From NCBI GenBank assembly GCA_002733665.1, contig NVWM01000030.1, forward strand, positions 1 through 64,000: 64,000 nucleotides of DNA, read 5' to 3'. How positions within the stretch are numbered: position 1 is the first letter of the stretch; each line of letters begins with the position of its first letter. A program made the translations under genes and the position numbers. This DNA is from Lutibacter sp. Its GTDB lineage: Bacteria > Bacteroidota > Bacteroidia > Flavobacteriales > Flavobacteriaceae. Below the pieces are notes generated by a model, which did no database searches, was not told the origin of the DNA, and saw only the letters and a program-made list of their open reading frames with translations. Shown here in pieces: positions 1-64,000 of this stretch.

Positions 1-55
1 GTGAGTAATCTTTTTGAGTACGCTTAACATACCCTGAATTTTCTGATGTTTTCAT
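1..55 (-). CDS. IS3-family transposase OrfA, N-terminal fragment
   Basis: An ATG at 55 opens a frame that stays open to the window edge (18 codons, MKTSENSGYVKRTQKDYS). From memory this matches the start of IS3-family OrfA proteins common in Flavobacteriaceae, where a YVKRTQKDY segment precedes a helix-turn-helix domain. Only 18 residues are visible, so the family call rests on that motif plus the IS-like context. It is in the same orientation as the polysaccharide operon. Confidence 0.6.
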   Translation of the reverse strand, partial: MKTSENSGYVKRTQKDYS

Positions 56-56
56 T

Positions 57-74
57 ACACTAAAGTTTTAGTGT
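57..74. repeat. Short palindrome just upstream of the IS OrfA start
   Basis: ACACTAAA-gt-TTTAGTGT is a perfect 8-bp inverted repeat with a 2-bp centre, lying 1 bp from the OrfA start codon. In RNA it would form a small hairpin overlapping the translation start. This is consistent with the way many IS elements limit translation of read-through transcripts, but that role is inferred. Confidence 0.5.
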
Positions 75-78
75 ATCG

Positions 79-738
79 CTATTTCAGGACGGGACATTTC
101 ACTTTATAAAAAGAAATTAATTTTATCCTTATTCTTTTTTTTCTTACTATATATAAAAAACTAAAGATATTAACGATAAATAATCCAATCCCTTCTAATA
201 ATATTATTATTTCATAATCTTCAGATTGTTTTATAAAAATTATTACTAAAAAAACATATAGTAGTTTACTACCTACATTTATTATTGGAATATATTTCAT
301 TTTTTCTATCCCCATAAAAAACCATCGCAAAGAAAACAAGTCTCCTATTATCAAAAATAAAGCGAAGAAATACATTGTTTTTTCTACTCTCAAAAGAGGA
401 ATAGTAAATACTACTACAAATAATATTACTAACATCAATATTGTTAAATAAAGTTTGACAGACAAAACTTTATTTAACAATTTCTTTAACATCTTTGGTT
501 TGTGCCTATTTTTTGCTAATTCCCTAACTGCACTTAAGTCAAAACCGTAATTAATAATATTAACTAAAAACAATGTTAGAGAAAGAGCAAAAACATACCT
601 TCCATAATTCTCAATACCAACTTTAGATATTAAATATGGTATTAACAATATGGCTAATAATAAATCACTAATTTTAGAGGAAAATAACGAAGTTATATTC
701 TCTATAAATTGCCTTATATTTTTCTTTACTATTCTCAA
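79..738 (-). pseudogene. Wzx-like polysaccharide flippase, 3' end lost to IS insertion
   Basis: This encodes the N-terminal half (219 codons) of a MATE/Wzx-type polysaccharide translocase with about six hydrophobic segments (for example near residues 20-40, 45-65, 90-115 and 120-140). Full-length members have about 420-500 residues. The last five codons (CPVLK) and the stop come from the insertion sequence, so the native frame ends near residue 214. The start is a TTG at 738, 20 bp after the asnB-like stop; no nearer ATG exists. A complete flippase lies upstream in the same operon (11182-12675), so this copy may be redundant or a relic of an earlier locus. The rest of the gene may lie beyond the IS, outside the window. 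Confidence 0.8.
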
Positions 739-758
739 TTGATTTTTTAATACTATAA

Positions 759-2672
759 CTATTGCTCATCTAACCAAGATTGAAACATAAGTACATCCCA
801 AAGTTGGTATTGCCAATTTCTTTTTTTTGAGATATGTTCCTCCCATTTATTTCTTACTATTTTCACATTGAAATAACCTTGGTTAGTCAATCGCTTTTCA
901 TTTAATAATTCTTCAGCCCAATCTCTTAAGGGTCCTCTTAACCATTCTGCTAAAGGGACTGCAAATCCCATTTTTGGTCTTTCAATTAATTTTTTTGGAA
1001 CATATTTATATAGAACTTCTCTCAGTATCCATTTGTCTATTCCGCCCCTTATTTTTAGATTTAAAGGTAAGTTTAAAGCGTGCTGAACTACTCTATGATC
1101 TAAAAATGGAACTCTAGTCTCTAAAGAAACTGCCATAGCTGCACGATCAACTTTAACCAAATTATCATTAGGTAAATACGTTTTCAAATCTAACCTCATC
1201 ATCTCAGAATAAAACTGATTGGAGTTATTAGCATCTAAATCAAAGACTGTTTTTGGTGTTTTTGATTTCAACACCCAATTTTCAACATCATTATTATGTG
1301 ACATAAAGCCTTTATGATAAAAATCCTTTCTGCTTTTGGAGTCTAGTAATAAAGAGGCCTTCAAAAACTTATCTGCTTTATTAGTTCCTTCTTGTGAATT
1401 ATATGGAGGTAATAATAAGTTCCAAAATTGATATGGAAAGGCATTAATTCCTAAACCAATTACACTTCTCAATGATCTTGGTATTTTTGAAATTTTATTC
1501 CAACTATTATTTGCTAAATGATAACGACTATAGCCACAAAAAAGTTCGTCTCCAGCATCACCAGTCAAGCACACTGTAACCTTACTTTTTGCAATTTTGG
1601 ATACAAGATATGTAGGTATTTGTGAAGAGTCAGAAAATGGCTCGTTGTACATTTTAGGCAAGAGAGGTATTACATTTAAAACGTCTTTGTCGGAAACATA
1701 CATATCATGGTGATTGGTTCCTAAATGTTTTGCTACTGCTCTTGCATGTTCTGCCTCATTATACTTTTCTTGATTAAAACCTATAGAAAAAGTGTTGATT
1801 TTTGATGTTGATTGTTTTTGCATTAAAGCCGCAACAGTGGTTGAATCTACACCTCCAGATAAAAACGCACCAATAGGAACATCAGATAACATTTGTGATC
1901 CTACTGCGCTGGTTAAAACAGTTTCTAAATTAGAAATCGACTCTTTATCTGATAATCTATTTTGATTGTTCTCAGATGAAATTTCATCAATCGAAAAATA
2001 GTTATTTCTATTTATCGATTTTTCATCTGGTTTATAAGTCAAATAAGAACCTGCTTCTAATTTGTATATGTTTTCATATATTGAATATGGTTCTGGAACA
2101 GAACTGTATTTTAAAAACAATGCAAGAGAGTTTCTATCAATATCATTGCTAAATTCTGGAAATTGTTTTATTGCTTTTAATTCAGAACCGAAAACAAAAC
2201 TTTCGTTTACCCAACCATAATACAATGGTTTTTCTCCCATTCTATCTCTTGCTAATGTGATCGTTTTTTCCTTTTTATCCCAAAGTGCAAATGCAAACAT
2301 TCCTATACACTTCTTAATTGTTTGTTCAACTCCCCATTTTTCAATTGCTTTAAGTAAGGTTTCAGTATCCGAATGACCATTCCAATTAACACTGACATCT
2401 TTTTCTATTTCTAATCGTATTGATAAATGATTGTAAATCTCCCCATTAAAACTAATAACATATCTATTAGTATTAGAATGCATTGGTTGATGACCTGCTT
2501 CACTTAAATCTAATATTGATAATCTGGTATGTCCAAATCCGACTTTATTTTCAGGGTCAATCCAAAAACCATTGCTATCTGGACCTCTATGAATTAATTT
2601 CCTAATCATAGCGTTTATAGTATCCTTATAGTCTATATTTTTAATTGAAACGAATCCAGTTATACCGCACAT
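759..2672 (-). CDS. asnB: Asparagine synthase-like glutamine amidotransferase
   Basis: This 637-residue protein has class II glutamine amidotransferase architecture. Cys2 (MCGITGF) is the N-terminal nucleophile, and RGPDSNG and NGEIYNH mark the glutaminase domain (about 1-215). SGGVDS at 272-277 is the ATP-pyrophosphatase loop of the synthase domain (about 245-620). Family members make Asn from Asp. In polysaccharide loci, AsnB-like proteins such as Pseudomonas WbpS are thought to amidate uronic acids. Its location in this operon, together with tviB and tviC, makes the carbohydrate role plausible but unproven. It starts 2 bp after the stop of the upstream glycosyltransferase. Confidence 0.88.
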   Translation of the reverse strand: MCGITGFVSIKNIDYKDTINAMIRKLIHRGPDSNGFWIDPENKVGFGHTRLSILDLSEAGHQPMHSNTNRYVISFNGEIYNHLSIRLEIEKDVSVNWNGHSDTETLLKAIEKWGVEQTIKKCIGMFAFALWDKKEKTITLARDRMGEKPLYYGWVNESFVFGSELKAIKQFPEFSNDIDRNSLALFLKYSSVPEPYSIYENIYKLEAGSYLTYKPDEKSINRNNYFSIDEISSENNQNRLSDKESISNLETVLTSAVGSQMLSDVPIGAFLSGGVDSTTVAALMQKQSTSKINTFSIGFNQEKYNEAEHARAVAKHLGTNHHDMYVSDKDVLNVIPLLPKMYNEPFSDSSQIPTYLVSKIAKSKVTVCLTGDAGDELFCGYSRYHLANNSWNKISKIPRSLRSVIGLGINAFPYQFWNLLLPPYNSQEGTNKADKFLKASLLLDSKSRKDFYHKGFMSHNNDVENWVLKSKTPKTVFDLDANNSNQFYSEMMRLDLKTYLPNDNLVKVDRAAMAVSLETRVPFLDHRVVQHALNLPLNLKIRGGIDKWILREVLYKYVPKKLIERPKMGFAVPLAEWLRGPLRDWAEELLNEKRLTNQGYFNVKIVRNKWEEHISKKRNWQYQLWDVLMFQSWLDEQ

Positions 2673-2674
2673 AA

Positions 2675-3787
2675 TTATTTTTTATATTCATTTAGATATT
2701 CTTTAAAAATCTCTTCGCCTCGATGTCTTTGTAATAGTTTTGTTCTTTCTTGTTTAAAAGATTCATATTCTAATAATTCAATAAATTTAATTATTGATTT
2801 TACTTCATTGTCATCAATATTTTCATCAATTGAAAAGGACAAAGAATTTGTATTTAAATATATTTCTTTAACAGAATCTAAGTTTGAAGAATAAATCACT
2901 GGTAAACCCGAACTCGTAGCCTCTAATGCTACATTTCCAAAAGATTCATATAATGATGTAAATAAAAAAATATCACATTTTTTTAAAATTAGAGGGACAT
3001 CACTTACATTGCCATAAAAAACAACTTGTTCTTTAATATTTAAGTCTTCTGCTAATTTTTTTAGGATTGACACATTATCTCCATCTCCTAGGATATGCAA
3101 TTTAGATTTTGGGGAAAATTGAAGTATTTTATAAAATAATGTAATTACAAGTTCTATTCTTTTTGAACTTATCAATCTACCTACTGTACAAAAATTTATT
3201 CCTTTATCAATAGCGTAAAACTCTTTTTTATTCTCCTCAAAGTTAAAATCATTCGTATTTATTGGATTATGAATGACTTTTATTTTTGATGGTTTTACAT
3301 TAAAAGAGCTAATGAGTTCTTTTTTTACAACTTGTGATACTGCAATGATTTTAGTGACTCTAATGAACAATAAACTCAATATCCCTTTCATCAAATGTTG
3401 TTTAGAACCTTTATAAGACTTGCTAAATATTGATCTTTCAGAAATTATAACTTTCCTACCTGAAAACAAGGAAGATAACCCATTTACTAAATTTGCTCTA
3501 TGAAGAAAACTGATTACATTTTTATGTTTACCAAAGTAAAGTCTAACATAAACTGCTTGAATACATATAATAATAGGAAATAAAAATGTTTTTACATATT
3601 TTGAAAAAGGAAGACTTACTGTTTTAGCAGTTGAAGGAATTTTGTAACTAATTGAAGCTATATCTGTAAATAAAAAAATTACATCATACCCTTGCTCTTC
3701 AAGAAAAAAACTAAACTCAGAAGCTATTCTCTCTGCGCCTCCTTTTCCCAAAGAGTTTATAATTATCAAAAATTTATTGTTTTTCAC
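2675..3787 (-). CDS. Glycosyltransferase family 4 (GT-B fold)
   Basis: This 370-residue cytoplasmic glycosyltransferase begins with a nucleotide-sugar-transferase N-terminal lobe (glycine-rich SLGKGGAER near residue 12). Its C-terminal Glycos_transf_1 lobe contains FCTVGRL near 200 and the E-x7-E motif YESFGNVALE near 285. It adds one sugar of the repeat unit with retention of configuration; donor and acceptor cannot be read from sequence. It starts 14 bp after the upstream GT2 gene, within the same leftward operon. Confidence 0.88.
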   Translation of the reverse strand: MKNNKFLIIINSLGKGGAERIASEFSFFLEEQGYDVIFLFTDIASISYKIPSTAKTVSLPFSKYVKTFLFPIIICIQAVYVRLYFGKHKNVISFLHRANLVNGLSSLFSGRKVIISERSIFSKSYKGSKQHLMKGILSLLFIRVTKIIAVSQVVKKELISSFNVKPSKIKVIHNPINTNDFNFEENKKEFYAIDKGINFCTVGRLISSKRIELVITLFYKILQFSPKSKLHILGDGDNVSILKKLAEDLNIKEQVVFYGNVSDVPLILKKCDIFLFTSLYESFGNVALEATSSGLPVIYSSNLDSVKEIYLNTNSLSFSIDENIDDNEVKSIIKFIELLEYESFKQERTKLLQRHRGEEIFKEYLNEYKK

Positions 3788-3801
3788 TTTTTTGACTCCT
3801 T

Positions 3802-4680
3802 TTATTTGTTCTTATATTTAACATAAAAATACAACATAACTCCAAATGGAATTGCTAAAATAGTCAAAATAGGATGTTCGTTATTTTTTAAAATTTTAAA
3901 CTTTTTCAAATAGATACTATGTGATATATAATGTATTAAATTCGTGAATTTTACTTTTAAATATTTTGTGTGTTTTGCAGTTATCAATCTTGAATAACGA
4001 AACCCTTTTGGGCTTCTATGGTACTGTTTGAAAATGTTTCGAGTAGAACCATCTTCCATATATTCTACAATACACACAACTTCATTCATACATAATAGTT
4101 CAAAATCTTTATCAATTTGGATATATAATGTTCCTAATGGGACAAGACGTTCTTCTTCAAAAACTGGATATTTTGGATATTTTTTTACTGTAGCCGTTCT
4201 GTAAATTAATTTTTTATCTCCAGGAACTTTATGCTTATTATATAAATCTTCTAGGGTTGAACTTTTTAAATTTTTAGGGAATTTTTCTCCAAGTACTTTG
4301 CCATCTTCTGTTGCATCTAAAGCAACTATTCCTGCAAAATTATGGTTTTTATTTTGTTCCCAGAATTCTAATATTTTTTCAATTGCATCATCTGTCATAT
4401 AATCATCAGAATCAATACAAGTGTTTAGTTCTGTTTCTATTAGTTCATAGGCTTTATTGTATCCTGTATGCATCCCACCATTTTTCTTATATGCATATTT
4501 TATTTCTATTAAATTTTCTGTAATCCAATTCTCAACCAATGATTTGGTCGTATCAGTAGAGCCATCATCAATTATGAGCCAGCAAAAATCTTTAGAAGTT
4601 TGTCTTAATAAACTTTCATATAATTTATGTAAGCAATATGCTCGATTGTAGGTTGTTGTAAAAACGGTTATTTTTTTCAT
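3802..4680 (-). CDS. Glycosyltransferase family 2 (GT-A fold)
   Basis: This 292-residue protein has a GT-A domain over about residues 1-230. It shows TTYNRA at the start, IIDDGSTD near residue 37 and the metal-binding CIDSDDYM near 90 (DxD). A C-terminal hydrophobic stretch (about 270-288) may anchor it to the inner membrane. It is an inverting sugar transferase for the repeat unit; its specificity is unknown. Its start codon directly abuts the stop of the polymerase-like gene. Confidence 0.87.
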   Translation of the reverse strand: MKKITVFTTTYNRAYCLHKLYESLLRQTSKDFCWLIIDDGSTDTTKSLVENWITENLIEIKYAYKKNGGMHTGYNKAYELIETELNTCIDSDDYMTDDAIEKILEFWEQNKNHNFAGIVALDATEDGKVLGEKFPKNLKSSTLEDLYNKHKVPGDKKLIYRTATVKKYPKYPVFEEERLVPLGTLYIQIDKDFELLCMNEVVCIVEYMEDGSTRNIFKQYHRSPKGFRYSRLITAKHTKYLKVKFTNLIHYISHSIYLKKFKILKNNEHPILTILAIPFGVMLYFYVKYKNK

Positions 4681-5763
4681 TTATAATATTAAAAACATAA
4701 AGTAAGTAAATCCATAATATACTAATATTGTAAAAGCCAATACTCTTTGTTGTTTTTTAAAAAATTGTTGTTTAAAAAATGGATAAAAAATAACAGCTGC
4801 CATTAAAAACCATGATAAATAAGCAATTCGATTTGAAAATCCTGATCTAATTATTAAAACCCAAAAAGCATTTGTTGTAACATATATATTAAATAATTGG
4901 ATATATATTGGGTCTTTAAATTTCTTTTTAAAAATAAAATAATATCCTGTAAAAATAGCAGAAGTACTATAAATAAGAAAATCCCACCTAAAACCTGTTG
5001 TTATTATATCTTTAAACCGTTCACCAGTTAAATGAGTTAATCTTCCTCCTCCAAAACCAAATGAAACAAATAAATTTTCCCAAAATCCTCCTAAAGCTAA
5101 TGATAAAAAAATTGCAAAAAACCATCCCATTAAATAGTGTTTTGAATTACTATAAAAAAGAGTTAGAACATATGCTGAAATAGGAATTATTATGCTCGCA
5201 TGAAAGAAGTATGCAATTACTAAAATGAAATACTTGAAATACTTATTATTATTATAAGCCAAAGCATAAACAGCAAATGAAGTTGCTACTCCATTTCTAA
5301 TACCATTCGTTCCATATGCCCAAAATGAAAATGAGGCTACAAACATAAGGAAAGGAATGTACATGTTGTTTCCAAACCATTTTTTACAAGCACTATATAG
5401 AGGAACAATATATAGAACTGCACATAACAAAAAAAATGTTTTAGCAGACATGAAACCACTACAAATCTTCATGAAAAGACGCCATAAGTAATCTTTATTA
5501 TTTTCAATTTCTCCTCCGTTGGCAAACTCTATAAAGTATTTGTTATAGATCCCCATATCACCAAACATAAAACTGATAGGCCTTAAACCCATATATAAAG
5601 TAACTGCCACAAGTAAAACAAATGAAGCATACTCTTTTTTATTACTATAAATTGTATACCCTCTTATTTGTAATTTCAAAAAAACCAACAGTATAACAAA
5701 TAACATCGCTATGTAAAATAACGGTGTATAAAAAGGTAACGGTATGATAGAATTAAAAATCAT
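4681..5763 (-). CDS. EpsG-family membrane protein, probable Wzy-type polymerase
   Basis: This 360-residue protein is almost entirely hydrophobic, with about ten predicted membrane segments. It shows the EpsG-type pattern GLRPISFMFGDMGIYNKYF near residues 60-78 and RNGVATSFAVYAL near 155-167. EpsG/Wzy proteins polymerise undecaprenyl-linked repeat units at the periplasmic face. It is the only polymerase candidate visible in this operon. It overlaps the upstream GT4 gene by 4 bp (ATGA), indicating translational coupling. Function is inferred from fold class and context. Confidence 0.75.
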   Translation of the reverse strand: MIFNSIIPLPFYTPLFYIAMLFVILLVFLKLQIRGYTIYSNKKEYASFVLLVAVTLYMGLRPISFMFGDMGIYNKYFIEFANGGEIENNKDYLWRLFMKICSGFMSAKTFFLLCAVLYIVPLYSACKKWFGNNMYIPFLMFVASFSFWAYGTNGIRNGVATSFAVYALAYNNNKYFKYFILVIAYFFHASIIIPISAYVLTLFYSNSKHYLMGWFFAIFLSLALGGFWENLFVSFGFGGGRLTHLTGERFKDIITTGFRWDFLIYSTSAIFTGYYFIFKKKFKDPIYIQLFNIYVTTNAFWVLIIRSGFSNRIAYLSWFLMAAVIFYPFFKQQFFKKQQRVLAFTILVYYGFTYFMFLIL

Positions 5764-6878
5764 ACTATAGTCGTTTTAAAAAGTTGAATCCATTTTTTCA
5801 TTACTCTATCTTCACTATAACGCTTCACATTATTTATTGCTGTTATTCCCATTTGAGTTCTTAACTTTTCATTTCTAATAAACTTACTCAGTTCAATAGA
5901 AAAAGACTCAATATTATTATGTTCTACAAGAATACCATCTTGATTGTTGGTAATTATATTTTTTGGACCATGTGGACAATCATATGATACAATTGGAAGA
6001 CCACAAGATAAAGCTTCTAACAAAACCATTGGAAAACACTCTGTAAGTGATGATAAAGCATATATAGATGCTTGCCTCATTTTTATATCCAAGTTGTTTG
6101 TACTACCCTTTAAGCGAATATTTGTTAACGACAACTTACTAATCAATCCATTTAATTTTTTTGAGATTAACTCATCTCCTTCTCCATAAATCTGAACTTC
6201 CCAATCAGGAAAATCCTTCTCAATTATACTCCATGCTTTTATTAAATGATCAAATTGCTTTACTTGTGCCATTCGTCCTGCTGCAATAATTACATTCTCT
6301 CTTTTAATTGGTTTTTCAACATTTATACTACTAATCGCATTTGGAATGACAACCAAATTATTTGACTTGTAGTATTTTTTCTCATCTTCATTTAACAATA
6401 CGATGTTTGTGTATTTGCTTTCTATATAATCATTTATTCTAAATAATAGTTTTTTTAAAAAACTAACTTTTGGTAGTCTTTGATTATAATAATATCTAGA
6501 CGCATGAAATTCTTTAACTGTTTTTATATTCTTGCTAATAAAAGGAATGAAATAAAAATCAAATGCTAAATTACAAACTATTAAAACAGTTGGCTGTATT
6601 TTTTTTAGTGTTGATTTTAATTTTTTTATGTGTTGCGGTACTTTTTTAAAGTTAATTGGATTGAAATAACTCTTTTCCCTCACATAATTTATTTCTAAAT
6701 CATGGTGTATCACTTTATCTGAAATTGGATAACAAAATTGTTTCCCTTTTTGTTCTGTTGTGATTAAGTGTACTTCATATTCTGATAGGCTGGCGAAATA
6801 GTTTAACTTCTGAGCTAATACTTTTTCAATGCCTCCATGAAGGTAAATTTGGTCTGTATAGTAAACAACTTTTATCAT
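5760..6878 (-). CDS. Glycosyltransferase family 4
   Basis: This 372-residue GT-B enzyme has HGGIEKVLAQK near residue 14 in the N-terminal lobe, AAGRMAQVKQFD near 200, and the E-x7-E motif ECFPMVLLE near 282, followed by a YDCPHGP segment. That last segment is shared with the two other GT4 genes just upstream (6875-7978 and 9091-10239), suggesting they descend from local duplication. It overlaps both neighbours by 4 bp. Sugar specificity is not determinable. Confidence 0.88.
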   Translation of the reverse strand: MIKVVYYTDQIYLHGGIEKVLAQKLNYFASLSEYEVHLITTEQKGKQFCYPISDKVIHHDLEINYVREKSYFNPINFKKVPQHIKKLKSTLKKIQPTVLIVCNLAFDFYFIPFISKNIKTVKEFHASRYYYNQRLPKVSFLKKLLFRINDYIESKYTNIVLLNEDEKKYYKSNNLVVIPNAISSINVEKPIKRENVIIAAGRMAQVKQFDHLIKAWSIIEKDFPDWEVQIYGEGDELISKKLNGLISKLSLTNIRLKGSTNNLDIKMRQASIYALSSLTECFPMVLLEALSCGLPIVSYDCPHGPKNIITNNQDGILVEHNNIESFSIELSKFIRNEKLRTQMGITAINNVKRYSEDRVMKKWIQLFKTTIV

Positions 6879-7978
6879 CCCTTTACCAAATTTTTAAACA
6901 ATGAATTCCAAGGTTGCATAATAGATTCTGGCATATATCGCATTACATTTTCTCTAGCATTATTTCCCATCCTTTCACGTTTCTCCTTATCTTCAATCAA
7001 ACTAATTACTGCATTAGCAAAATTTTCTGTGTTTCCATTTTCAATCAAAAACCCATCTTCATCATTTTTAATTATATCCGCAGGTCCGTGAGGACAATCA
7101 AAAGAAACACAAGGCACTCCATAATTCATAGCTTCTATTAACACCATTCCAAATCCTTCTGATCTTGATGGCATCACAAAAATTGATGCTTTTTTATATT
7201 GTTCTTCTATGTTTTTTATTGGGTCATTTAAAAACACACATTCATCTAAACCAAATTCATTTATTTTTTCCTGAAGTTTTAATTCTTCACTTTGCTTTCC
7301 GTAAATTTTCAATTTCCAGAGAGGATATTTTTCATTTACTTTTCTCCAAATGTTTATTAACCTATCATATCCCTTATTATAACTTTGACTACCAACTGCT
7401 AATACTATATTCTCTTTTACTGCTAGATCATTAAATGGAGGGAAAGGAGAAGGGTTTGGAATAACTGTACAGTCAACATTTGGCCAATCTTCATTATTTC
7501 CTTCTGTTAGAACTACAAAAGTGTCGAATCTTTTTGCCCCAAAAATCATCAGCTTATGTTGAAAATAACTTCCTGTTTTTTTCAAAAATGAGACTTGTTC
7601 TTTTCCTTTAAAATTTAAATTAATTGACGCATGCCTTTCATATATAACTGGTATTCTATTATCAAAGAGTATAGGAAATAAAAGTCCCTTCAATCCATCA
7701 TCACAAACGGAGATTATATCTGGTTTTATTTCAGCAATTTTATTTTTAACACCTTTTCTATATTCAATAAAATATTTTAGCGGATTACCTGAAACTTCAA
7801 TATTATGATGTTTTATTTTAGAATTAAAATCATAAAAATTTTCTTTCTGGTTTTGATTTAAAGTTAATATATACACATCATATTTAAAAGTATTGATTAA
7901 ACAATCTGATTTTACAGCCAAAACTCTTTCTAAGCCTCCTGAACCAACTATTTTATTTGTAATGTAAAGAATTTTCAT
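6875..7978 (-). CDS. Glycosyltransferase family 4
   Basis: This 367-residue GT-B glycosyltransferase has a VGSGGLERVLA start motif near residue 11, LAVGSQSYNKGYDR near 192, and the E-x7-E motif EGFGMVLIE near 275 with a FDCPHGPADII segment. It belongs to the same subgroup as the flanking GT4 genes. It begins 3 bp after the pyruvyltransferase stop and overlaps the next GT4 by 4 bp. It probably adds one residue of the repeat unit. Confidence 0.88.
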   Translation of the reverse strand: MKILYITNKIVGSGGLERVLAVKSDCLINTFKYDVYILTLNQNQKENFYDFNSKIKHHNIEVSGNPLKYFIEYRKGVKNKIAEIKPDIISVCDDGLKGLLFPILFDNRIPVIYERHASINLNFKGKEQVSFLKKTGSYFQHKLMIFGAKRFDTFVVLTEGNNEDWPNVDCTVIPNPSPFPPFNDLAVKENIVLAVGSQSYNKGYDRLINIWRKVNEKYPLWKLKIYGKQSEELKLQEKINEFGLDECVFLNDPIKNIEEQYKKASIFVMPSRSEGFGMVLIEAMNYGVPCVSFDCPHGPADIIKNDEDGFLIENGNTENFANAVISLIEDKEKRERMGNNARENVMRYMPESIMQPWNSLFKNLVKG

Positions 7979-7981
7979 CTA

Positions 7982-9091
7982 TTATTCTTCTAAAGCTTGA
8001 TTCAAAAAATGCTTAGATTTTTCTACTAATTTGTTAAGTTGAATATTTGTTTGTGTATAATCAATCGTATAGTTAAAAGTAGTAACGCTTTCTTCACTTA
8101 ACAATAATAAATTTCGTAAACTTATCGATTGCAATAAATCTCTCATTCTTGTATTTATCTTTTCTACTCTATTAAATACAACAAATTGTTTTTCAAAAAT
8201 AAGTGAAAAAGCAACTGCATGAAATGAATTAGTAACAATAAATTTTGCGTTTTTAACAAGAGATAGATACGTTTCCGGCCCTTCTAAATTAAAGTTTCTG
8301 TCTGCATAATTAATATTACTATTTACTGTATATATTTTAGCATTATATTTCTCTTTCATTTTCATTGCCATTTTCTTTACCAATATATTAGAATCAAAAT
8401 CATATATAAAGATAAAATTTTCATCAATCATTGGCAATTCAAATTCGTTCCAAGCTTCTTTTTTTAATAAAAAAACAGGATCCATGACTTGTAGCACATT
8501 TTCAACACCTAAATCGTTAAGAATAGTAACACCTGATGTTTCACGAACTGAAATATGGTCTATTCTCTCAACACTTTTCTTTACAAATGATTTTAACTCC
8601 TCAGCAATTTGATCAATCGCAAAACTTGCTGCGTAGGATATTTTTAACTTGTTATCTGGAGCAAAATTTAAATAAAATGCAGGATCTTTTCCATTCTGAA
8701 AAAAAGAATTCCATATTTGATCACTTCCGCAAATATAGGCGTCAGCCTCAGGAATATCATTTTTTAAGTCATCATTTGTTCTATAAAGTTTTTGTGTTCT
8801 TTTTATATATTTTTCAGAAAACTTATCAAAACTTCTCTTTCGTTTTAAAATCTTTATTCTTGCAGGTAATTTAATAGTCAAATAAATAAATCTTAAAATT
8901 ATATTTTTATTCCACTTCGGACTACTAATTCTCCATAAATTAAAATGTTGACTTAAATAATCTGGTTTATAGTGAATTGTCATTGCTTGATGTCCTAACT
9001 CTTCTAAATATATTAACAGCGCATATTCTTGTAAACTCGCTCCGTAGTTATATACTTCATGACATGTTATTGTTTTAATTTTCAATGGCAT
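7982..9091 (-). CDS. Polysaccharide pyruvyl transferase family protein
   Basis: This 369-residue protein of the polysaccharide pyruvyl transferase (CsaB/WcaK-like) family shows the typical N-terminal NYGASLQEYAL (about 15-25), ICGSDQIWN near 126, and a C-terminal TNSFHAVAFSLIF segment near 290, which includes the family's SxHA signature. Family members place a pyruvate ketal on a sugar from phosphoenolpyruvate, adding a negative charge. Some relatives have other roles, so substrate and reaction are inferred. It shares one base with the stop/start of the upstream GT4 gene. Confidence 0.82.
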   Translation of the reverse strand: MPLKIKTITCHEVYNYGASLQEYALLIYLEELGHQAMTIHYKPDYLSQHFNLWRISSPKWNKNIILRFIYLTIKLPARIKILKRKRSFDKFSEKYIKRTQKLYRTNDDLKNDIPEADAYICGSDQIWNSFFQNGKDPAFYLNFAPDNKLKISYAASFAIDQIAEELKSFVKKSVERIDHISVRETSGVTILNDLGVENVLQVMDPVFLLKKEAWNEFELPMIDENFIFIYDFDSNILVKKMAMKMKEKYNAKIYTVNSNINYADRNFNLEGPETYLSLVKNAKFIVTNSFHAVAFSLIFEKQFVVFNRVEKINTRMRDLLQSISLRNLLLLSEESVTTFNYTIDYTQTNIQLNKLVEKSKHFLNQALEE

Positions 9092-10239
9092 TATTTTAAA
9101 TTAATACTTATTAATTCTTCAAAAAGTTTTTGCCAAAGGGGCATAACATTTTCTGGTAAAAAACGAATTGAATTTTTTCTTGCATTATCTCCTAATTTCC
9201 TCCTCAATTCAATATTATTCATTAATAATTCAAGTTTTTCTATAAACATTTTTTCATCATTAATATTTATTATATATCCATCTTCTTCATTTGAAATAAT
9301 ATCAGAAGGTCCAGTAGGGCAATCATATGAAACACAAGGAAGTCCATTGGTTAATGCTTCAATTAAAACCATCGGTAAGCCTTCAGCTTCAGAAGTGAAT
9401 ATAAAAATTGAAGATTCATTCAACTTTACAGGTATTTCAGTTGATTTTCCATGAAATATTATTTTGGTCTCAAGTTTGTTTTGTTTTACAACATCTATAT
9501 ATTTTTTCCTTTGCTTTCCTTCACCATATATATTTAATATCCATTTTGGATGATTAATAGAAATTTTTCTCCAAATTTCAATTTGTTTTAAAAAACCCTT
9601 TCTATCATCTTCCATGCTACCAATACTTATGACTTTTTGTGAATTTAATTCAGAAATATCCTCTGGAAAATTTTCAATCATATTTGGTATTACAGTTGTT
9701 TTTACATTGTTATAAAAAGGTTCATTCTCATCTTTTTCAGTTAAAAGAACCACTTTATCATATAATGGAAATTGCTTGTAAATAAATGAGTAAATTATTT
9801 TATATTTAACTTTTTGAATAAAAGAAAGAATTTTAACTTTACTATCAACAGCTCCTAGTGAAAAATGAAACTCTCTGATTTTTGGAATCTTTTTATTTAT
9901 ATATGGTATAACGAAATCATGATACCCTCTTTCTAAAACTAAAATTACATCAGGATTTATTTCATTTAACTTCTTGGAATAAATCTCTCTTAGTTTAAAA
10001 ATATTCTTTATAAAAGTAACAACAGGAATGGTTTTTCTATTATTAATTTTTGAAATTTTCATATCATGAATTTTAATTTTCGGATTAAAATCATAATATA
10101 AAGAATGGTTTTTTTGATCAGCAATTAAGATTTCCACTTCATATCCCAATTTATCAACCATATAATTTGCCTTATTTGCTAGTACTTTTTCAGTACCTCC
10201 AGGTTTACCTAGATAGCCTATACAGTATACTAATTTCAT
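9091..10239 (-). CDS. Glycosyltransferase family 4
   Basis: This 382-residue GT-B enzyme has LGKPGGTEKVLA near residue 9, SIGSMEDDRKGF near 206, the E-x7-E motif EGLPMVLIE near 285 and a YDCPTGPSDII segment. It is the third member of a set of similar GT4 genes in this operon. Start and stop each share one base with the neighbouring genes (TAATG junctions), indicating coupled translation. Confidence 0.88.
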   Translation of the reverse strand: MKLVYCIGYLGKPGGTEKVLANKANYMVDKLGYEVEILIADQKNHSLYYDFNPKIKIHDMKISKINNRKTIPVVTFIKNIFKLREIYSKKLNEINPDVILVLERGYHDFVIPYINKKIPKIREFHFSLGAVDSKVKILSFIQKVKYKIIYSFIYKQFPLYDKVVLLTEKDENEPFYNNVKTTVIPNMIENFPEDISELNSQKVISIGSMEDDRKGFLKQIEIWRKISINHPKWILNIYGEGKQRKKYIDVVKQNKLETKIIFHGKSTEIPVKLNESSIFIFTSEAEGLPMVLIEALTNGLPCVSYDCPTGPSDIISNEEDGYIININDEKMFIEKLELLMNNIELRRKLGDNARKNSIRFLPENVMPLWQKLFEELISINLK

Positions 10240-11198
10240 TATTTGTTGTTTTTTATTTTTTTTCTTGATAATTTATTTCTAAAAAATTTAAAAGGATTCA
10301 ATTTATTTATTCCAAAATAAAGGAAATTAAACAAAAATTTATTTTTATTCATACCCATAATATCAAAGAATCTCAATTTAAAGAATGTTAAATCTTTATA
10401 AATTCGCTCGGAAAAGGAAATTTCTGGGTATAAATATTCCAATTCAAATTTTCTGCTTTTTAAATAAAAATCATTAAATATTTGTTTACTATTTACACTA
10501 GAATAAACCGATGAATTATGTAATCTATAATAAACAGTTACCTTGTTTAAGTAAAATATTTTAGTCCCATTTTTTGTAAGCTTTAAATAAAGTGGGTGAT
10601 CTTCAAACCACCTAAATCTTTCATCACATCCATTATTATCCATAATAACTTTAGCATTATAAAACATAGTGCAAGAATTTACGGGACATCTTCTTAAAAA
10701 TATCTTGTGTTGATCTTGTGCTGTTATATTACTTTTATAGCCATAAAATTCACTAAAGTTTTTAATTTCTGTAAAATTCTCTTTTGAAAAAGTGTTAATA
10801 AATACTTGGCAATTAGCAGTTACAACCTTAACTTCTGGATTTGAAAGTACAAAATTAACGTATAAAAAAATACATTCTTTATGAAGTATATCGTCTCCAG
10901 CTATTGTCTTAAACCACTCACCTTTTGCAGCATGTAAACCTCTATTAATATTTGCCGGAATTCCAGTGTTTGCATTAGTAGTTACTAATTTTGAACTTAC
11001 AAATCTATCCTTATTTTCATTAAGCCATTTCTTGCATATCTCCACAGTATTGTCAGTTGAACAATCATCTGAAATAATCAATTCTATATTTTTATAAGTT
11101 TGTGCTTTGGCACTTTCTAAAGTATCCAAAACATACTTTGCTGAATTGTAGGTGATCACAATTATTGATACAAGCGGCTCTTTATCTTTTTCTAACAT
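10239..11198 (-). CDS. Glycosyltransferase family 2
   Basis: This 319-residue GT-A glycosyltransferase has VSIIVITYNSA near residue 10, IISDDCSTDNT near 40 and a DD metal-binding pair in AGDDILH near 100. The remaining third is basic and lacks a clear membrane anchor. The start ATG at 11198 lies inside the 3' end of the flippase gene (17-bp overlap). Donor and acceptor are unknown. Confidence 0.88.
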   Translation of the reverse strand: MLEKDKEPLVSIIVITYNSAKYVLDTLESAKAQTYKNIELIISDDCSTDNTVEICKKWLNENKDRFVSSKLVTTNANTGIPANINRGLHAAKGEWFKTIAGDDILHKECIFLYVNFVLSNPEVKVVTANCQVFINTFSKENFTEIKNFSEFYGYKSNITAQDQHKIFLRRCPVNSCTMFYNAKVIMDNNGCDERFRWFEDHPLYLKLTKNGTKIFYLNKVTVYYRLHNSSVYSSVNSKQIFNDFYLKSRKFELEYLYPEISFSERIYKDLTFFKLRFFDIMGMNKNKFLFNFLYFGINKLNPFKFFRNKLSRKKIKNNK

Positions 11199-12675
11199 AT
11201 TTATCTTTTAAATTTAATATAACTTCTTTCAACCCCATCCTTTTATCCAATTCTTTGTAGGAATACCAACAAGATGCAAAAATAACTGGCAAACCTAAAA
11301 AATATGACAAAGGTGATGGTAAAAATTTTGTAATTAAAAAACCACAAATTCCTATAATAAATTGAAAAATAAATATGCGATAAAAAACGGTATTAAAACT
11401 AAATTGATATTTATAATGGGCTAAATAATATATTTGAAATAAGTAAAAAATGAAACTCAATAAAAATGAAATACCCAAACCTTCAAGCCCCCAAAAATAA
11501 TATCCTAAAATATTGAATGCTAGTTTATATATATTTGCAACAAGTTCATTCCAAAAAAATAATTTTGATGCGCCTTTTGCTAATAAAATAAAAGCGATAG
11601 CCCAACTTCCTACTCTAAAATACATACCTAAAGCAGCCCACTGAATCATTCCGTTTACAGCAATAAACTTTTGGGAATACAATAAAATAACTGCCCAATT
11701 GATAAAGATAAAAAATGCAGTTAATATAGGTGCTAAAATTAGAAGACCAATTTCAGCTTGTTGGTTTATAAGTAGTGCCGCTTTTTCATTATCATGAGCA
11801 ACTCCCGAAAGTCTTGGGTAGAAATCAGTCCCCATTGCAGAAAACACTAAGCCTACATAAGTGCCAATAATAGCAAAACCAGCTGTGTATAAGCCCACAT
11901 CATCGATTCCACCAACATTACTAATATAGATACGAATAATATAAGAAGCCCCAATAACTATAAAACCTTTCAAACTAAGCATAAAACCCATTGTAAGCAT
12001 TTCTTTACTTACCTCTTTAGTTTCTTTTGAGCTAACACTAACTTTTTCTGCCTTAATTTTTCTTGAAAAATACCATGCAATACAGAATGTGAAGAAAGCC
12101 GTAAGTATAATGGCAGGAACAATCCCTTTTACATTATAATAATAATATAGAGGTAAGGTAGCAAATAACCCAACTACAGAGCCCAACATATTTGCTTTGG
12201 CAAGTAGTTTTAGTTTTCGCATACCTTGCAACAATACAAATCGACCACTTGTAAGTTGATTAAACAATAAAGTAATAGATAACCATTGAAATGCATAGGT
12301 ATATTCTTTGTTACCAAAACTTAATTGACTTAAGTATGATGCTAATACAAAACAAAGGACAGCCCCAAGAAGTCCAGTAATCCATACCAGTTTTCTAAAT
12401 ATTTTCGCAACTTTTGCAATCCTAATGCTATCACTACTTTCATTTGCTTCGGCTATGTTTTTTACAGCGCTTCTACCAAGACCAAAATTGGTTAGATTGC
12501 CTACTAAACCAATAGATGAATTAAATAGACCTGCTATTCCCATTCCTGCAGGACCTAACAATACAGCAATAACTTTAGAACGAATAATAGCAATAATAAT
12601 ATTAAATACTTGTACACCTCCAAAGATTGAGGTTGCCTTCATTATTTGTTGATATGATGTTTTTTCCGTTTTCAA
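11182..12675 (-). CDS. Wzx-type O-antigen/polysaccharide flippase (complete)
   Basis: This 497-residue membrane protein has about 12-14 hydrophobic segments spread along its length. It resembles bacteroidotal O-antigen translocases of the MATE/MOP superfamily (for example the MKATSIFGGVQVFNII start and GPAGMGIAGLFNS near 40). It would flip the undecaprenyl-PP-linked repeat unit to the periplasm for the EpsG/Wzy-like polymerase. It is intact, unlike the flippase fragment at 79-738. A 43-bp gap separates it from the upstream sulfotransferase. Confidence 0.87.
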   Translation of the reverse strand: MKTEKTSYQQIMKATSIFGGVQVFNIIIAIIRSKVIAVLLGPAGMGIAGLFNSSIGLVGNLTNFGLGRSAVKNIAEANESSDSIRIAKVAKIFRKLVWITGLLGAVLCFVLASYLSQLSFGNKEYTYAFQWLSITLLFNQLTSGRFVLLQGMRKLKLLAKANMLGSVVGLFATLPLYYYYNVKGIVPAIILTAFFTFCIAWYFSRKIKAEKVSVSSKETKEVSKEMLTMGFMLSLKGFIVIGASYIIRIYISNVGGIDDVGLYTAGFAIIGTYVGLVFSAMGTDFYPRLSGVAHDNEKAALLINQQAEIGLLILAPILTAFFIFINWAVILLYSQKFIAVNGMIQWAALGMYFRVGSWAIAFILLAKGASKLFFWNELVANIYKLAFNILGYYFWGLEGLGISFLLSFIFYLFQIYYLAHYKYQFSFNTVFYRIFIFQFIIGICGFLITKFLPSPLSYFLGLPVIFASCWYSYKELDKRMGLKEVILNLKDKYVRKR

Positions 12676-12718
12676 AAAAAAAATTTATATTAATAATATA
12701 ATACTCTAAATAGGTTGG

Positions 12719-13783
12719 CTATTTATATCCAAAGTATTCTATATATTTTGACAATTTTTCATTTAAAAAATCAAAATCTGATTTATCCATTAAATCTTTG
12801 TAATAATCTACTTTTGATGATTTGATCTCAACAGAACCATCATAATCATTTGGAATTTCTAAAAAATCATTTAATTTAGGAATTGTATGATTAAAATCGT
12901 TTGAAAAATCTTCTAATCGAACTTCAAGAAATTTAATTTTATTAAAATCTTTGGATTCTTTTACTCTGATAATTCTATCATAAACATTAGAAAGGTAATC
13001 TACTGAATCTGAGTAATTTGTTGGGGCCCAAGGCATGTTTCCCATAGAATAAGCAACACCTAATGGGTTTCTAACCATATGAATAAAATAAGCATCTGGA
13101 AAAATTTTTGCTAAAAACGGAATATGTGCAATATTTGCAGGTGTATCTTCACACCAATTTCCTTTATTTTTAGATTTAGCATATTGCATAAAAAGATTGT
13201 TTGTGAAATCGGCAATCAGTTTTTCTAATTCAGTTTCATTCTCAAAATATTTTCCTATATATTTTGTTTCGGGACTGTTTCCATATGTCAGAGGATTGAA
13301 TCTTTTAATTTTTTTATTAGAAATTTTTTCAAACAAACTAAAAGTTTTATTAATGTATTTTCCAAAAAACAATTTAGTTTTATAGTTCCTAAATTTAGTT
13401 TGAAAATCATAGCCTATGAACTCACCTAAAATGATATTAGATAAAAATTCATCAACTTGTTTTTTATAAAAATCTTCACCAAAAAATTTATAAAAATCTT
13501 GATAGATATAAGGCGAAGTTCTTGGTGAAGTCAAATATTCTTCTAATAACTTTTTTATATTTCTAATAGAAATATCTGACTTGTCAATAGAATAATTATT
13601 TGTTAATGAGGTATATAAATCAATCATACCATAACTATCAATTAAAAATCTTGTTTCGGTTGGTAATTTTGTAATATCTCTATGAGAACTTAAAAACTTT
13701 GACATTATAGTAGTTCCACTTCTCCCTGTTCCCCCAATAAAAATTTGTTTGTTCATTATAGGCTGTTTAATTTGTTTGTTCAT
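12719..13783 (-). CDS. PAPS-dependent sulfotransferase family protein
   Basis: This 354-residue protein carries the 5'-phosphosulfate-binding loop of sulfotransferases, [11 protein letters not shown] at about 17-27. A second conserved region, [12 protein letters not shown] near 235, corresponds to the 3'-phosphate-binding Arg/Ser motif. It would transfer sulfate from PAPS to a sugar of the glycan. PAPS would be supplied by cysC/cysD/cysN and the PAP by-product removed by cysQ, all in the same operon. The start at 13783 overlaps the aminotransferase stop (ATGA). A second ATG at 13756 repeats the same first five codons. The acceptor sugar is unknown. Confidence 0.85.
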
Positions 13784-14880
13784 TTATAGTTATTTAAAAT
13801 AATCGCCACTTTTTCAATTTCTTCACCTGTTATAACCGCACTCAAAGGCAAACTCAAAACTTCATTGTGTATTTGCTCGGTAATAGGAAAATTCAAATGG
13901 TTATATTCAATATAAGCTTTTTGTTTATGCGGAGGGATAGGGTAATGAATTAATGTTTGCACACCATTCTTAAGTAAATATTTTTGTAAATCATCTCTTT
14001 CTTTGGTTTTGATGACAAACAAATGCCAAACATGACCTTCCTCGTTTACAACCTTAGGCAAAATAATTGATTGATTTTTAATGTTTTTCAAATAATAGTT
14101 CGCAACTCTTCTTCTTCCCTTAATATCTTGTTGAATATGTTTTAATTTAACATCTAAAAAAGCAGCTTGTAACTCGTCTAGTCTTGAATTTAAACCTTGG
14201 TATTCATTCTCATATTTTTTATGCGAACCATAATTTCGTAATGCATCAATGGTATTCGCCAATACTTTATCATTAGTAGTGACAGCACCTGCATCGCCTA
14301 ATGCCCCCAAATTTTTTCCTGGATAAAAACTATGTCCTGCTGCATCACCTATTGAACCAGAAGTTTTCCCTTTAGACTGAGCACCATGAGATTGTGCTGC
14401 ATCTTCAATTAATTTTAAATTATATTTTGAACATATATCTAACATCTGTTGATCAATAGAAATCTGACCATATAAATGGACTGTTAATATCGCTTTTGTT
14501 TTAGATGTTATAGCATTTTCAATAAGTCTGCTGTCGAGATTAAATGTTTCATTATTTGGCTCAACAAGAACAGGTATTAAATCATTATCGGATATTGCTA
14601 AAAGGGAGGCTATATATGTATTTGAAGGTACAATTACTTCATCTCCTTTTTGCATTACACCTAACTCAATATATGCTTTAAAAATTAGTCGCAGAGCGTC
14701 CAAACCATTTGCAACTCCTAATGCATATTTTACACCACAAAATGAAGCGTAATTTTGTTCAAAGTCATTTAGTTCCTTCCCCATTAAATACCAACCTGAA
14801 TCAATAACTCTATTAGAAGCTTCCTTTAATTCTTTTTCATATTGAGCATTTATTTTTTGTAAGTCTAAGAATTTAATCAT
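13780..14880 (-). CDS. fdtB: DegT/DnrJ/EryC1/StrS sugar aminotransferase (FdtB/QdtB-like)
   Basis: This 366-residue PLP-dependent aminotransferase contains EDAAQSHGA (Asp160, pyridine-nitrogen contact) and [13 protein letters not shown] with the Schiff-base Lys189. Together with RmlA, RmlB and the neighbouring 3,4-ketoisomerase(s), it should aminate a dTDP-3-keto-6-deoxyhexose at C3, giving dTDP-Fuc3N or dTDP-Qui3N. It overlaps both neighbours by 4 bp. The stereochemistry of the product depends on the ketoisomerase and cannot be read here. Confidence 0.88.
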
Positions 14881-15428
14881 TGTTCTTTAATTTCATCATT
14901 AACTTTTTTATAGGTTTTTCCACAAGAATTACAATTCATTTTTGAGTCCAGTTTATTTCCACATTGACATACATACCCATGAAATTCTGCAGGGTTTCCA
15001 TACCATATCGTATAATCGGGAATATTCTTGGTCACAACGCTTCCTAATCCTATGAATGAATACCTTCCAATAGTGACTCCAGGTTTAATAGATACTCCTG
15101 CTGCAATAGACGCACCTTTCTTAACTAGTGTACGAACTGGTTCAATAAGCACTTTTTTTGATCTTGGAGCCAAATCATTAGTAAAAGAAACATTTGGCGC
15201 AATAAACACATCATCTTCTAATGTAACGCCATCGCAGATTTCAACATAAAATTTTAAAGTGACATTATCTCCAATTACTACATCATTTTCAATAAAACAA
15301 TGACTACAAATATTGCAATTCTCTCCAATAACTGCGCCTTTCAATACAACTACAAATTGCCAAATGGATGTGTTTTCCCCTATATTTATAGATTGTACAT
15401 CCGATAATTCATGAATGAAATTTTTCAT
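14877..15428 (-). CDS. Left-handed beta-helix sugar N-acetyltransferase with Cys4 tail
   Basis: This 183-residue protein is built of hexapeptide repeats (about 12-145; for example [22 protein letters not shown]) and belongs to the WbpD/WlbB/QdtC-like group ([10 protein letters not shown] near 78-86). It should N-acetylate the 3-amino sugar made by the adjacent aminotransferase. The C-terminus adds a compact C154-x-C156...C166-x-x-C169 segment that looks like a zinc ribbon; most characterised relatives end with the hexapeptide domain. It is coupled to neighbours by 4-bp overlaps. Confidence 0.85.
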
Positions 15429-15844
15429 TTCTTTAAATTTAAAAAATCTTTATAATCTCTAACATAATCAACCTCACTATAAGTCTGAGATGCCAGTACC
15501 ATACATATTGATCCTGAAGAAAAATTGTCTAATTCTCTCCATAATCCTGGTACAATATGCAAAGCAATGTTAGGTCTATTCAAAGTAACTCTTTTCTTAT
15601 TTTTTCCATCATCTAATATTACATCGAAACTACCACTTGCTGCTATCACAAATTGTTCTAATTCATAATGTGCATGCCCTCCTCGAGCTTCTCCTCCTGG
15701 AATATCATATAGGTAATAAACTCTTTTTACATCAAACGGAATGTTTTTTCCGTTTTCAATAACTGTAATACTTCCTGCATCATTCTCAATTTTAGACAAA
15801 TCAATTATAGAACAATCAAAAACTGTATTATTACTTAATTTCAT
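15425..15844 (-). CDS. fdtA: Cupin sugar 3,4-ketoisomerase (FdtA/QdtA family), His-x-His copy
   Basis: This 139-residue single-domain cupin of the FdtA/WxcM-like family carries the catalytic ARGGHAH motif with His57 and His59. It would convert dTDP-4-keto-6-deoxyglucose to the 3-keto sugar used by the aminotransferase. The frame is also open back to a TTG at 15868. I prefer the ATG at 15844 because it gives the normal family length and only a 14-bp overlap with the upstream paralogue. Whether the product is the galacto (Fdt) or gluco (Qdt) isomer is not evident. Confidence 0.85.
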
Positions 15845-16238
15845 ATCTAGTTTTTTTGAATTGTTCAAAATCTCTTATATAATCTTTTTTATCATATTCA
15901 ATTGAAGATACAATTAAAGCTACTGAATTTGTTGAAAAATTTTCCAATTTTCGCCATAATAAATTTGGGACATACAAACCTTTATATGATCTATTTAGAT
16001 TGTATTTAACTTCATCCTCTCCATTATTTAAAACAACATCAAAACTTCCTGAAAGGGCAATAATAAATTCATGTGATTTTTTAAACGCATGACTTCCTCT
16101 AAGTTCACCTCCTGGAACATCATAAATCCAATAGACTCTTTTTATATCAAAAGGTATCTGCTTCGTATTTTCAAAAAAACTTAGATTTCCTCTTTTATCA
16201 AGAACCTTTGGTAACTCAATAATTTTTACCTTATCCAT
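15831..16238 (-). CDS. Cupin ketoisomerase paralogue with HAF in place of HAH
   Basis: This 135-residue second FdtA/QdtA-family cupin is clearly paralogous to the following gene: RGNLSFFEN, PFDIKRVYWIYDVPGGE and SGSFDVVL all have counterparts there. Its active-site motif reads RGSHAF (His50, Phe52), so the second catalytic His of characterised ketoisomerases is absent. It could have a different stereospecificity, act as a partner subunit of the His-x-His copy, or be inactive. It shares one base with the rmlA stop. Confidence 0.83.
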   Translation of the reverse strand: MDKVKIIELPKVLDKRGNLSFFENTKQIPFDIKRVYWIYDVPGGELRGSHAFKKSHEFIIALSGSFDVVLNNGEDEVKYNLNRSYKGLYVPNLLWRKLENFSTNSVALIVSSIEYDKKDYIRDFEQFKKTRYEIK

Positions 16239-17101
16239 TATACGCCAACTACTTTATTTATATAAGTACCATAACCACTTTTCCCATATTTTTTAGCAAC
16301 TTTCAAAGTTTGTTCTTTATCTATAAATCCATGTAAATATGCAATTTCTTCTATACATGCAATTTTTGTATCTGTCCTTTTCTCAATAACTCTAACAAAC
16401 TCAGAAGCATCATCCATTGAGTCTACTGTTCCTGTATCTAACCAAGCCATCCCGCGAGTCATAATTCCAACTTCTAACTTCCCTTGTTCTAAATACATCT
16501 GATTTAAAGTGGTAATTTCTTTTTCTCCTCTTTCTGAAGGCTTCACTTTTTTTGCTAATTCCACTACTTCATTGTCATAAAAATACAATCCTGGAACAGC
16601 GTAAGTAGATTTTGGTTTTAATGGTTTTTCTTCAATACTTATAGCTTTATTTGTTGAATCAAATTCAACTACACCATAACGCTGAGGATCATTTACTGGA
16701 TATGCAAATACAGCTGCTCCTTCAATATTTACTTTATTCCTTAATAAAGTTCCTAATCCACTTCCATAAAAAATATTATCTCCCAATACTAAAGCTACTT
16801 TATCTTTCCCTATAAATTTTTCTCCAATAATAAAAGCTTCAGCCAAACCATTAGGCTCTGGTTGTATTGCGTATTCAAAACGACAGCCAACTTGCGAACC
16901 ATCTCCTAAAAGTTTCACAAATGATGCTTGATCGTGAGGCGTTGTTATAATTAATATTTCACGAATTCCAGCCAACATTAAAACTGAAAGTGGATAATAA
17001 ATCATCGGCTTGTCATAAATAGGTAATAATTGTTTACTTACAGCTATTGTTAATGGATATAATCGTGTTCCTGAACCTCCTGCTAAAATAATTCCTTTCA
17101 T
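16238..17101 (-). CDS. rfbA: Glucose-1-phosphate thymidylyltransferase
   Basis: This 287-residue nucleotidyltransferase begins with the signature [16 protein letters not shown] (residues 3-18) and contains EKPLKPKS near 158 and LDTGT near 222, as in RmlA/RfbA (about 290 residues). It makes dTDP-glucose from dTTP and glucose-1-phosphate, the first step toward the dTDP-3-amino-3,6-dideoxy sugar built by the downstream genes. A 91-bp gap separates it from rmlB. Confidence 0.95.
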
Positions 17102-17192
17102 GTGTCTTTATTTATTAACTTTTTAATTATCACATGTAATCGCTATTAATCATTTTCAATGATGATAATGCTTTTAACATGCTCGATTCATA

Positions 17193-18245
17193 TTAATTTT
17201 CTAAATACATTTTATTATAATAGTTTTGATAATCTCCAGAAGTTACATTTTTTAACCAATCTTCATTGTTTAAATACCAATCTATTGTTTTTGACAATCC
17301 TTCTTCAAAAGTTACTGATGGTTTCCAACCTAATTCTTTATTTATTTTATTTGCATCTATTGCGTAACGTAAGTCATGTCCTGGTCTATCTTTAACATAT
17401 GTAATTAGTTTTTCTGAAGAGTTTTTTGGTTTATCTAATTTCTCATCCATTAACTTACATAAAACTTTTACCAAATCAATGTTTTTCCATTCATTGAATC
17501 CTCCAACATTATATGTTTCATGATTTTTTCCTTCATGAAAAACCAAATCAATTGCAACTGCATGATCTTCTACAAATAACCAGTCTCTTGTGTAATTTCC
17601 ATCTCCATAAACAGGTAAAGATTTATCATTGAGTATATTATTGATGAATAGAGGAATTAGCTTCTCTGGAAATTGATGTGAACCATAATTATTAGAACAA
17701 TTAGTTATAACATATGGCATTTTATACGTTTCTCCATAAGATCTAACAAAGTGATCAGAACTTGCTTTTGAGGCTGAGTATGGAGAATTTGGGTCATATG
17801 ATGTTGTTTCAGTAAACAATCCTGTTTCACCCAATGATCCATAGACCTCATCTGTACTTACATGGTAAAATCTTTTTCCTTCCCAATTGTTATTCCATAA
17901 ATTTTTAAAGGCATTTAAAAGAATCATTGTTCCCAAAATATTTGTTTTAGCAAATGCTAAAGGGTCTTTTATAGAGCGATCAACATGAGATTCAGCTGCT
18001 AAATGAATTACTCCATCAAATTGATATTCAGTAAATAAATTATTGATAAATACTTCATCAGTAATATCTCCTTTTAGAAACTTATAATTTTTTGAAAGTT
18101 CTACATCCTTTAAATTTTCTAAGTTTCCTGCATAGGTTAAAACATCTAAATTATAAATCATGTAATTTGGATATTTATTCACAAACAAACGAACTACATG
18201 GCTTCCAATAAACCCTGCACCTCCTGTAATTAAAATCTTCTTCAT
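17193..18245 (-). CDS. rfbB: dTDP-glucose 4,6-dehydratase
   Basis: This is an extended short-chain dehydrogenase of 350 residues from the ATG at 18245 (MKKILITGGAGFIGS, NAD-binding GxxGxxG). STDEVYGS near 125 and the catalytic YSASK near 155 fit RmlB. It converts dTDP-glucose to dTDP-4-keto-6-deoxyglucose. The frame extends seven codons upstream to 18266, but the inner ATG places the Rossmann strand at the usual distance from the N-terminus. The 65-bp gap to tviB contains no -7 box match that I could find. Confidence 0.95.
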   Translation of the reverse strand: MKKILITGGAGFIGSHVVRLFVNKYPNYMIYNLDVLTYAGNLENLKDVELSKNYKFLKGDITDEVFINNLFTEYQFDGVIHLAAESHVDRSIKDPLAFAKTNILGTMILLNAFKNLWNNNWEGKRFYHVSTDEVYGSLGETGLFTETTSYDPNSPYSASKASSDHFVRSYGETYKMPYVITNCSNNYGSHQFPEKLIPLFINNILNDKSLPVYGDGNYTRDWLFVEDHAVAIDLVFHEGKNHETYNVGGFNEWKNIDLVKVLCKLMDEKLDKPKNSSEKLITYVKDRPGHDLRYAIDANKINKELGWKPSVTFEEGLSKTIDWYLNNEDWLKNVTSGDYQNYYNKMYLEN

Positions 18246-18310
18246 ATTATATTCATTTAAAAACATCCTTTTTAAATCTATATCAATTTGTAAATAGAAT
18301 TGTTGTTATT

Positions 18311-19597
18311 CTACAATCTACCTTGAACTTCTCCAGTTAATATTCCTTTCACATCATAGATTACACCATTATCATTAAGATAATTATTCAAATCTATCTT
18401 TAAAAATTCATTATGTGCAACTGCCAAAACTATTGCATCGTATTTTTCGTTTGGCATTTCACTTAGAGTTTCCAATTTATATTCATGGATAACCTCAGTA
18501 GGATTTGCCCAAGGGTCAAAAATTGATACAGCAGTTCCAAAATCTTTTAAATGATGAATTACATCAACCGCTTTTGTATTTCTAACGTCTGGACAATTCT
18601 CTTTAAATGTAATTCCTAAAACTAATATTTTTGCATTCTTTACTCTAATATCTCTATTTATAAGCAATTTAATAACTTCTGTAGCAATGTATTTGCCCAT
18701 ACTATCATTCATTCTACGTCCTGCCAAAATAATTTCAGGATGATATCCTACTTCTTGTGCTTTTTGTGCTAAATAATATGGATCAACTCCGATACAATGT
18801 CCTCCAACTAATCCTGGCTTAAATGGCAAGAAATTCCACTTCGTTCCTGCTGCCTCTAAAACATCTTGCGTGTTTATGTCTAATAAGTTAAATATTTTTG
18901 CCAATTCGTTTACAAATGCAATATTAATGTCTCGTTGTGAATTTTCAATTACTTTTGCTGCTTCTGCAACTTTAATTGTTGGTGCTAAATGAGTTCCAGC
19001 AGTAATAACTGACGCATATAGATCATCAACTTTTTTTCCTATTTCTTTTGTAGAACCTGAAGTTACCTTCAATATTTTTTCAACAGTATGTTCTTTATCT
19101 CCTGGATTTATTCTTTCTGGAGAATATCCTGCAAAAAAATCTTTATTAAATACCATTCCCGATCTTTCTTCTAAAACCGGAATACATACCTCTTCTGTTG
19201 CTCCAGGATATACTGTTGATTCATACACAACAATATCACCTTTTTTGAGACCCTTTGCTACAGTTTCACTCGCCTTTATTAATGGTGTTAAATCTGGTTT
19301 ATTATTTTCATCTACAGGTGTTGGAACAGTAATAATATAATAGTTACAATCTTTAATATCTTCAATATTGGTAGTACAGTATAAACCTTTATTACTGTTT
19401 GAATTGGCATCAACCAAAACTTTCTGTAACGTATCTTTGTCTACCTCAAGTGTTGCGTCAATTCCTTTGTTTAATTCAGATACTCTATTATTATTAATAT
19501 CAAACCCTACAACCGAATATTTTGTTGCAAATAGTCTTGCCAATGGCAAACCAACATATCCAAGCCCAATAATTGCAATTTTTATTTTTTTATCCAT
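18311..19597 (-). CDS. tviB: UDP-N-acetylglucosamine 6-dehydrogenase (TviB/VipA-like)
   Basis: This 428-residue UDP-sugar dehydrogenase begins IAIIGLGYVGLPLA (residues 8-21). It has the thiohemiacetal-forming Cys268 in GLVGGHCIGVDP and a C-terminal UDP-binding domain. It resembles Salmonella TviB closely over its length, more than UDP-glucose dehydrogenases. It should oxidise UDP-GlcNAc (or UDP-GalNAc) to the uronic acid. The adjacent upstream tviC-like epimerase makes UDP-GalNAcA the likely product. Confidence 0.9.
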   Translation of the reverse strand: MDKKIKIAIIGLGYVGLPLARLFATKYSVVGFDINNNRVSELNKGIDATLEVDKDTLQKVLVDANSNSNKGLYCTTNIEDIKDCNYYIITVPTPVDENNKPDLTPLIKASETVAKGLKKGDIVVYESTVYPGATEEVCIPVLEERSGMVFNKDFFAGYSPERINPGDKEHTVEKILKVTSGSTKEIGKKVDDLYASVITAGTHLAPTIKVAEAAKVIENSQRDINIAFVNELAKIFNLLDINTQDVLEAAGTKWNFLPFKPGLVGGHCIGVDPYYLAQKAQEVGYHPEIILAGRRMNDSMGKYIATEVIKLLINRDIRVKNAKILVLGITFKENCPDVRNTKAVDVIHHLKDFGTAVSIFDPWANPTEVIHEYKLETLSEMPNEKYDAIVLAVAHNEFLKIDLNNYLNDNGVIYDVKGILTGEVQGRL

Positions 19598-19598
19598 T

Positions 19599-20576
19599 TT
19601 ATTTTAAATTATTCCAGTACCATTCTATAGCCTCATCCAATCCTTCTTTGATTGAAAATTTTGGGCTGTAACCTAACAGTTCTTTTGCTTTATCAATAGA
19701 TGCTAAAGAATGTGGAATATCTCCCAATCTTGTAGGTCCATTTTTTATCAATACTTCTTTTATTTTTGAATCATGTTTAGACAAACCTTCTCTTAACATT
19801 AAAACTAATTCATTTAAAGTAGTCCGTTCTCCATAGGCAACATTATAAACTTGATTTAATGCTTTTGAATTTTGTGTACTTAAAGCCAATAAATTCATTT
19901 GAATAACATTATCAATATAGGTGAAATCTCTAGAAAATTCACCATCTCCATTTATAATTGGAGATTCATATTTCATAAACTGCATCACAAATTTCGGGAT
20001 AACAGCTGCATAAGCACCATTTGGATCTTGTTTTCTTCCAAAAACATTAAAATATCTTAAACCAATTACATCTAAGTTATACGTTTTGCTAAAGATTTCT
20101 GCATACAACTCATTAACATATTTTGTAATAGCGTATGGAGATAAAGGCTTACCAATAACATCTTCAACTTTAGGCAATCCTTTTGAATCTCCATAAGTTG
20201 ACGAACTTGCGGCATAAATAAATCGTTGAACATTAGCGTCTCTTGCAGCAACCAACATATTTAAAAACCCTGAAGTATTCACGTCGTTTGTAGTTATTGG
20301 ATCTTTTATTGAACGAGGTACTGACCCTAAAGCTGCTTGATGCAAAACGAAATCTACACCTTCACAAGCCTTATTACAATCTCCCAACTCTCTTATATCT
20401 CCTTCTATTAAATTAAAATTTGGATTGTCTAATAAATGCTCAATATTTTCTTTTTTACCAGTTGAAAAATTATCAAGACATGTAACATTATTATTTAACG
20501 CTAATAACTCCTCGCATAAGTTTGAACCTATAAAACCTGCTCCTCCTGTTACTAAAATGTTTTTTCTTTCAATCAT
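19599..20576 (-). CDS. tviC: UDP-GlcNAc(A) C4-epimerase (TviC/WbpP-like)
   Basis: This extended SDR epimerase of 325 residues starts at the ATG at 20576 (ILVTGGAGFIGSNLCEEL). It has SSSTYGDS near 125, catalytic YAITK near 150 and RYFNVFGRKQDP near 177, the pattern of WbpP/TviC 4-epimerases acting on N-acetylated UDP-sugars. It forms a two-gene unit with tviB (1-bp gap). A TTG six codons upstream (20594) would overlap cysN and is less likely. Confidence 0.9.
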   Translation of the reverse strand: MIERKNILVTGGAGFIGSNLCEELLALNNNVTCLDNFSTGKKENIEHLLDNPNFNLIEGDIRELGDCNKACEGVDFVLHQAALGSVPRSIKDPITTNDVNTSGFLNMLVAARDANVQRFIYAASSSTYGDSKGLPKVEDVIGKPLSPYAITKYVNELYAEIFSKTYNLDVIGLRYFNVFGRKQDPNGAYAAVIPKFVMQFMKYESPIINGDGEFSRDFTYIDNVIQMNLLALSTQNSKALNQVYNVAYGERTTLNELVLMLREGLSKHDSKIKEVLIKNGPTRLGDIPHSLASIDKAKELLGYSPKFSIKEGLDEAIEWYWNNLK

Positions 20577-20586
20577 GTTTTTGCAT

Positions 20587-21840
20587 TTATACAATCATTC
20601 CTGCTGCAACAGTTTCATTTGTTGCATCATCAACAAGGATAATACTTCCCGTCACTCTATTTTCTCTATAAGAATCTACCATTAAAGGTTTTGTTGTTCT
20701 TATTTTTACTTTAGATATATCATTCATCCCAAGTTCTTTATCGTCATTAATCCTTCCTAAAGTATTTATATCTATCTTATAAATCACTTCTTTAATCATT
20801 GCTTTTTGATTGTTTGAAGTGTGCTTAATTGTATATTTTGCTCTAGGTCTTGCCGGAGAATTATTTAACCAACATAACATGACTTCTATATCTTGTGATG
20901 CATCTGGTTTATTGTTTGATCTTACAAGCATATCTCCTCTACTAATGTCAATATCGTCTTCTAAAGTTATTGAAACTGACATAGGAGCATGTGCTTCATC
21001 TAATGATTTTTCAAAAACATCAATACTCTTAATTTTTGAAGTAAATCCTGATGGCATTACTGTAATTTCATCTCCTTTTCTAAAAACACCACTTGCTATT
21101 CTTCCAGCATAACCTCGATAATCTCTGTGAGCTTCACTTTGTGGTCTTAAGACTGTTTGTACAGGAAAACGTGCATCTACTTTATTTATATCGCTACTAA
21201 TATGCATTGTTTCAAGCGTATGCAACATAGGCGCTCCTTGATACCAATCCATGTTTTTTGAACGATTCACAACATTATCTCCTAACAGTGCACTCATTGG
21301 TATATAGCGAACATCTGTAATTAACATTTTAGAAGAAATCTCTTCGAATTGTCTCACAATATTGTTAAAAGTTTCTTCAGAAAAATCGACCAAATCCATT
21401 TTATTCACACAAACTATAACGTGAGGGATTTGTAATAATGATGCAATGAATGCATGACGTTTGGTTTGCTCAATCACTCCATATCTAGCATCAATTAAAA
21501 TTGTTGCCACATTGGCTGTTGAGGCTCCAGTAACCATATTACGTGTGTATTGTATATGTCCTGGAGTATCTGCTATAATAAATTTTCGCTTTGGAGTAGT
21601 AAAATATCTATAAGCAACATCTATTGTAATTCCTTGCTCTCTTTCATCACGCAAACCATCAGTAAACAATGCTAAATCTACACCATCATGCCCTTTTCGT
21701 TTACTTGTATTCTCTATCGCTTTTAACTGATCTTCGAAAATAGATTTTGAATCGTATAACAAACGACCTATTAATGTACTTTTCCCATCATCTACACTCC
21801 CTGCGGTAGTAAATCTTAATAATTGATTATTATCTAACAT
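20587..21840 (-). CDS. cysN: Sulfate adenylyltransferase GTPase subunit
   Basis: This 417-residue translation-factor-like GTPase has GSVDDGKST at 14-22 (P-loop), DTPGH at 91-95 and NKMD at 146-149, followed by two EF-Tu-like beta-barrel domains. With CysD it makes APS from sulfate and ATP, driven by GTP hydrolysis. There is no fused APS kinase; cysC is separate two genes upstream. No sulfite or PAPS reductase genes are nearby, so the cluster appears devoted to sulfation rather than sulfur assimilation. Confidence 0.95.
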   Translation of the reverse strand: MLDNNQLLRFTTAGSVDDGKSTLIGRLLYDSKSIFEDQLKAIENTSKRKGHDGVDLALFTDGLRDEREQGITIDVAYRYFTTPKRKFIIADTPGHIQYTRNMVTGASTANVATILIDARYGVIEQTKRHAFIASLLQIPHVIVCVNKMDLVDFSEETFNNIVRQFEEISSKMLITDVRYIPMSALLGDNVVNRSKNMDWYQGAPMLHTLETMHISSDINKVDARFPVQTVLRPQSEAHRDYRGYAGRIASGVFRKGDEITVMPSGFTSKIKSIDVFEKSLDEAHAPMSVSITLEDDIDISRGDMLVRSNNKPDASQDIEVMLCWLNNSPARPRAKYTIKHTSNNQKAMIKEVIYKIDINTLGRINDDKELGMNDISKVKIRTTKPLMVDSYRENRVTGSIILVDDATNETVAAGMIV

Positions 21841-21851
21841 TGCTTATTCTT

Positions 21852-22757
21852 TTAAAAATATCCTTGTCTTTTCCTGTCTTCCATTGCAGATTCAGAACGT
21901 TTATCATCACTTCTATTTCCTCTTTCTGTTTGGCGCATTCCTGCAACTTCTACAGCTATTTTTTCTAATGTATCTGCTTCTGACTCATCTCCTCCAGTAA
22001 TTGTAATATCCCCTAAAGTTCTGAAGCGAATTTTTTTAGTAACTACTTCCTCATGATCTTCAATAATCAAAAACTCTGAGTTTGGAATCCACGTACCATC
22101 TCTTCTAATAACTTCACGCTCGTGAGCAAAGTATAATGATGGTATCGCTATGTTTTCTCTTTTTATATAATTCCACACATCCATTTCTGTCCAATTGCTT
22201 ATCGGAAATGCTCTAAAATGTTCGCCTTGAAAATGTTTCCCATTAAAAATATTCCACAATTCTGGTCTTTGATTTTTTGGATCCCATTGTCCAAAATCAT
22301 CACGATGTGAAAAAAATCGCTCCTTTGCTCTAGCTTTTTCTTCATCTCTTCTTCCTCCTCCAATAGCACAATCTACTTTGTTTGATTCTATAGCATCTAA
22401 AAGTGTGGTAATTTGAAGTGTATTTCTTGTAGCATTTTTTCCTTTTTCTTCTGCAACTCTACCGTCATCAATAGCTTCTTGAACCGAACCAACAATTAAA
22501 TCTACTCCTAACTCTTTAATTATATCATCCCTAAATTCAATAGTTTCAGGGAAATTATGCCCTGTATCTACGTGCATTAAAGGAAATGGTATTTTTGCTG
22601 GATAAAATGCTTTTTTAGCCAAATGCGTTACTAATATTGAATCTTTCCCTCCTGAAAATAAAATTACTGGATTTTGGAATTGTGCCCAAACTTCACGTAA
22701 AATAAAAATGGCTTCACTTTCTAATTCGTCTAAATAATTTAAATAATATTTACTCAT
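21852..22757 (-). CDS. cysD: Sulfate adenylyltransferase catalytic subunit
   Basis: This 301-residue PP-loop ATP pyrophosphatase has the SGGKDS loop at 35-40 and MHVDTGHNFPE near 62, and a C-terminal region ending in MEDRKRQGYF, as in CysD (about 300 residues). It catalyses APS formation with CysN. It lies 11 bp upstream of cysN and overlaps the 3' end of cysC by 8 bp. Confidence 0.96.
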   Translation of the reverse strand: MSKYYLNYLDELESEAIFILREVWAQFQNPVILFSGGKDSILVTHLAKKAFYPAKIPFPLMHVDTGHNFPETIEFRDDIIKELGVDLIVGSVQEAIDDGRVAEEKGKNATRNTLQITTLLDAIESNKVDCAIGGGRRDEEKARAKERFFSHRDDFGQWDPKNQRPELWNIFNGKHFQGEHFRAFPISNWTEMDVWNYIKRENIAIPSLYFAHEREVIRRDGTWIPNSEFLIIEDHEEVVTKKIRFRTLGDITITGGDESEADTLEKIAVEVAGMRQTERGNRSDDKRSESAMEDRKRQGYF

Positions 22758-23352
22758 TGTTGAGTTGCAATTTAGGTGTTATATAATCTATAATTTGACT
22801 TACTGCCTGTTCTACTGTTTCTTGTTCTGTGTTTATTTTTATATCTGGATTCTCTGGGGCCTCATAAGGTGCTGATATTCCTGTCATATTCTTTATTTCT
22901 CCTTTTCTCGCTTTTTCATACAATCCTTTTACATCTCTACGCTCACATTCTTCTATACTTGTATTAATAAAGACCTCGACAAAGTTACCATCTTTGACTA
23001 TATTTTTAATATTTTCTCTATCTTTTTTATAAGGTGAAACAAATGCTGCAAGAACAACAATTCCTGAATCAATCATCAGATTTGCAATTTCTGCAATTCG
23101 TCGAATATTTTCAGTCCTATCTTCTGGTGTAAAAGTTAAATCACTATTTATACCATTTCTTATATTGTCTCCGTCTAAAATATAAGTTTTTATTCCTTTT
23201 TTATGTAATTTTTGCTCAACAACATTGGCTATAGTTGATTTTCCTGAGCCTGATAAACCTGTGAACCACAATAAAAATGAATTATGTTCATTAAGGTTAT
23301 TTCTATCTGTTTTTGAAATTTGATAATCATGTGGGATTATATTTTCTTTCAT
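22750..23352 (-). CDS. cysC: Adenylylsulfate (APS) kinase
   Basis: This 200-residue kinase has the P-loop GLSGSGKST at 32-40, LDGDNIRNGIN near 60-70 and the lid/substrate region YEKARKGEIKNMTGISAPYE near 145-164. It phosphorylates APS at the 3' position to give PAPS, the donor for the sulfotransferase encoded downstream. It overlaps cysD by 8 bp and the DUF2061 gene by 4 bp. Confidence 0.96.
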   Translation of the reverse strand: MKENIIPHDYQISKTDRNNLNEHNSFLLWFTGLSGSGKSTIANVVEQKLHKKGIKTYILDGDNIRNGINSDLTFTPEDRTENIRRIAEIANLMIDSGIVVLAAFVSPYKKDRENIKNIVKDGNFVEVFINTSIEECERRDVKGLYEKARKGEIKNMTGISAPYEAPENPDIKINTEQETVEQAVSQIIDYITPKLQLNNE

Positions 23353-23813
23353 CCTCCTATTTTTTTTAAGAAAAAGTTTCTGATTTTACCTAACGGTAGT
23401 TTTAACCATAATTTTTCATGTAAGTAATATAGTACAAATTTTGTAAACAACTCAACTAAAGCAATATATAAAGCAATTTCACCAAAACCTTCATTTAAAA
23501 TCAAACCTGAAATAACAAATGTAGTAGTAGTCGCAACTACTCTCCAAGAAATTGTTTTATATAGAATTTCCTTACTTGTTGTTGCCTGTTTCTTCAGGAT
23601 TCTTAACCAAATTCTTTCATGGAAGTAATAAATTGCTAGTTTAAATAAAAATTCTGAAGCACCTATTTTTAACGCATCCTCCAAGCTACATTGACCCATT
23701 AAACTTGTCACTAAAAGCACTACCAAAATAGTATCAGTTAAAGCAACAAATCGCCAAGAAAATCCTTTTAACACGCTACGTAAATGAGATGATTTTTTAT
23801 AGGTTGTCTTCAT
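23349..23813 (-). CDS. DUF2061 membrane protein with two repeated halves
   Basis: This 154-residue membrane protein is made of two similar halves. Each has a (K/S)WR(F/V)VA element, a hydrophobic segment, a second hydrophobic segment and a conserved YYFHE or YYLHE just before RIWLRI or KLWLKL. This is the DUF2061 arrangement, with four likely membrane segments. Its biochemical role is unknown to me. It sits exactly between cysC and cysQ with a 4-bp and a 1-bp overlap, so a role linked to sulfate, PAPS or PAP handling is a reasonable guess from context only. Confidence 0.8.
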   Translation of the reverse strand: MKTTYKKSSHLRSVLKGFSWRFVALTDTILVVLLVTSLMGQCSLEDALKIGASEFLFKLAIYYFHERIWLRILKKQATTSKEILYKTISWRVVATTTTFVISGLILNEGFGEIALYIALVELFTKFVLYYLHEKLWLKLPLGKIRNFFLKKIGG

Positions 23814-24613
23814 TAATTCTTAGAAACTAAAAACCAGGGATTCAAAAGATTTTCTTTGTTATATAGCAACGGCTTATTTGTAACATTAGAAATAACTTCA
23901 ATTCCTGCCGCATTACATATTGCTTGTCCAGCGGCTGTATCCCATTCCATTGTTGGTGCAAATCGTGGATATACATCTGCATTTCCTTCTGCAACTAAAC
24001 AAAACTTTAACGAACTTCCTTTTGAAACAATTTCAACTTCACTGCCATTTTTCTTAAGTTTTTCAACATAATCTAATGTTTCTTGACTCATATGTGAACG
24101 ACTACCAACAACTTCTACAAGGTTAGAACTACCATCTTTTGGCTCAAGAATTTTAGCCTTTTTAATCACCTCATCAATTGGAGTGTTATGAGATTTTAAT
24201 TCTGACTTATATGCTAATTTGTTTTTTACATCTGCAAAATAAATTGTTTTACTTACTGGCACATAAATCACTCCTAAAACTGGTTTTCCATTTGTAATTA
24301 AAGCAATATTCACTGTAAACTCCCCATTGCGTTTGATGAATTCTTTTGTCCCGTCAACAGGATCAACAATCCAACATGTGTCCCATTCTTTTCTCGTAGA
24401 ATAATCTATCTGTTTATTCTCTTCGCTTATAATTGGAATTTCAGTTGGTATTAAAAAAGTATTAATAATGTCGTTTGCATTTTTATCGGCTTGTGTTAAG
24501 GGTGAATTATCTCCCTTAATTTCAATATTAAAATCTTCATTATCATATACTTGCATTACAACCTCTCCTGCTCTTAGAGATGCTTTTATTGCAACACTTA
24601 AATCCTTATTCAT
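23813..24613 (-). CDS. cysQ: 3'(2'),5'-bisphosphate nucleotidase
   Basis: This 266-residue member of the inositol-monophosphatase superfamily has SEENKQ near 60 and DPVDGTKEFIKRNGEFTVN near 84-102 (metal ligands and the CysQ-specific GTKEF). A second metal-ligand region, MEWDTAAGQAI, lies near 220. It hydrolyses PAP to AMP, removing the inhibitory by-product of sulfotransferases. As the first gene of the leftward operon, it would be expressed with all the sulfation genes. Confidence 0.93.
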   Translation of the reverse strand: MNKDLSVAIKASLRAGEVVMQVYDNEDFNIEIKGDNSPLTQADKNANDIINTFLIPTEIPIISEENKQIDYSTRKEWDTCWIVDPVDGTKEFIKRNGEFTVNIALITNGKPVLGVIYVPVSKTIYFADVKNKLAYKSELKSHNTPIDEVIKKAKILEPKDGSSNLVEVVGSRSHMSQETLDYVEKLKKNGSEVEIVSKGSSLKFCLVAEGNADVYPRFAPTMEWDTAAGQAICNAAGIEVISNVTNKPLLYNKENLLNPWFLVSKN

Positions 24614-24784
24614 ACCTCTTTAAATTTTGGCACAATATACAATATAGCCAACTATTTTTAAGTTGTTTAATTAACAAATAGCAAACTATTCTTATCAAGA
24701 ATAAACTTAATAAAAAATCTTAATCCCTTTTATAACATTATAACAATAATAAGTTTTTATATTTGTAAAACTTTCAAATAAATT
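24614..24784. promoter_or_regulatory. Divergent intergenic region: leftward glycan operon and rightward pyrH
   Basis: This 171-bp region lies between the start of cysQ (minus) and pyrH (plus). For pyrH, TATATTTG at 24758-24765 is a clear TAnnTTTG -7 box about 20 bp before the ATG. For the leftward operon the best candidate is a weaker TATATTGT (minus strand, near 24632-24639). A short inverted repeat (TTCTT-atc-AAGAA) lies near 24692-24704. This is the only sizeable promoter region found ahead of the 24-kb operon. Confidence 0.5.
24758..24765 (+). promoter_or_regulatory. -7 box for pyrH-frr
   Basis: TATATTTG matches the Bacteroidota -7 consensus TAnnTTTG and ends 19 bp before the pyrH start codon. 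No convincing TTG -33 element is visible upstream. Confidence 0.55.
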
Positions 24785-25492
24785 ATGGCTTACAAAAGAA
24801 TTTTATTAAAATTAAGTGGTGAAGCGTTAATGGGCGAACGCAATTATGGGATTGACCCAAAACGTTTGGCTGAATATGCTGAAGATATAAAAGAAATTGT
24901 TGCTCAAGGAGTAGAAGTTGCTATAGTTATTGGTGGCGGAAATATCTTCAGAGGTGTTGCTGGAGCTAGCAATGGTATGGATAGAGTTCAAGCAGACTAT
25001 ATGGGAATGTTGGCTACTGTTATTAATGGTCTTGCGTTACAAAGCGCTCTTGAAGATACCGATGTACAAACAAGACTCCAAACTGCCATAAAAATCGAAG
25101 CTATTGCTGAGCCATATATCAAAAGGAAAGCTGTACGACATCTAGAAAAGGGTCGTGTCGTTATTTTTGGTTCTGGTACTGGAAATCCATTTTTTACAAC
25201 TGATTCTGCAGCTGCATTAAGAGCTATTGAAATAAGTGCTGATGTTATTTTAAAAGGAACAAGAGTAGATGGAGTTTATGATTCTGATCCTGAAAAAAAT
25301 AAAGATGCAATAAAATATGATAAAATTTCTTTTGCTGATGTTCTTAAAAAAGGATTGAAAATCATGGATACAACTGCCTTTACATTAAGCCAAGAAAACA
25401 ATTTACCAATAATAGTATTTGACATGAATACTCGTGGAAACTTACTCAAAGTAGTTTTAGGAGAAAATATTGGAACAATTGTTGCTAATTAA
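24785..25492 (+). CDS. pyrH: UMP kinase
   Basis: This 235-residue amino-acid-kinase-fold protein has KLSGEALMG near 9, IGGGNIFRG near 50-58, [16 protein letters not shown] near 130-145 and DGVYDSDP near 161, all typical of bacterial UMP kinase. It phosphorylates UMP to UDP, feeding nucleotide and UDP-sugar pools. It is followed 27 bp later by frr, the usual flavobacterial pair. Confidence 0.97.
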
Positions 25493-25519
25493 TAATCTGA
25501 AAAGTAAATACATACCATA

Positions 25520-26074
25520 ATGAACGAAGAAATTGATTTTATTATTGACAGCGCGAAAGAGCAAATGGAAAGTGCTATTGCTCATTTAGAAAAAGAATTG
25601 CGTAACATTAGAGCAGGAAAAGCAACTCCATCAATGTTAGCGGGAATTACTGTAGACTATTATGGCTCTCAAACGCCCTTGTCACAAGTAGCTAATGTAA
25701 ATACTCCTGATGCACGCACAATCTCCGTACAACCTTGGGAAAAAGCAATGCTACAAGAAATTGAAAGAGGAATTATGATTGCTAATATTGGCTTTAATCC
25801 AATGAATAATGGTGAAATGATTATTATCAATGTTCCACCATTAACAGAAGAGCGTAGAATACAATTATCAAAGCAAGCAAAAGCAGCTGTCGAACACGAT
25901 AAAGTGAGTATTAGAAATGCACGAAAAGATGCAAATAATGACATTAAGAAAAGTGATGTTTCTGATGATATGAAAAAAAATGCTGAAGCAAGAATTCAAG
26001 ATTTGACAGATACGTTTACAAAAACTACAGATGAGATGTATGCCAAAAAGGAAGTCGATATTATGACTGTTTAA
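25520..26074 (+). CDS. frr: Ribosome recycling factor
   Basis: This 184-residue protein has the family hallmarks LRNIRAGKATPSML near 28-41, DARTISVQPWEK near 65-76, IRNARKDAN near 131, and a C-terminal helical domain. With EF-G it splits post-termination ribosomes. Length matches the family (about 185). A Rho-independent terminator follows at 26123-26147. Confidence 0.97.
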   Translation: MNEEIDFIIDSAKEQMESAIAHLEKELRNIRAGKATPSMLAGITVDYYGSQTPLSQVANVNTPDARTISVQPWEKAMLQEIERGIMIANIGFNPMNNGEMIIINVPPLTEERRIQLSKQAKAAVEHDKVSIRNARKDANNDIKKSDVSDDMKKNAEARIQDLTDTFTKTTDEMYAKKEVDIMTV

Positions 26075-26122
26075 TTTTTAGGTTTATTTAACACTATATG
26101 TTAAACTCTTTACAAAATATTT

Positions 26123-26147
26123 AAATCCGTTATTTACGGATTTTTTT
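26123..26147 (+). terminator. Rho-independent terminator after frr
   Basis: AATCCGT-tattt-ACGGATT forms a 7-bp stem with a 5-nt loop, followed by a run of T residues. It lies about 50 bp after the frr stop codon. A further inverted repeat (TTTAAC...GTTAAA, 26087-26105) lies between them. Confidence 0.75.
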
Positions 26148-26194
26148 ATTGTTACAATTTATGTTACTTGTCGTCTTAAAATGAAACTACTACT

Positions 26195-28708
26195 ATGAAG
26201 AAATTATTATTTGCACTTCTTTTTTTACCAATTCTATCTTTTTCACAACAACATATTTCAGGCGTTTTAGTTGATGTTAAAACTAAAGAAACTTTACCTT
26301 TTGCAAACATTATCACCAACAACAATCAAGGCACAATAACGAATGTTGATGGTAAATTTATTTTAGAGTCTGACAAAGAAATTACAGAAATTCAAATATC
26401 ATATATTGGTTATGAAACAAAAAAAATAGCCATAACTAAAAACACATCTTTCATAAAAATAGAATTAAAACAAAACATCGAAAGCCTTAATGAAGTTGTA
26501 ATTACCAATGCAGAAAATCCTGCCTTGAGGATAATACGTAATGCAATCAAAAACAAGAAAAAAAACAATATTGAAACAGCCTTAAACTCCTTTAAATTCA
26601 AGGCTTACAACAAACTACTTGTTACTGCAAATCCTGATTCAATAAGTGGTGAGATTGATAGTATTTATAAAATAAAAAATGGTATAAAACAATTTGTAAA
26701 GTTAGATTCTTCAAACTATAAATTTAAAAAAGAAATTGACCGTCATCATCTTTATATAACCGAAAAAATAGCAGAACATACTTTTGAAATCGGTAAAAAG
26801 AAAAAAGAAACTGTATTGGCATCTCGAATGGCTGGATTTAAAAATCCTATTTATGAAGTATTAGCACTTAATATCCAAGACTTCTCTTTTTATAATGAAA
26901 CTTATACTGTTGCAGGTACAAAATACATAAATCCGATTGCGAATAATGCCTTAAAACATTATGATTATCAAATATTAGACACTATAAAAAATGAGAATGG
27001 AAACTCATATATGATACATTTCATGCCAATAAAAAAAGAGAAAACTGCAGGTCTTGAAGGTGTTTTATATATTGATAGTCAATCGTATGCAATTACTTCT
27101 GCAATATCAGAACTGCGAAGTATTATTGACGTAAAAGCAACTCAAGAGTTTGATTTTATTGATGATAAGAATATTTGGTTTCCAACCGAAACGCATATCA
27201 CCATCAGAAAAGGAAAGAATAAAAATGGTATAAAACTTTTTGGTGGAATGATTGGTTTTTCTAACAGTAAACCGGATTCTACTATGACTAATACGAGCAA
27301 TAAAGACGCTTCTGATATTTCTTATTTCAGTTCGAAAACAAAACATTTTGACATAGAAATTAATACACCTGTGACTGTCAAAAAATCAGCAAACACTATT
27401 GAGATTGTAGATGAGGCTTATGATAGAAACGAAGCATATTGGAATACCTATCGAACAGATTCTATAACCAAAAGAGGAAAAGAAACTTATGTCGTGATTG
27501 ATAGTATTGCAGAGAAAGAAGGTGTTGAAAAGAAAGTAGCCTTAGCAAGAGGTCTTATGAAAGGAAAATTTGCAACAAAATATGTTGATTTAGATTTAGG
27601 GAAAATTATCAACGTTAATAATTATGAAGGGCTACGTATAGGTTTTGGAGGTATTACAAATTCTAATTTTTCTAAAAAATATCGAATCGAATCTTATGTT
27701 GCCTATGGAACAAAAGACAAAGATTTTAAATATCATTTTGGAGGTGCAATTCGATTGAATAGAAATTCTAATACTTGGATTGGAGCGAGTTATACCAATG
27801 ACATTAAAGAAGTGGCAAGTTTAGACTTTATTGCTGAAAACAACTCATTTTTAGGATTAAATCCTCGAAATATGAATATCAGTAAGTTTTATAATTATAA
27901 AGCCACAAATATTCTTTTAGAACATGATATCCAACCAAATTTTGAAGCAAAACTAAAATTATCTGCCGGAAAATATACACCGAAATTTAATTACCAATAT
28001 ATATCTAATAGCAATTTATTGAACGATTATAACTTAACTACTGCTACTTTAGGATTGCAATACAATCCAAAAAGTGAATATATGAATTCGCCAATTGGCA
28101 AAACGCGTATTAAAAATGCATATCCACAATATACGCTGCAAATAACCAAAAATTTTGACAATCTTTTAGATAGTGATTTTGATTTCACACAAGTGAATTT
28201 TAAAATAAATCATCAAATAAAAAGGGTAAATGCTGCAACAACCACTTTTTTAATTCAAGGAGGAATTGTCTTTGGCGAAGCGCCAATTTCACATCTATAC
28301 AATGCTACACCAAACTATACTTATAAGAGTCCTTGGGTTAAAAGAATAACATTTGCTGGAAAAAATAGTTTTGAAACTATGGGATATAATGAGTTTATTT
28401 CTGACAAATATGTGATGCTTCAAGTAAAGCACAAACTATTTAAGCGTTTAAAAATATCTGAAAAAGTAAAACCTCAAATTACTATGGTCTCACGTGCAGC
28501 TATCGGAGATATTAAAAACCCAATCAATCACACAGGATTTACTTTTAAAACTATGAACAAGGGATATTTTGAAAGCGGAATAGAAATCAACCAAATCTAT
28601 AAAGGGCTTGGCTTGAGCACTTTTTACAGATACGGTTCTTACCAAAACACTGAATGGAGTAACAACTTAGCCGTGAAATTAACGTATAGATTGAGTTTAG
28701 GATTTTAG
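26195..28708 (+). CDS. DUF5686 / carboxypeptidase-like regulatory domain outer-membrane protein
   Basis: This 837-residue protein has a signal peptide (MKKLLFALLFLPILSFSQQ). An N-terminal CarboxypepD_reg-like beta-sandwich follows (about 20-105; ISGVLVDVKTKETLPFANI). The long remainder matches the DUF5686 family of Bacteroidota, with alternating beta-strand segments in the last 350 residues that suggest an outer-membrane barrel. No catalytic residues are recognisable and the function is unknown. It is followed by the MMPL-like transporter on the same strand, which appears to have its own promoter. Confidence 0.8.
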   Translation: MKKLLFALLFLPILSFSQQHISGVLVDVKTKETLPFANIITNNNQGTITNVDGKFILESDKEITEIQISYIGYETKKIAITKNTSFIKIELKQNIESLNEVVITNAENPALRIIRNAIKNKKKNNIETALNSFKFKAYNKLLVTANPDSISGEIDSIYKIKNGIKQFVKLDSSNYKFKKEIDRHHLYITEKIAEHTFEIGKKKKETVLASRMAGFKNPIYEVLALNIQDFSFYNETYTVAGTKYINPIANNALKHYDYQILDTIKNENGNSYMIHFMPIKKEKTAGLEGVLYIDSQSYAITSAISELRSIIDVKATQEFDFIDDKNIWFPTETHITIRKGKNKNGIKLFGGMIGFSNSKPDSTMTNTSNKDASDISYFSSKTKHFDIEINTPVTVKKSANTIEIVDEAYDRNEAYWNTYRTDSITKRGKETYVVIDSIAEKEGVEKKVALARGLMKGKFATKYVDLDLGKIINVNNYEGLRIGFGGITNSNFSKKYRIESYVAYGTKDKDFKYHFGGAIRLNRNSNTWIGASYTNDIKEVASLDFIAENNSFLGLNPRNMNISKFYNYKATNILLEHDIQPNFEAKLKLSAGKYTPKFNYQYISNSNLLNDYNLTTATLGLQYNPKSEYMNSPIGKTRIKNAYPQYTLQITKNFDNLLDSDFDFTQVNFKINHQIKRVNAATTTFLIQGGIVFGEAPISHLYNATPNYTYKSPWVKRITFAGKNSFETMGYNEFISDKYVMLQVKHKLFKRLKISEKVKPQITMVSRAAIGDIKNPINHTGFTFKTMNKGYFESGIEINQIYKGLGLSTFYRYGSYQNTEWSNNLAVKLTYRLSLGF

Positions 28709-28767
28709 CCATAATTTACCTCTATAATTGCTTGATGTTTTGTGGCGGAAATAAAAAAGGTTTTTTC

Positions 28768-28775
28768 TATCTTTA
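28768..28775 (+). promoter_or_regulatory. Candidate -7 box for the MMPL-like transporter
   Basis: TATCTTTA is a one-mismatch match to TAnnTTTG and ends 14 bp before the ATG at 28790. It lies inside the longest possible reading frame of the gene (GTG at 28742), which argues that translation starts at 28790. Confidence 0.45.
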
Positions 28776-28789
28776 CACAAATTTTATTA

Positions 28790-31165
28790 ATGGATTTTTG
28801 GACACGAATTTCTCGTATCATAATTAAACAACGATTTCTAATCTTGTTGCTACTAGGAGTAGCGACATTTTTTATGTATTCGCAAATTAAACACATGCGT
28901 TTTTCATATGTTGAAGCTAATTTAATGCCCAAAGACCATGAGGTAAACATTCAATACAATAAGTTTTTAGAACTTTTTGGCGAAGAAGGAAATGTAATTG
29001 TAATAGGTGTAAAAGATTCTACAGTTTTCACTCCTCAAAAGTTTAATAATTGGAATAAACTCTCTAAAACTATTAATGATTTTGAGGAAATTGACTATAC
29101 AATTTCTATTGGCGACATTAAAAAACTAGTAAGAGATGATAAAAATAAAAAGTTTGTTACAGAGCCTTTATACGACAAACTTCCTTCATCTAATGACGAA
29201 CTATCCAAAATTAAAAAAGACCTTTTTGAAAACCTTCCGTTTTACAATAACATCTTATATAATAAGGACACTGAAACAATTCAAACTGTTATTTATATCC
29301 GTAGAGATGTAGTAAACACAAAGGCACGTAGCGAATTTATCTTAAAAAAATTCAATTCAACAATTGCACAATTTGAAAAGGACAACAATCTTGATGTGCG
29401 CGTTTCTGGAATGCCGTATATCCGTACGATGAATGCCAACAACATCATGAAAGAGATGTATTTGTTTGTACTACTTTCGTTAGGAGTTACTGCACTTATT
29501 TTCTTTTTCTTTTTTAAATCTTTTCGAGCAACATTTATAACGCTCTTAGTTGTAATTATTGGTGTGATTTGGGCATTTGGTATTATAGGATGGTTCCGCT
29601 TTGAAATTACTGTTTTAATGGCTTTAATTCCACCATTAGTCATTGTGATTGGTGTTCCTAATGCAGTCTTTTTTATCAATAAATATCAGCAAGAAATAAA
29701 AAATCATGGTAATCAGGCAAAAAGTTTACAACGCGTAATTACCAAAATCGGAAGTGCAACTTTGATGACCAATATCACAACCGCTTCTGGATTTGCAACT
29801 TTTATTTTTACTAAAAGTAAGATGCTTGTTGAATTTGGAGCAGTTGCATCAATCAATATTATTGTTATTTTTTTCTTGGCGCTATTTATTATTCCAATTA
29901 TATATAGTTTTTTATCAGTCCCAAAAGACAAACATCTAAAACATTTAGATCGTCGTTGGATGGGCGGTATTGTAAACTGGATGGAAAATACAGTGCGTAA
30001 TCATCGTTTTACTATTTATTCGACTACTGTTGTGATAATTATTGCAAGTATGGTTGGTGTTTATCAAATGAAACTTTCTGGAAGCATCATTGACGATATG
30101 CCAAAAGACAAGGAATTCTACAGTGATATAAAATTCTTTGAAGAAGAATTTGGGGGTATTATGCCTCTCGAGATACTTGTGAACACTAAAGAACCAAAAG
30201 GTGTTATGAATATGTCTGTCTTAAAAAAGATAGAAAAATTAAACGAAACAATTAATGAAATTCCCGAGTTGTCTAAACCTATTTCGGTTGTAAATTTGGT
30301 TAAATATTCCAAACAAGCTTTTTATAGCGGACTTCCAAAATACTATCAATTACCGTCAAGTCAAGATAAAAATTATATTTTATCGTACGCCAAAAAATCA
30401 TCGAATAATACAACGATGCTTGAGAATTTTGTAGATTCTACTGGACAATACACACGTATAACAACATACATGAAAGATGTTGGAACTACCAAAATGGAAG
30501 ATATTGAAGAGCGTTTAAAGGCAAGAATAGGAAGCGTTTTTAACCCTGAAAAACAAGAGGTTTCTATCACTGGAAAAGCCTTAGTTTTCTTAAAAGGAAC
30601 AAAGTATTTAATTAATAATTTAGTACTATCATTATCACTTGCCATCTTTTTAATTGCAGTGTTCATGGCATTTATGTTCCGTTCATTTAAGATGATATTA
30701 ATCTCTATTCTCCCAAACATTTTACCACTATTAATTACTGCAGGATTGATGGGATATTTTGGTGTTCCATTAAAACCGTCTACAATTTTGGTGTTTAGTA
30801 TTGCTTTTGGAATATCAGTAGATGATACCATTCACTTTTTGGCAAAATATAGACAAGAATTACAAGCCAATAATTGGCAAGTAAAAAAATCGGTTTATGC
30901 AGCATTACGCGAAACAGGTGTTAGTATGTTTTACACTTCTATTGTACTCTTCTTTGGCTTTTTGGTTTTCACTATTTCAAGTTTTGGAGGAACGCAAGCT
31001 CTTGGAGGCTTAGTTTCTATTACTCTTTTGTTTGCTATGACTTCTAATTTGTTACTACTACCATCATTATTACTGACATTAGAATCTAAAATTGCCAACA
31101 AAGAAACTTTAAGAGAGCCAACAATTGCTGTTTTACCGTTGGATGATGAGACAAATGAGGAATAA
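28790..31165 (+). CDS. MMPL/RND superfamily transporter
   Basis: This protein has 791 residues from the ATG at 28790. The architecture is a doubled RND/MMPL design: TM1 near residues 14-30, a periplasmic domain, a bundle of five membrane segments (about 205-385), TM7, a second periplasmic domain, and a second bundle (about 610-770) containing FGISVDDTIHFLAKYR, a typical MMPL/SSD motif. It probably exports lipids or hydrophobic compounds by proton motive force, but the substrate is unknown. No membrane-fusion or TolC partner is adjacent. A GTG at 28742 would add 16 residues but overlaps the candidate promoter. Confidence 0.85.
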   Translation: MDFWTRISRIIIKQRFLILLLLGVATFFMYSQIKHMRFSYVEANLMPKDHEVNIQYNKFLELFGEEGNVIVIGVKDSTVFTPQKFNNWNKLSKTINDFEEIDYTISIGDIKKLVRDDKNKKFVTEPLYDKLPSSNDELSKIKKDLFENLPFYNNILYNKDTETIQTVIYIRRDVVNTKARSEFILKKFNSTIAQFEKDNNLDVRVSGMPYIRTMNANNIMKEMYLFVLLSLGVTALIFFFFFKSFRATFITLLVVIIGVIWAFGIIGWFRFEITVLMALIPPLVIVIGVPNAVFFINKYQQEIKNHGNQAKSLQRVITKIGSATLMTNITTASGFATFIFTKSKMLVEFGAVASINIIVIFFLALFIIPIIYSFLSVPKDKHLKHLDRRWMGGIVNWMENTVRNHRFTIYSTTVVIIIASMVGVYQMKLSGSIIDDMPKDKEFYSDIKFFEEEFGGIMPLEILVNTKEPKGVMNMSVLKKIEKLNETINEIPELSKPISVVNLVKYSKQAFYSGLPKYYQLPSSQDKNYILSYAKKSSNNTTMLENFVDSTGQYTRITTYMKDVGTTKMEDIEERLKARIGSVFNPEKQEVSITGKALVFLKGTKYLINNLVLSLSLAIFLIAVFMAFMFRSFKMILISILPNILPLLITAGLMGYFGVPLKPSTILVFSIAFGISVDDTIHFLAKYRQELQANNWQVKKSVYAALRETGVSMFYTSIVLFFGFLVFTISSFGGTQALGGLVSITLLFAMTSNLLLLPSLLLTLESKIANKETLREPTIAVLPLDDETNEE

Positions 31166-31318
31166 CCAATTCTTATAAAACACTCAAAAAATATTCTTTT
31201 TTAAATATTTATTGAACATTCTATTGCATATTATTTTGCCTCAATGAAGTTCGAATTAATTGCTTAGGTTTATCGTGATTTATTAAGCTGTAAGGATGTT
31301 TAAAAAGTAAATCTTATT

Positions 31319-31357
31319 AAAAGAATCCAACTTAATTTATTTTTGTTGGATTCTTTT
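31319..31357. terminator. Bidirectional terminator between convergent genes
   Basis: AAAAGAATCCAAC and GTTGGATTCTTTT form a perfect 13-bp stem with a 13-nt loop and T-runs on both strands. It separates the rightward transporter gene from the leftward subtilase gene and can serve both. Confidence 0.8.
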
Positions 31358-31371
31358 AATGTTTTATAAAC

Positions 31372-34300
31372 TTACTTCTTTATAATCTTCCTATGCGCTG
31401 TTGAATTTTCAGATTCAACACTTATAAAATAAACTCCTGTAGATAGATTGTCTATATTAATATTTGCAGACCTTTTATTATTTTTAATATTTAGACTCTT
31501 TATTTCTTTACCATAAATATCAAATATTTTAACGGTATTTAAATACATACTTTTTAAACGAACAGTAAAGTTCCCATTTGTTGGATTAGGGAATAGTGAC
31601 AATTCATTATTCAATCGTTCATTACCAACAGAAAGTGGCGTCCCAGCAACGTTTATGTTGTCGATATAAGTACCATTACTATAACCAGCGACATTTACGA
31701 AACGAATAACAGATTGAGTATTTGCGTAAGCACTCAAATCAATCGTTTCAGTTCTCCAATCTGCAGCACTTGCAGGTGACCAAGATGAACCAACATAATT
31801 AGGGATTGTAGATAACGTTAAACCATCTTTATCATAAATAGTTGTATAGGTTGTTCCACAATCGGTAGAAATTTCTACAAGTAAACCATCATTGAAGTTT
31901 GAAGACCATTGTGCTTTTGCTAAATCAAAATTTAAAACAACATCTGTTCCTGTTAGATCATATACTACAGTCTTTAAAATATCTAATTGTCCAGCAGCGT
32001 TATAAGTTGCATTATCTACAAATGCCGTTGATGTAGGTTGACCATCGACTCCAATTATATTATCAGCCTTAACCCAAGTAGTACTATTATCAGGATTGCT
32101 AATTTCCCAACCAGAAGGAGGAACTCCATTAACGTCAAAAGGCTCTAATAAATTTAAAGTTACTGCATCGATTTGTGCATAAAAGTTCGTAGAAATTTCG
32201 TCATTACCTACAAATTCATCTCCTGTTAATGTTACCCATACCTTTAAATCATGATTTCCATCAGTAGTAAAAACTAAAGGTGTTGTAAATTCGTAAGACT
32301 CCTGTGCTCCAGATATCAATGTTCCAGAATATGTTTCTTGTACAACAGCATCAGTATCTAATTGATATGAAACTAAAAAATTGGTTTGATCATCTATTCC
32401 TAAATTTCTAATATTAGCAGAAACCAATATACTATTCCCATCACATATAAGACTTAAATTTGACAAGTCATTATTTAATGATTCAACTGTTACATCAGCA
32501 TTTAAACTACAGTTTAATAAGCCTCCAGATTTATTTATAGCAATCGTTCGTCTTGACTCCCAATTATTTCCTCCTGTTGCGGTAACAGCAACCCAAAAAT
32601 CTACATTTGGATCTGTAATTGGTATTGAAAGAGAATTGGTGGCAGAAGTCCCAACTTTTTCCATATACCTATTTCCTAATAAATAAACGTCATAAGATGT
32701 AGCGTCTGCCAATGAATTCCAAACAACAGTTATATCATTTGGGCAAATTTGCGATACATCAACGCCAGTAACTAAATTGGCAATAGAAAAAGTTTCATCA
32801 CTTGTAGATGTAGAAGAACCACTTGTTACTCTAACTAAACACTCACCAGATATTGTATTTGGTACAGTCCAAGTATAATTAGTAATAGTAGATGCTAAAT
32901 CTGCTATTTGTGTCCATGAGTTACCATTGTCAGTTGAATAATCAATCACAATATTATTGGCTGTATTTATTGCATCCCAATGAATTACTTCTTGACTTCC
33001 AACAACCATTTTTTCTTTTCCTTGAGGATATGTTAGTACTAATTCGTCAGTTATAATTTCATAAACGACATAATAATGTTGAGGTCCTGAAGGAACACCA
33101 AATCCAGTAATTTCGATATTATAATTTCCAGATTGTGGATTGTTAATTAAAACTTGCTCCATATTATTAAGGTGATCAACACCATTAGTAGCAGGAAGGT
33201 CTAAAAGTGCAGGGTCTGGTGTAGGATCTAATATCCAAGGCAATAAATCTGTACTTGAAGGATCTGTTACAACCAAATCTAAATCATTTACCAAAGCTGT
33301 TGCAACTCCAGCAGTTGATGCCGGATCATTCCAATAAACCATAAAACGTACTTGCTTTGTGTTTGCAGGAACACTAATTGTATGATTGTTTATATCACCT
33401 TGAGAAATATTATCGTCTAAATAACGTCCATCTTCAAGTAACATTGCAGCTCTCAACCCATTAACGATTCCCCAACCAAATTTAAAGTCTGGACCAACGT
33501 TTCCATAGTCTTGAGCTGTGTTTAACATAGACGCTTTAATTAATGCAGATTCTGGCATTGCTCCAGCGTTCAAATCCATATATGCTTGATACAACTGAGC
33601 CGAAACTCCTGCAATTCCTGGAGCTGCTCCAGATGTTCCTCCAAAAGTTAAATAACCATTATTTTCATCAGTTGATAATTGATCTTGACCATGAGCTGTG
33701 ATATCTGGCTTTATTCTACCGTCATAGGCTGGACCATTACTACTGTGACTTGGCATAGAACCATCAAAAAACACATTTGCTGTTGCTATAACATTTTTCC
33801 CTTGTTTATGACCTCCTGTAATATTTCCCCAACCTGCACCAGCACCATAACTATTAGGATTACAGTCAAGGGTACCTGAATTCCCAGCAGAAAATACATG
33901 TAACAGTGATAAATTGGTATTTGTTTGTGAATCAACAGTTTGAGCGGTTGTTGTATATCCGTCATTACATCCATTACCGTATGACGAATTAGTTATCTGT
34001 ACATCTCCTCCATCCGTTAAATTTGTTGTCGCTGCATCTAAAAAAGAAGAAGCATAGTTAACAACATAAACATCTGAACCAGCAGCCATTCCTCTTTTAG
34101 TTGGATCTAAATTTCCTGCTCCTGTTAAAATTCCTGCAACACCATCACCATGAGTTGCTCCTGTTCCACTTGCAGAAGAATTATCTATTCTTCCTTGAAA
34201 ATCTATATGTGGTCCCACAATTCCATCATCTCTTACCATTACACCAACTCCAACTCCTGTATATTTTCTTCCAGTTGCTGTTTGCGTATCTAGACTTGCC

Positions 34301-34944
34301 GATCTATGAATTGACTTCCCTCTTATATCTTCTGGAACACTAGGTTCTGTAGCTAATTCTATCCATTTTATAAATGCAAAATCTGCTAGTACATCTATAT
34401 CCGTTCTTGAAATAGAAACAGTAATAATATTACTGTTTTTATATTCTTCTATTATTTCTATACTTAAAGCTTCGCTTAATTTCGAAACTATAAATTCTGA
34501 AGGCACTTTTTTATAGTATTGTAAATTAATCAAAATATTATCTCCATCTATCGCCCAATCACCAATGTCATCATTTTTAATTCTTAACGACATTTTTAGA
34601 TTGTTAGCTACAGGAATAATTGATTTTACACCAACCGTTTTTAAATAGTTAATATCTGTAGATGCTGGGAAGTAAAAGAGATATGCATTCTTAGGAATAT
34701 AATCAATTAGTTCCAAACCATTTTCTTTAAATTGATTTTGAATGCTTTGATTTGGTATTTCAGAAAATTGAATCCAACCAAAATAACCATTATTATAAAA
34801 TGCTTTGCTTGGCATTTGATTCCACTGAAAACTACCTATATTATTAGGCATACTTATTGTTTCGCCTTGAAAGTTAATATTCTGTGCACTCACCATTCCA
34901 AAACAGAATAGTATAAGAGTGAAAAAATGTAATTTTAGTTTCAT
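31372..34944 (-). CDS. Secreted S8 subtilisin-like protease with T9SS sorting domain
   Basis: This 1190-residue protein has a signal peptide (cleavage near VSAQ, residue 21) and a prodomain (about 22-200). The subtilase domain (about 205-500) has a likely catalytic triad Asp239 or Asp240, His265 (THGDGVAG) and Ser438 (GGTSGAAP), and oxyanion Asn355 (SAGNSG). A prepeptidase/P-like beta region (about 510-640), fibronectin/CARDB-like beta domains (about 640-930) and a MAM-like region (about 940-1100) follow. The final 75 residues (NELSLFPNPTNG... ending KIIKK) are a type A T9SS C-terminal signal. It is predicted to be exported to or past the cell surface to degrade protein. No -7 box is obvious upstream. 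Confidence 0.9.
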   Translation of the reverse strand: MKLKLHFFTLILFCFGMVSAQNINFQGETISMPNNIGSFQWNQMPSKAFYNNGYFGWIQFSEIPNQSIQNQFKENGLELIDYIPKNAYLFYFPASTDINYLKTVGVKSIIPVANNLKMSLRIKNDDIGDWAIDGDNILINLQYYKKVPSEFIVSKLSEALSIEIIEEYKNSNIITVSISRTDIDVLADFAFIKWIELATEPSVPEDIRGKSIHRSASLDTQTATGRKYTGVGVGVMVRDDGIVGPHIDFQGRIDNSSASGTGATHGDGVAGILTGAGNLDPTKRGMAAGSDVYVVNYASSFLDAATTNLTDGGDVQITNSSYGNGCNDGYTTTAQTVDSQTNTNLSLLHVFSAGNSGTLDCNPNSYGAGAGWGNITGGHKQGKNVIATANVFFDGSMPSHSSNGPAYDGRIKPDITAHGQDQLSTDENNGYLTFGGTSGAAPGIAGVSAQLYQAYMDLNAGAMPESALIKASMLNTAQDYGNVGPDFKFGWGIVNGLRAAMLLEDGRYLDDNISQGDINNHTISVPANTKQVRFMVYWNDPASTAGVATALVNDLDLVVTDPSSTDLLPWILDPTPDPALLDLPATNGVDHLNNMEQVLINNPQSGNYNIEITGFGVPSGPQHYYVVYEIITDELVLTYPQGKEKMVVGSQEVIHWDAINTANNIVIDYSTDNGNSWTQIADLASTITNYTWTVPNTISGECLVRVTSGSSTSTSDETFSIANLVTGVDVSQICPNDITVVWNSLADATSYDVYLLGNRYMEKVGTSATNSLSIPITDPNVDFWVAVTATGGNNWESRRTIAINKSGGLLNCSLNADVTVESLNNDLSNLSLICDGNSILVSANIRNLGIDDQTNFLVSYQLDTDAVVQETYSGTLISGAQESYEFTTPLVFTTDGNHDLKVWVTLTGDEFVGNDEISTNFYAQIDAVTLNLLEPFDVNGVPPSGWEISNPDNSTTWVKADNIIGVDGQPTSTAFVDNATYNAAGQLDILKTVVYDLTGTDVVLNFDLAKAQWSSNFNDGLLVEISTDCGTTYTTIYDKDGLTLSTIPNYVGSSWSPASAADWRTETIDLSAYANTQSVIRFVNVAGYSNGTYIDNINVAGTPLSVGNERLNNELSLFPNPTNGNFTVRLKSMYLNTVKIFDIYGKEIKSLNIKNNKRSANINIDNLSTGVYFISVESENSTAHRKIIKK

Positions 34945-34986
34945 AAATAGTTGTTTATTTGGTTCATTTATAATTTGAAATATCTT

Positions 34987-36279
34987 TTAAGCATTCATCA
35001 ACGCCTCAATTTCTTCAATTTCTATTGGAATATTTTGCATTAAATTAAATGGTTCTCCTGTTTCTTGAATTACATAATCGTCTTCAAGGCGTATTCCAAG
35101 GTTTTCTTTAGGAATATAGATTCCAGGTTCAACAGTAAACACCATGTTCGCTTCCATCGGTTCAGATAATATTCCATAATCGTGTGTGTCGAGTCCCATA
35201 TGATGTGAAGTTCCATGCATGAAATACTTCTTATATGCTGGCCAATCTGAATCTTCGTTTTTCACATCGTCTTTAGTTATTAATCCTAATACGATCAATT
35301 CTTGTGTCATTATTTTGCCAACTTCCACATGATAGTCTGCCCAAATAGTTCCAGGAACCAATAATTTTGCAGCAGCATTTTTTACACGCAATACAGCATT
35401 ATACACTTCTTTTTGACGCTCTGTAAACTTCCCTGAAACAGGAATACAGCGAGTCATATCACTAGCGAATCTAGCATAACTTGCACCAACATCCATTAAG
35501 ATAACTTCACCATCTTTACACTCTTGATTGTTTTCTATATAATGCAATACAATAGCATTTCCACCACTAGCAACTATTGGTGTGTAAGCAAATCCATCAG
35601 CACGATTTCTGGTAAACTCATGAATATATTCCGCCTCTATTTCATGTTCCCAGACATTAGGTTTCGTAAAACTTAACACTCTTCGAAATCCTTTTTCAGT
35701 GATATCACACGCTTGCTGAAGTAAAGCAATCTCTTCAGGTTCTTTGATAGAACGAATTCGTTGTAAAATAGGTTGACTACGAAGATATGTGTGAATTGGG
35801 TAATTGGCTTTACATGTTTTTATAAATCTCGCTTCTCGAGTTTCAGTTTGAATCGCCTGACGATAGTGTTCATTAGTATTTAAATAAACGTTTTCTGCTT
35901 GAACCATTAATTCGAAAAAAACTTTTTCAAAATCTTGCAACCAATAAACCGTTTTAATTCCAGAAGTTTCAAATGCTGCTTTTTTGTCAAGTTTTGCTCC
36001 TTCCCATACAGCAATATGCTCATTAGTTTCTTTTAAAAATAAGATTTCTTGATGCTCTTTTTTTACAGCATCAGGAAATAAAACCAAGATACTCTCTTCT
36101 TGGTCAACACCACTTAAATAGAAAATATCTCTATGTTGAGCAAACGGCAAAACACTGTCTGCACTTATTGGATAAATATCATTAGAGTTAAAAACAGCCA
36201 ATGAGTTTGACTTCATTTTAGCAACGAATTTTTTGCGATTTTTTATAAATAAATTGTTCTTTATTGGTAAATATTTCAT
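34987..36279 (-). CDS. pepP: Xaa-Pro aminopeptidase (aminopeptidase P family)
   Basis: This 430-residue M24B peptidase has an N-terminal creatinase-like domain (about 1-170) and a pita-bread catalytic domain. Metal ligands are in LMDVGASYARFASDMTR (two Asp), HGTSHHMGLD (His), VEPGIYI (Glu) and IRLEDDY (Glu). It removes N-terminal residues preceding proline, probably in the cytoplasm since no signal peptide is present. A TAAATTTG -7 box lies just upstream on the minus strand. Confidence 0.93.
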   Translation of the reverse strand: MKYLPIKNNLFIKNRKKFVAKMKSNSLAVFNSNDIYPISADSVLPFAQHRDIFYLSGVDQEESILVLFPDAVKKEHQEILFLKETNEHIAVWEGAKLDKKAAFETSGIKTVYWLQDFEKVFFELMVQAENVYLNTNEHYRQAIQTETREARFIKTCKANYPIHTYLRSQPILQRIRSIKEPEEIALLQQACDITEKGFRRVLSFTKPNVWEHEIEAEYIHEFTRNRADGFAYTPIVASGGNAIVLHYIENNQECKDGEVILMDVGASYARFASDMTRCIPVSGKFTERQKEVYNAVLRVKNAAAKLLVPGTIWADYHVEVGKIMTQELIVLGLITKDDVKNEDSDWPAYKKYFMHGTSHHMGLDTHDYGILSEPMEANMVFTVEPGIYIPKENLGIRLEDDYVIQETGEPFNLMQNIPIEIEEIEALMNA

Positions 36280-36301
36280 TTCTGTAGAATTTTAAGAAAA
36301 A

Positions 36302-36309
36302 CAAATTTA
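36302..36309 (-). promoter_or_regulatory. -7 box for the aminopeptidase P gene
   Basis: On the minus strand TAAATTTG matches TAnnTTTG and lies 22 bp upstream of the start codon at 36279. Confidence 0.5.
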
Positions 36310-36403
36310 TACAATTTTTAGCATTTTATTGTAACCCTCTTTAGAAACCTTCTAAATACCTTAAAAAACAATCAAATCATTTTTATCAACAATTAACTTA
36401 TAG

Positions 36404-36411
36404 TATCTTTG
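36404..36411 (+). promoter_or_regulatory. -7 box for the sdhCAB operon
   Basis: TATCTTTG is an exact TAnnTTTG match ending 24 bp before the ATG at 36436. It overlaps the first codon of the longest possible frame (36409), showing that the upstream start would precede the transcript. Confidence 0.65.
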
Positions 36412-36435
36412 TTTTTCAAACTAACATATATAAAA

Positions 36436-37095
36436 ATGAGCGGATTATTATCTTCATCACTAGCCAAGAAGTATGCCATGGCACTTTCGGCGTTTTTCCT
36501 AATTTTCTTTTTATTAATGCACGTAACTATAAATCTTTTATCTGTTTTTAGTGAAGATGCGTTTAACGTTGCATCTCATTTTATGGGAACAAATCCTGTA
36601 ATTCAGTTTGCTATGCAGCCTGTTTTAATTTTTGGAGTAATTTTTCATTTTGTAATGGGTTTTGTATTAGAAATTAAAAACAAAAAAGCACAAGGAGTAA
36701 AATATTTCAAAGACAATGGTGCAGCCAATTCTACATGGATGAGTAGAAATATGATATATAGCGGATTGGCAATTTTAGCATTTATTATATTACATTTTAT
36801 AGATTTTTGGATTCCAGAATTAAAATATAAATATGTAGAAGTATTACCTGAAGATCCAACTAGATATTTTCATGAGTTGCAAGAAAAATTTGTTTCAATC
36901 TGGAGAGTTGGTGCATATGTAATTGCATTTGTGTTTTTAGCACTACACTTATTACACGGTTTTAATTCAGCATTTCAATCTATGGGATTGAATAATAAAT
37001 ACACAAAAGGCTTTAAAAAATGCGCTAATGCTTATTCAATTTTAATTCCTGCATTGTTTATTTTTATTGCACTTTTTCATCATTTCAATCATTAA
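36436..37095 (+). CDS. sdhC: Succinate dehydrogenase cytochrome b558 subunit
   Basis: This 219-residue, five-helix membrane protein is typical of the single-subunit diheme anchors of Bacteroidota succinate:quinone oxidoreductase. It carries histidines in helices at LMHVTIN, IFHFVMGF, ILHFIDFW and LHLLHGF that can bind the two hemes. It anchors SdhA/SdhB and passes electrons to menaquinone. The start is placed at 36436 (MSGLLSSSLAKK) because a -7 promoter box overlaps the frame upstream. It is followed by sdhA after 6 bp. Confidence 0.92.
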   Translation: MSGLLSSSLAKKYAMALSAFFLIFFLLMHVTINLLSVFSEDAFNVASHFMGTNPVIQFAMQPVLIFGVIFHFVMGFVLEIKNKKAQGVKYFKDNGAANSTWMSRNMIYSGLAILAFIILHFIDFWIPELKYKYVEVLPEDPTRYFHELQEKFVSIWRVGAYVIAFVFLALHLLHGFNSAFQSMGLNNKYTKGFKKCANAYSILIPALFIFIALFHHFNH

Positions 37096-37101
37096 GGTAT
37101 T

Positions 37102-39117
37102 ATGGCAAAATTAGATTCAAAAGTTCCAAAAGGTCCATTAGCAGACAAATGGACAACTTATAAAGATAAAATTGATTTAGTAAACCCTGCTAATAAACGT
37201 AATATAGATATTATCGTTGTAGGTACAGGTCTTGCAGGAGGTTCTGCTGCTGCAACCTTAGCAGAATTAGGATATAATGTAAAAGCATTTTGCTACCAAG
37301 ATTCACCTCGTAGAGCACATTCAATTGCTGCTCAAGGTGGAATTAATGCTGCGAAAAATTATATGGGCGATGGCGATTCTAACTATCGTTTATTTTATGA
37401 TACAGTAAAAGGAGGTGATTATCGTTCAAGAGAAGCAAACGTATATCGTTTAGCAGAGGTTTCTGGAAATATTATCGACCAATGTGTTGCTCAAGGTGTT
37501 CCTTTTGCACGTGATTATGGTGGACTATTAGACAATCGTTCTTTTGGTGGTGTTTTAGTTTCTAGAACATTTTATGCTAAAGGACAGACAGGACAACAGT
37601 TATTATTAGGTTGTTATTCGGCAATGAACCGTCAAATTGCTCGTGGTAAAATTGAAATGCATAACCGCCATGAAATGTTAGATGTTGTAAAAGTAGACGG
37701 AAAAGCAAGAGGTATTATTGCTCGTAATTTAATTACAGGAGAAATTGAAAGGCATTCTGCTCACGCAGTAGTTATTGCAACTGGTGGTTATGGAAATGTA
37801 TATTTCTTATCTACCAATGCAATGGGTTCTAATGCAACAGCTGCATGGAAAATTCATAAAAAAGGAGCATATTTTGCAAATCCATGTTATACACAAATTC
37901 ACCCAACATGTATTCCACGTTCTGGTGATTATCAGTCTAAATTAACGTTGATGTCTGAATCATTACGTAATGATGGTAGAATTTGGGTTCCTGCAAAAAT
38001 GGAAGATGCTAAAGCAATTCAACAAGGTAAATTAAAACCTACTCAAATTGCCGAAGAAGATAGAGATTACTATTTAGAAAGACGTTATCCTGCTTTTGGT
38101 AATTTAGTGCCAAGAGATGTTGCTTCTAGAGCAGCAAAAGAGCGTTGTGATGCTGGTTTTGGTGTAAACGCTACAGGTGAAGCTGTTTATTTAGATTTTG
38201 CAACTGCATTTGTACGTTATGGAACAGAACAAGCAAAGATTCATAATATTAAAAATCCTTCAAAAGAAGAAATTATTAAATTAGGGCAAGCAATTATTGA
38301 AGAGAAATACGGGAATTTATTCCAAATGTATGAAAAAATTATTGCTGAAAATCCATACGAAACTCCAATGATGATTTATCCTGCAACTCACTATACTATG
38401 GGAGGAGTTTGGGTAGATTATAACTTAATGACAACCGTTGAAGGTTTGTATTGTATTGGAGAAGCAAATTTCTCAGATCATGGTGCAAATAGACTTGGAG
38501 CATCAGCCTTAATGCAAGGTTTAGCAGACGGTTATTTTGTATTACCTTATACTATTGGTGACTATTTATCTGATGATATTAGAACTGGAAAAATATCAAC
38601 AGACACTCCAGAATTTGATGCTGTAGAAAAAGAAGTTAAAGATCGTTTAGATTTCTTTATCAATAATAAAGGAACACATTCTGTTGACTATTTCCATAAG
38701 AAATTAGGAAAAGTAATGTGGAATAAAGCAGGTATGGCTCGTAATGAGAAACACCTTAAAGAGGCAATTCAAGAGATTAAAGAAATACGAGAAGATTTCT
38801 GGAAAAATGTAAAAGTTACTGGTAAACTAGATGAGTTTAATCAAGAATTAGAAAAAGCAGGTAGAGTAGCAGATTTCTTAGAATTGGGTGAATTATTTGC
38901 AATAGATGCTTTAGACCGTAATGAATCTTGTGGCGGACATTTTAGAGACGAATCTGTAGAACAAGATGGACCACAAAAAGGAGAGGCTTTACGTAACGAT
39001 AAAGATTATGCTTATGTTTCCGCTTGGGAATACAAAGGCGAACCAAGTGATGCTATTTTACACAAAGAAGAATTAGAATTTAAGGATATCGAATTAAAAA
39101 CTCGTTCATACAAATAA
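37102..39117 (+). CDS. sdhA: Succinate dehydrogenase flavoprotein subunit
   Basis: This 671-residue FAD protein has [17 protein letters not shown] near 42-58 (dinucleotide fold), [18 protein letters not shown] near 72-89 with the His that usually carries covalent FAD, HPTCIP near 270, and [15 protein letters not shown] near 425. Length and motifs match the group with a b558 anchor. It oxidises succinate to fumarate at the cytoplasmic face. It lies 9 bp upstream of sdhB. Confidence 0.96.
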
Positions 39118-39126
39118 TTATAACTT

Positions 39127-39876
39127 ATGATGAATTTAACGTTAAAAATTTGGAGACAAAAAGGACCTCATGATAAAGGTCAAATGGTTGATTATAAAGT
39201 TACTGATATTTCAGAACATATGTCATTTTTAGAAATGATAGATGTTTTAAATGAACAATTAGTTACAAAAGATGAAGATCCTGTCGCTTTTGATCACGAT
39301 TGCCGTGAAGGGATTTGTGGTATGTGTTCTATGTATATTAATGGTGAAGCGCACGGTCCAGATCGTGGAATCACTACTTGCCAATTACATATGCGTATGT
39401 TTAATGATGGTGATACAATTACAATTGAACCATTTAGAGCAGCTGCCTTTCCTGTAATTAAAGATTTAGTTGTTGATAGAATGGCTTTTGAACGCATTCA
39501 ACAAGCAGGTGGATATATTGGTGTAAATACTTCTGGTAATACACAAGATGCAAATGCAATACCAATTTCAAAACACGCTGCTGATGAAGCAATGGATGCT
39601 GCAACTTGCATTGGTTGTGGTGCTTGTGTTGCTACTTGTAAAAACTCCAGCGCAATGTTATTTGTTGCTGCAAAAGTATCTCAATATGCGCTATTACCAC
39701 AAGGTCAGGTAGAAGCTGCTGATAGAGTTATGAATATGGTTGCGCAAATGGATGCTGAAGGCTTTGGAAACTGTACAAATACAGGTGCTTGTGAAGTAGA
39801 ATGTCCTAAAGGAATTTCATTGGAAAATATTGCAAGAATGAATCGAGAGTACTTAAAAGCAAGTTCTAAAGGGTAA
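39127..39876 (+). CDS. sdhB: Succinate dehydrogenase iron-sulfur subunit
   Basis: This 249-residue protein has a [2Fe-2S] ferredoxin domain ([13 protein letters not shown] near 59-71) and a C-terminal domain with [11 protein letters not shown] and [14 protein letters not shown] for the [4Fe-4S] and [3Fe-4S] clusters. It transfers electrons from SdhA to the heme subunit. It is the last gene of the sdhCAB operon and is followed by a repeat arm and a strong terminator. Confidence 0.96.
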
Positions 39877-39884
39877 TCAATAGA

Positions 39885-39913
39885 TTTGTCATTCTGAGCA
39901 AAGCGAAGAATCT
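39885..39913 (+). repeat. REP-like arm, family B (TGTCATTCTGAGC type)
   Basis: The sequence TGTCATTCTGAGCAAAGCG followed by AAGAATCT is shared in large part with a palindrome at 44836-44903. This is a common class of short intergenic repeat in Bacteroidota. Only one arm is present here, between the sdhB stop and the terminator. Confidence 0.6.
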
Positions 39914-39921
39914 AAAATATT

Positions 39922-39956
39922 AAAATCTCAAATCGATAAAAGATTTGAGATTTTTT
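39922..39956 (+). terminator. Rho-independent terminator after sdhB
   Basis: AAAATCTCAAATC and GATTTGAGATTTT form a 13-bp perfect stem with a 7-nt loop, followed by T residues. It ends the sdhCAB transcript. Confidence 0.85.
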
Positions 39957-39984
39957 GTTTCTTTGAAATAAATATAGATCCAAA

Positions 39985-41754
39985 GTGAAGAGCCCTATTA
40001 CATTTTATAACAAGCAATTAAAAAAGCATCAGTTAGCCGCTAAAACATATAAAAAGAAACTAATACAACTTAGTATAAGTCGTTTTTTTGTGTTTATTAC
40101 AACTGCATTTGGTGTGTATTTTTCTTTTCAACAAATACAAGTTGCTGCCGTTATTGGAGTAATAGGATTAGCTGTTTTTCTATTTTTACTGAAGAAATAT
40201 TCTAAAATAAAATCAGAAAAAGAATTATCTGAAGCCTTAATTACCATCAACGAAGAGGAATTGAAAATTGGATCAGGAGACTATTTTGAGAAAGAACAAG
40301 GGTTAGAGTTTCAAGACCCAAAGCACTTTTATAGTTTAGATATTGACTTATTTGGGAGAGGTTCTTTCTATCAATTTATCAACAGAACAACAATAAAAGA
40401 AGGTTCAAAAAGGCTGGCAGACGAACTCACTGCTAATGACACTAAAGATGTGGTTTTAAGGCAGGAAGTATTAAAGGAATTGGCTTCAATTCCTGAATGG
40501 AGGCAAAACTACGCTGCAATTGCAAGTTTGGCACACATTGAAACTCCTGCGAGTGCAATTATCAATTGGTTGAAAAAATACAACCCTTTTTTACCAAAAA
40601 TAATGAAATGGTTGCCGTTGGTTTTCGCTATTGTTTCAACAATACTTTTAGGTCTGACATTTACGAGTATTCTATCACCTTTTCCTGCAATTATTTGGAT
40701 GTTTATTGGGCTAGGAATTACTGGAAAATATCTAAAAAAAATATCTGATTTGTCATCTAACTCTGACAAAATAAAAGATACTTTTAGGCAATATTCCCTT
40801 TTACTTGATAAAATAGAAAACGAGGTTTACTCATCTGAAATATTAAAAGAAAAACAACAGAAAATCACATCAGAAGGAAAAAAAGCATCTGTTATTTTTA
40901 ACGAATTTTCAAAACTATTAGATGCGCTCGATAGTCGAAACAACATCTTTTTTGCCATTGTAGGAAATGGTTTTTTATTGTGGGATTGTAAACAAAGTTA
41001 TAAGATAGAAAGATGGATTCAAGAATATAATCACAAGGTTGAAGATTGGTTTGAGGTCATTTCTTTTTTTGATGCTTATAATTCATTAGGAAATTTTGTG
41101 TTCAATCATCCAACCTATATATTCCCGGAAATAACAGTAAATAAAACGACAATTAATACAAAAGATCTAGGCCATCCGCTGTTGAATGTAGAAAAACGAA
41201 TTGACAATGATTTAACTATAAATCACGAACAGTTTTTCATTGTTACTGGAGCAAATATGGCAGGAAAAAGCACTTTTTTACGAACTGTTTCTCTTCATAT
41301 TGTTATGGCAAATGTCGGCTTGCCAGTTTGTGCTAAAAAAAGTATCTATTCTCCAGTAAAATTGATTACAAGCATGCGTACATCAGACTCATTGACAGAT
41401 GATAGTTCTTATTTCTTTTCTGAATTGACTCGCTTAAAGTTTATTGTAGACGCTATTCAAAAAGAACCTTATTTTATTATTCTTGATGAAATATTAAAAG
41501 GTACAAATAGCACAGATAAGGCAATTGGTTCTCGGAAATTTGTTGAAAAATTGGTTGCTTCTAGCGCTACCGGAATCATTGCTACACATGATTTAAGTTT
41601 GTGTGAAATAGAAAAAGAGTTGAGCGATGTGAAGAATTATTATTTTGACGCAGAGATACTTAATGACGAACTCCATTTTGACTATACCTTTAAAAAAGGA
41701 ATTTGTAAAAACATGAATGCTTCATTTTTGTTAAAGAAAATGGAAATAATTTAA
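39985..41754 (+). CDS. Membrane-anchored MutS-family ATPase
   Basis: This 589-residue protein starts at a GTG (39985); no in-frame ATG lies nearby. It has two pairs of hydrophobic segments (about 29-70 and 205-250). A helical region follows, then a MutS-type ABC ATPase domain with the P-loop GANMAGKST near 423-431, SYFFSELTRLK near 473 (Q-loop/signature region), IILDEILKGTN near 498-508 (Walker B) and a terminal ATHDLSLCE. The mismatch-recognition domain of MutS1 and the Smr nuclease of MutS2 are absent. Function is unknown; the membrane placement makes classical mismatch repair unlikely. Its stop overlaps the stop of the convergent downstream gene. Confidence 0.83.
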   Translation: MKSPITFYNKQLKKHQLAAKTYKKKLIQLSISRFFVFITTAFGVYFSFQQIQVAAVIGVIGLAVFLFLLKKYSKIKSEKELSEALITINEEELKIGSGDYFEKEQGLEFQDPKHFYSLDIDLFGRGSFYQFINRTTIKEGSKRLADELTANDTKDVVLRQEVLKELASIPEWRQNYAAIASLAHIETPASAIINWLKKYNPFLPKIMKWLPLVFAIVSTILLGLTFTSILSPFPAIIWMFIGLGITGKYLKKISDLSSNSDKIKDTFRQYSLLLDKIENEVYSSEILKEKQQKITSEGKKASVIFNEFSKLLDALDSRNNIFFAIVGNGFLLWDCKQSYKIERWIQEYNHKVEDWFEVISFFDAYNSLGNFVFNHPTYIFPEITVNKTTINTKDLGHPLLNVEKRIDNDLTINHEQFFIVTGANMAGKSTFLRTVSLHIVMANVGLPVCAKKSIYSPVKLITSMRTSDSLTDDSSYFFSELTRLKFIVDAIQKEPYFIILDEILKGTNSTDKAIGSRKFVEKLVASSATGIIATHDLSLCEIEKELSDVKNYYFDAEILNDELHFDYTFKKGICKNMNASFLLKKMEII

Positions 41755-42200
41755 ATGTTATTATTTGGGTTTTTTTTATTCTTCCAAAATTGCATAACAA
41801 TAAATGAACACACTATTGACGAAGCCATTCCTTCTATAAAAATAGCTGCAGAAATTAACGGTGGTGTTAAGTCACTTCCCCAAAGAGATGAGTCTTCAAC
41901 TACATGAATAAATGAAGGCTCTATGTAAAATAGATAAATTGAAAAGGAAATAATTATAAAAAATACGCTTAGTAAAGAAGTAAATAGACCAATAAATAAA
42001 TTTTGAAGGTAGTTTGTATTGTTATTATTAAAGATATTCTCTTTAATAACACTATTGACCCCCCAAAAAACGAAACCGAAATTTAATATGCGTAATTCAG
42101 TGACAGTATCAAGATTCAACAATTTCATGAGAAAAAAAAACAATACAACTCCAAGGTAAATTTTGAGTGCATTTTTGAAGACTATTTTTTCAACTCCCAT
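41751..42200 (-). CDS. Uncharacterised small membrane protein
   Basis: This 149-residue protein starts at an ATG at 42200 and has four hydrophobic segments (about 13-27, 36-50, 65-90 and 115-138). I recognise no family. Its stop codon overlaps that of the convergent MutS-like gene, leaving no terminator between them. The 123-bp region to the divergent aminotransferase gene would hold both promoters. It could be a bona fide small membrane protein; the coding call rests on length and hydrophobic pattern. Confidence 0.6.
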   Translation of the reverse strand: MGVEKIVFKNALKIYLGVVLFFFLMKLLNLDTVTELRILNFGFVFWGVNSVIKENIFNNNNTNYLQNLFIGLFTSLLSVFFIIISFSIYLFYIEPSFIHVVEDSSLWGSDLTPPLISAAIFIEGMASSIVCSFIVMQFWKNKKNPNNNI

Positions 42201-42323
42201 AATAAAAAGTATTGTTGAATTAAGGTATTTACGCTAAGTTACTAATAATTAACTAAATAATGATATTCAATGATAATTATTATTTACTTTTATAAAATCA
42301 TGATTGATCTATTTTATTAAGAT

Positions 42324-43475
42324 ATGTTATTAAATTCTAAATTACCAACTGTTAAAACTAGCATTTTCTCAGTGATGAGCGCATTGGCAAATAAACACAA
42401 TGCAATAAACTTATCACAAGGCTTTCCTAATTTTGAGCCAGACCAACAATTGTTGGATTTAGCAAAAAAAGCCATGAACTCTGGAAGAAATCAATATGCT
42501 CCAATGGCTGGAATATTTGAGTTGAGAGAAGCAATATCTGACAAATTTTCACTGCTTTATAATTCAAGTTATCATCCTGAAACTGAGATTACGGTTACTG
42601 CAGGTGCAACACAAGCGATTTATACGATTATTTCAACTTTTATAAGGCAAGATGATGAGGTGATCCTATTTTGTCCAGCATATGATTGTTATGAGCCAAC
42701 AATTGAATTAAATGGAGGTAAAGTGATTCCAATTCAATTAAAAGCACCGAACTATAAAGTTGATTGGGAAGAAGTACAACAGAATATTTCTTCTAAAACC
42801 AAAATGATTATTATCAATACACCTCAAAATCCTTCTGGAACTATTTTTTCAAAAGATGACATGTTACAATTACAAGAACTGACGAAGAATACCAATATCA
42901 TTGTATTGAGTGATGAAGTGTATGAGCATATTGTTTTTGACGGAGAAAATCATCAAAGTGTTTGTTTGTTTTCTGATTTAAAATTGCGAAGTTTTATAGT
43001 TGCATCATTTGGAAAAACATTTCATGTTACTGGATGGAAGATTGGATATTGTTGTGCGCCTAAAGACTTGATGGATGAGTTTAAAAAAGCACATCAATTC
43101 AATGTGTTTTGCGTGAGCCATCCAATGCAAAAAGCAATTGCTGATTATTTACAAAACTCTAATCATTATTTGGAATTGTCGAATTTTTATCAGGTGAAAA
43201 GAGATTTGTTTTTAGGGTTAATAAAAGATTCTAGATTTAAATTCACACCATCACAAGGAACTTATTTTCAAGGATTGGATTATTCAAGCATAACGAATCA
43301 AAGGGATATTGACTTTTCAAAAAGATTGATTAAAGAACATAAAATAGCTTCAATTCCGTTGTCAGTTTTTAATTCAAATGGTCAAGATGAAAAAATATTA
43401 CGATTTTGTTTTGCAAAAACTGATGATACATTAAAAAGAGCGGCTGAGATATTAAACAGCATACAGCTCTTTTAA
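42324..43475 (+). CDS. Methionine aminotransferase (YbdL-like class I/II PLP enzyme)
   Basis: This 383-residue fold-type I aminotransferase has NLSQGFPNFEPD near 32-43, INTPQNPSGTIF near 170-181, LSDEVYEHI near 195 and the PLP lysine in SFGKTFHVTGWKIGYC near 231-246. The pattern matches YbdL and kynurenine-oxoglutarate transaminase-like proteins. It transaminates methionine and probably aromatic amino acids using 2-oxo acids. An omega-amidase lies three genes along; such pairs recycle the 2-oxoglutaramate formed from glutamine. Confidence 0.87.
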   Translation: MLLNSKLPTVKTSIFSVMSALANKHNAINLSQGFPNFEPDQQLLDLAKKAMNSGRNQYAPMAGIFELREAISDKFSLLYNSSYHPETEITVTAGATQAIYTIISTFIRQDDEVILFCPAYDCYEPTIELNGGKVIPIQLKAPNYKVDWEEVQQNISSKTKMIIINTPQNPSGTIFSKDDMLQLQELTKNTNIIVLSDEVYEHIVFDGENHQSVCLFSDLKLRSFIVASFGKTFHVTGWKIGYCCAPKDLMDEFKKAHQFNVFCVSHPMQKAIADYLQNSNHYLELSNFYQVKRDLFLGLIKDSRFKFTPSQGTYFQGLDYSSITNQRDIDFSKRLIKEHKIASIPLSVFNSNGQDEKILRFCFAKTDDTLKRAAEILNSIQLF

Positions 43476-43512
43476 TAGGCTAAAAATCAGTGTTTAAAAA
43501 TCAACAAACACA

Positions 43513-43578
43513 ACTGTCATGTTACTGTCGTGTTGGTGAAATTAAGGTGTCGCTATAAAAACAAAAGGCTGTCGATAT
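43513..43578 (+). promoter_or_regulatory. 11-bp-phased TGTC half-sites upstream of the XRE gene
   Basis: Divided into 11-bp blocks, this stretch places TGTC at 43515, 43526, 43548 and 43570, at spacings of 11, 22 and 22 bp. The first two blocks are near-identical (ACTGTCATGTT, ACTGTCGTGTT). The last block abuts the -7 box at 43576. Helically phased direct repeats running into a promoter are what one expects of a cooperative repressor operator, probably for the XRE protein encoded immediately downstream. The binding partner is inferred. Confidence 0.55.
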
Positions 43579-43583
43579 CTTTG
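43576..43583 (+). promoter_or_regulatory. -7 box for the XRE regulator and omega-amidase
   Basis: TATCTTTG is an exact TAnnTTTG match, 23 bp before the start codon at 43607. It overlaps the last of the phased TGTC repeats. Confidence 0.65.
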
Positions 43584-43606
43584 TGCCATAATAAAAACAT
43601 ATAATA

Positions 43607-44023
43607 ATGGAAAAAAGTACAATTACATTAGCAGACATTAAAAAACTAAGATTAGAACGCCATTGGTCACAAGAACAATTAGCAGAAATGAGCGGTTTAA
43701 GCACTAGAACAATTCAAAGAATAGAGAGTGGACAAAATGCAGATTTTGAAACATTAAAATCTTTAGCTTCCGTATTTGAAATTAATTTAAGTAGTTTAAA
43801 CAAAAAGGAAGAAGAGGAGCAATTACAAATTGAAGCGAAAAAAAAAGAGGATATAAAAGGGCTTTATAAATTTATTGCACTAGCCGTTTTCTCTTTAATT
43901 TTTACATTTTTTATAAGTTTCAATGATTCTAATTGGATGCTTTTTGGATTTACTTTTTTGTCGTGGTTCGTAATAATAGGTGTATATTCGATAAATACAT
44001 TTGACATATTTAAAAGTAAATAA
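43607..44023 (+). CDS. XRE-family transcriptional regulator with two membrane helices
   Basis: This 138-residue protein has an N-terminal helix-turn-helix_3 domain (about 10-62; LRLERHWSQEQLAEMSGLSTRTI). A short charged linker (about 65-83) and two hydrophobic helices (about 85-105 and 110-128) follow. It is likely a membrane-tethered DNA-binding regulator, possibly autoregulatory through the phased repeats in front of it. It lies 18 bp upstream of the omega-amidase gene, suggesting a shared transcript. Confidence 0.8.
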   Translation: MEKSTITLADIKKLRLERHWSQEQLAEMSGLSTRTIQRIESGQNADFETLKSLASVFEINLSSLNKKEEEEQLQIEAKKKEDIKGLYKFIALAVFSLIFTFFISFNDSNWMLFGFTFLSWFVIIGVYSINTFDIFKSK

Positions 44024-44041
44024 CACAAATTAAATTTCAAT

Positions 44042-44821
44042 ATGAAAGACATACTTAATATAGCGCTTATTCAAGCCAATTTAGTGTGGGAAAACAGCCA
44101 GGAAAACCTCAACTATTTTGATAAAAAAATAGATAAAGTCTCTTCAGGTGTTGATTTAGTTGTGCTTCCAGAAATGTTTACAACAGGTTTTTCTATGAAT
44201 CCAGAGAAATACGCTGAAAAAATGGAAGGAGAAACGGTCAGTTGGATAAAAAAGTTGTCTAAAGAAAAGGAAATTGCAATTGTTGGCAGTTTAATTATCA
44301 AAGATGATAATAAATATTATAATCGTTTGGTTTTTGTACATCCAAATGGAAAAATTGACAGTTATGATAAGCGACATTTGTTTACATATGGCGGAGAGAA
44401 CAAAGTGTATTCATCAGGAAATAAACGATTGATTGTTGAATATAAAGGTTGGAAAATTTGTCCGATGATTTGTTATGACATACGTTTCCCTGTATGGTCA
44501 AGAAATAATGACGATTATGAACTATTAATTTATGTTGCTAATTGGCCAAAGCCAAGAATTTCTGCTTGGGACATATTATTAAAGGCTAGAGCCATAGAAA
44601 ACATGTGTTACACAATAGGAGTAAATAGAGTTGGAGTTGATGGCAATAATATAGAACATGTTGGCCATTCACAAGTTATAGATATGCTAGGAAAAGAACA
44701 GATTTATAATAATCTAGAGAAAGAAGTTGTTTTTGAAGTTTCTCTTGACAAAAACAAGTTAACTGAAAGCAGAAATAGGTTCAGGTTCTTAAACGACAAA
44801 GACTCATTTTCTATCGAATAA
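44042..44821 (+). CDS. Omega-amidase (YafV-type nitrilase superfamily)
   Basis: This 259-residue carbon-nitrogen hydrolase has the catalytic triad Glu44 (LPEMFTTGF), Lys110 (YDKRHLF) and Cys144 (CPMICYDIRFP). The pattern and length match YafV/Nit2 omega-amidases, which hydrolyse 2-oxoglutaramate and 2-oxosuccinamate. This fits the nearby methionine/glutamine-type aminotransferase as a salvage step. A REP-like palindrome follows the stop. Confidence 0.88.
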   Translation: MKDILNIALIQANLVWENSQENLNYFDKKIDKVSSGVDLVVLPEMFTTGFSMNPEKYAEKMEGETVSWIKKLSKEKEIAIVGSLIIKDDNKYYNRLVFVHPNGKIDSYDKRHLFTYGGENKVYSSGNKRLIVEYKGWKICPMICYDIRFPVWSRNNDDYELLIYVANWPKPRISAWDILLKARAIENMCYTIGVNRVGVDGNNIEHVGHSQVIDMLGKEQIYNNLEKEVVFEVSLDKNKLTESRNRFRFLNDKDSFSIE

Positions 44822-44835
44822 TGAGTCTTTAGATG

Positions 44836-44903
44836 AGATTCTTCACTCTGTTCAGGATGACATTTTTATCATACTTTGTCATTCTGAGTGGAACGAAGAA
44901 TCT
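44836..44903. repeat. REP-like imperfect palindrome, family B
   Basis: Two 27-bp arms (44836-44862 and 44877-44903) pair imperfectly (about six mismatches) around a 14-bp spacer. The right arm begins TGTCATTCTGAG as at 39888. It lies between the convergent omega-amidase and desaturase genes and may act as a transcription stop for both. Confidence 0.65.
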
Positions 44904-44933
44904 TAAATTCTTAATTTGTGAATCCAAATTTAT

Positions 44934-45947
44934 TTAAATAGGATTCATCCATTTAAAATTAAACTTTGTATCAGGAATCACAATACGTTCAGTAATACGA
45001 TACATTCTTGCAGGTAATTTCATTAAATAGTCACGTGCTTTTTCTGCTTCGTCTGTCAAACCAGTAATTTTATCAATTTCCCAAGCTATGTTTAACTTTT
45101 CCATGATATTAACATAATCAAAACCTGTATAAACTCCTGCGCGTTGAGCAACTGTTGAGAATTGGTCAAACAATGTTCCTTTTGCTCCGAATGATTCTCT
45201 TAAGTGCATTGCAGGCATTACAATTTTATGCTTCATCATGTGTTGAAATGCTAACATCATTTCACTTGCATCATGTTGGAAAATTTGCCTAACAAATTCA
45301 ACATATGCCAAGTGATGACGCATTTCATCTCCTGCTATAATTTTGTTCATTTTTGATAGCATTTTAAAGCCTTTTTTACGAGCTAATTTTGCTGCATTAT
45401 TATGAGAAACATACGTTGCTAATTCTTGAAAACTTGTATAAACAAAGTTTTTATAAGGGTCACGAGCAGTACCAATATCAAAGCCATCAGAAATTAAATG
45501 TTGCGTTGTGATTTCTACTTCACGCATATTTACCCTTCCAGATAGGTATAACATTTTGTTAAGTGTATCGCCATGTCTATTTTCTTCTGCTGTCCAAGAA
45601 CGAATCCATTTCGCCCAACCATTATCTTTAGTATTGTCACTATTTCGAGAGGAAATACCGTCAACATCTAGTAACCAAGATTCATAAGTTGGTAATGCTT
45701 CTTCGGTGATCGTATCACCAACCATACAAACCCAAAAATCATCATCAAAATCTTTTGATAATTCTTGTATTTCTTTTACTTCTTCAATAAAATTATCACT
45801 TTGTGAATTTGGTAAAAAGTCTGTAGGCTGCCAAATTTTTTCTGGAGTTATTAGAAATTTATTTACAAACACTTCGATGTTTTTTTCGAGTGTTTGCATT
45901 ACTTCTAATCTGACGTTATGTAATGACATGTTTACTTGTTTAAGCAT
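44934..45947 (-). CDS. Acyl-ACP desaturase
   Basis: This 337-residue ferritin-like di-iron protein has EENRHG (Glu122, His125) and DEMRHH near 213 for the metal site, with further ligand helices near 85 and 172. It matches soluble acyl-[ACP] desaturases of plants and bacteria and would introduce a double bond into acyl-ACP. The ATG at 45947 overlaps plsC by 8 bp. A second ATG at 45929 (MSLHNVRLE) is an equally plausible start. Coupling to plsC suggests unsaturated acyl chains are made for phospholipid assembly. Confidence 0.9.
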   Translation of the reverse strand: MLKQVNMSLHNVRLEVMQTLEKNIEVFVNKFLITPEKIWQPTDFLPNSQSDNFIEEVKEIQELSKDFDDDFWVCMVGDTITEEALPTYESWLLDVDGISSRNSDNTKDNGWAKWIRSWTAEENRHGDTLNKMLYLSGRVNMREVEITTQHLISDGFDIGTARDPYKNFVYTSFQELATYVSHNNAAKLARKKGFKMLSKMNKIIAGDEMRHHLAYVEFVRQIFQHDASEMMLAFQHMMKHKIVMPAMHLRESFGAKGTLFDQFSTVAQRAGVYTGFDYVNIMEKLNIAWEIDKITGLTDEAEKARDYLMKLPARMYRITERIVIPDTKFNFKWMNPI

Positions 45948-46689
45948 ACAATATTACAGCATTTTTAATTGTTTGTTCTGTTTTTTTAAACAAATTTTCA
46001 AAAGAGTTAGATTTAACTTCAATTGGTTTGTGAACTTCAAAAGTTAAATGAGTTCCAAGAGCTAATGGAAAAGTTCCATTTTCTAATAATTTATATGAAT
46101 TATTTATTGTTACGGGAACGATGTATGCTGAAGGTATAAACTTAACTAATGTTTTCAATCCATTAGAAGAGAATTTTTTTGGAATACCAGTTCTACTACG
46201 TGTTCCTTCTGGAAAAATGATTGCAGAGTATTTACTATTTTCTAAATATTTTCCAAAATTAATAAGTGCACTAATCGCTTGTTTTGGATTCTTCCTATCT
46301 ATTAACACAGATCCTCCATGCCTTAAATTATAAGAGATGCTTGGCAGCCCTTTTCCTAATTCTTTTTTTGAAACAAACTTTGGATGGTATTTTCTAAAGA
46401 ACCAAGAGAGAGGAGAAATATCATATAATCCTTGGTGATTGGAAACAATAATTAATGGAACTCCGTCAGGAATACTTTGTTTATTGATGAAAGTTATCCT
46501 TGTTCCGAGAATATATAAACAAGAAACTAAACAACCATTAAATACATCTACAACTTTTTTATGTGCCTTGTATCCAAAGATATTATTAGCAATCCATTGT
46601 ATAGGTTGAAAAATCAGAAGCGTAGATCCAAAGAACAAATAATAAATTATTGATAAGGGGTATGCTATTATTTTTTTAAGGAATTTCAT
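45940..46689 (-). CDS. plsC: 1-acyl-sn-glycerol-3-phosphate acyltransferase
   Basis: This 249-residue protein has an N-terminal hydrophobic segment and the HX4D motif NHQGLYD near 85. PEGTRSR near 150 and VPVTINNSY near 186 complete the family's acyltransferase blocks. It acylates lysophosphatidate to phosphatidate at the inner membrane. It overlaps the desaturase gene. A large perfect palindrome lies 27 bp upstream of its start. Confidence 0.9.
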   Translation of the reverse strand: MKFLKKIIAYPLSIIYYLFFGSTLLIFQPIQWIANNIFGYKAHKKVVDVFNGCLVSCLYILGTRITFINKQSIPDGVPLIIVSNHQGLYDISPLSWFFRKYHPKFVSKKELGKGLPSISYNLRHGGSVLIDRKNPKQAISALINFGKYLENSKYSAIIFPEGTRSRTGIPKKFSSNGLKTLVKFIPSAYIVPVTINNSYKLLENGTFPLALGTHLTFEVHKPIEVKSNSFENLFKKTEQTIKNAVILYA

Positions 46690-46715
46690 TGAAAGTTTTA
46701 TTTAAAAAAACAAAT

Positions 46716-46780
46716 GTCAGTTCGAGCGGAGTCGAGAACTCATTGAAGAATATATAGTTCTCGACTCCGCTCGAACTGAC
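46716..46780. repeat. REP-like perfect palindrome, family A
   Basis: Two 25-bp arms (46716-46740 and 46756-46780) are exact reverse complements around a 15-bp spacer; the core is TTCGAGCGGAGTCGAGAAC. The same core recurs at 47267-47330. The element is far more GC-rich than its surroundings and lies between the small membrane protein and plsC. Confidence 0.85.
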
Positions 46781-46789
46781 GATATATTA

Positions 46790-47206
46790 TTAATTAAACC
46801 ATTGGCTCCAAGGAATTCTTGATAAGACTAATAGTAATGCTATTCCGTAAAGAATTGCAATTTTTTTAAATTTCCCTTCGTCTGTTGTTTGCTTTTTGTG
46901 TTTTGACCATCCAACAGTAACAAAGACAATTGCAAGTATCATAAGTATTGGGTGCTCTACTGCTAATAAACGGTTACTTGCATCAATACCGTCTGCTTTC
47001 ATTGATTTATACCAAGGTGACATAAAATACCATCCAAAGCCTATTAAAAGTTGTATATGCATTACTATAAGCGTGAAAAGTGAAATACGAAGGTCCTTGT
47101 CCTTAAATTCTCTTTTAGAAATGTAACCCATAATAGCATTTACTGTAGCAAGGACTAAAATTATTAAAGCAAGATATGCCCAATAAGAGTGAATTGTTTT
47201 CATCAT
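46790..47206 (-). CDS. Small four-helix membrane protein, unknown function
   Basis: This 138-residue protein starts at ATG 47206 (MMKTIHSYWAYLALIIL) and has four hydrophobic helices (about 7-25, 40-58, 82-100 and 115-132). Histidines occur in the first, second and third helical regions (HSYWAY, MHIQL, EHPIL), so heme binding of a cytochrome b561-like kind is conceivable but unproven. The frame is open back to a TTG at 47356. That extension runs through a repeat palindrome and a terminator, so it is not credible coding sequence. Confidence 0.75.
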   Translation of the reverse strand: MMKTIHSYWAYLALIILVLATVNAIMGYISKREFKDKDLRISLFTLIVMHIQLLIGFGWYFMSPWYKSMKADGIDASNRLLAVEHPILMILAIVFVTVGWSKHKKQTTDEGKFKKIAILYGIALLLVLSRIPWSQWFN

Positions 47207-47266
47207 AATATAGTTTGTTTTAGTTTTGGTAAATGTAGTGAATTTTGCGTAAACATAGTTGGTTTT

Positions 47267-47330
47267 GTCGGTTCGAGCGGAGTCGAGAACTATAGAATAA
47301 ATAAGAGGTCTCGACTCCGCTCGACCTGAC
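47267..47330. repeat. REP-like palindrome, family A (second copy)
   Basis: Arms at 47267-47290 and 47307-47330 pair with three mismatches around a 16-bp spacer and share the core TTCGAGCGGAGTCGAGAAC with the copy at 46716-46780. The two copies bracket the small membrane protein gene. Confidence 0.85.
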
Positions 47331-47345
47331 AATTTTAAGCATAAA

Positions 47346-47374
47346 AAAACCGCCAACTTTACGTTGGCGGTTTT
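47346..47374 (-). terminator. Rho-independent terminator after the TonB receptor gene
   Basis: AAAACCGCCAAC and GTTGGCGGTTTT form a 12-bp GC-rich stem with a 5-nt loop. On the minus strand it is followed by TTT and lies 24 bp after the receptor stop codon. It can function in both directions. Confidence 0.85.
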
Positions 47375-47398
47375 AATATTTTGAAATATTCTAACGAA

Positions 47399-50092
47399 TT
47401 AGAATTTATATCTAGCAGTAAAGTTCCAAGTTCTTCCTTTCCCGAAGTAACCTTGATTGCTTACATTAAGACCATTGTAAGTTTCATCTCCTACGTCTGC
47501 AGTATTTGCTGTACGTAATTCTGCAATATAAATATTGTTTAACACATTATTTACGTTTGCTCTTAAACTCAATGATTTACCTTCTTCCAAAGGAAATTTG
47601 AATGATACTCCCATATCAGCAACACCATAAGAAGGTATTTCTAAGTTTTCTTTTACAGCACCAACATTAGCGTATAAGTTGTTGTAAAATCTATAGTCTA
47701 CATCTACTGATAGGTTTTCTACAATTTCATATCTTGTACCAACACCAGCAGTAAATTGTGCAGCATCTCCAACTTTACCACCATCGACATCTTCAAGTGT
47801 TTCAGATATAAAATTTTGATCTTCATCCTGAACAAGTCTAGTAGCAGTTCCTTTGTATTCCCAGTTACCTATAGAAAGAAATCCTGTAAATTTTAACTGA
47901 TCTGTTGCTTTGGCTTTCAAAGCTAGTTCAATACCAGTATGTAACTGCTCAACACCAAAGTTTAAAGTGTTTTGTACAACACCACTAACAACTCTTGTTG
48001 AACTGGTAACTCTATCTTTCCAAGAAGTTCTATATAAATCTAAGTTTGCAGAAATATTTTCTCCTTTAAAAGCATACCCAAGTTCTAAACCTAAGATTTT
48101 TTCGTTTGTTGCAAAATCATTTGCTAAGTTATTAAATGAACTAAATATGTTGTCAAAATATGGTTGACGATCATAATATCCAGCGTTACCATACACAACA
48201 TTTTCATCATCTATAGTATAACTTGCACCTGCTTTTAAATTATATCCAAAGTTTGAAATCTTTTCAGAATCTGTACCTGCTTCAATACCTGAAGGCAATG
48301 CACCTGTTGCTTGAGAAGAAGTACCATCGACCAATGATGCATCAGCATATTGATAAAGATCAAATCGTTGACTCCATTGATTATTTACAGATCCTTGGAA
48401 AAATGCAGACATTTTATCATTTGCATATTCTAACTGAGTAAATAAACCTCCATAAGAAATACGCTCTTCACTATTATAAGCAATTTTTTCTTCGTCATCA
48501 AAACTTGAGAACAATGCAGTCCATGGATTTGCAGCCATATCTCTTGTTGTGATTACATTTTTATACGTTCCAAAAGAACCAAATGTTTGGTGATTGTTAT
48601 TTGGATCTCTCAAACGAATATTTTCTTGCCATGAAGTTAAGCCATGGAAGTTTTCAACAATTCTAAAGTGTTTACCATAGTATGTTCTTAAATCCATACC
48701 AACATTTAATGTTAAGTTATCGTTCAATTGTTTTTTAAAGTTAGATACAGTACCATACCAACTATGTAAATTCATAGAAGCACGAGTTATATACCCTCCA
48801 TCAGCAGCAAAATAACCACCAGCACCAGAAGTTGCTGCGTTCAATGCATAATATCCGTCATAATCAACTTGTCCATCAGCAGTAAGATCAAGTCTATTAT
48901 TACTTTGCACTCTGTTACCAGTTCCACCACCACGTCCTATCGATGCATATAATACTGTAGATAAACTTGTTGTTTCGTTGATATCAAAATCCCAGTTTAA
49001 ATTCATAACAGGTTTGTGATAGAAATTTCTTCTTTCAGTCATGTATTGACCTTTATAAGTTCCCCAGTTACTGTTGTATTTTCTACCTCTTTCTAAATAT
49101 GTAGAAATAGATTTTGAGAAGTTTTGATCATGATACTGTGGAGCACCAGTAATCAAAAAGTTAAAGTTACTTCTTTCGCTTGCTTTATAACCAAATGAAA
49201 TAAAGTACGTTTGTCCTTTTCCAAAGTTACCATCGTTGTAACCATTTCCTTGCCAGTGAGAAAGCAAAACAGTAGTTCCCCATCCTTTTTCACTAATTCC
49301 AGTACTATAACTTGCAGTCGTTTTTAAGTATCCATCATTTGCCATACCTACACTGAAGTTTCCTCCTTCTTTTTGAGCAGTAGCATTCATAACGAAGTTT
49401 ACTGTACCACCAACAGAAGAAATAGCTAGTTTAGAAGCTCCTAATCCTCTTTGCATTTGTACAACACTTGCAATATCAGATAATCCAGACCAGTTAGACC
49501 AGTACATTTTACCATCTTCCATTCCGTTAATTGGTTGACCGTTTAATAAGAACGCAGTATTTGTTTGATCGAATCCACGAACTGATATTCTTGAATCTCC
49601 ATAACCTCCATTTTGACCTGCAACATATACAGATGGAGTATTAACTAGCGTCTGCGTAATATCTGCAGTTCCAATTTTTGCTTGAATTTCAGCAACAGGA
49701 ATTGTAGATGTTGCAATAGGAGTTCTTCTTGAGTTTGCCAAATCGACAACACCAGAACCAACAATTACAATTTCATCTAACGCTTCTTGAGAAGCAGCTA
49801 ATTCAATTGTTCCTAAATTTACAGTTTGCCCTTCAGCAACAGTAAATGCAATATTTTTGTTTGAATAACCGATAAACGATACAGTAACTGTACCATTACC
49901 AGCAGGAACATCTATAGAGAAGTTTCCGCTAAAATCGGTAGAAGCACCTTTTGTGGTACCATCTAAAATAACATCGGCTCCAGGTAATGGTTGATTTGAA
50001 TCATCCATAACTGTTCCGGTAAGTGTTTGACCATACATAGTTGATGTTGCAATAAACAACGTCACTAATAAAAATTGAGTAATTTTTTTCAT
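47399..50092 (-). CDS. TonB-dependent outer-membrane receptor with CarboxypepD_reg domain
   Basis: This 897-residue protein has a signal peptide (MKKITQFLLVTLFIATSTMYG) and a carboxypeptidase-like regulatory domain (about 22-110; LTGTVMDDSNQPLPGADVIL). The plug domain follows (about 120-240; VPVAEIQ, SVRGFDQ), then a beta-barrel ending in the aromatic RYKF. It resembles SusC-like/TonB-dependent receptors, but no SusD-type lipoprotein gene is adjacent, so the substrate is unknown. A near-consensus box (CATATTTG) lies about 25-35 bp upstream on the minus strand. Confidence 0.9.
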   Translation of the reverse strand: MKKITQFLLVTLFIATSTMYGQTLTGTVMDDSNQPLPGADVILDGTTKGASTDFSGNFSIDVPAGNGTVTVSFIGYSNKNIAFTVAEGQTVNLGTIELAASQEALDEIVIVGSGVVDLANSRRTPIATSTIPVAEIQAKIGTADITQTLVNTPSVYVAGQNGGYGDSRISVRGFDQTNTAFLLNGQPINGMEDGKMYWSNWSGLSDIASVVQMQRGLGASKLAISSVGGTVNFVMNATAQKEGGNFSVGMANDGYLKTTASYSTGISEKGWGTTVLLSHWQGNGYNDGNFGKGQTYFISFGYKASERSNFNFLITGAPQYHDQNFSKSISTYLERGRKYNSNWGTYKGQYMTERRNFYHKPVMNLNWDFDINETTSLSTVLYASIGRGGGTGNRVQSNNRLDLTADGQVDYDGYYALNAATSGAGGYFAADGGYITRASMNLHSWYGTVSNFKKQLNDNLTLNVGMDLRTYYGKHFRIVENFHGLTSWQENIRLRDPNNNHQTFGSFGTYKNVITTRDMAANPWTALFSSFDDEEKIAYNSEERISYGGLFTQLEYANDKMSAFFQGSVNNQWSQRFDLYQYADASLVDGTSSQATGALPSGIEAGTDSEKISNFGYNLKAGASYTIDDENVVYGNAGYYDRQPYFDNIFSSFNNLANDFATNEKILGLELGYAFKGENISANLDLYRTSWKDRVTSSTRVVSGVVQNTLNFGVEQLHTGIELALKAKATDQLKFTGFLSIGNWEYKGTATRLVQDEDQNFISETLEDVDGGKVGDAAQFTAGVGTRYEIVENLSVDVDYRFYNNLYANVGAVKENLEIPSYGVADMGVSFKFPLEEGKSLSLRANVNNVLNNIYIAELRTANTADVGDETYNGLNVSNQGYFGKGRTWNFTARYKF

Positions 50093-50298
50093 ATAAAGTT
50101 AGTGTTTTTTAATAGTTATGCAAATATGCAAAAATTTTATGAGGATTTATTTAATTTTAGAATTAAATTTTAACAAAAATTTATGAATTCAATATTTAAC
50201 AATACCTTTAAGTAATTGTTGAAAATCAAATAGTTGCTTAATACTTGTGAATTGTGAGTTTAAGCAGATTGTTAACTCAATTTAAAAATAAGGTTAAA

Positions 50299-51870
50299 TT
50301 ATATTTCAGTGTATATTTTATGAGCTAATTCTTTACCTAATTCTACTCCAAATTGATCAAAACTGTAAATATTCCAAATAATTCCTTGTACAAATATCTT
50401 TTGTTCATACATAGCTATTAGGCTCCCTAAATTTCTTGGAGTTAATTTTTTAATTAAGATTGTATTCGTAGGTTTATTTCCCTCAAAAACCTTAAAAGGT
50501 AGTAGTTTTTCTATACTTTCTATTTTCCCTTGAAATTTCAAATCAAGATGCACCTCTTCTTTTGTTTTCCCAAAAGCAAGTGCTTGAGTTTGTCCGTAAA
50601 AATTTGCCATTAATTTTTGATGATGTTCTTTATCACCATAAAGCGACTCTTCAAAACCGATAAAATCTGCAGGAATTAATTTTGTTCCTTGATGAATAAG
50701 TTGCATAAAAGCATGTTGTGCATTTGTTCCTGCACTTCCCCAAATGATACTTCCAGTTTGATAATCAACCTTATTTCCCTTTCTATCAACTGATTTCCCA
50801 TTGCTCTCCATACTAGCTTGTTGCAAGTATATTGGGAATTTATTAAGATAATGTGAGTATGGTAAAATTACTTCCGTTTCACTACCAAAAAAGTTGTTAT
50901 ACCATATTCCGATAAGTGCTAAAATAACAGGAATATTTTTGTCAAAAGATGCTTTTTTGAAGTGCTCATCCATCTCTGATGCACCTTTTAAAAGTTGATT
51001 GAAATTATCAAAACCAACAGCCAAACTAATAGACAAACCTACAGTTGACCACAACGAAAAACGTCCTCCAACCCAATTCCACATTGTAAAGATATTTTCT
51101 TCTTCAATACCAAATGCCATTACATCTTTTAGATTTGTAGAGACAGCAACAAAGTGTTTTTTGATGGCTTTTTCATCAGCAGTTTCTAAAAACCATTTTC
51201 TGATTGTTGTCGCATTGGTTAGGGTCTCTTGAGTTGTAAAGGTTTTAGAAACAATCACAAAAAGTGTTGTTTCTGGATTTAATTTTTTGATAATTTCTTT
51301 AACATGATCTCCATCTATATTGGAAACAAAATGAATGTTTAGGTGATTTTTATAATGCTTGAGCGCATCAACAACCATGTCTGAACCTAAATCAGAACCT
51401 CCTATCCCAACATTTACAATATCGGTTATTTTTTTATTTGTATAGCCTTTCCAAGCTCCAGAAACAACATTGTTTGTAAAGTCTTTAATTTTTGAAAGTG
51501 TACTTTTAATTTGAGGTAAAATATCTATTCCGTCAACAAGAATTGGGTTGTTTTTTTGAGTTCTCAATGCCGAATGCAATACTGCTCTTTCTTCAGTTTC
51601 GTTTATTTTTTCTCCACTAAAATACTTTTCAATTGCACCCTTTAAATCAACCTCATCAGCAAGTTTAATCAATTGATTTACAGTTTCTTGCGTGATTGTA
51701 TTTTTAGAAAAATCTATGGAGAAATCATTGAAATTTATAGTAAATTCTTCTTTTCTGTGAGAGTTATCATTAAATAATTTCTTTAAATGGGCATCTTTAA
51801 TATCAGCAAAATGTTTTTTTAAACTTTGCCAAGCATTCGTTTGAGTTGGATTTATACTTTTTAATGCCAT
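50299..51870 (-). CDS. pgi: Glucose-6-phosphate isomerase
   Basis: This 523-residue protein has paired SIS domains. It contains [13 protein letters not shown] near 155, [18 protein letters not shown] near 255-272 and a C-terminal [11 protein letters not shown] near 503, which correspond to the PGI signatures. It interconverts glucose-6-P and fructose-6-P, supplying hexose phosphates for glycolysis and sugar-nucleotide synthesis. It starts 12 bp after the M23 peptidase stop and may be cotranscribed with it. Confidence 0.96.
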
Positions 51871-51882
51871 AGTCCAAATAAA

Positions 51883-53148
51883 TTAGAGTTTGTTTTCAAT
51901 AGAAATCACATCTTCAGTAGGTAAATCTGGAAAAGAGATAGCGTCTAGTTTAGATTTCATTTCAACAATAGAATTTAAATAAATAGGTTTTGTTATTTCT
52001 TTCATAGGTTTTGCCGCAGGAAGTTTTTGTTTTAATGGATCCACTTGTTTTCCATTTTTCCAAAAGCGATAACAAACATGTGGTCCTCCAGTATTTCCTG
52101 TCATCCCAACATAACCAATCACATCTCCTTGTTTTACAACTTCACCAGCTTTAACAGCCTGTTTGCTCATATGAAGATACTGCGTACTGTAGGTTCCATT
52201 ATGGCGAACTTTCACATATTTTCCATTGCCTCCTTTTCTTCGAGATTCTGTGACGGTTCCGTTTGCTGTTGCAATAATTGGTGTGCCAATTGGCGAGGCA
52301 AAATCTGTACCTTTATGAGGTCTTATCTTGTTTCCATAATATGCAATACGTCTTCTTAAATTATACCGAGAAGAGATTCTATAATTAAATTTTATAGGAG
52401 CTTTTAAAAATTGACGACGTAGTACGTTTGTATTTTCATCATAATAGTCTTCAATCATTTTAGTAGAATCTGCAATAAATTTAAAGGCATAAAATGGTTT
52501 TTTTCCGTGCTCAAAATAGGCTGCTTTTATTTGATGAATTCCAGCAGAAATAGTATCATCAATATAACGTTCTTCGTATACTATTCTAAATTTATCGTTT
52601 TTTTGAAGTCTAAAAAAATCAATTGTCCAAGCATAAATCGTTGATAAGTCATTTGAAATTACAGCACTCAAGCCTTGAGAATCTAAGGTTTCAGACAGTG
52701 AACTGGTGATAATTCCAGAAGCTGTTTTTTCGACATACTTTATTGGTTTTCTATTTTTTTTGACAATGATTGAATCTGTAAAATCAACAATTGTACTTTC
52801 TATTTTATTGTGATGATAGATAAATACTTGTGCCTGCTCAGTAGAATCTTTTTTCGCAAGAAGAAGATATGGTTTTCCTGCTCTTAATCGTCTTACATCA
52901 AAAGTGTCTTTTATAGAAACTGCAATTTTATTTATTATTGGATAGTTTACGTGGTTTCTATCTAAAATAACTCCAAAACTTTCTCCTTTTTTGATGGTAT
53001 CTCTAATAACTATATAATCATCGAGATTATAACCAAATTCATATAAAGGAGTAGAAGGTTGAAGTTCTGCAACTTCAATTTTGAGAGGTTTTTTTTCGCA
53101 AGATATAAGTATTAATGTGCCAAGAACAAGCACAAGATATTTTTTCAA
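51883..53148 (-). CDS. M23-family peptidoglycan endopeptidase lipoprotein, His-x-Cys variant
   Basis: This 421-residue lipoprotein has the lipobox LISC with Cys17. A mixed N-terminal region (about 25-255) precedes an M23/LytM domain with RPHKGTDF (zinc ligands His278 and Asp282), LHMS (His326) and GPHVCYRFW. In the last motif, the second His of the usual HxH, a zinc ligand in LytM, is Cys359. It would cleave peptidoglycan cross-links or stem peptides in the periplasm, or act as a regulator if inactive. A -7 box (TATTTTTG) lies upstream. Confidence 0.88.
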   Translation of the reverse strand: MKKYLVLVLGTLILISCEKKPLKIEVAELQPSTPLYEFGYNLDDYIVIRDTIKKGESFGVILDRNHVNYPIINKIAVSIKDTFDVRRLRAGKPYLLLAKKDSTEQAQVFIYHHNKIESTIVDFTDSIIVKKNRKPIKYVEKTASGIITSSLSETLDSQGLSAVISNDLSTIYAWTIDFFRLQKNDKFRIVYEERYIDDTISAGIHQIKAAYFEHGKKPFYAFKFIADSTKMIEDYYDENTNVLRRQFLKAPIKFNYRISSRYNLRRRIAYYGNKIRPHKGTDFASPIGTPIIATANGTVTESRRKGGNGKYVKVRHNGTYSTQYLHMSKQAVKAGEVVKQGDVIGYVGMTGNTGGPHVCYRFWKNGKQVDPLKQKLPAAKPMKEITKPIYLNSIVEMKSKLDAISFPDLPTEDVISIENKL

Positions 53149-53185
53149 AGGATTGTAATTTTAAAGATTAAAGTATTTTAAACGT

Positions 53186-53193
53186 CAAAAATA
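53186..53193 (-). promoter_or_regulatory. -7 box for the M23 peptidase-pgi unit
   Basis: On the minus strand TATTTTTG matches TAnnTTTG, 37 bp upstream of the start codon at 53148, in the short gap after the DUF3108 gene. Confidence 0.45.
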
Positions 53194-53201
53194 CAATTTA
53201 A

Positions 53202-53972
53202 TTATCGAAAAATAATGTTAAAAGGATTTGCTAACCCTTTAAATTGATCCAAATCTGCTTTTAAAGAGCCAACTGATAAATCTGCTTTTATTCTAATAGG
53301 AATTTTGTTTTTATCTGCAGTAATCCAAATAGTCAAACTTTCTTTAGCTTTAAAAATTCGTCCTGATTGTACCGAAGGTCTAAATTTTAAACTTTTTATT
53401 CTTCCAAACTTTGTTTTTATTACTTCCTCTCCTAAGAATTCCATCTTAAATCCAAATGTTTCATAATCAAGAAACATATCTAACTCTAACTCATCTCCAA
53501 TTGTTAACTCACTAATATCTTGACTTCTAAGATAGTAAAAAGAAGATAAAATATCTTGGACATTATCTATTGTCAATGTTTTTTCTATATTTTTTTTATG
53601 ATCTTTAACAAGTGCCGTTTTTGCTTTTTGATCAAAATATATATCTCGAGAAATAATATGTCCGCCTTCATCAACCCTTCTTCTAAAGTGATACGGTTTT
53701 AAATTGTCTTTATAAAACCATGTTTGATAATTATCTTTAACCTTAAAAAACAATTTTGTAATACCTGTAGTCCAACCTTTGCTAATTACATGAAAGGCTT
53801 CTTTTTTATCTTTCTTTACTGACTTTATGCTTACAGTTGCATAGCCAGCATTTATGAGACCATAATGCATACGGTATTTAAGCCATTCTCCGCTTTTAAA
53901 AACCTCTTCTTTCGATTGTGCGTTTGAAATGGTTAAACTAAAAAGTAATATTCCAAGTACTATTTTTTTCAT
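53202..53972 (-). CDS. DUF3108 secreted/periplasmic protein
   Basis: This 256-residue protein has a signal peptide (MKKIVLGILLFSLTISNAQS) and an all-beta body. FKSGEWLKYRMHYGLINAG begins the DUF3108 domain, and FGRIKSLKFRP and SLTIWITADKNKIPIRI mark its later strands. Function is unknown; the fold class suggests lipid or polymer contact in the envelope. A terminator for the upstream operon and a possible -7 box (TATTTTTG, minus strand 54026-54033) precede it. Confidence 0.82.
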   Translation of the reverse strand: MKKIVLGILLFSLTISNAQSKEEVFKSGEWLKYRMHYGLINAGYATVSIKSVKKDKKEAFHVISKGWTTGITKLFFKVKDNYQTWFYKDNLKPYHFRRRVDEGGHIISRDIYFDQKAKTALVKDHKKNIEKTLTIDNVQDILSSFYYLRSQDISELTIGDELELDMFLDYETFGFKMEFLGEEVIKTKFGRIKSLKFRPSVQSGRIFKAKESLTIWITADKNKIPIRIKADLSVGSLKADLDQFKGLANPFNIIFR

Positions 53973-54033
53973 GTATGTATTGACAGTTTTATCTCTTATT
54001 ATTTTTTAAAATACAATTACCATTCCAAAAATA

Positions 54034-54063
54034 AAAAAAGCCTAACGATTTAACGTTAAGCTT
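54034..54063 (-). terminator. Terminator after the aromatic catabolism operon
   Basis: On the minus strand AAGCTTAACG and CGTTAGGCTT pair over 10 bp (one G-U wobble) and are followed by seven T residues. It lies 22 bp beyond the tryptophan dioxygenase stop. Confidence 0.75.
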
Positions 54064-54084
54064 TTCTAAAAATTATATTGAAAA

Positions 54085-55029
54085 TTATAATTCTGATATT
54101 ATTTTATAATTTTCAAGATTTGTGATTCCCCAATTTTTAAGTTCGTTTTCAGACCATAATTCTGGGAAGAAAATGCGCTTTTGATAACGAGGATGCATAT
54201 ATTTTTGCCAGTTACTTCCACCTGTCGCTTCAATATTTCCATCACCAAGGTACTTATTAGCAGCATTATAGTGAGCCATCACCCATTTTACATTTACTGT
54301 ATGGTCGTAATGACGCATCGCATTTATCAAATCAATGTTATTTTGAGTTGCCTCAGGCAATTGCTTGAATTTTTTTGCGAGATTTATTTCATTATAGTCT
54401 TCCATAAAATCTATAAAATCTCCCATATATTTTTTTTCAAACAACTTTAATAGGATAGATTTTTCTCCTGTTTCATAATTTTTACCTGCTGCTTGCCAAT
54501 ATAAATGATCAAAAGCATTTTTAAAAGGTGTGTCCCTATCTATCGTTTTTCTGAATCGAATGTCAATTAAATTAATTAATTCTGTTGAAGCAAATTCAAT
54601 TTTTCTGTATTGTGCAGATTGGAAACCACTTGCAGGTGCCAACGTATTTCTAAATTTTAAATATTGTTCTACATCCATTCCATTCATCATTACTGTAAAT
54701 GAACTTGAAAGCATATCAAAATAACGACTAACGCGAGCTAAGTGTTTTGCAAATTTTTCTGCAGTTAGGTTTTCAGCCATCGCTACTTGATCAATTTCCC
54801 ACAAAATCATTTTAAACAACAATTCATTAACTTGATGGTACATAATAAATACCATTTCATCTTTTTCAGTAGTTCTGGGTGTTTGCAAACCTAAAAGAGC
54901 ATCCGTTTGGATATAATCCCAATAAGTCGTTGGTGTGCTCCAAAGTAATCCTTCGAGCATTGTATTTAACGGAACACCTAATTTCTTATATTTTTCTTCT
55001 ATTTTTTGAAGTAATTCGTCTTTTTCCAT
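54085..55029 (-). CDS. kynA: Tryptophan 2,3-dioxygenase family protein
   Basis: This 314-residue helical heme protein has YHQVNELLFKM near 64-74 (substrate-side His), MRHYDHTVNVKW near 237 and the family signature GGSNWQKYMHPRYQKR near 267-282, ending near FFPELW. It opens the indole ring of tryptophan to N-formylkynurenine. It overlaps the HPPD gene (TAATG) and is the last gene of a three-gene unit. No other kynurenine-pathway gene is present in the window. Confidence 0.9.
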   Translation of the reverse strand: MEKDELLQKIEEKYKKLGVPLNTMLEGLLWSTPTTYWDYIQTDALLGLQTPRTTEKDEMVFIMYHQVNELLFKMILWEIDQVAMAENLTAEKFAKHLARVSRYFDMLSSSFTVMMNGMDVEQYLKFRNTLAPASGFQSAQYRKIEFASTELINLIDIRFRKTIDRDTPFKNAFDHLYWQAAGKNYETGEKSILLKLFEKKYMGDFIDFMEDYNEINLAKKFKQLPEATQNNIDLINAMRHYDHTVNVKWVMAHYNAANKYLGDGNIEATGGSNWQKYMHPRYQKRIFFPELWSENELKNWGITNLENYKIISEL

Positions 55030-56192
55030 TATAGTGTACCTCTATTTTCTTGTTCACGTTCAATAGCTTCAAAAAGTGCCTTAAAATTTCCTACACCAAA
55101 AGATTGAGCACCTTTTCGTTGAATAATTTCAAAGAACATTGTTGGCCTATCTACAACCGGTTTTGTAAATAATTGTAATAAATAACCTTCGTCATCACGG
55201 TCAATAAGGATACCATGTTCTTTAAGAACCTCAACATCTTCATCAATCTTTCCTACGCGTTCTAATAAATCATCATAATAGGTATCAGGAACGTATAAAA
55301 ATTCTACTCCTCTATCTCTCATCGCAGAAACTGTCTTTACTATATCATTCGTTGCAACAGCAATGTGCTGTACTCCTGCTCCTTTATAAAAATCTAAATA
55401 TTCTTCAATTTGTGATTTCTTTTTTCCTTTTGCAGGTTCATTTATTGGGAACTTAATTCGTCCGTTTCCATTACTCATTACTTTAGACATTAAGGCTGTG
55501 TATTCCGTAGAAATATCATCATCAGTAAATGAAATAATTTGTGCGAATCCCATAACCTTAGCATAAAAGTCACACCATGTTTTCATTTCTCCCCAACCTA
55601 CATTACCAACCATATGGTCTACAAATTTCAAACCAACAGATTCTGGATTGTAATGAGATTCCCATTTTTTATATCCTGGAAGAAAGGTTCCATTGTAGTT
55701 TTTTCGTTCTACAAAAATATGAACGGTTTCTCCATATGTGTAAATTCCAGAACGCACAACAAAACCATCTTTATCTTCTTCACGTGTAGGTTCCATAAAA
55801 GGTTTTGCGCCTCGTTTTGTGGTTTCTTCAAATGCTTTTGTTGCATCCTCAACCCAAAGTGCCATCACTTTTACACCATCTCCATGTTTATTAATGTGCT
55901 CGTTTATCAACCCTCCTTCATCTAACGGCGTTGTCAATACCAAGCGAATTTTATCTTGCTTTAATACATACGAAACACGATCTTTTATTCCTGTTTCTAA
56001 TCCTGCAAAAGCATGAGACTGAAATCCAAATGCTGTTTTGTAAAAATGTGCGGATTGTTTAGCATTACCAACATATAATTCTACATAATCAGTTCCTAAA
56101 AGTGGCAAAAAATCTTCTGCGTCTTTAAATAATTTTTTAAGTCCGTATTCTGTGTTTTGTAAATTTTCTAAATTTTTTATTTCTGCTGCCAT
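55029..56192 (-). CDS. hppD: 4-hydroxyphenylpyruvate dioxygenase
   Basis: This 387-residue protein has two vicinal-oxygen-chelate halves. The iron ligands are the His in VDHMVGNV near 187, the His in VQHIAVATNDI near 265, and the Glu in MFFEIIQRKG near 355. It converts 4-hydroxyphenylpyruvate to homogentisate, the substrate of the enzyme encoded immediately upstream. The 10-bp spacing to the homogentisate dioxygenase gene supports an operon. Confidence 0.95.
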   Translation of the reverse strand: MAAEIKNLENLQNTEYGLKKLFKDAEDFLPLLGTDYVELYVGNAKQSAHFYKTAFGFQSHAFAGLETGIKDRVSYVLKQDKIRLVLTTPLDEGGLINEHINKHGDGVKVMALWVEDATKAFEETTKRGAKPFMEPTREEDKDGFVVRSGIYTYGETVHIFVERKNYNGTFLPGYKKWESHYNPESVGLKFVDHMVGNVGWGEMKTWCDFYAKVMGFAQIISFTDDDISTEYTALMSKVMSNGNGRIKFPINEPAKGKKKSQIEEYLDFYKGAGVQHIAVATNDIVKTVSAMRDRGVEFLYVPDTYYDDLLERVGKIDEDVEVLKEHGILIDRDDEGYLLQLFTKPVVDRPTMFFEIIQRKGAQSFGVGNFKALFEAIEREQENRGTL

Positions 56193-56202
56193 AATTAATT
56201 TT

Positions 56203-57369
56203 TTAGTGGTTTTCGTCTAACCAAGATTGATAATAATCTCCTCCATCTATTTTTAATGCTTCTTCAGTTACCATTAATGGTTTAAAAGTATCAACCATTA
56301 CTGCTAATTCTGCAGTTTCTTTTTTCCCAATACTTCTTTCCATTGCTCCAGGATGTGGGCCATGAGGAATTCCAGCAGGATGCAAGGTTATTTGTCCCTT
56401 TTCGATATTGTTTCTACTCATAAAATCACCGTCAACATAGTATAACACTTCATCAGAATCTATATTACTATGATTATAAGGTGCAGGAATTGCATTTGGA
56501 TGATAATCATATAATCGTGGTACAAAAGAACATATAACAAAGGTGTCTGTTTCAAATGTTTGATGAATTGGAGGAGGTAAATGCACCCTTCCTGTTATAG
56601 GCTCAAAATCATGAATTGAAAGTTTGTAAGGATAATTATACCCATCCCAACCTACAACACTAAAAGGGTGTGCTGCATACAAATATTCATGTATAGTGTC
56701 TTGTTTTTTTACTTTTAAAATGAAATCTCCTTTATCATCAAAAGTTTCTAATTCGCTTGGTGGATGTATATCGCGCTCACAAAAAGGCGAATGCTCTAAA
56801 TGTTGTCCAAACCAATTTCGATAACGTTTTGGTGTGTAAATTGGACTTTTTGATTCTACAATAAAAAGCCTATTATCTTCTGTATCGAAATCTATTTGGT
56901 AAATCATTCCGCGAGGAATAACCAAATAATCTCCATATTCAAAATCAATATTTCCCAAGAATGTTCTTAACTTTCCTGTTCCTTTATGAATGAATAGAAC
57001 TTCGTCTGAATCTGTATTTTTATAAAAATAATCGCGTAATGATTTTTTTGGTGCTGCTAAAGCAATGTAACAATCACTATTTGCTAATACAATTTTTCTG
57101 CTTTCTAAAAAATCATCAGTTGCAGGCACTTCAAAGCCTTTTAAACTTATTGATTTCATGTTTTTTGCAACTGCAATTTTTGGAGCAACATCGTAAGATT
57201 TTAGTATCTTTTTTACCTGTGTAGGACGGTGTGTGTGATATAGTAGTGATGACATTCCGTCAAAACCAATAGTTCCAAAAAGTTCTTCATAATAGAAGTT
57301 ACCTTCAGGACTTTTAAATATAGTATGTCTTTTTGGTGGAATATTTCCGAGTGTGTGATATCGAGGCAT
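56203..57369 (-). CDS. hmgA: Homogentisate 1,2-dioxygenase
   Basis: This 388-residue cupin-type dioxygenase of the shorter bacterial class has PRYHTLGNIPPKRH at its start, YVDGDFMSR near 310 and HPAGIPHGPHPGAMER near 328-343 with candidate iron-binding His and Glu residues. It cleaves homogentisate to maleylacetoacetate. No isomerase or fumarylacetoacetase gene is visible in the window, so the last two steps must be encoded elsewhere. It is the first gene of the operon. Confidence 0.92.
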   Translation of the reverse strand: MPRYHTLGNIPPKRHTIFKSPEGNFYYEELFGTIGFDGMSSLLYHTHRPTQVKKILKSYDVAPKIAVAKNMKSISLKGFEVPATDDFLESRKIVLANSDCYIALAAPKKSLRDYFYKNTDSDEVLFIHKGTGKLRTFLGNIDFEYGDYLVIPRGMIYQIDFDTEDNRLFIVESKSPIYTPKRYRNWFGQHLEHSPFCERDIHPPSELETFDDKGDFILKVKKQDTIHEYLYAAHPFSVVGWDGYNYPYKLSIHDFEPITGRVHLPPPIHQTFETDTFVICSFVPRLYDYHPNAIPAPYNHSNIDSDEVLYYVDGDFMSRNNIEKGQITLHPAGIPHGPHPGAMERSIGKKETAELAVMVDTFKPLMVTEEALKIDGGDYYQSWLDENH

Positions 57370-57498
57370 AATTTTTTAAATTAAATGATTGAAAAATTAA
57401 ATGTTTGAAAATCAAAACGCCTCTATTCTGGATTCCTTTTAATTAAATGATAATTAAGATAAATTAATATGTCTTGCCAAAATGAATTCATAATGAAA

Positions 57499-57506
57499 CA
57501 AATATA
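57499..57506 (-). promoter_or_regulatory. Candidate -7 box for the hmgA-hppD-kynA operon
   Basis: On the minus strand TATATTTG matches TAnnTTTG. It lies about 130 bp upstream of the hmgA start, which would give a long leader. The 57370-57510 gap has no other exact match. Confidence 0.4.
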
Positions 57507-57510
57507 CAGA

Positions 57511-57762
57511 TTATTTCGAATGTTCTTGAGTTACTTCAATTACTTTTTCTATTTGAGGCGCATACCGTTTAATAGTGGCTTCTACGCCATTAGTAAGTGT
57601 CATTTGATTTACAGAACAACTTATACATGCTCCTTCTAACTGAACTCTTACAATATTATTTTCAATATTTACAAGTGAGATGTCTCCACCATCAGACAAT
57701 AAAAAGGGTCTGATTTCTTCTAAGGCTTTTTCAACATTGTTTTGTGTTTCTTGCGCTGTCAT
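57511..57762 (-). CDS. NifU C-terminal-domain (Nfu-type) iron-sulfur scaffold protein
   Basis: This 83-residue protein corresponds to the NifU C-terminal domain, with FLLSDGGDISLV near 20-31 and the cluster-binding CxxC (Cys46-Ile-Ser-Cys49). Such proteins carry and deliver [4Fe-4S] clusters. It lies 6 bp after the Mrp-like gene, so the two are likely cotranscribed and may work together in cluster delivery. Confidence 0.9.
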   Translation of the reverse strand: MTAQETQNNVEKALEEIRPFLLSDGGDISLVNIENNIVRVQLEGACISCSVNQMTLTNGVEATIKRYAPQIEKVIEVTQEHSK

Positions 57763-57768
57763 TTCTTA

Positions 57769-58896
57769 TTATTTTGTACTACAACCACTCATTGTTGTTA
57801 TTCTTACCACTTCTGTTGGAGGTAAATCGGTATTTCTTTTCACCAATTCAGAAAGTACATTTTTAGTAATACCTATAAATATTTCTTCCAAATCTGTTCC
57901 GTCTTGTAATGCCACAGGACTTCCAAAGTCTCCCGACTCTCTAATGCTTTGTACCAATGGCACTTCTCCTAAAAATTTAGTATCTAAATCTATTGCTAAA
58001 TTCTTTGCTCCATCTTTTCCAAAGATATAATATTTATTGTCAGGCAATTCTGCAGGAGTAAAATAACTCATATTCTCAACAATTCCGAGTACAGGAACGT
58101 TGATGTTTTCTTGTTGAAACATAGCAACACCTTTTTTAGCATCAGCCAAAGCGATGTTTTGAGGTGTGCTTACGATTACTGCACCTGTAAGAGGCAACGC
58201 TTGAACGATTGATAAATGTACATCTCCAGTTCCAGGAGGTAAATCGATAATTAAAAAATCTAATTCTCCCCAATCTGCGTCAAAAATCATTTGGTTCAAT
58301 GCCTTTGAAGCCATTGGTCCACGCCATATTACTGCTTGGTTTGGTTGTGTAAAAAATCCGAGAGAAAGAATTTTAACACCATAGCTTTCTACAGGTTTCA
58401 TCTTAGATCTTCCATCTACAGTCGTAGAACGAGGCTTTGCATTTGCAACATCAAACATTAAATGTGTTGATGGTCCATAAACATCAGCATCTAAAATACC
58501 AACTGCAAATCCCATTTTTGATAGCGAAACGGCTAAATTTGATGTGATTGTAGATTTTCCTACACCTCCTTTTCCTGAGGCTACAGCAATAATATTTTTA
58601 ACTCCAGGAATTTCTCTTCCTGGTTTTTTGTTTACAGGTTTTTCTGTAACCACAGCAGTTACATTTACTTTTATATCTGCCTTTGGATGTACTTTTTCAT
58701 GAATTATCTTCATGATTTCAACTTCTACACGTTTTTTTGCTTGTAAAGTTGGGTTCCCAATTTCTACATCAAGAATTATTTCTTTGTCAAAAATAACAAT
58801 ATTTTTTACTGAATTACTTTCTACCAAACTCTTCCCTTCTCCAGGAGCAGTAATGTTTTCAAGTGCTGCTAATATATCTTTTTTGAGGATACTCAC
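57769..58896 (-). CDS. mrp: Mrp/NBP35-family P-loop ATPase
   Basis: This 375-residue protein starts at a GTG at 58896. An N-terminal MIP18/DUF59-like domain (about 5-80) is followed by a ParA-type ATPase domain with GKGGVGKST at 108-116, DADVYGPST near 139 and DLPPGTGDVHLS near 219. ApbC/Mrp proteins usually hold an Fe-S cluster on a C-terminal CxxC after the ENMS motif. Here ENMSYFTPAELPDNKY has no cysteines, and a lone Cys occurs only near the C-terminus (SGCSTK). Its role in Fe-S assembly is therefore inferred from the family and the Nfu neighbour. Confidence 0.92.
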   Translation of the reverse strand: MSILKKDILAALENITAPGEGKSLVESNSVKNIVIFDKEIILDVEIGNPTLQAKKRVEVEIMKIIHEKVHPKADIKVNVTAVVTEKPVNKKPGREIPGVKNIIAVASGKGGVGKSTITSNLAVSLSKMGFAVGILDADVYGPSTHLMFDVANAKPRSTTVDGRSKMKPVESYGVKILSLGFFTQPNQAVIWRGPMASKALNQMIFDADWGELDFLIIDLPPGTGDVHLSIVQALPLTGAVIVSTPQNIALADAKKGVAMFQQENINVPVLGIVENMSYFTPAELPDNKYYIFGKDGAKNLAIDLDTKFLGEVPLVQSIRESGDFGSPVALQDGTDLEEIFIGITKNVLSELVKRNTDLPPTEVVRITTMSGCSTK

Positions 58897-58927
58897 GCTT
58901 TTTCTAAATTAAAATGATTCTAAACAA

Positions 58928-58935
58928 CAAATATA
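58928..58935 (-). promoter_or_regulatory. Promoter for mrp-nfu
   Basis: On the minus strand TATATTTG matches TAnnTTTG, with a TTG 17 bp further upstream as a possible -33 element. It lies 31 bp before the GTG start at 58896. Confidence 0.55.
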
Positions 58936-58976
58936 CAGCTATTTTTGAGTTTCAATGACGTTTTTAAAAGGATGAT

Positions 58977-59315
58977 TTATAAAATTGATTCCTCAGAAGG
59001 ATTCCAAAAAACCGTCTCAAAATCTTGAATTTGGTTATCAACAATCCTAATCCCTTCACTTTCGAGTAGCTGTTGCATTAAGTTTGTTCCATCAAAATGC
59101 ATTTTTCCAGTCAAAAGTCCTTTCTTGTTTACAACTCTATGTGCTGGAACACTATCATCATTATGCGAAGCATTCATTGCCCAACCAACCATTCTTGCAG
59201 AACGTGCAGTACCTAAGTATGTTGCAATTGCACCATAACTTGTAACTCTCCCTAAAGGAATAAGACGCGCAACGGCATAAGATTTTTCAAAGAAATTATC
59301 GTTGGATTTTTTCAT
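58977..59315 (-). CDS. Alkyltransferase-like protein (MGMT family without catalytic Cys)
   Basis: This 112-residue protein matches the DNA-binding domain of O6-alkylguanine-DNA alkyltransferases: IPLGRVTSYGAIA near 19-31 and a helix-turn-helix with ARMVGWAMNAS near 40-50. The alkyl-acceptor motif PCHRV reads PAHRV (Ala58), so it cannot accept alkyl groups. ATL proteins bind O6-alkylguanine and flag it for nucleotide excision repair. It follows trmB by 23 bp. Confidence 0.9.
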   Translation of the reverse strand: MKKSNDNFFEKSYAVARLIPLGRVTSYGAIATYLGTARSARMVGWAMNASHNDDSVPAHRVVNKKGLLTGKMHFDGTNLMQQLLESEGIRIVDNQIQDFETVFWNPSEESIL

Positions 59316-59338
59316 TGATTAAAAATACACGTTTTTTA

Positions 59339-60016
59339 TTAATAATTCAATCGAAATTTGATATAAGTAATCGCTTTGTTAGTTTCCAAATACTGTCTTT
59401 CATAAAAAGTTTGTGTTTCGATTACCTCTTTTGGAGAATGCTGTTTGTTATTATATACATCATGGTGCGCATATATAACTTCTTGATTTTCACCATGCAA
59501 AACTCCTAAAGTATAGCCGTGCATAAACTCACTATCTGTTTTTAAGTGAACTATACCTTTTGGCTTTAGAATTTCATGATACTTTTTCAAAAACTCTTGA
59601 TTTGTCAATCGATGTTTTGTTCTTGTATATTTAATTTGAGGATCAGGAAATGTAATCCAAATTTCATCAATTTCATTTTCTTCAAAACACAGGTTAATAA
59701 GTTCAATTTGAGTACGTAGAAATCCTACATTATGCATATTCTCTTCCAAAGCAGACTTTGCGCCTCGCCAAAAACGTGCACCTTTAATATCTACACCAAT
59801 AAAATTTTTATCGGGATTTTTCTTTGCTAATGCAAGCGCATATTCACCTTTTCCACAGCCTAACTCAAGTACAATGGGATTGTCGTTCTTAAAAAAAGTA
59901 TTCCATTTTCCTTTTAAAGAAAAATTGTTTGATAAGATATCTTCACGAGTTGGTTGAACAACATTAGAGAAAGTATCGTTTTCGCGAAATCGCTTTAATT
60001 TATTTTTACTTCCCAC
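59339..60016 (-). CDS. trmB: tRNA (guanine-N7)-methyltransferase
   Basis: This 225-residue SAM-dependent methyltransferase has LELGCGKGEYALALAKK near 51-67 (SAM site), NFIGVDIKGAR near 72-82, TFPDPQIKYTRTKHRLTN near 127-144 and TDSEF near 166. It forms m7G46 in tRNA. The start codon follows the DUF6341 gene by 37 bp. Confidence 0.93.
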   Translation of the reverse strand: MGSKNKLKRFRENDTFSNVVQPTREDILSNNFSLKGKWNTFFKNDNPIVLELGCGKGEYALALAKKNPDKNFIGVDIKGARFWRGAKSALEENMHNVGFLRTQIELINLCFEENEIDEIWITFPDPQIKYTRTKHRLTNQEFLKKYHEILKPKGIVHLKTDSEFMHGYTLGVLHGENQEVIYAHHDVYNNKQHSPKEVIETQTFYERQYLETNKAITYIKFRLNY

Positions 60017-60053
60017 GAAAAAAAGATTTTAATAATTTAAGAAGAGATTGGAA

Positions 60054-60254
60054 CTATTCTGTTCCTTCGTTTTTAAATTTTTTCAATTGTCCCATCCAAT
60101 AAACAAACGCAACCATACAAATAATAGCAAGAATCCAACTGAATGTATTTTGTAACCACCAACTTGAGACATCGTTACGCAACCATTCATATGGTAAAAA
60201 TCCAATATTTGTGAAAAAATCACCTATAGCCCTAAATATATTACTTGCAATCAT
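60054..60254 (-). CDS. Small membrane protein, DUF6341 family
   Basis: This 66-residue protein has an amphipathic N-terminus, a WW pair (SSWWLQN near 31-37), one clear membrane helix (about 38-56) and a charged tail (QLKKFKNEG). The pattern fits the DUF6341 family known in Flavobacteriia; function is unknown. A TACATTTG -7 box lies 21 bp upstream, supporting expression as the first gene of a leftward unit with trmB. Confidence 0.75.
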   Translation of the reverse strand: MIASNIFRAIGDFFTNIGFLPYEWLRNDVSSWWLQNTFSWILAIICMVAFVYWMGQLKKFKNEGTE

Positions 60255-60274
60255 GATAATTTGTATTTACACTG

Positions 60275-60282
60275 CAAATGTA
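60275..60282 (-). promoter_or_regulatory. -7 box for the DUF6341-trmB unit
   Basis: On the minus strand TACATTTG is an exact TAnnTTTG match, 20 bp before the start codon at 60254. Confidence 0.6.
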
Positions 60283-60396
60283 TAAAAACTCATGGTGACT
60301 ACAAATTTTTTTATGAGTCATTTTTGCCCTTATTCTTTATGGTTTTTCCTTAAAAAAATGTATATTGTCACTTCATTAAACATAAAAATCAGAAAC

Positions 60397-60861
60397 ATGG
60401 GATTATTTTCATTTATTAAAAATGCTGGAGCAAGAGTTTTTGGCATAGGCAAAACAACAGAAGAAGAAGCGGCAGAAGCAGCAACAAATTTGAGAAATGC
60501 AGTTGAGACTTTAGGTTTTGAAGTAGCAGATTTAAATATTGGAGTTGAAGATGATGTCGCAACAGTTTGGGGAGAAGCAGCAAACCAAGCAACAAGAGAA
60601 AAAGTAGTATTAGTTATTGGAAATACAGAAGGAATTGCTTCTGTAGATGACAGAATGACTGTTGCTCTTGCAGAAATTGAAGAGCCAGCTGCTCAGTTTC
60701 ATACTGTAGCTTCTGGAGATACATTAGGGAAAATTGCTAAAACATATTATGGTAATGCAATGAAATACCCTGTTATTTTTGAAGCAAACAAACCAATGCT
60801 TTCACATCCTGATAAAATTTATCCAGGACAAGTATTACGTATTCCTGCTTTGGAAGCCTAA
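60397..60861 (+). CDS. BON-LysM domain protein (YgaU/LysM-like)
   Basis: This 154-residue protein starts at ATG 60397 (MGLFSFIKNAGARVFG). It has a BON domain (about 25-90; VEDDVATVWGEA, DRMTVA) and a C-terminal LysM domain (about 101-151; HTVASGDTLGKIAKTYYGN, YPGQVLRIP). There is no signal peptide, as in E. coli YgaU (Kbp), which binds potassium. A similar role or peptidoglycan binding is possible. The frame is open upstream to 60292, but that part has no family similarity and overlaps likely promoter sequence. Confidence 0.88.
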   Translation: MGLFSFIKNAGARVFGIGKTTEEEAAEAATNLRNAVETLGFEVADLNIGVEDDVATVWGEAANQATREKVVLVIGNTEGIASVDDRMTVALAEIEEPAAQFHTVASGDTLGKIAKTYYGNAMKYPVIFEANKPMLSHPDKIYPGQVLRIPALEA

Positions 60862-60885
60862 TACTTATGGTAAGTATATAATATA

Positions 60886-60920
60886 AAAACGTTTGCGAAA
60901 ATATTGCAAACGTTTTTTTT
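60886..60920 (+). terminator. Rho-independent terminator after the LysM gene
   Basis: AAAACGTTTGC and GCAAACGTTTT form an 11-bp stem with a 9-nt loop, followed by eight T residues in all. Confidence 0.85.
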
Positions 60921-61039
60921 GTGACTTATTAAAAAATGTTGTGTCATAATAGTGTAGTTATAAATATCAACCCATTTTACAAAGCAATAGTTTCACCCCC
61001 ACAAAATGATACTTTAATAGAATATCATATCAATTGTTG

Positions 61040-61070
61040 AAGCACTTCAATTTATTTTGAAGTGCTTTTT
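61040..61070. terminator. Second, orphan terminator hairpin
   Basis: AAGCACTTCAA and TTGAAGTGCTT form a perfect 11-bp stem with a 6-nt loop and a T-run on the plus strand. No gene is recognised between it and the previous terminator. Confidence 0.7.
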
Positions 61071-61142
61071 CTTTGTAAAAATAGTATCTAAAAATAAAAT
61101 CACATCTTTATGTAACTTAAATTACTTAAATGTTAAATTGTG

Positions 61143-61150
61143 TACCTTTG
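61143..61150 (+). promoter_or_regulatory. -7 box for yicC-gmk-nadD
   Basis: TACCTTTG is an exact TAnnTTTG match, 20 bp before the yicC start codon. Confidence 0.65.
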
Positions 61151-61170
61151 CGCAATTCTATTTTTAGCCG

Positions 61171-62028
61171 ATGATATTATCAATGACAGGTTATGGTAAA
61201 ACCGAAATACAATTACCAACTAAAAAAGTTACTATAGAAGTTAAATCTTTGAATAGTAAAAGTATAGATATGAATGTCAGAATGCCTTCCTATTATAAGG
61301 AAAAAGAGTTGACTATTCGTAAAAAAATAGCTAATAGATTGGTGAGAGGAAAAGTAGATTTTTCTATTTATGTCGAATCAATAGGAGAGAATATATCTTC
61401 GCAAATCAATCAAGACACTATAAAGTCTTATATGAATCAGTTGAAAGAAATTTCAAATGTCTCAGAAACAGAATCTCTTCAAATGGCAATTAGATTGCCA
61501 GAAGTCATCCAAATTAAAAGAGAATCGTTAAATGAAGATGAATGGAAATTGATTGACAACGCTATAAACACAGCATTAGATAAGATTGTTTTGTACCGTA
61601 CAGATGAAGGGGAAGTTTTAAAACAAGATTTTATAAAACGTATTAAACTGATAGAGAATTATTTAGAAGAAGTAATAAAGTCAGATCCTCAACGCATTGA
61701 GAATGTTAAAGCAAAACTACAGAAAGCAATAACAGAATTAGAAGTAAAAGTTGATGCTAATCGTTTTGAGCAAGAATTGATTTATTACTTAGAAAAATTA
61801 GATATTACTGAAGAGAAAGTTCGTTTAAAAAACCACTTGTCTTATTTTTCAAAGGAATTAAATACTGATACATCTAACGGAAAAAAACTTGGATTTATAA
61901 CTCAAGAGATTGGTAGAGAGATTAATACTATTGGATCTAAAGCAAATTTTGCTGAAATGCAGCAAATTGTTGTTCAGATGAAAGACGAACTCGAAAAAAT
62001 AAAAGAGCAAAACCTAAACGTGTTGTAA
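61171..62028 (+). CDS. YicC family endoribonuclease
   Basis: This 285-residue protein begins with the family start MILSMTGYGKTE. It contains EVKSLNSKSIDMNVRMP near 24-40 and ends with the conserved IGREINTIGSKANFAEMQQIVVQMKDELEKI block. YicC homologues are implicated in RNA decay and stationary-phase survival. Its stop and the gmk start share one base (TAATG). Confidence 0.93.
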   Translation: MILSMTGYGKTEIQLPTKKVTIEVKSLNSKSIDMNVRMPSYYKEKELTIRKKIANRLVRGKVDFSIYVESIGENISSQINQDTIKSYMNQLKEISNVSETESLQMAIRLPEVIQIKRESLNEDEWKLIDNAINTALDKIVLYRTDEGEVLKQDFIKRIKLIENYLEEVIKSDPQRIENVKAKLQKAITELEVKVDANRFEQELIYYLEKLDITEEKVRLKNHLSYFSKELNTDTSNGKKLGFITQEIGREINTIGSKANFAEMQQIVVQMKDELEKIKEQNLNVL

Positions 62029-62612
62029 TGACAAACAAAAAAGGAAAACTTATTGTGTTTTCTGCACCTTCAGGATCAGGAAAAACAACGATTGTTAGAC
62101 ATTTATTGAAGCAAAAAGAATTAGGTTTAGAATTTTCAATTTCAGCAACTTCTCGTGAGAAAAGAGGCACTGAAATTGATGGGGAAGACTATTACTTTTT
62201 ATCTGCTAAAGAATTTAAAAATAAAATAAAAACAGATGAATTCTTAGAATGGGAAGAAGTTTATCGCGATAATTTTTACGGAACTTTAAAAACTGAAATT
62301 GATCGTATTTGGAAACTTGATAAACATGTGATTTTTGATATTGATGTTTCTGGTGGATTACGAATAAAGCGTAAGTTTCCTAAAGAAACATTGGCTATTT
62401 TTGTAAAACCACCAAGTATCGATGAATTAAAAATCAGATTGAAAAAGCGCAAAACCGAGAGTGACGACAAAATAAATATGCGTGTCGCAAAGGCATCTGC
62501 AGAATTAGCAACATCACCATTATTTGATAAAATTGTAGTAAACGAAGATTTAGACAAAGCATTGGAAGAAGCATATAATTTGGTTGATGAATTTGTAACA
62601 AAAAAAAAATGA
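62028..62612 (+). CDS. gmk: Guanylate kinase
   Basis: This 194-residue kinase has SAPSGSGKTTI near 12-22 (P-loop), ATSREKRGTEIDGEDYYF near 40-57 (GMP site) and a lid ending with RLKKRKTESDD near 141. It converts GMP to GDP. It overlaps nadD by 4 bp (ATGA) and yicC by 1 bp, so the three genes form a coupled operon. Confidence 0.96.
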   Translation: MTNKKGKLIVFSAPSGSGKTTIVRHLLKQKELGLEFSISATSREKRGTEIDGEDYYFLSAKEFKNKIKTDEFLEWEEVYRDNFYGTLKTEIDRIWKLDKHVIFDIDVSGGLRIKRKFPKETLAIFVKPPSIDELKIRLKKRKTESDDKINMRVAKASAELATSPLFDKIVVNEDLDKALEEAYNLVDEFVTKKK

Positions 62613-63190
62613 AAATAGGCTTATATTTTGGAAGTTTTAATCCTATTCATGTTGGTCATTTGATTATTGCCAATCATATGGTTGAACATTCTGATTTAGA
62701 TCAAATATGGCTTGTTGTAACTCCTCACAATCCTCATAAAAAGAAAAATTCTTTATTGGCTGATAATCACAGGTTATCTATTGTTAATATTGCGCTGGAG
62801 GATTATCCTAAATTAAAATCTTCTACTATTGAATTCGATTTACCACAACCTTCATTTACAGTAAATACATTGGCTCATATTACAGAAAAATATCCAAATG
62901 ATACATTTAGTCTGATTATGGGTGAAGATAACTTAAAGAGTTTTCATAAATGGAAAAACTATGAAACCATACTCGAAAATCATCCTATTTACGTATATCC
63001 AAGAGTGTCAAATGGAATTGTAGAAACGCAATTTGACAAACACCCAAAAATTCATAAAGTGGACGCTCCAATTATTGAAATCTCTTCAACAGTTATTAGA
63101 AAAGGCATCAAAGAAAAACAAAATATAAGACCATTACTACCACAAAATGTTTGGGAATATATTGATGAAATGAATTTTTACAAGAAATAG
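62609..63190 (+). CDS. nadD: Nicotinate-mononucleotide adenylyltransferase
   Basis: This 193-residue nucleotidyltransferase has the GSFNPIHVGHL signature (residues 8-18) with the HxGH ATP motif, VTPHNPHKKK near 37 and ISSTVIRK near 169. It forms deamido-NAD from NaMN and ATP. It is the last gene of the yicC operon; no hairpin terminator is visible before asnS. Confidence 0.95.
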   Translation: MKIGLYFGSFNPIHVGHLIIANHMVEHSDLDQIWLVVTPHNPHKKKNSLLADNHRLSIVNIALEDYPKLKSSTIEFDLPQPSFTVNTLAHITEKYPNDTFSLIMGEDNLKSFHKWKNYETILENHPIYVYPRVSNGIVETQFDKHPKIHKVDAPIIEISSTVIRKGIKEKQNIRPLLPQNVWEYIDEMNFYKK

Positions 63191-63233
63191 ACTGTTTTTT
63201 TCCTTCAACCTTTTAATCAATCATAACATTCAG

Positions 63234-63241
63234 TATCTTTG
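63234..63241 (+). promoter_or_regulatory. -7 box for asnS
   Basis: TATCTTTG is an exact TAnnTTTG match, 18 bp before the ATG at 63260. Confidence 0.6.
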
Positions 63242-63259
63242 CACCTTAAAATTTAAGAG

Positions 63260-64000
63260 ATGTCAAGAATTACTGTTGCTGAATTATTACAATCAGACAA
63301 AATATCACAAGAAGTACACATAAAAGGTTGGGTAAGAACTTTTAGAGCAAATCGTTTTATAGCTTTAAATGATGGGTCAACAATCAATAACATACAATGT
63401 GTTGTAGACTTTGAAAATACTAATGAAACACTCTTAAAAAGAATTACTACAGGAGCAGCAGTTTCAGTAACTGGAACACTTATTGAAAGTCAAGGAAAAG
63501 GGCAAAAAGTAGAAATTAGTGTCACAAAAATTGAAATTTTAGGGGATTCTAATCCTGAAGAATACCCAATTCAACCAAAACGACATAGTTTAGAATTTCT
63601 AAGAGAAAATGCACATCTTCGCATCAGAACAAACACTTTTGCAGCAGTTATGCGTGTACGTTCTGCATTATCATTTGCAGTACATAAATACTTTACAGAA
63701 AATGGATTTTATAATTTTCACGCACCAATTATTACTGGAAGTGATGCTGAAGGTGCAGGTGAAATGTTTAAAGTATCTGTTTTTGAACCAAACGATGCGC
63801 CTAAAGATGAAGAAGGAAATGTAGATTTTTCTCAAGATTTTTTTGGGAAAGAAACTAACTTAACAGTTTCTGGACAATTAGAAGCAGAAACCTATGCAAT
63901 GGCTCTTGGAAAAGTATATACTTTTGGCCCAACTTTTAGAGCGGAAAACTCTAACACTACACGTCACCTTGCAGAATTTTGGATGGTAGAACCAGAAGTT
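63260..64000 (+). CDS. asnS: Asparaginyl-tRNA synthetase, 5' part (runs off the window)
   Basis: From the ATG at 63260 the frame stays open to the window end (247 codons of about 480). It has an OB-fold anticodon-binding domain (about 15-105; [21 protein letters not shown]) and the start of a class II catalytic domain, with [17 protein letters not shown] near 121-137, [13 protein letters not shown] near 161-173, SGQLEAE near 207 and [21 protein letters not shown] near 222-242. [13 protein letters not shown] and FRAENSNT fit AsnRS rather than AspRS. The gene is truncated only by the window edge. Confidence 0.94.

Follow-up and report, generated by a model that had tools for sequence, protein, structure and literature searches.

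PAPS cassettes inside capsule clusters are already known. The capsule cluster of Cobetia marina KMM 1449, as described in the sections of PMC11766843 available to us, contains cysN/cysC, cysD, cysQ and a sulfate permease gene, and the established structure of this capsule is sulfated. In Bacteroides thetaiotaomicron, BT_0411-BT_0416 constitute a PAPS/cholesterol-sulfotransferase cluster in which BT_0412, which lies beside the PAPS genes, is a proposed sulfate importer (available part of PMC9417993). In Corynebacterium glutamicum, a mutant in cysZ, the last gene of cysIXHDNYZ, grows on neither sulfate nor sulfite (PMC1266029, in part). CysZ has 309 aa and is assigned to the TSUP family in PMC5840216, which, in the portion at hand, lists five families for sulfate entry into bacteria.

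We analyzed 64,000 nucleotides from Lutibacter sp. (contig NVWM01000030.1), a stretch that we refer to as the window. On its minus strand a cassette in the order cysQ, DUF2061 gene, cysC, cysD and cysN starts a co-directional run of polysaccharide genes, listed here in the direction of reading.

23813..24613, minus strand: cysQ, 3'(2'),5'-bisphosphate nucleotidase, first gene of the run, removes PAP (TIGR01331, 259.7 bits, cut-off 228.8; PF00459)
23349..23813, minus strand: tandem DUF2061 membrane protein, 154 aa, proposed sulfate-supply component (PF09834 twice)
22750..23352, minus strand: cysC, APS kinase (TIGR00455, 260 bits; PF01583)
21852..22757, minus strand: cysD, ATP sulfurylase small subunit (TIGR02039, 411.5 bits, cut-off 396.6)
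20587..21840, minus strand: cysN, ATP sulfurylase GTPase subunit, no fused CysC (TIGR02034, 555 bits)
19599..20594, minus strand: TviC-like UDP-GlcNAcA C4-epimerase (NF011728, 405.2 bits, under the equivalog cut-off of 760)
18311..19597, minus strand: TviB-like nucleotide-sugar dehydrogenase (TIGR03026, 405.7 bits, above cut-off; NF011729, 545.5 bits, cut-off 592)
17193..18266, minus strand: rfbB, dTDP-glucose 4,6-dehydratase (TIGR01181, 467.2 bits, above cut-off)
16238..17101, minus strand: rfbA, glucose-1-phosphate thymidylyltransferase (TIGR01207, 467.8 bits, above cut-off)
15831..16238, minus strand: FdtA-like sugar isomerase, paralogue (PF05523, 170.8 bits; no NCBIfam match)
15425..15868, minus strand: FdtA-like sugar isomerase (PF05523, 180.8 bits)
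14877..15428, minus strand: hexapeptide sugar acetyltransferase (PF00132)
13780..14880, minus strand: DegT-family sugar aminotransferase (PF01041, 332.4 bits)
12719..13783, minus strand: PAPS-dependent-type sulfotransferase (PF13469, 93.1 bits; PF00685, 28.4 bits), overlapping the aminotransferase gene by 4 bases

Within the cassette, neighboring genes overlap by 1 base (cysQ/DUF2061), 4 bases (DUF2061/cysC) and 8 bases (cysC/cysD), and 11 bases separate cysD from cysN. Eight genes of the same run lie between cysN and the sulfotransferase gene, which is followed by a flippase gene. Profile matches and coordinates agree with the layout given in an earlier sequence-only reading, where overlapping or nearly abutting cassette genes led into sugar-nucleotide genes and then a sulfotransferase. 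Apart from an asparagine-synthase-type gene, the ORFs beyond the flippase gene up to the window edge were read by eye only and appear to encode glycosyltransferases and similar proteins.

A single run with glycan genes therefore holds ATP sulfurylase, APS kinase, PAP phosphatase and a PAPS-type sulfotransferase. We infer glycan sulfation from this content: CysDN would make APS, CysC would make PAPS from APS, the sulfotransferase would place sulfate on a sugar of the surface glycan and CysQ would destroy PAP. This is the role that the sequence-only reading had proposed, and it gained support from 34 hand-picked genomes, where PF13469 sulfotransferases were found in 8 of 12 with APS kinase and in none of 22 without it. 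It is also in keeping with the published sulfation clusters, as far as the available parts of PMC9417993 and PMC11766843 describe them. As in C. marina, sulfate-activation genes and cysQ lie inside a surface-polysaccharide cluster; unlike the window, C. marina has a bifunctional CysN/CysC, a named sulfate permease and other sugars, and no DUF2061 is seen in those sections of PMC11766843. As in B. thetaiotaomicron, the PAPS genes adjoin a sulfotransferase gene, with the importer BT_0412 among them in that species; the window has DUF2061 in place of BT_0412 and presumably yields a glycan product rather than a sterol (PMC9417993, in part). The window also shares with C. glutamicum a membrane protein gene within the sulfate-activation operon (PMC1266029, in part).

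As noted earlier, no gene for PAPS reductase or sulfite reductase is present: the window has neither CysH nor sulfite reductase, the sole CysH found is on another contig (C36), and PF01077 had no match in the whole genome (92.5% complete). The description of the module as self-contained needs qualification: the cassette CysD is the only one found in a whole-genome search with PF01507, Sat was not found in the genome, and further PF13469 sulfotransferase matches lie on other contigs. We considered whether the genome's CysH is of the PAPS type, the cue being a missing Fe-S motif, so that CysC would feed assimilation too. CysH proteins of this short type are, however, also present where APS kinase is missing from the genome, and the idea was given up for that reason.

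The DUF2061 protein matched PF09834 with 105.1 bits (cut-off 23.1) in two domains, and its AF2 model (pLDDT 90.1, pTM 0.81) has four long helices at residues 10-38, 44-73, 80-105 and 112-138, which bears out the two repeated halves recognized earlier. Across 67 tandem sequences E54, K58 and H65 and their counterparts E121, K125 and H132 are invariant; by alignment and AF2 model, the E and K of each repeat fall within its second predicted helix. None of SulP, DASS/SLC13, TSUP, ABC SulT and CysP/PiT was listed for this protein in a Pfam scan to E 10, in which HMMER filters drop most weak matches; in this it differs from CysZ, a TSUP protein. Kinship with the two-helix efflux family (PACE/BTP) was also considered, and Pfam listed no such match to E 10. 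Foldseek gave no PDB match at E 0.001 or better (best E 1.9), a PDB sequence search found no solved relative (one match, E 0.77), and the best VIA structural comparison (Z 6.4, rmsd 4.7 over 111 residues) was within the helical background. A tree built from single domains and half-domains is too weak to date the tandem duplication: an edge with support 0.93 groups all singles with 99% of N-halves and 37% of C-halves.

DUF2061 is a genuine partner of sulfate-activation genes. The sequence-only reading would have been abandoned if DUF2061 showed no association with sulfation genes elsewhere, and the survey found one: genes of the cysC/cysD/cysN/cysQ set lay in the same-strand run of 64 of 80 named tandem relatives by script, or 65 with one locus (L092) read by hand. 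No cys gene was in the run of the other 15, and CysH or sulfite reductase was in the same-strand run of none of the 80. The group cysQ-DUF2061-cysC-cysD-cysN recurs in dozens of these relatives, among them the cultured Formosa algae KMM 3553 (L085), which is more than chance would give. In a sample of 296 genomes of the phylum, DUF2061 adjoined or was fused to cysH, cysD, cysN or cysC in 22 of the 31 genomes that have it, and lay away from cys genes in 9. Fusions were of two kinds: DUF2061x2-APS kinase (L103 and L109) with a DUF2061-APS kinase-like protein (L056), and CysN-DUF2061 in three Microvirga plasmid loci (L223, L224 and L225).

It could be argued that DUF2061 is a coincidental neighbor with no part in sulfate metabolism, as members of the Pfam family turn up in unrelated settings as well, namely on four haloarchaeal plasmids and one Bradyrhizobium plasmid, next to a desaturase gene in Phaeobacter, and in a phage. 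Several of these proteins lack the conserved E, K and H residues, however, and the link spans two phyla and two pathways and includes fusions of two kinds. We consider coincidence extremely improbable.

Our preferred explanation is that the region is a PAPS-supply cassette in a surface-polysaccharide operon, with the tandem DUF2061 protein belonging to the activation machinery, most likely as the sulfate importer for ATP sulfurylase; we give this reading as a whole an even chance. In this role DUF2061 would be a small permease, or one subunit of a permease, through which sulfate crosses the membrane and reaches ATP sulfurylase. A role in sulfate entry is the most likely one judging from context, fusions and replacement. 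The run itself holds no SLC13-, TSUP-, ABC- or SulP-like protein among window ORFs starting at 12-32 kb (phmmer). In locus L185, which has the gene order of the window, Na_sulph_symp (PF00939) occupies the DUF2061 slot between cysQ and cysC, followed by cysD and a 611-aa cysN. A TSUP, SLC13/DASS or ABC sulfate transporter was nearby in 25 of 40 loci without DUF2061 and in none of 87 with it (25 of 38 and 0 of 76 for loci of at least 14 kb), in a comparison where the loci without DUF2061 were chosen, the slot-exchange loci are phylogenetically clustered and SulP is outside the three families counted. The remaining 15 of the 40 had no listed transporter. Within the only genus that has both states, a transporter was found in 0 of 2 with DUF2061 and 11 of 14 without (p 0.08), and the TSUP of genus g2 was present in 14 of 18 genomes without DUF2061 compared with 1 of 21 with it. 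Counting against the reading, one DUF2061 locus, L111, has a SulP (PF00916) no more than 4 kb from its DUF2061 and cysQ genes. We also suspected a transporter in the 562-aa protein that is common near tandem loci, but the one scanned proved to be DUF6909.

The main rival is that DUF2061 conducts nothing and serves as an anchor or scaffold, holding ATP sulfurylase and APS kinase at the membrane near a separate sulfate transporter or the glycan assembly line. We regard this as possible, though clearly less probable than sulfate entry. Fusion to CysN and APS kinase, both soluble enzymes, fits an anchor equally well, and each domain has just two helices in the AF2 model. In two of the three Microvirga loci, L224 and L225, an ABC sulfate transporter (Sbp-like and CysT-like by phmmer) lies about 4 kb from the fusion, so that DUF2061 replaces no transporter there; none was seen in L223. 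Other transporter families are also present elsewhere in most genomes: SLC13 in 20 of 23 DUF2061 genomes, and SulP in 48 of 51 genomes searched. In favor of sulfate entry, an ABC sulfate permease above cut-off was found in none of 23 DUF2061 genomes searched. The idea that DUF2061 is the sole possible sulfate transporter of some genome was not borne out, given the SLC13 counts; the window's own genome has no PF00939 match and several other candidate sulfate transporters elsewhere. Against an anchor, transporter families often fill the slot where DUF2061 is absent, and invariant charged residues within the predicted second helix would be unexpected for a mere anchor.

The sequence-only reading had suggested that DUF2061 handles sulfate, PAPS or PAP. 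Handling of PAPS or PAP, or their movement across the membrane, would suit the APS kinase fusions and the tandem form, which in many loci is flanked by cysQ and cysC and in none of the 80 adjoins cysH. However, the CysN fusions tie DUF2061 to APS formation, and in 16 sampled genomes single-domain DUF2061 lies beside cysH. Among these, 11 had no APS kinase match and 3 (G182, G130 and G273) had weak matches only (E 1e-5 to 4e-4), the latter being less certain since at most 12 candidates were scored per genome and nearly all weak matches pass the low Pfam cut-off. These 14 genomes should make neither PAPS nor PAP; PF13469 was found in none of them, and 7 of the 11 have Fe-S-type APS reductases. 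A general role of the family in handling PAPS or PAP is therefore rejected, which leaves sulfate alone of the three proposed substrates, and we find the PAPS/PAP reading very unlikely for the window protein too, although the role of the tandem form could have changed relative to single-domain DUF2061.

Another possibility is that DUF2061 exports or senses another pathway product, such as sulfite or pyrophosphate, or regulates the complex. In assimilation operons, the proteins found in its slot include TSUP members, whose Pfam family, PF01925, takes its name from sulfite exporters. In sulfation cassettes, by contrast, SLC13/DASS proteins occur in the slot or near it, and such cassettes are not known to make sulfite. 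This explanation is unlikely.

Sulfate entry through DUF2061 would have consequences beyond this locus. No function for DUF2061 was found in open-licence literature, although this membrane domain is physically fused both to ATP sulfurylase and to APS kinase; the available parts of PMC12632274, PMC12442407, PMC3751524 and PMC13361928 mention DUF2061 with nothing on sulfate, and PMC3879021 contains PF09834. Related operons often have a sulfate transporter in the position of DUF2061, which makes it a candidate for a novel type of protein for sulfate entry. If DUF2061 does transport sulfate, it would form a sixth bacterial family for sulfate entry, far smaller than the other five, and would account for the supply of sulfate to cysteine synthesis as well as to glycan sulfation in this phylum. 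In view of the fusions and the slot exchange, complementation offers a direct test of the idea. It could be speculated further, as a rather unlikely extension, that E/K-type DUF2061 is a minimal two-helix sulfate channel docked on or fused to ATP sulfurylase/APS kinase, with sulfate activated on entry. This would amount to a group-translocation-like uptake of sulfate common to the assimilation and sulfation branches.

The association extends to symbiosis genes. On Mesorhizobium nod plasmids (L199 and L202, the two opened of five found), sulfotransferase-DUF2061-cysD-cysN follows nodB, nodC, nodI and an ABC permease gene. This resembles the rhizobial nodH-nodPQ arrangement of sulfotransferase with cysD/cysN, as given in the available part of PMC6192434, with the DUF2061 gene in between. 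Unlike that of the window, the Mesorhizobium DUF2061 is single-domain, and judging from the nod genes the acceptor would be Nod factor.

On the minus strand, from position 24613 downward, we found cysQ (PAP phosphatase), the DUF2061 membrane protein gene (23349-23813, two PF09834 domains in tandem), cysC (APS kinase), and cysD and cysN (ATP sulfurylase). The overlaps are 1 base (cysQ/DUF2061), 4 bases (DUF2061/cysC) and 8 bases (cysC/cysD), with a gap of 11 bases between cysD and cysN; a divergent amino-acid-kinase-type gene begins at 24785. After cysN come eight genes (TviC-like, TviB-like, rfbB, rfbA, two fdtA-like, a hexapeptide acetyltransferase and a DegT aminotransferase), then a sulfotransferase gene and a flippase gene, and the remaining ORFs to the window edge were judged by eye to be glycosyltransferases. 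The TviB and TviC matches fall below their respective equivalog cut-offs. Going by the usual pathways to such sugars, these genes point to a glycan that contains an acetamido-dideoxyhexose, formed via dTDP-sugars, and an N-acetyl-hexosaminuronic acid. The cassette is a further case of an already known kind of PAPS cassette; what is new is the DUF2061 component, whose role is putative.

The window corresponds to contig C13 in an assembly of 2.7 Mb (37 contigs, 92.5% complete) that encodes one CysD and one DUF2061 protein, and no Sat was found in this genome. The sequence-only reading had noted neither cysH nor sulfite reductase in the sulfation run, and this held: CysH is encoded on contig C36, where its gene has Cys/Met-metabolism genes on one side and a homocysteine methyltransferase gene on the other, and PF01077 (sulfite reductase) had no match across the 92.5% complete assembly. 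If sulfate assimilation is truly lost from this incompletely assembled genome, the ATP sulfurylase genes of the window serve sulfation alone. Past the methyltransferase genes of C36, G+C rises from about 34% to 66% within a long frame (L005:13100-14364), and response-regulator-like ORFs, judged by eye, occupy the contig end, which looks chimeric.

Named genomes were scanned with the window protein, and the best 80 of 281 relatives were used, a set mostly from Flavobacteriaceae, which points to Bacteroidota as the phylum, and biased in being picked by likeness to the tandem protein. Co-occurrence of DUF2061 with cysC and cysQ, the check proposed with the sequence-only reading, was borne out in these 80: cysC, cysD, cysN or cysQ lay within five genes in a same-strand run at 64 loci by script, or 65/80 with L092, which the script overlooked owing to overlapping ORFs, while 15/80 had none of the four. 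CysH or sulfite reductase occurred in the run at 0 of these best 80 of 281. As counter-evidence, some tandem loci, for example L128-L132, keep the conserved residues in runs that contain no cys genes. Cassette-bearing polysaccharide operons repeatedly have, upstream, a protein of about 560 aa (L066:3133-4821; a cluster of 21 proteins from 20 named loci); the single member scanned contains DUF6909 (PF21850).

In a phylum sample of 296 genomes, each at least 90% complete, DUF2061 was present in 31. It adjoined or was fused to cysH, cysD, cysN or cysC in 22 of these and lay apart from them in nine (G162, G064, G158, G078, G099, G252, G193, G010 and G241). The tandem form accounted for three cases, the window among them, all with cysC. 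In 16 sampled genomes an unfused single-domain DUF2061 adjoins cysH; APS kinase had no match in 11 of the 16, weak matches only in three (G182, G130 and G273; E 1e-5 to 4e-4) and a real match in two (G134 and G088). Of 15 CysH proteins examined from the 16, seven, all from genomes without an APS kinase match, carry CC and CxxC motifs, which we take to mark Fe-S APS reductases, and eight are of a short type without them. Among 34 hand-picked genomes, the PAPS-type sulfotransferase family PF13469 was found in 8/12 with APS kinase compared to 0/22 without. Because single DUF2061 lies beside cysH in genomes without an APS kinase match, and PF13469 tracks APS kinase, DUF2061 works in cells expected to contain no PAPS and no PAP. 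These 11 genomes and the three with weak matches speak against the suggestion that it handles PAPS or PAP; the family goes with sulfate activation and probably not with PAPS.

To compare gene content, we used loci without DUF2061 at the place, 20 hand-picked around cysC and 20 around cysH; some come from genomes with DUF2061 elsewhere, and a few cysC loci are without cysD. The cysC set contained SLC13/CitMHS proteins in 7/20 (L181, L182, L185, L189, L190, L191 and L195; two called by Pfam, five by phmmer); ABC sulfate transporters were present in 2/20 (L186 and L187). The cysH set contained TSUP in 14/20 and an ABC sulfate transporter in 2/20 (L221 and L222). A transporter of these three families was therefore present at 25/40 loci without DUF2061, and absent from 15/40, compared to 0/87 DUF2061 loci with cys genes (65 named and 22 from the sample, window included; 11 on short stretches). 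Fisher p values, uncorrected for kinship, were 2e-16 for all loci and 3e-7 when only the phylum sample was used; for loci of at least 14 kb the counts were 25/38 and 0/76 (p 5e-16). One of 111 DUF2061 loci scanned had TSUP (L130, a run without a cys gene), and L111 had a SulP, a family outside the three that were counted.

In ten operons of one genus, g2, a TSUP gene stands directly before cysH and downstream of an Rrf2-family gene, the position of DUF2061 in others, and 8/10 have an additional divergent TSUP gene there. Genome-wide, g2-type TSUP occurred in 14/18 genomes without sulfate-linked DUF2061 and 1/21 with it (p 5e-6); within g2 the counts were 11/14 without DUF2061 and 0/2 with it (p 0.08). 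In C. glutamicum, growth on sulfate and sulfite requires CysZ, a membrane protein of the cys operon (PMC1266029); CysZ has been assigned to TSUP (PMC5840216). At L180:6107-9372, the set cysQ-cysC-cysD-cysN occurs without DUF2061 and has an ASST-type arylsulfotransferase gene (PF05935) upstream of it.

On the other hand, several observations speak against a transporter-replacing role. An ABC sulfate transporter lies about 4 kb downstream of CysN-DUF2061 in two of three Microvirga fusion loci (L224 and L225), SLC13 was present in 20/23 DUF2061 genomes searched, and SulP in 48/51 genomes searched, with several copies in the window's genome. Some of these SLC13 and SulP proteins may be for other anions, and no ABC sulfate permease scored above cut-off in the 23 DUF2061 genomes. 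Two SulP genes side by side in the window's genome (G000:C30:79810-82716) are possible alternative transporters of sulfate or other anions.

DUF2061 was also found fused to sulfate-activation enzymes. Two MAG contigs (L103 and L109, the latter named Crocinitomicaceae) encode a DUF2061x2-APS kinase fusion with apparently intact APS kinase motifs, followed by cysD, cysN and cysQ; on three Microvirga plasmids, DUF2061 forms the C-terminal part of a CysN fusion protein. Genome G140 (L056) encodes a fusion of DUF2061 with an APS kinase domain of divergent sequence. The neighbours of this fusion gene are another APS kinase gene and an ATP-sulfurylase gene (PF01747), and the contig also carries a PF13469 gene. 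The P-loop and DGDN-like motif of the fused domain (L056:13264-13986) are unlike those of the adjacent APS kinase, and this domain may lack activity or act on a different substrate.

The AF2 model, from 67 tandem sequences, has four long helices (pLDDT 90.1, pTM 0.81); no solved structure matched DUF2061 clearly. Residues invariant in the 67 include R12, K16, W20, R21, E54, K58 and H65 (first repeat) and K86, R91, E121, K125 and H132 (second repeat), and the E and K of each repeat fall within the predicted second helix. In proteins outside the list of unlinked loci, the first motif retains E in 83/86, K in 86/86 and H in 85/86; these counts include a spurious motif row from L223, and D replaces E in L035 and L036. 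Conserved residues are partially lost at L059, L062, L063, L226, L229 and L230.

We propose that sulfate would enter via an oligomer of DUF2061 hairpins and, as the fusions suggest, be caught by CysDN, which would dock on the cytoplasmic side, and converted to APS. CysC would then convert APS to PAPS, the sulfotransferase would transfer sulfate from PAPS to the glycan, and CysQ would remove PAP; these later steps follow the known functions of the families. The gene content, the association with cys genes, the fusions and the pattern of replacement were observed; transport by DUF2061, CysDN docking and sulfate on the glycan are all putative.

In a second phylum, five Mesorhizobium nod plasmids with DUF2061 were found, and on the two that were opened the DUF2061 gene has a sulfotransferase gene on one side and cysD-cysN on the other; one paper describes PAPS synthesis by NodPQ and Nod factor sulfation by NodH in rhizobia (PMC6192434). 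Across the 11 plasmid records opened, DUF2061 was with cys genes in five and without them in six. Counting against the association, DUF2061 has unrelated neighbours in four haloarchaea, in Phaeobacter and Bradyrhizobium, and in a phage; in the phage record (MW202753.1, L228:5001-5183), a 61-residue stretch with 61% identity to Mesorhizobium DUF2061 lies close to a peptidase M15 gene.
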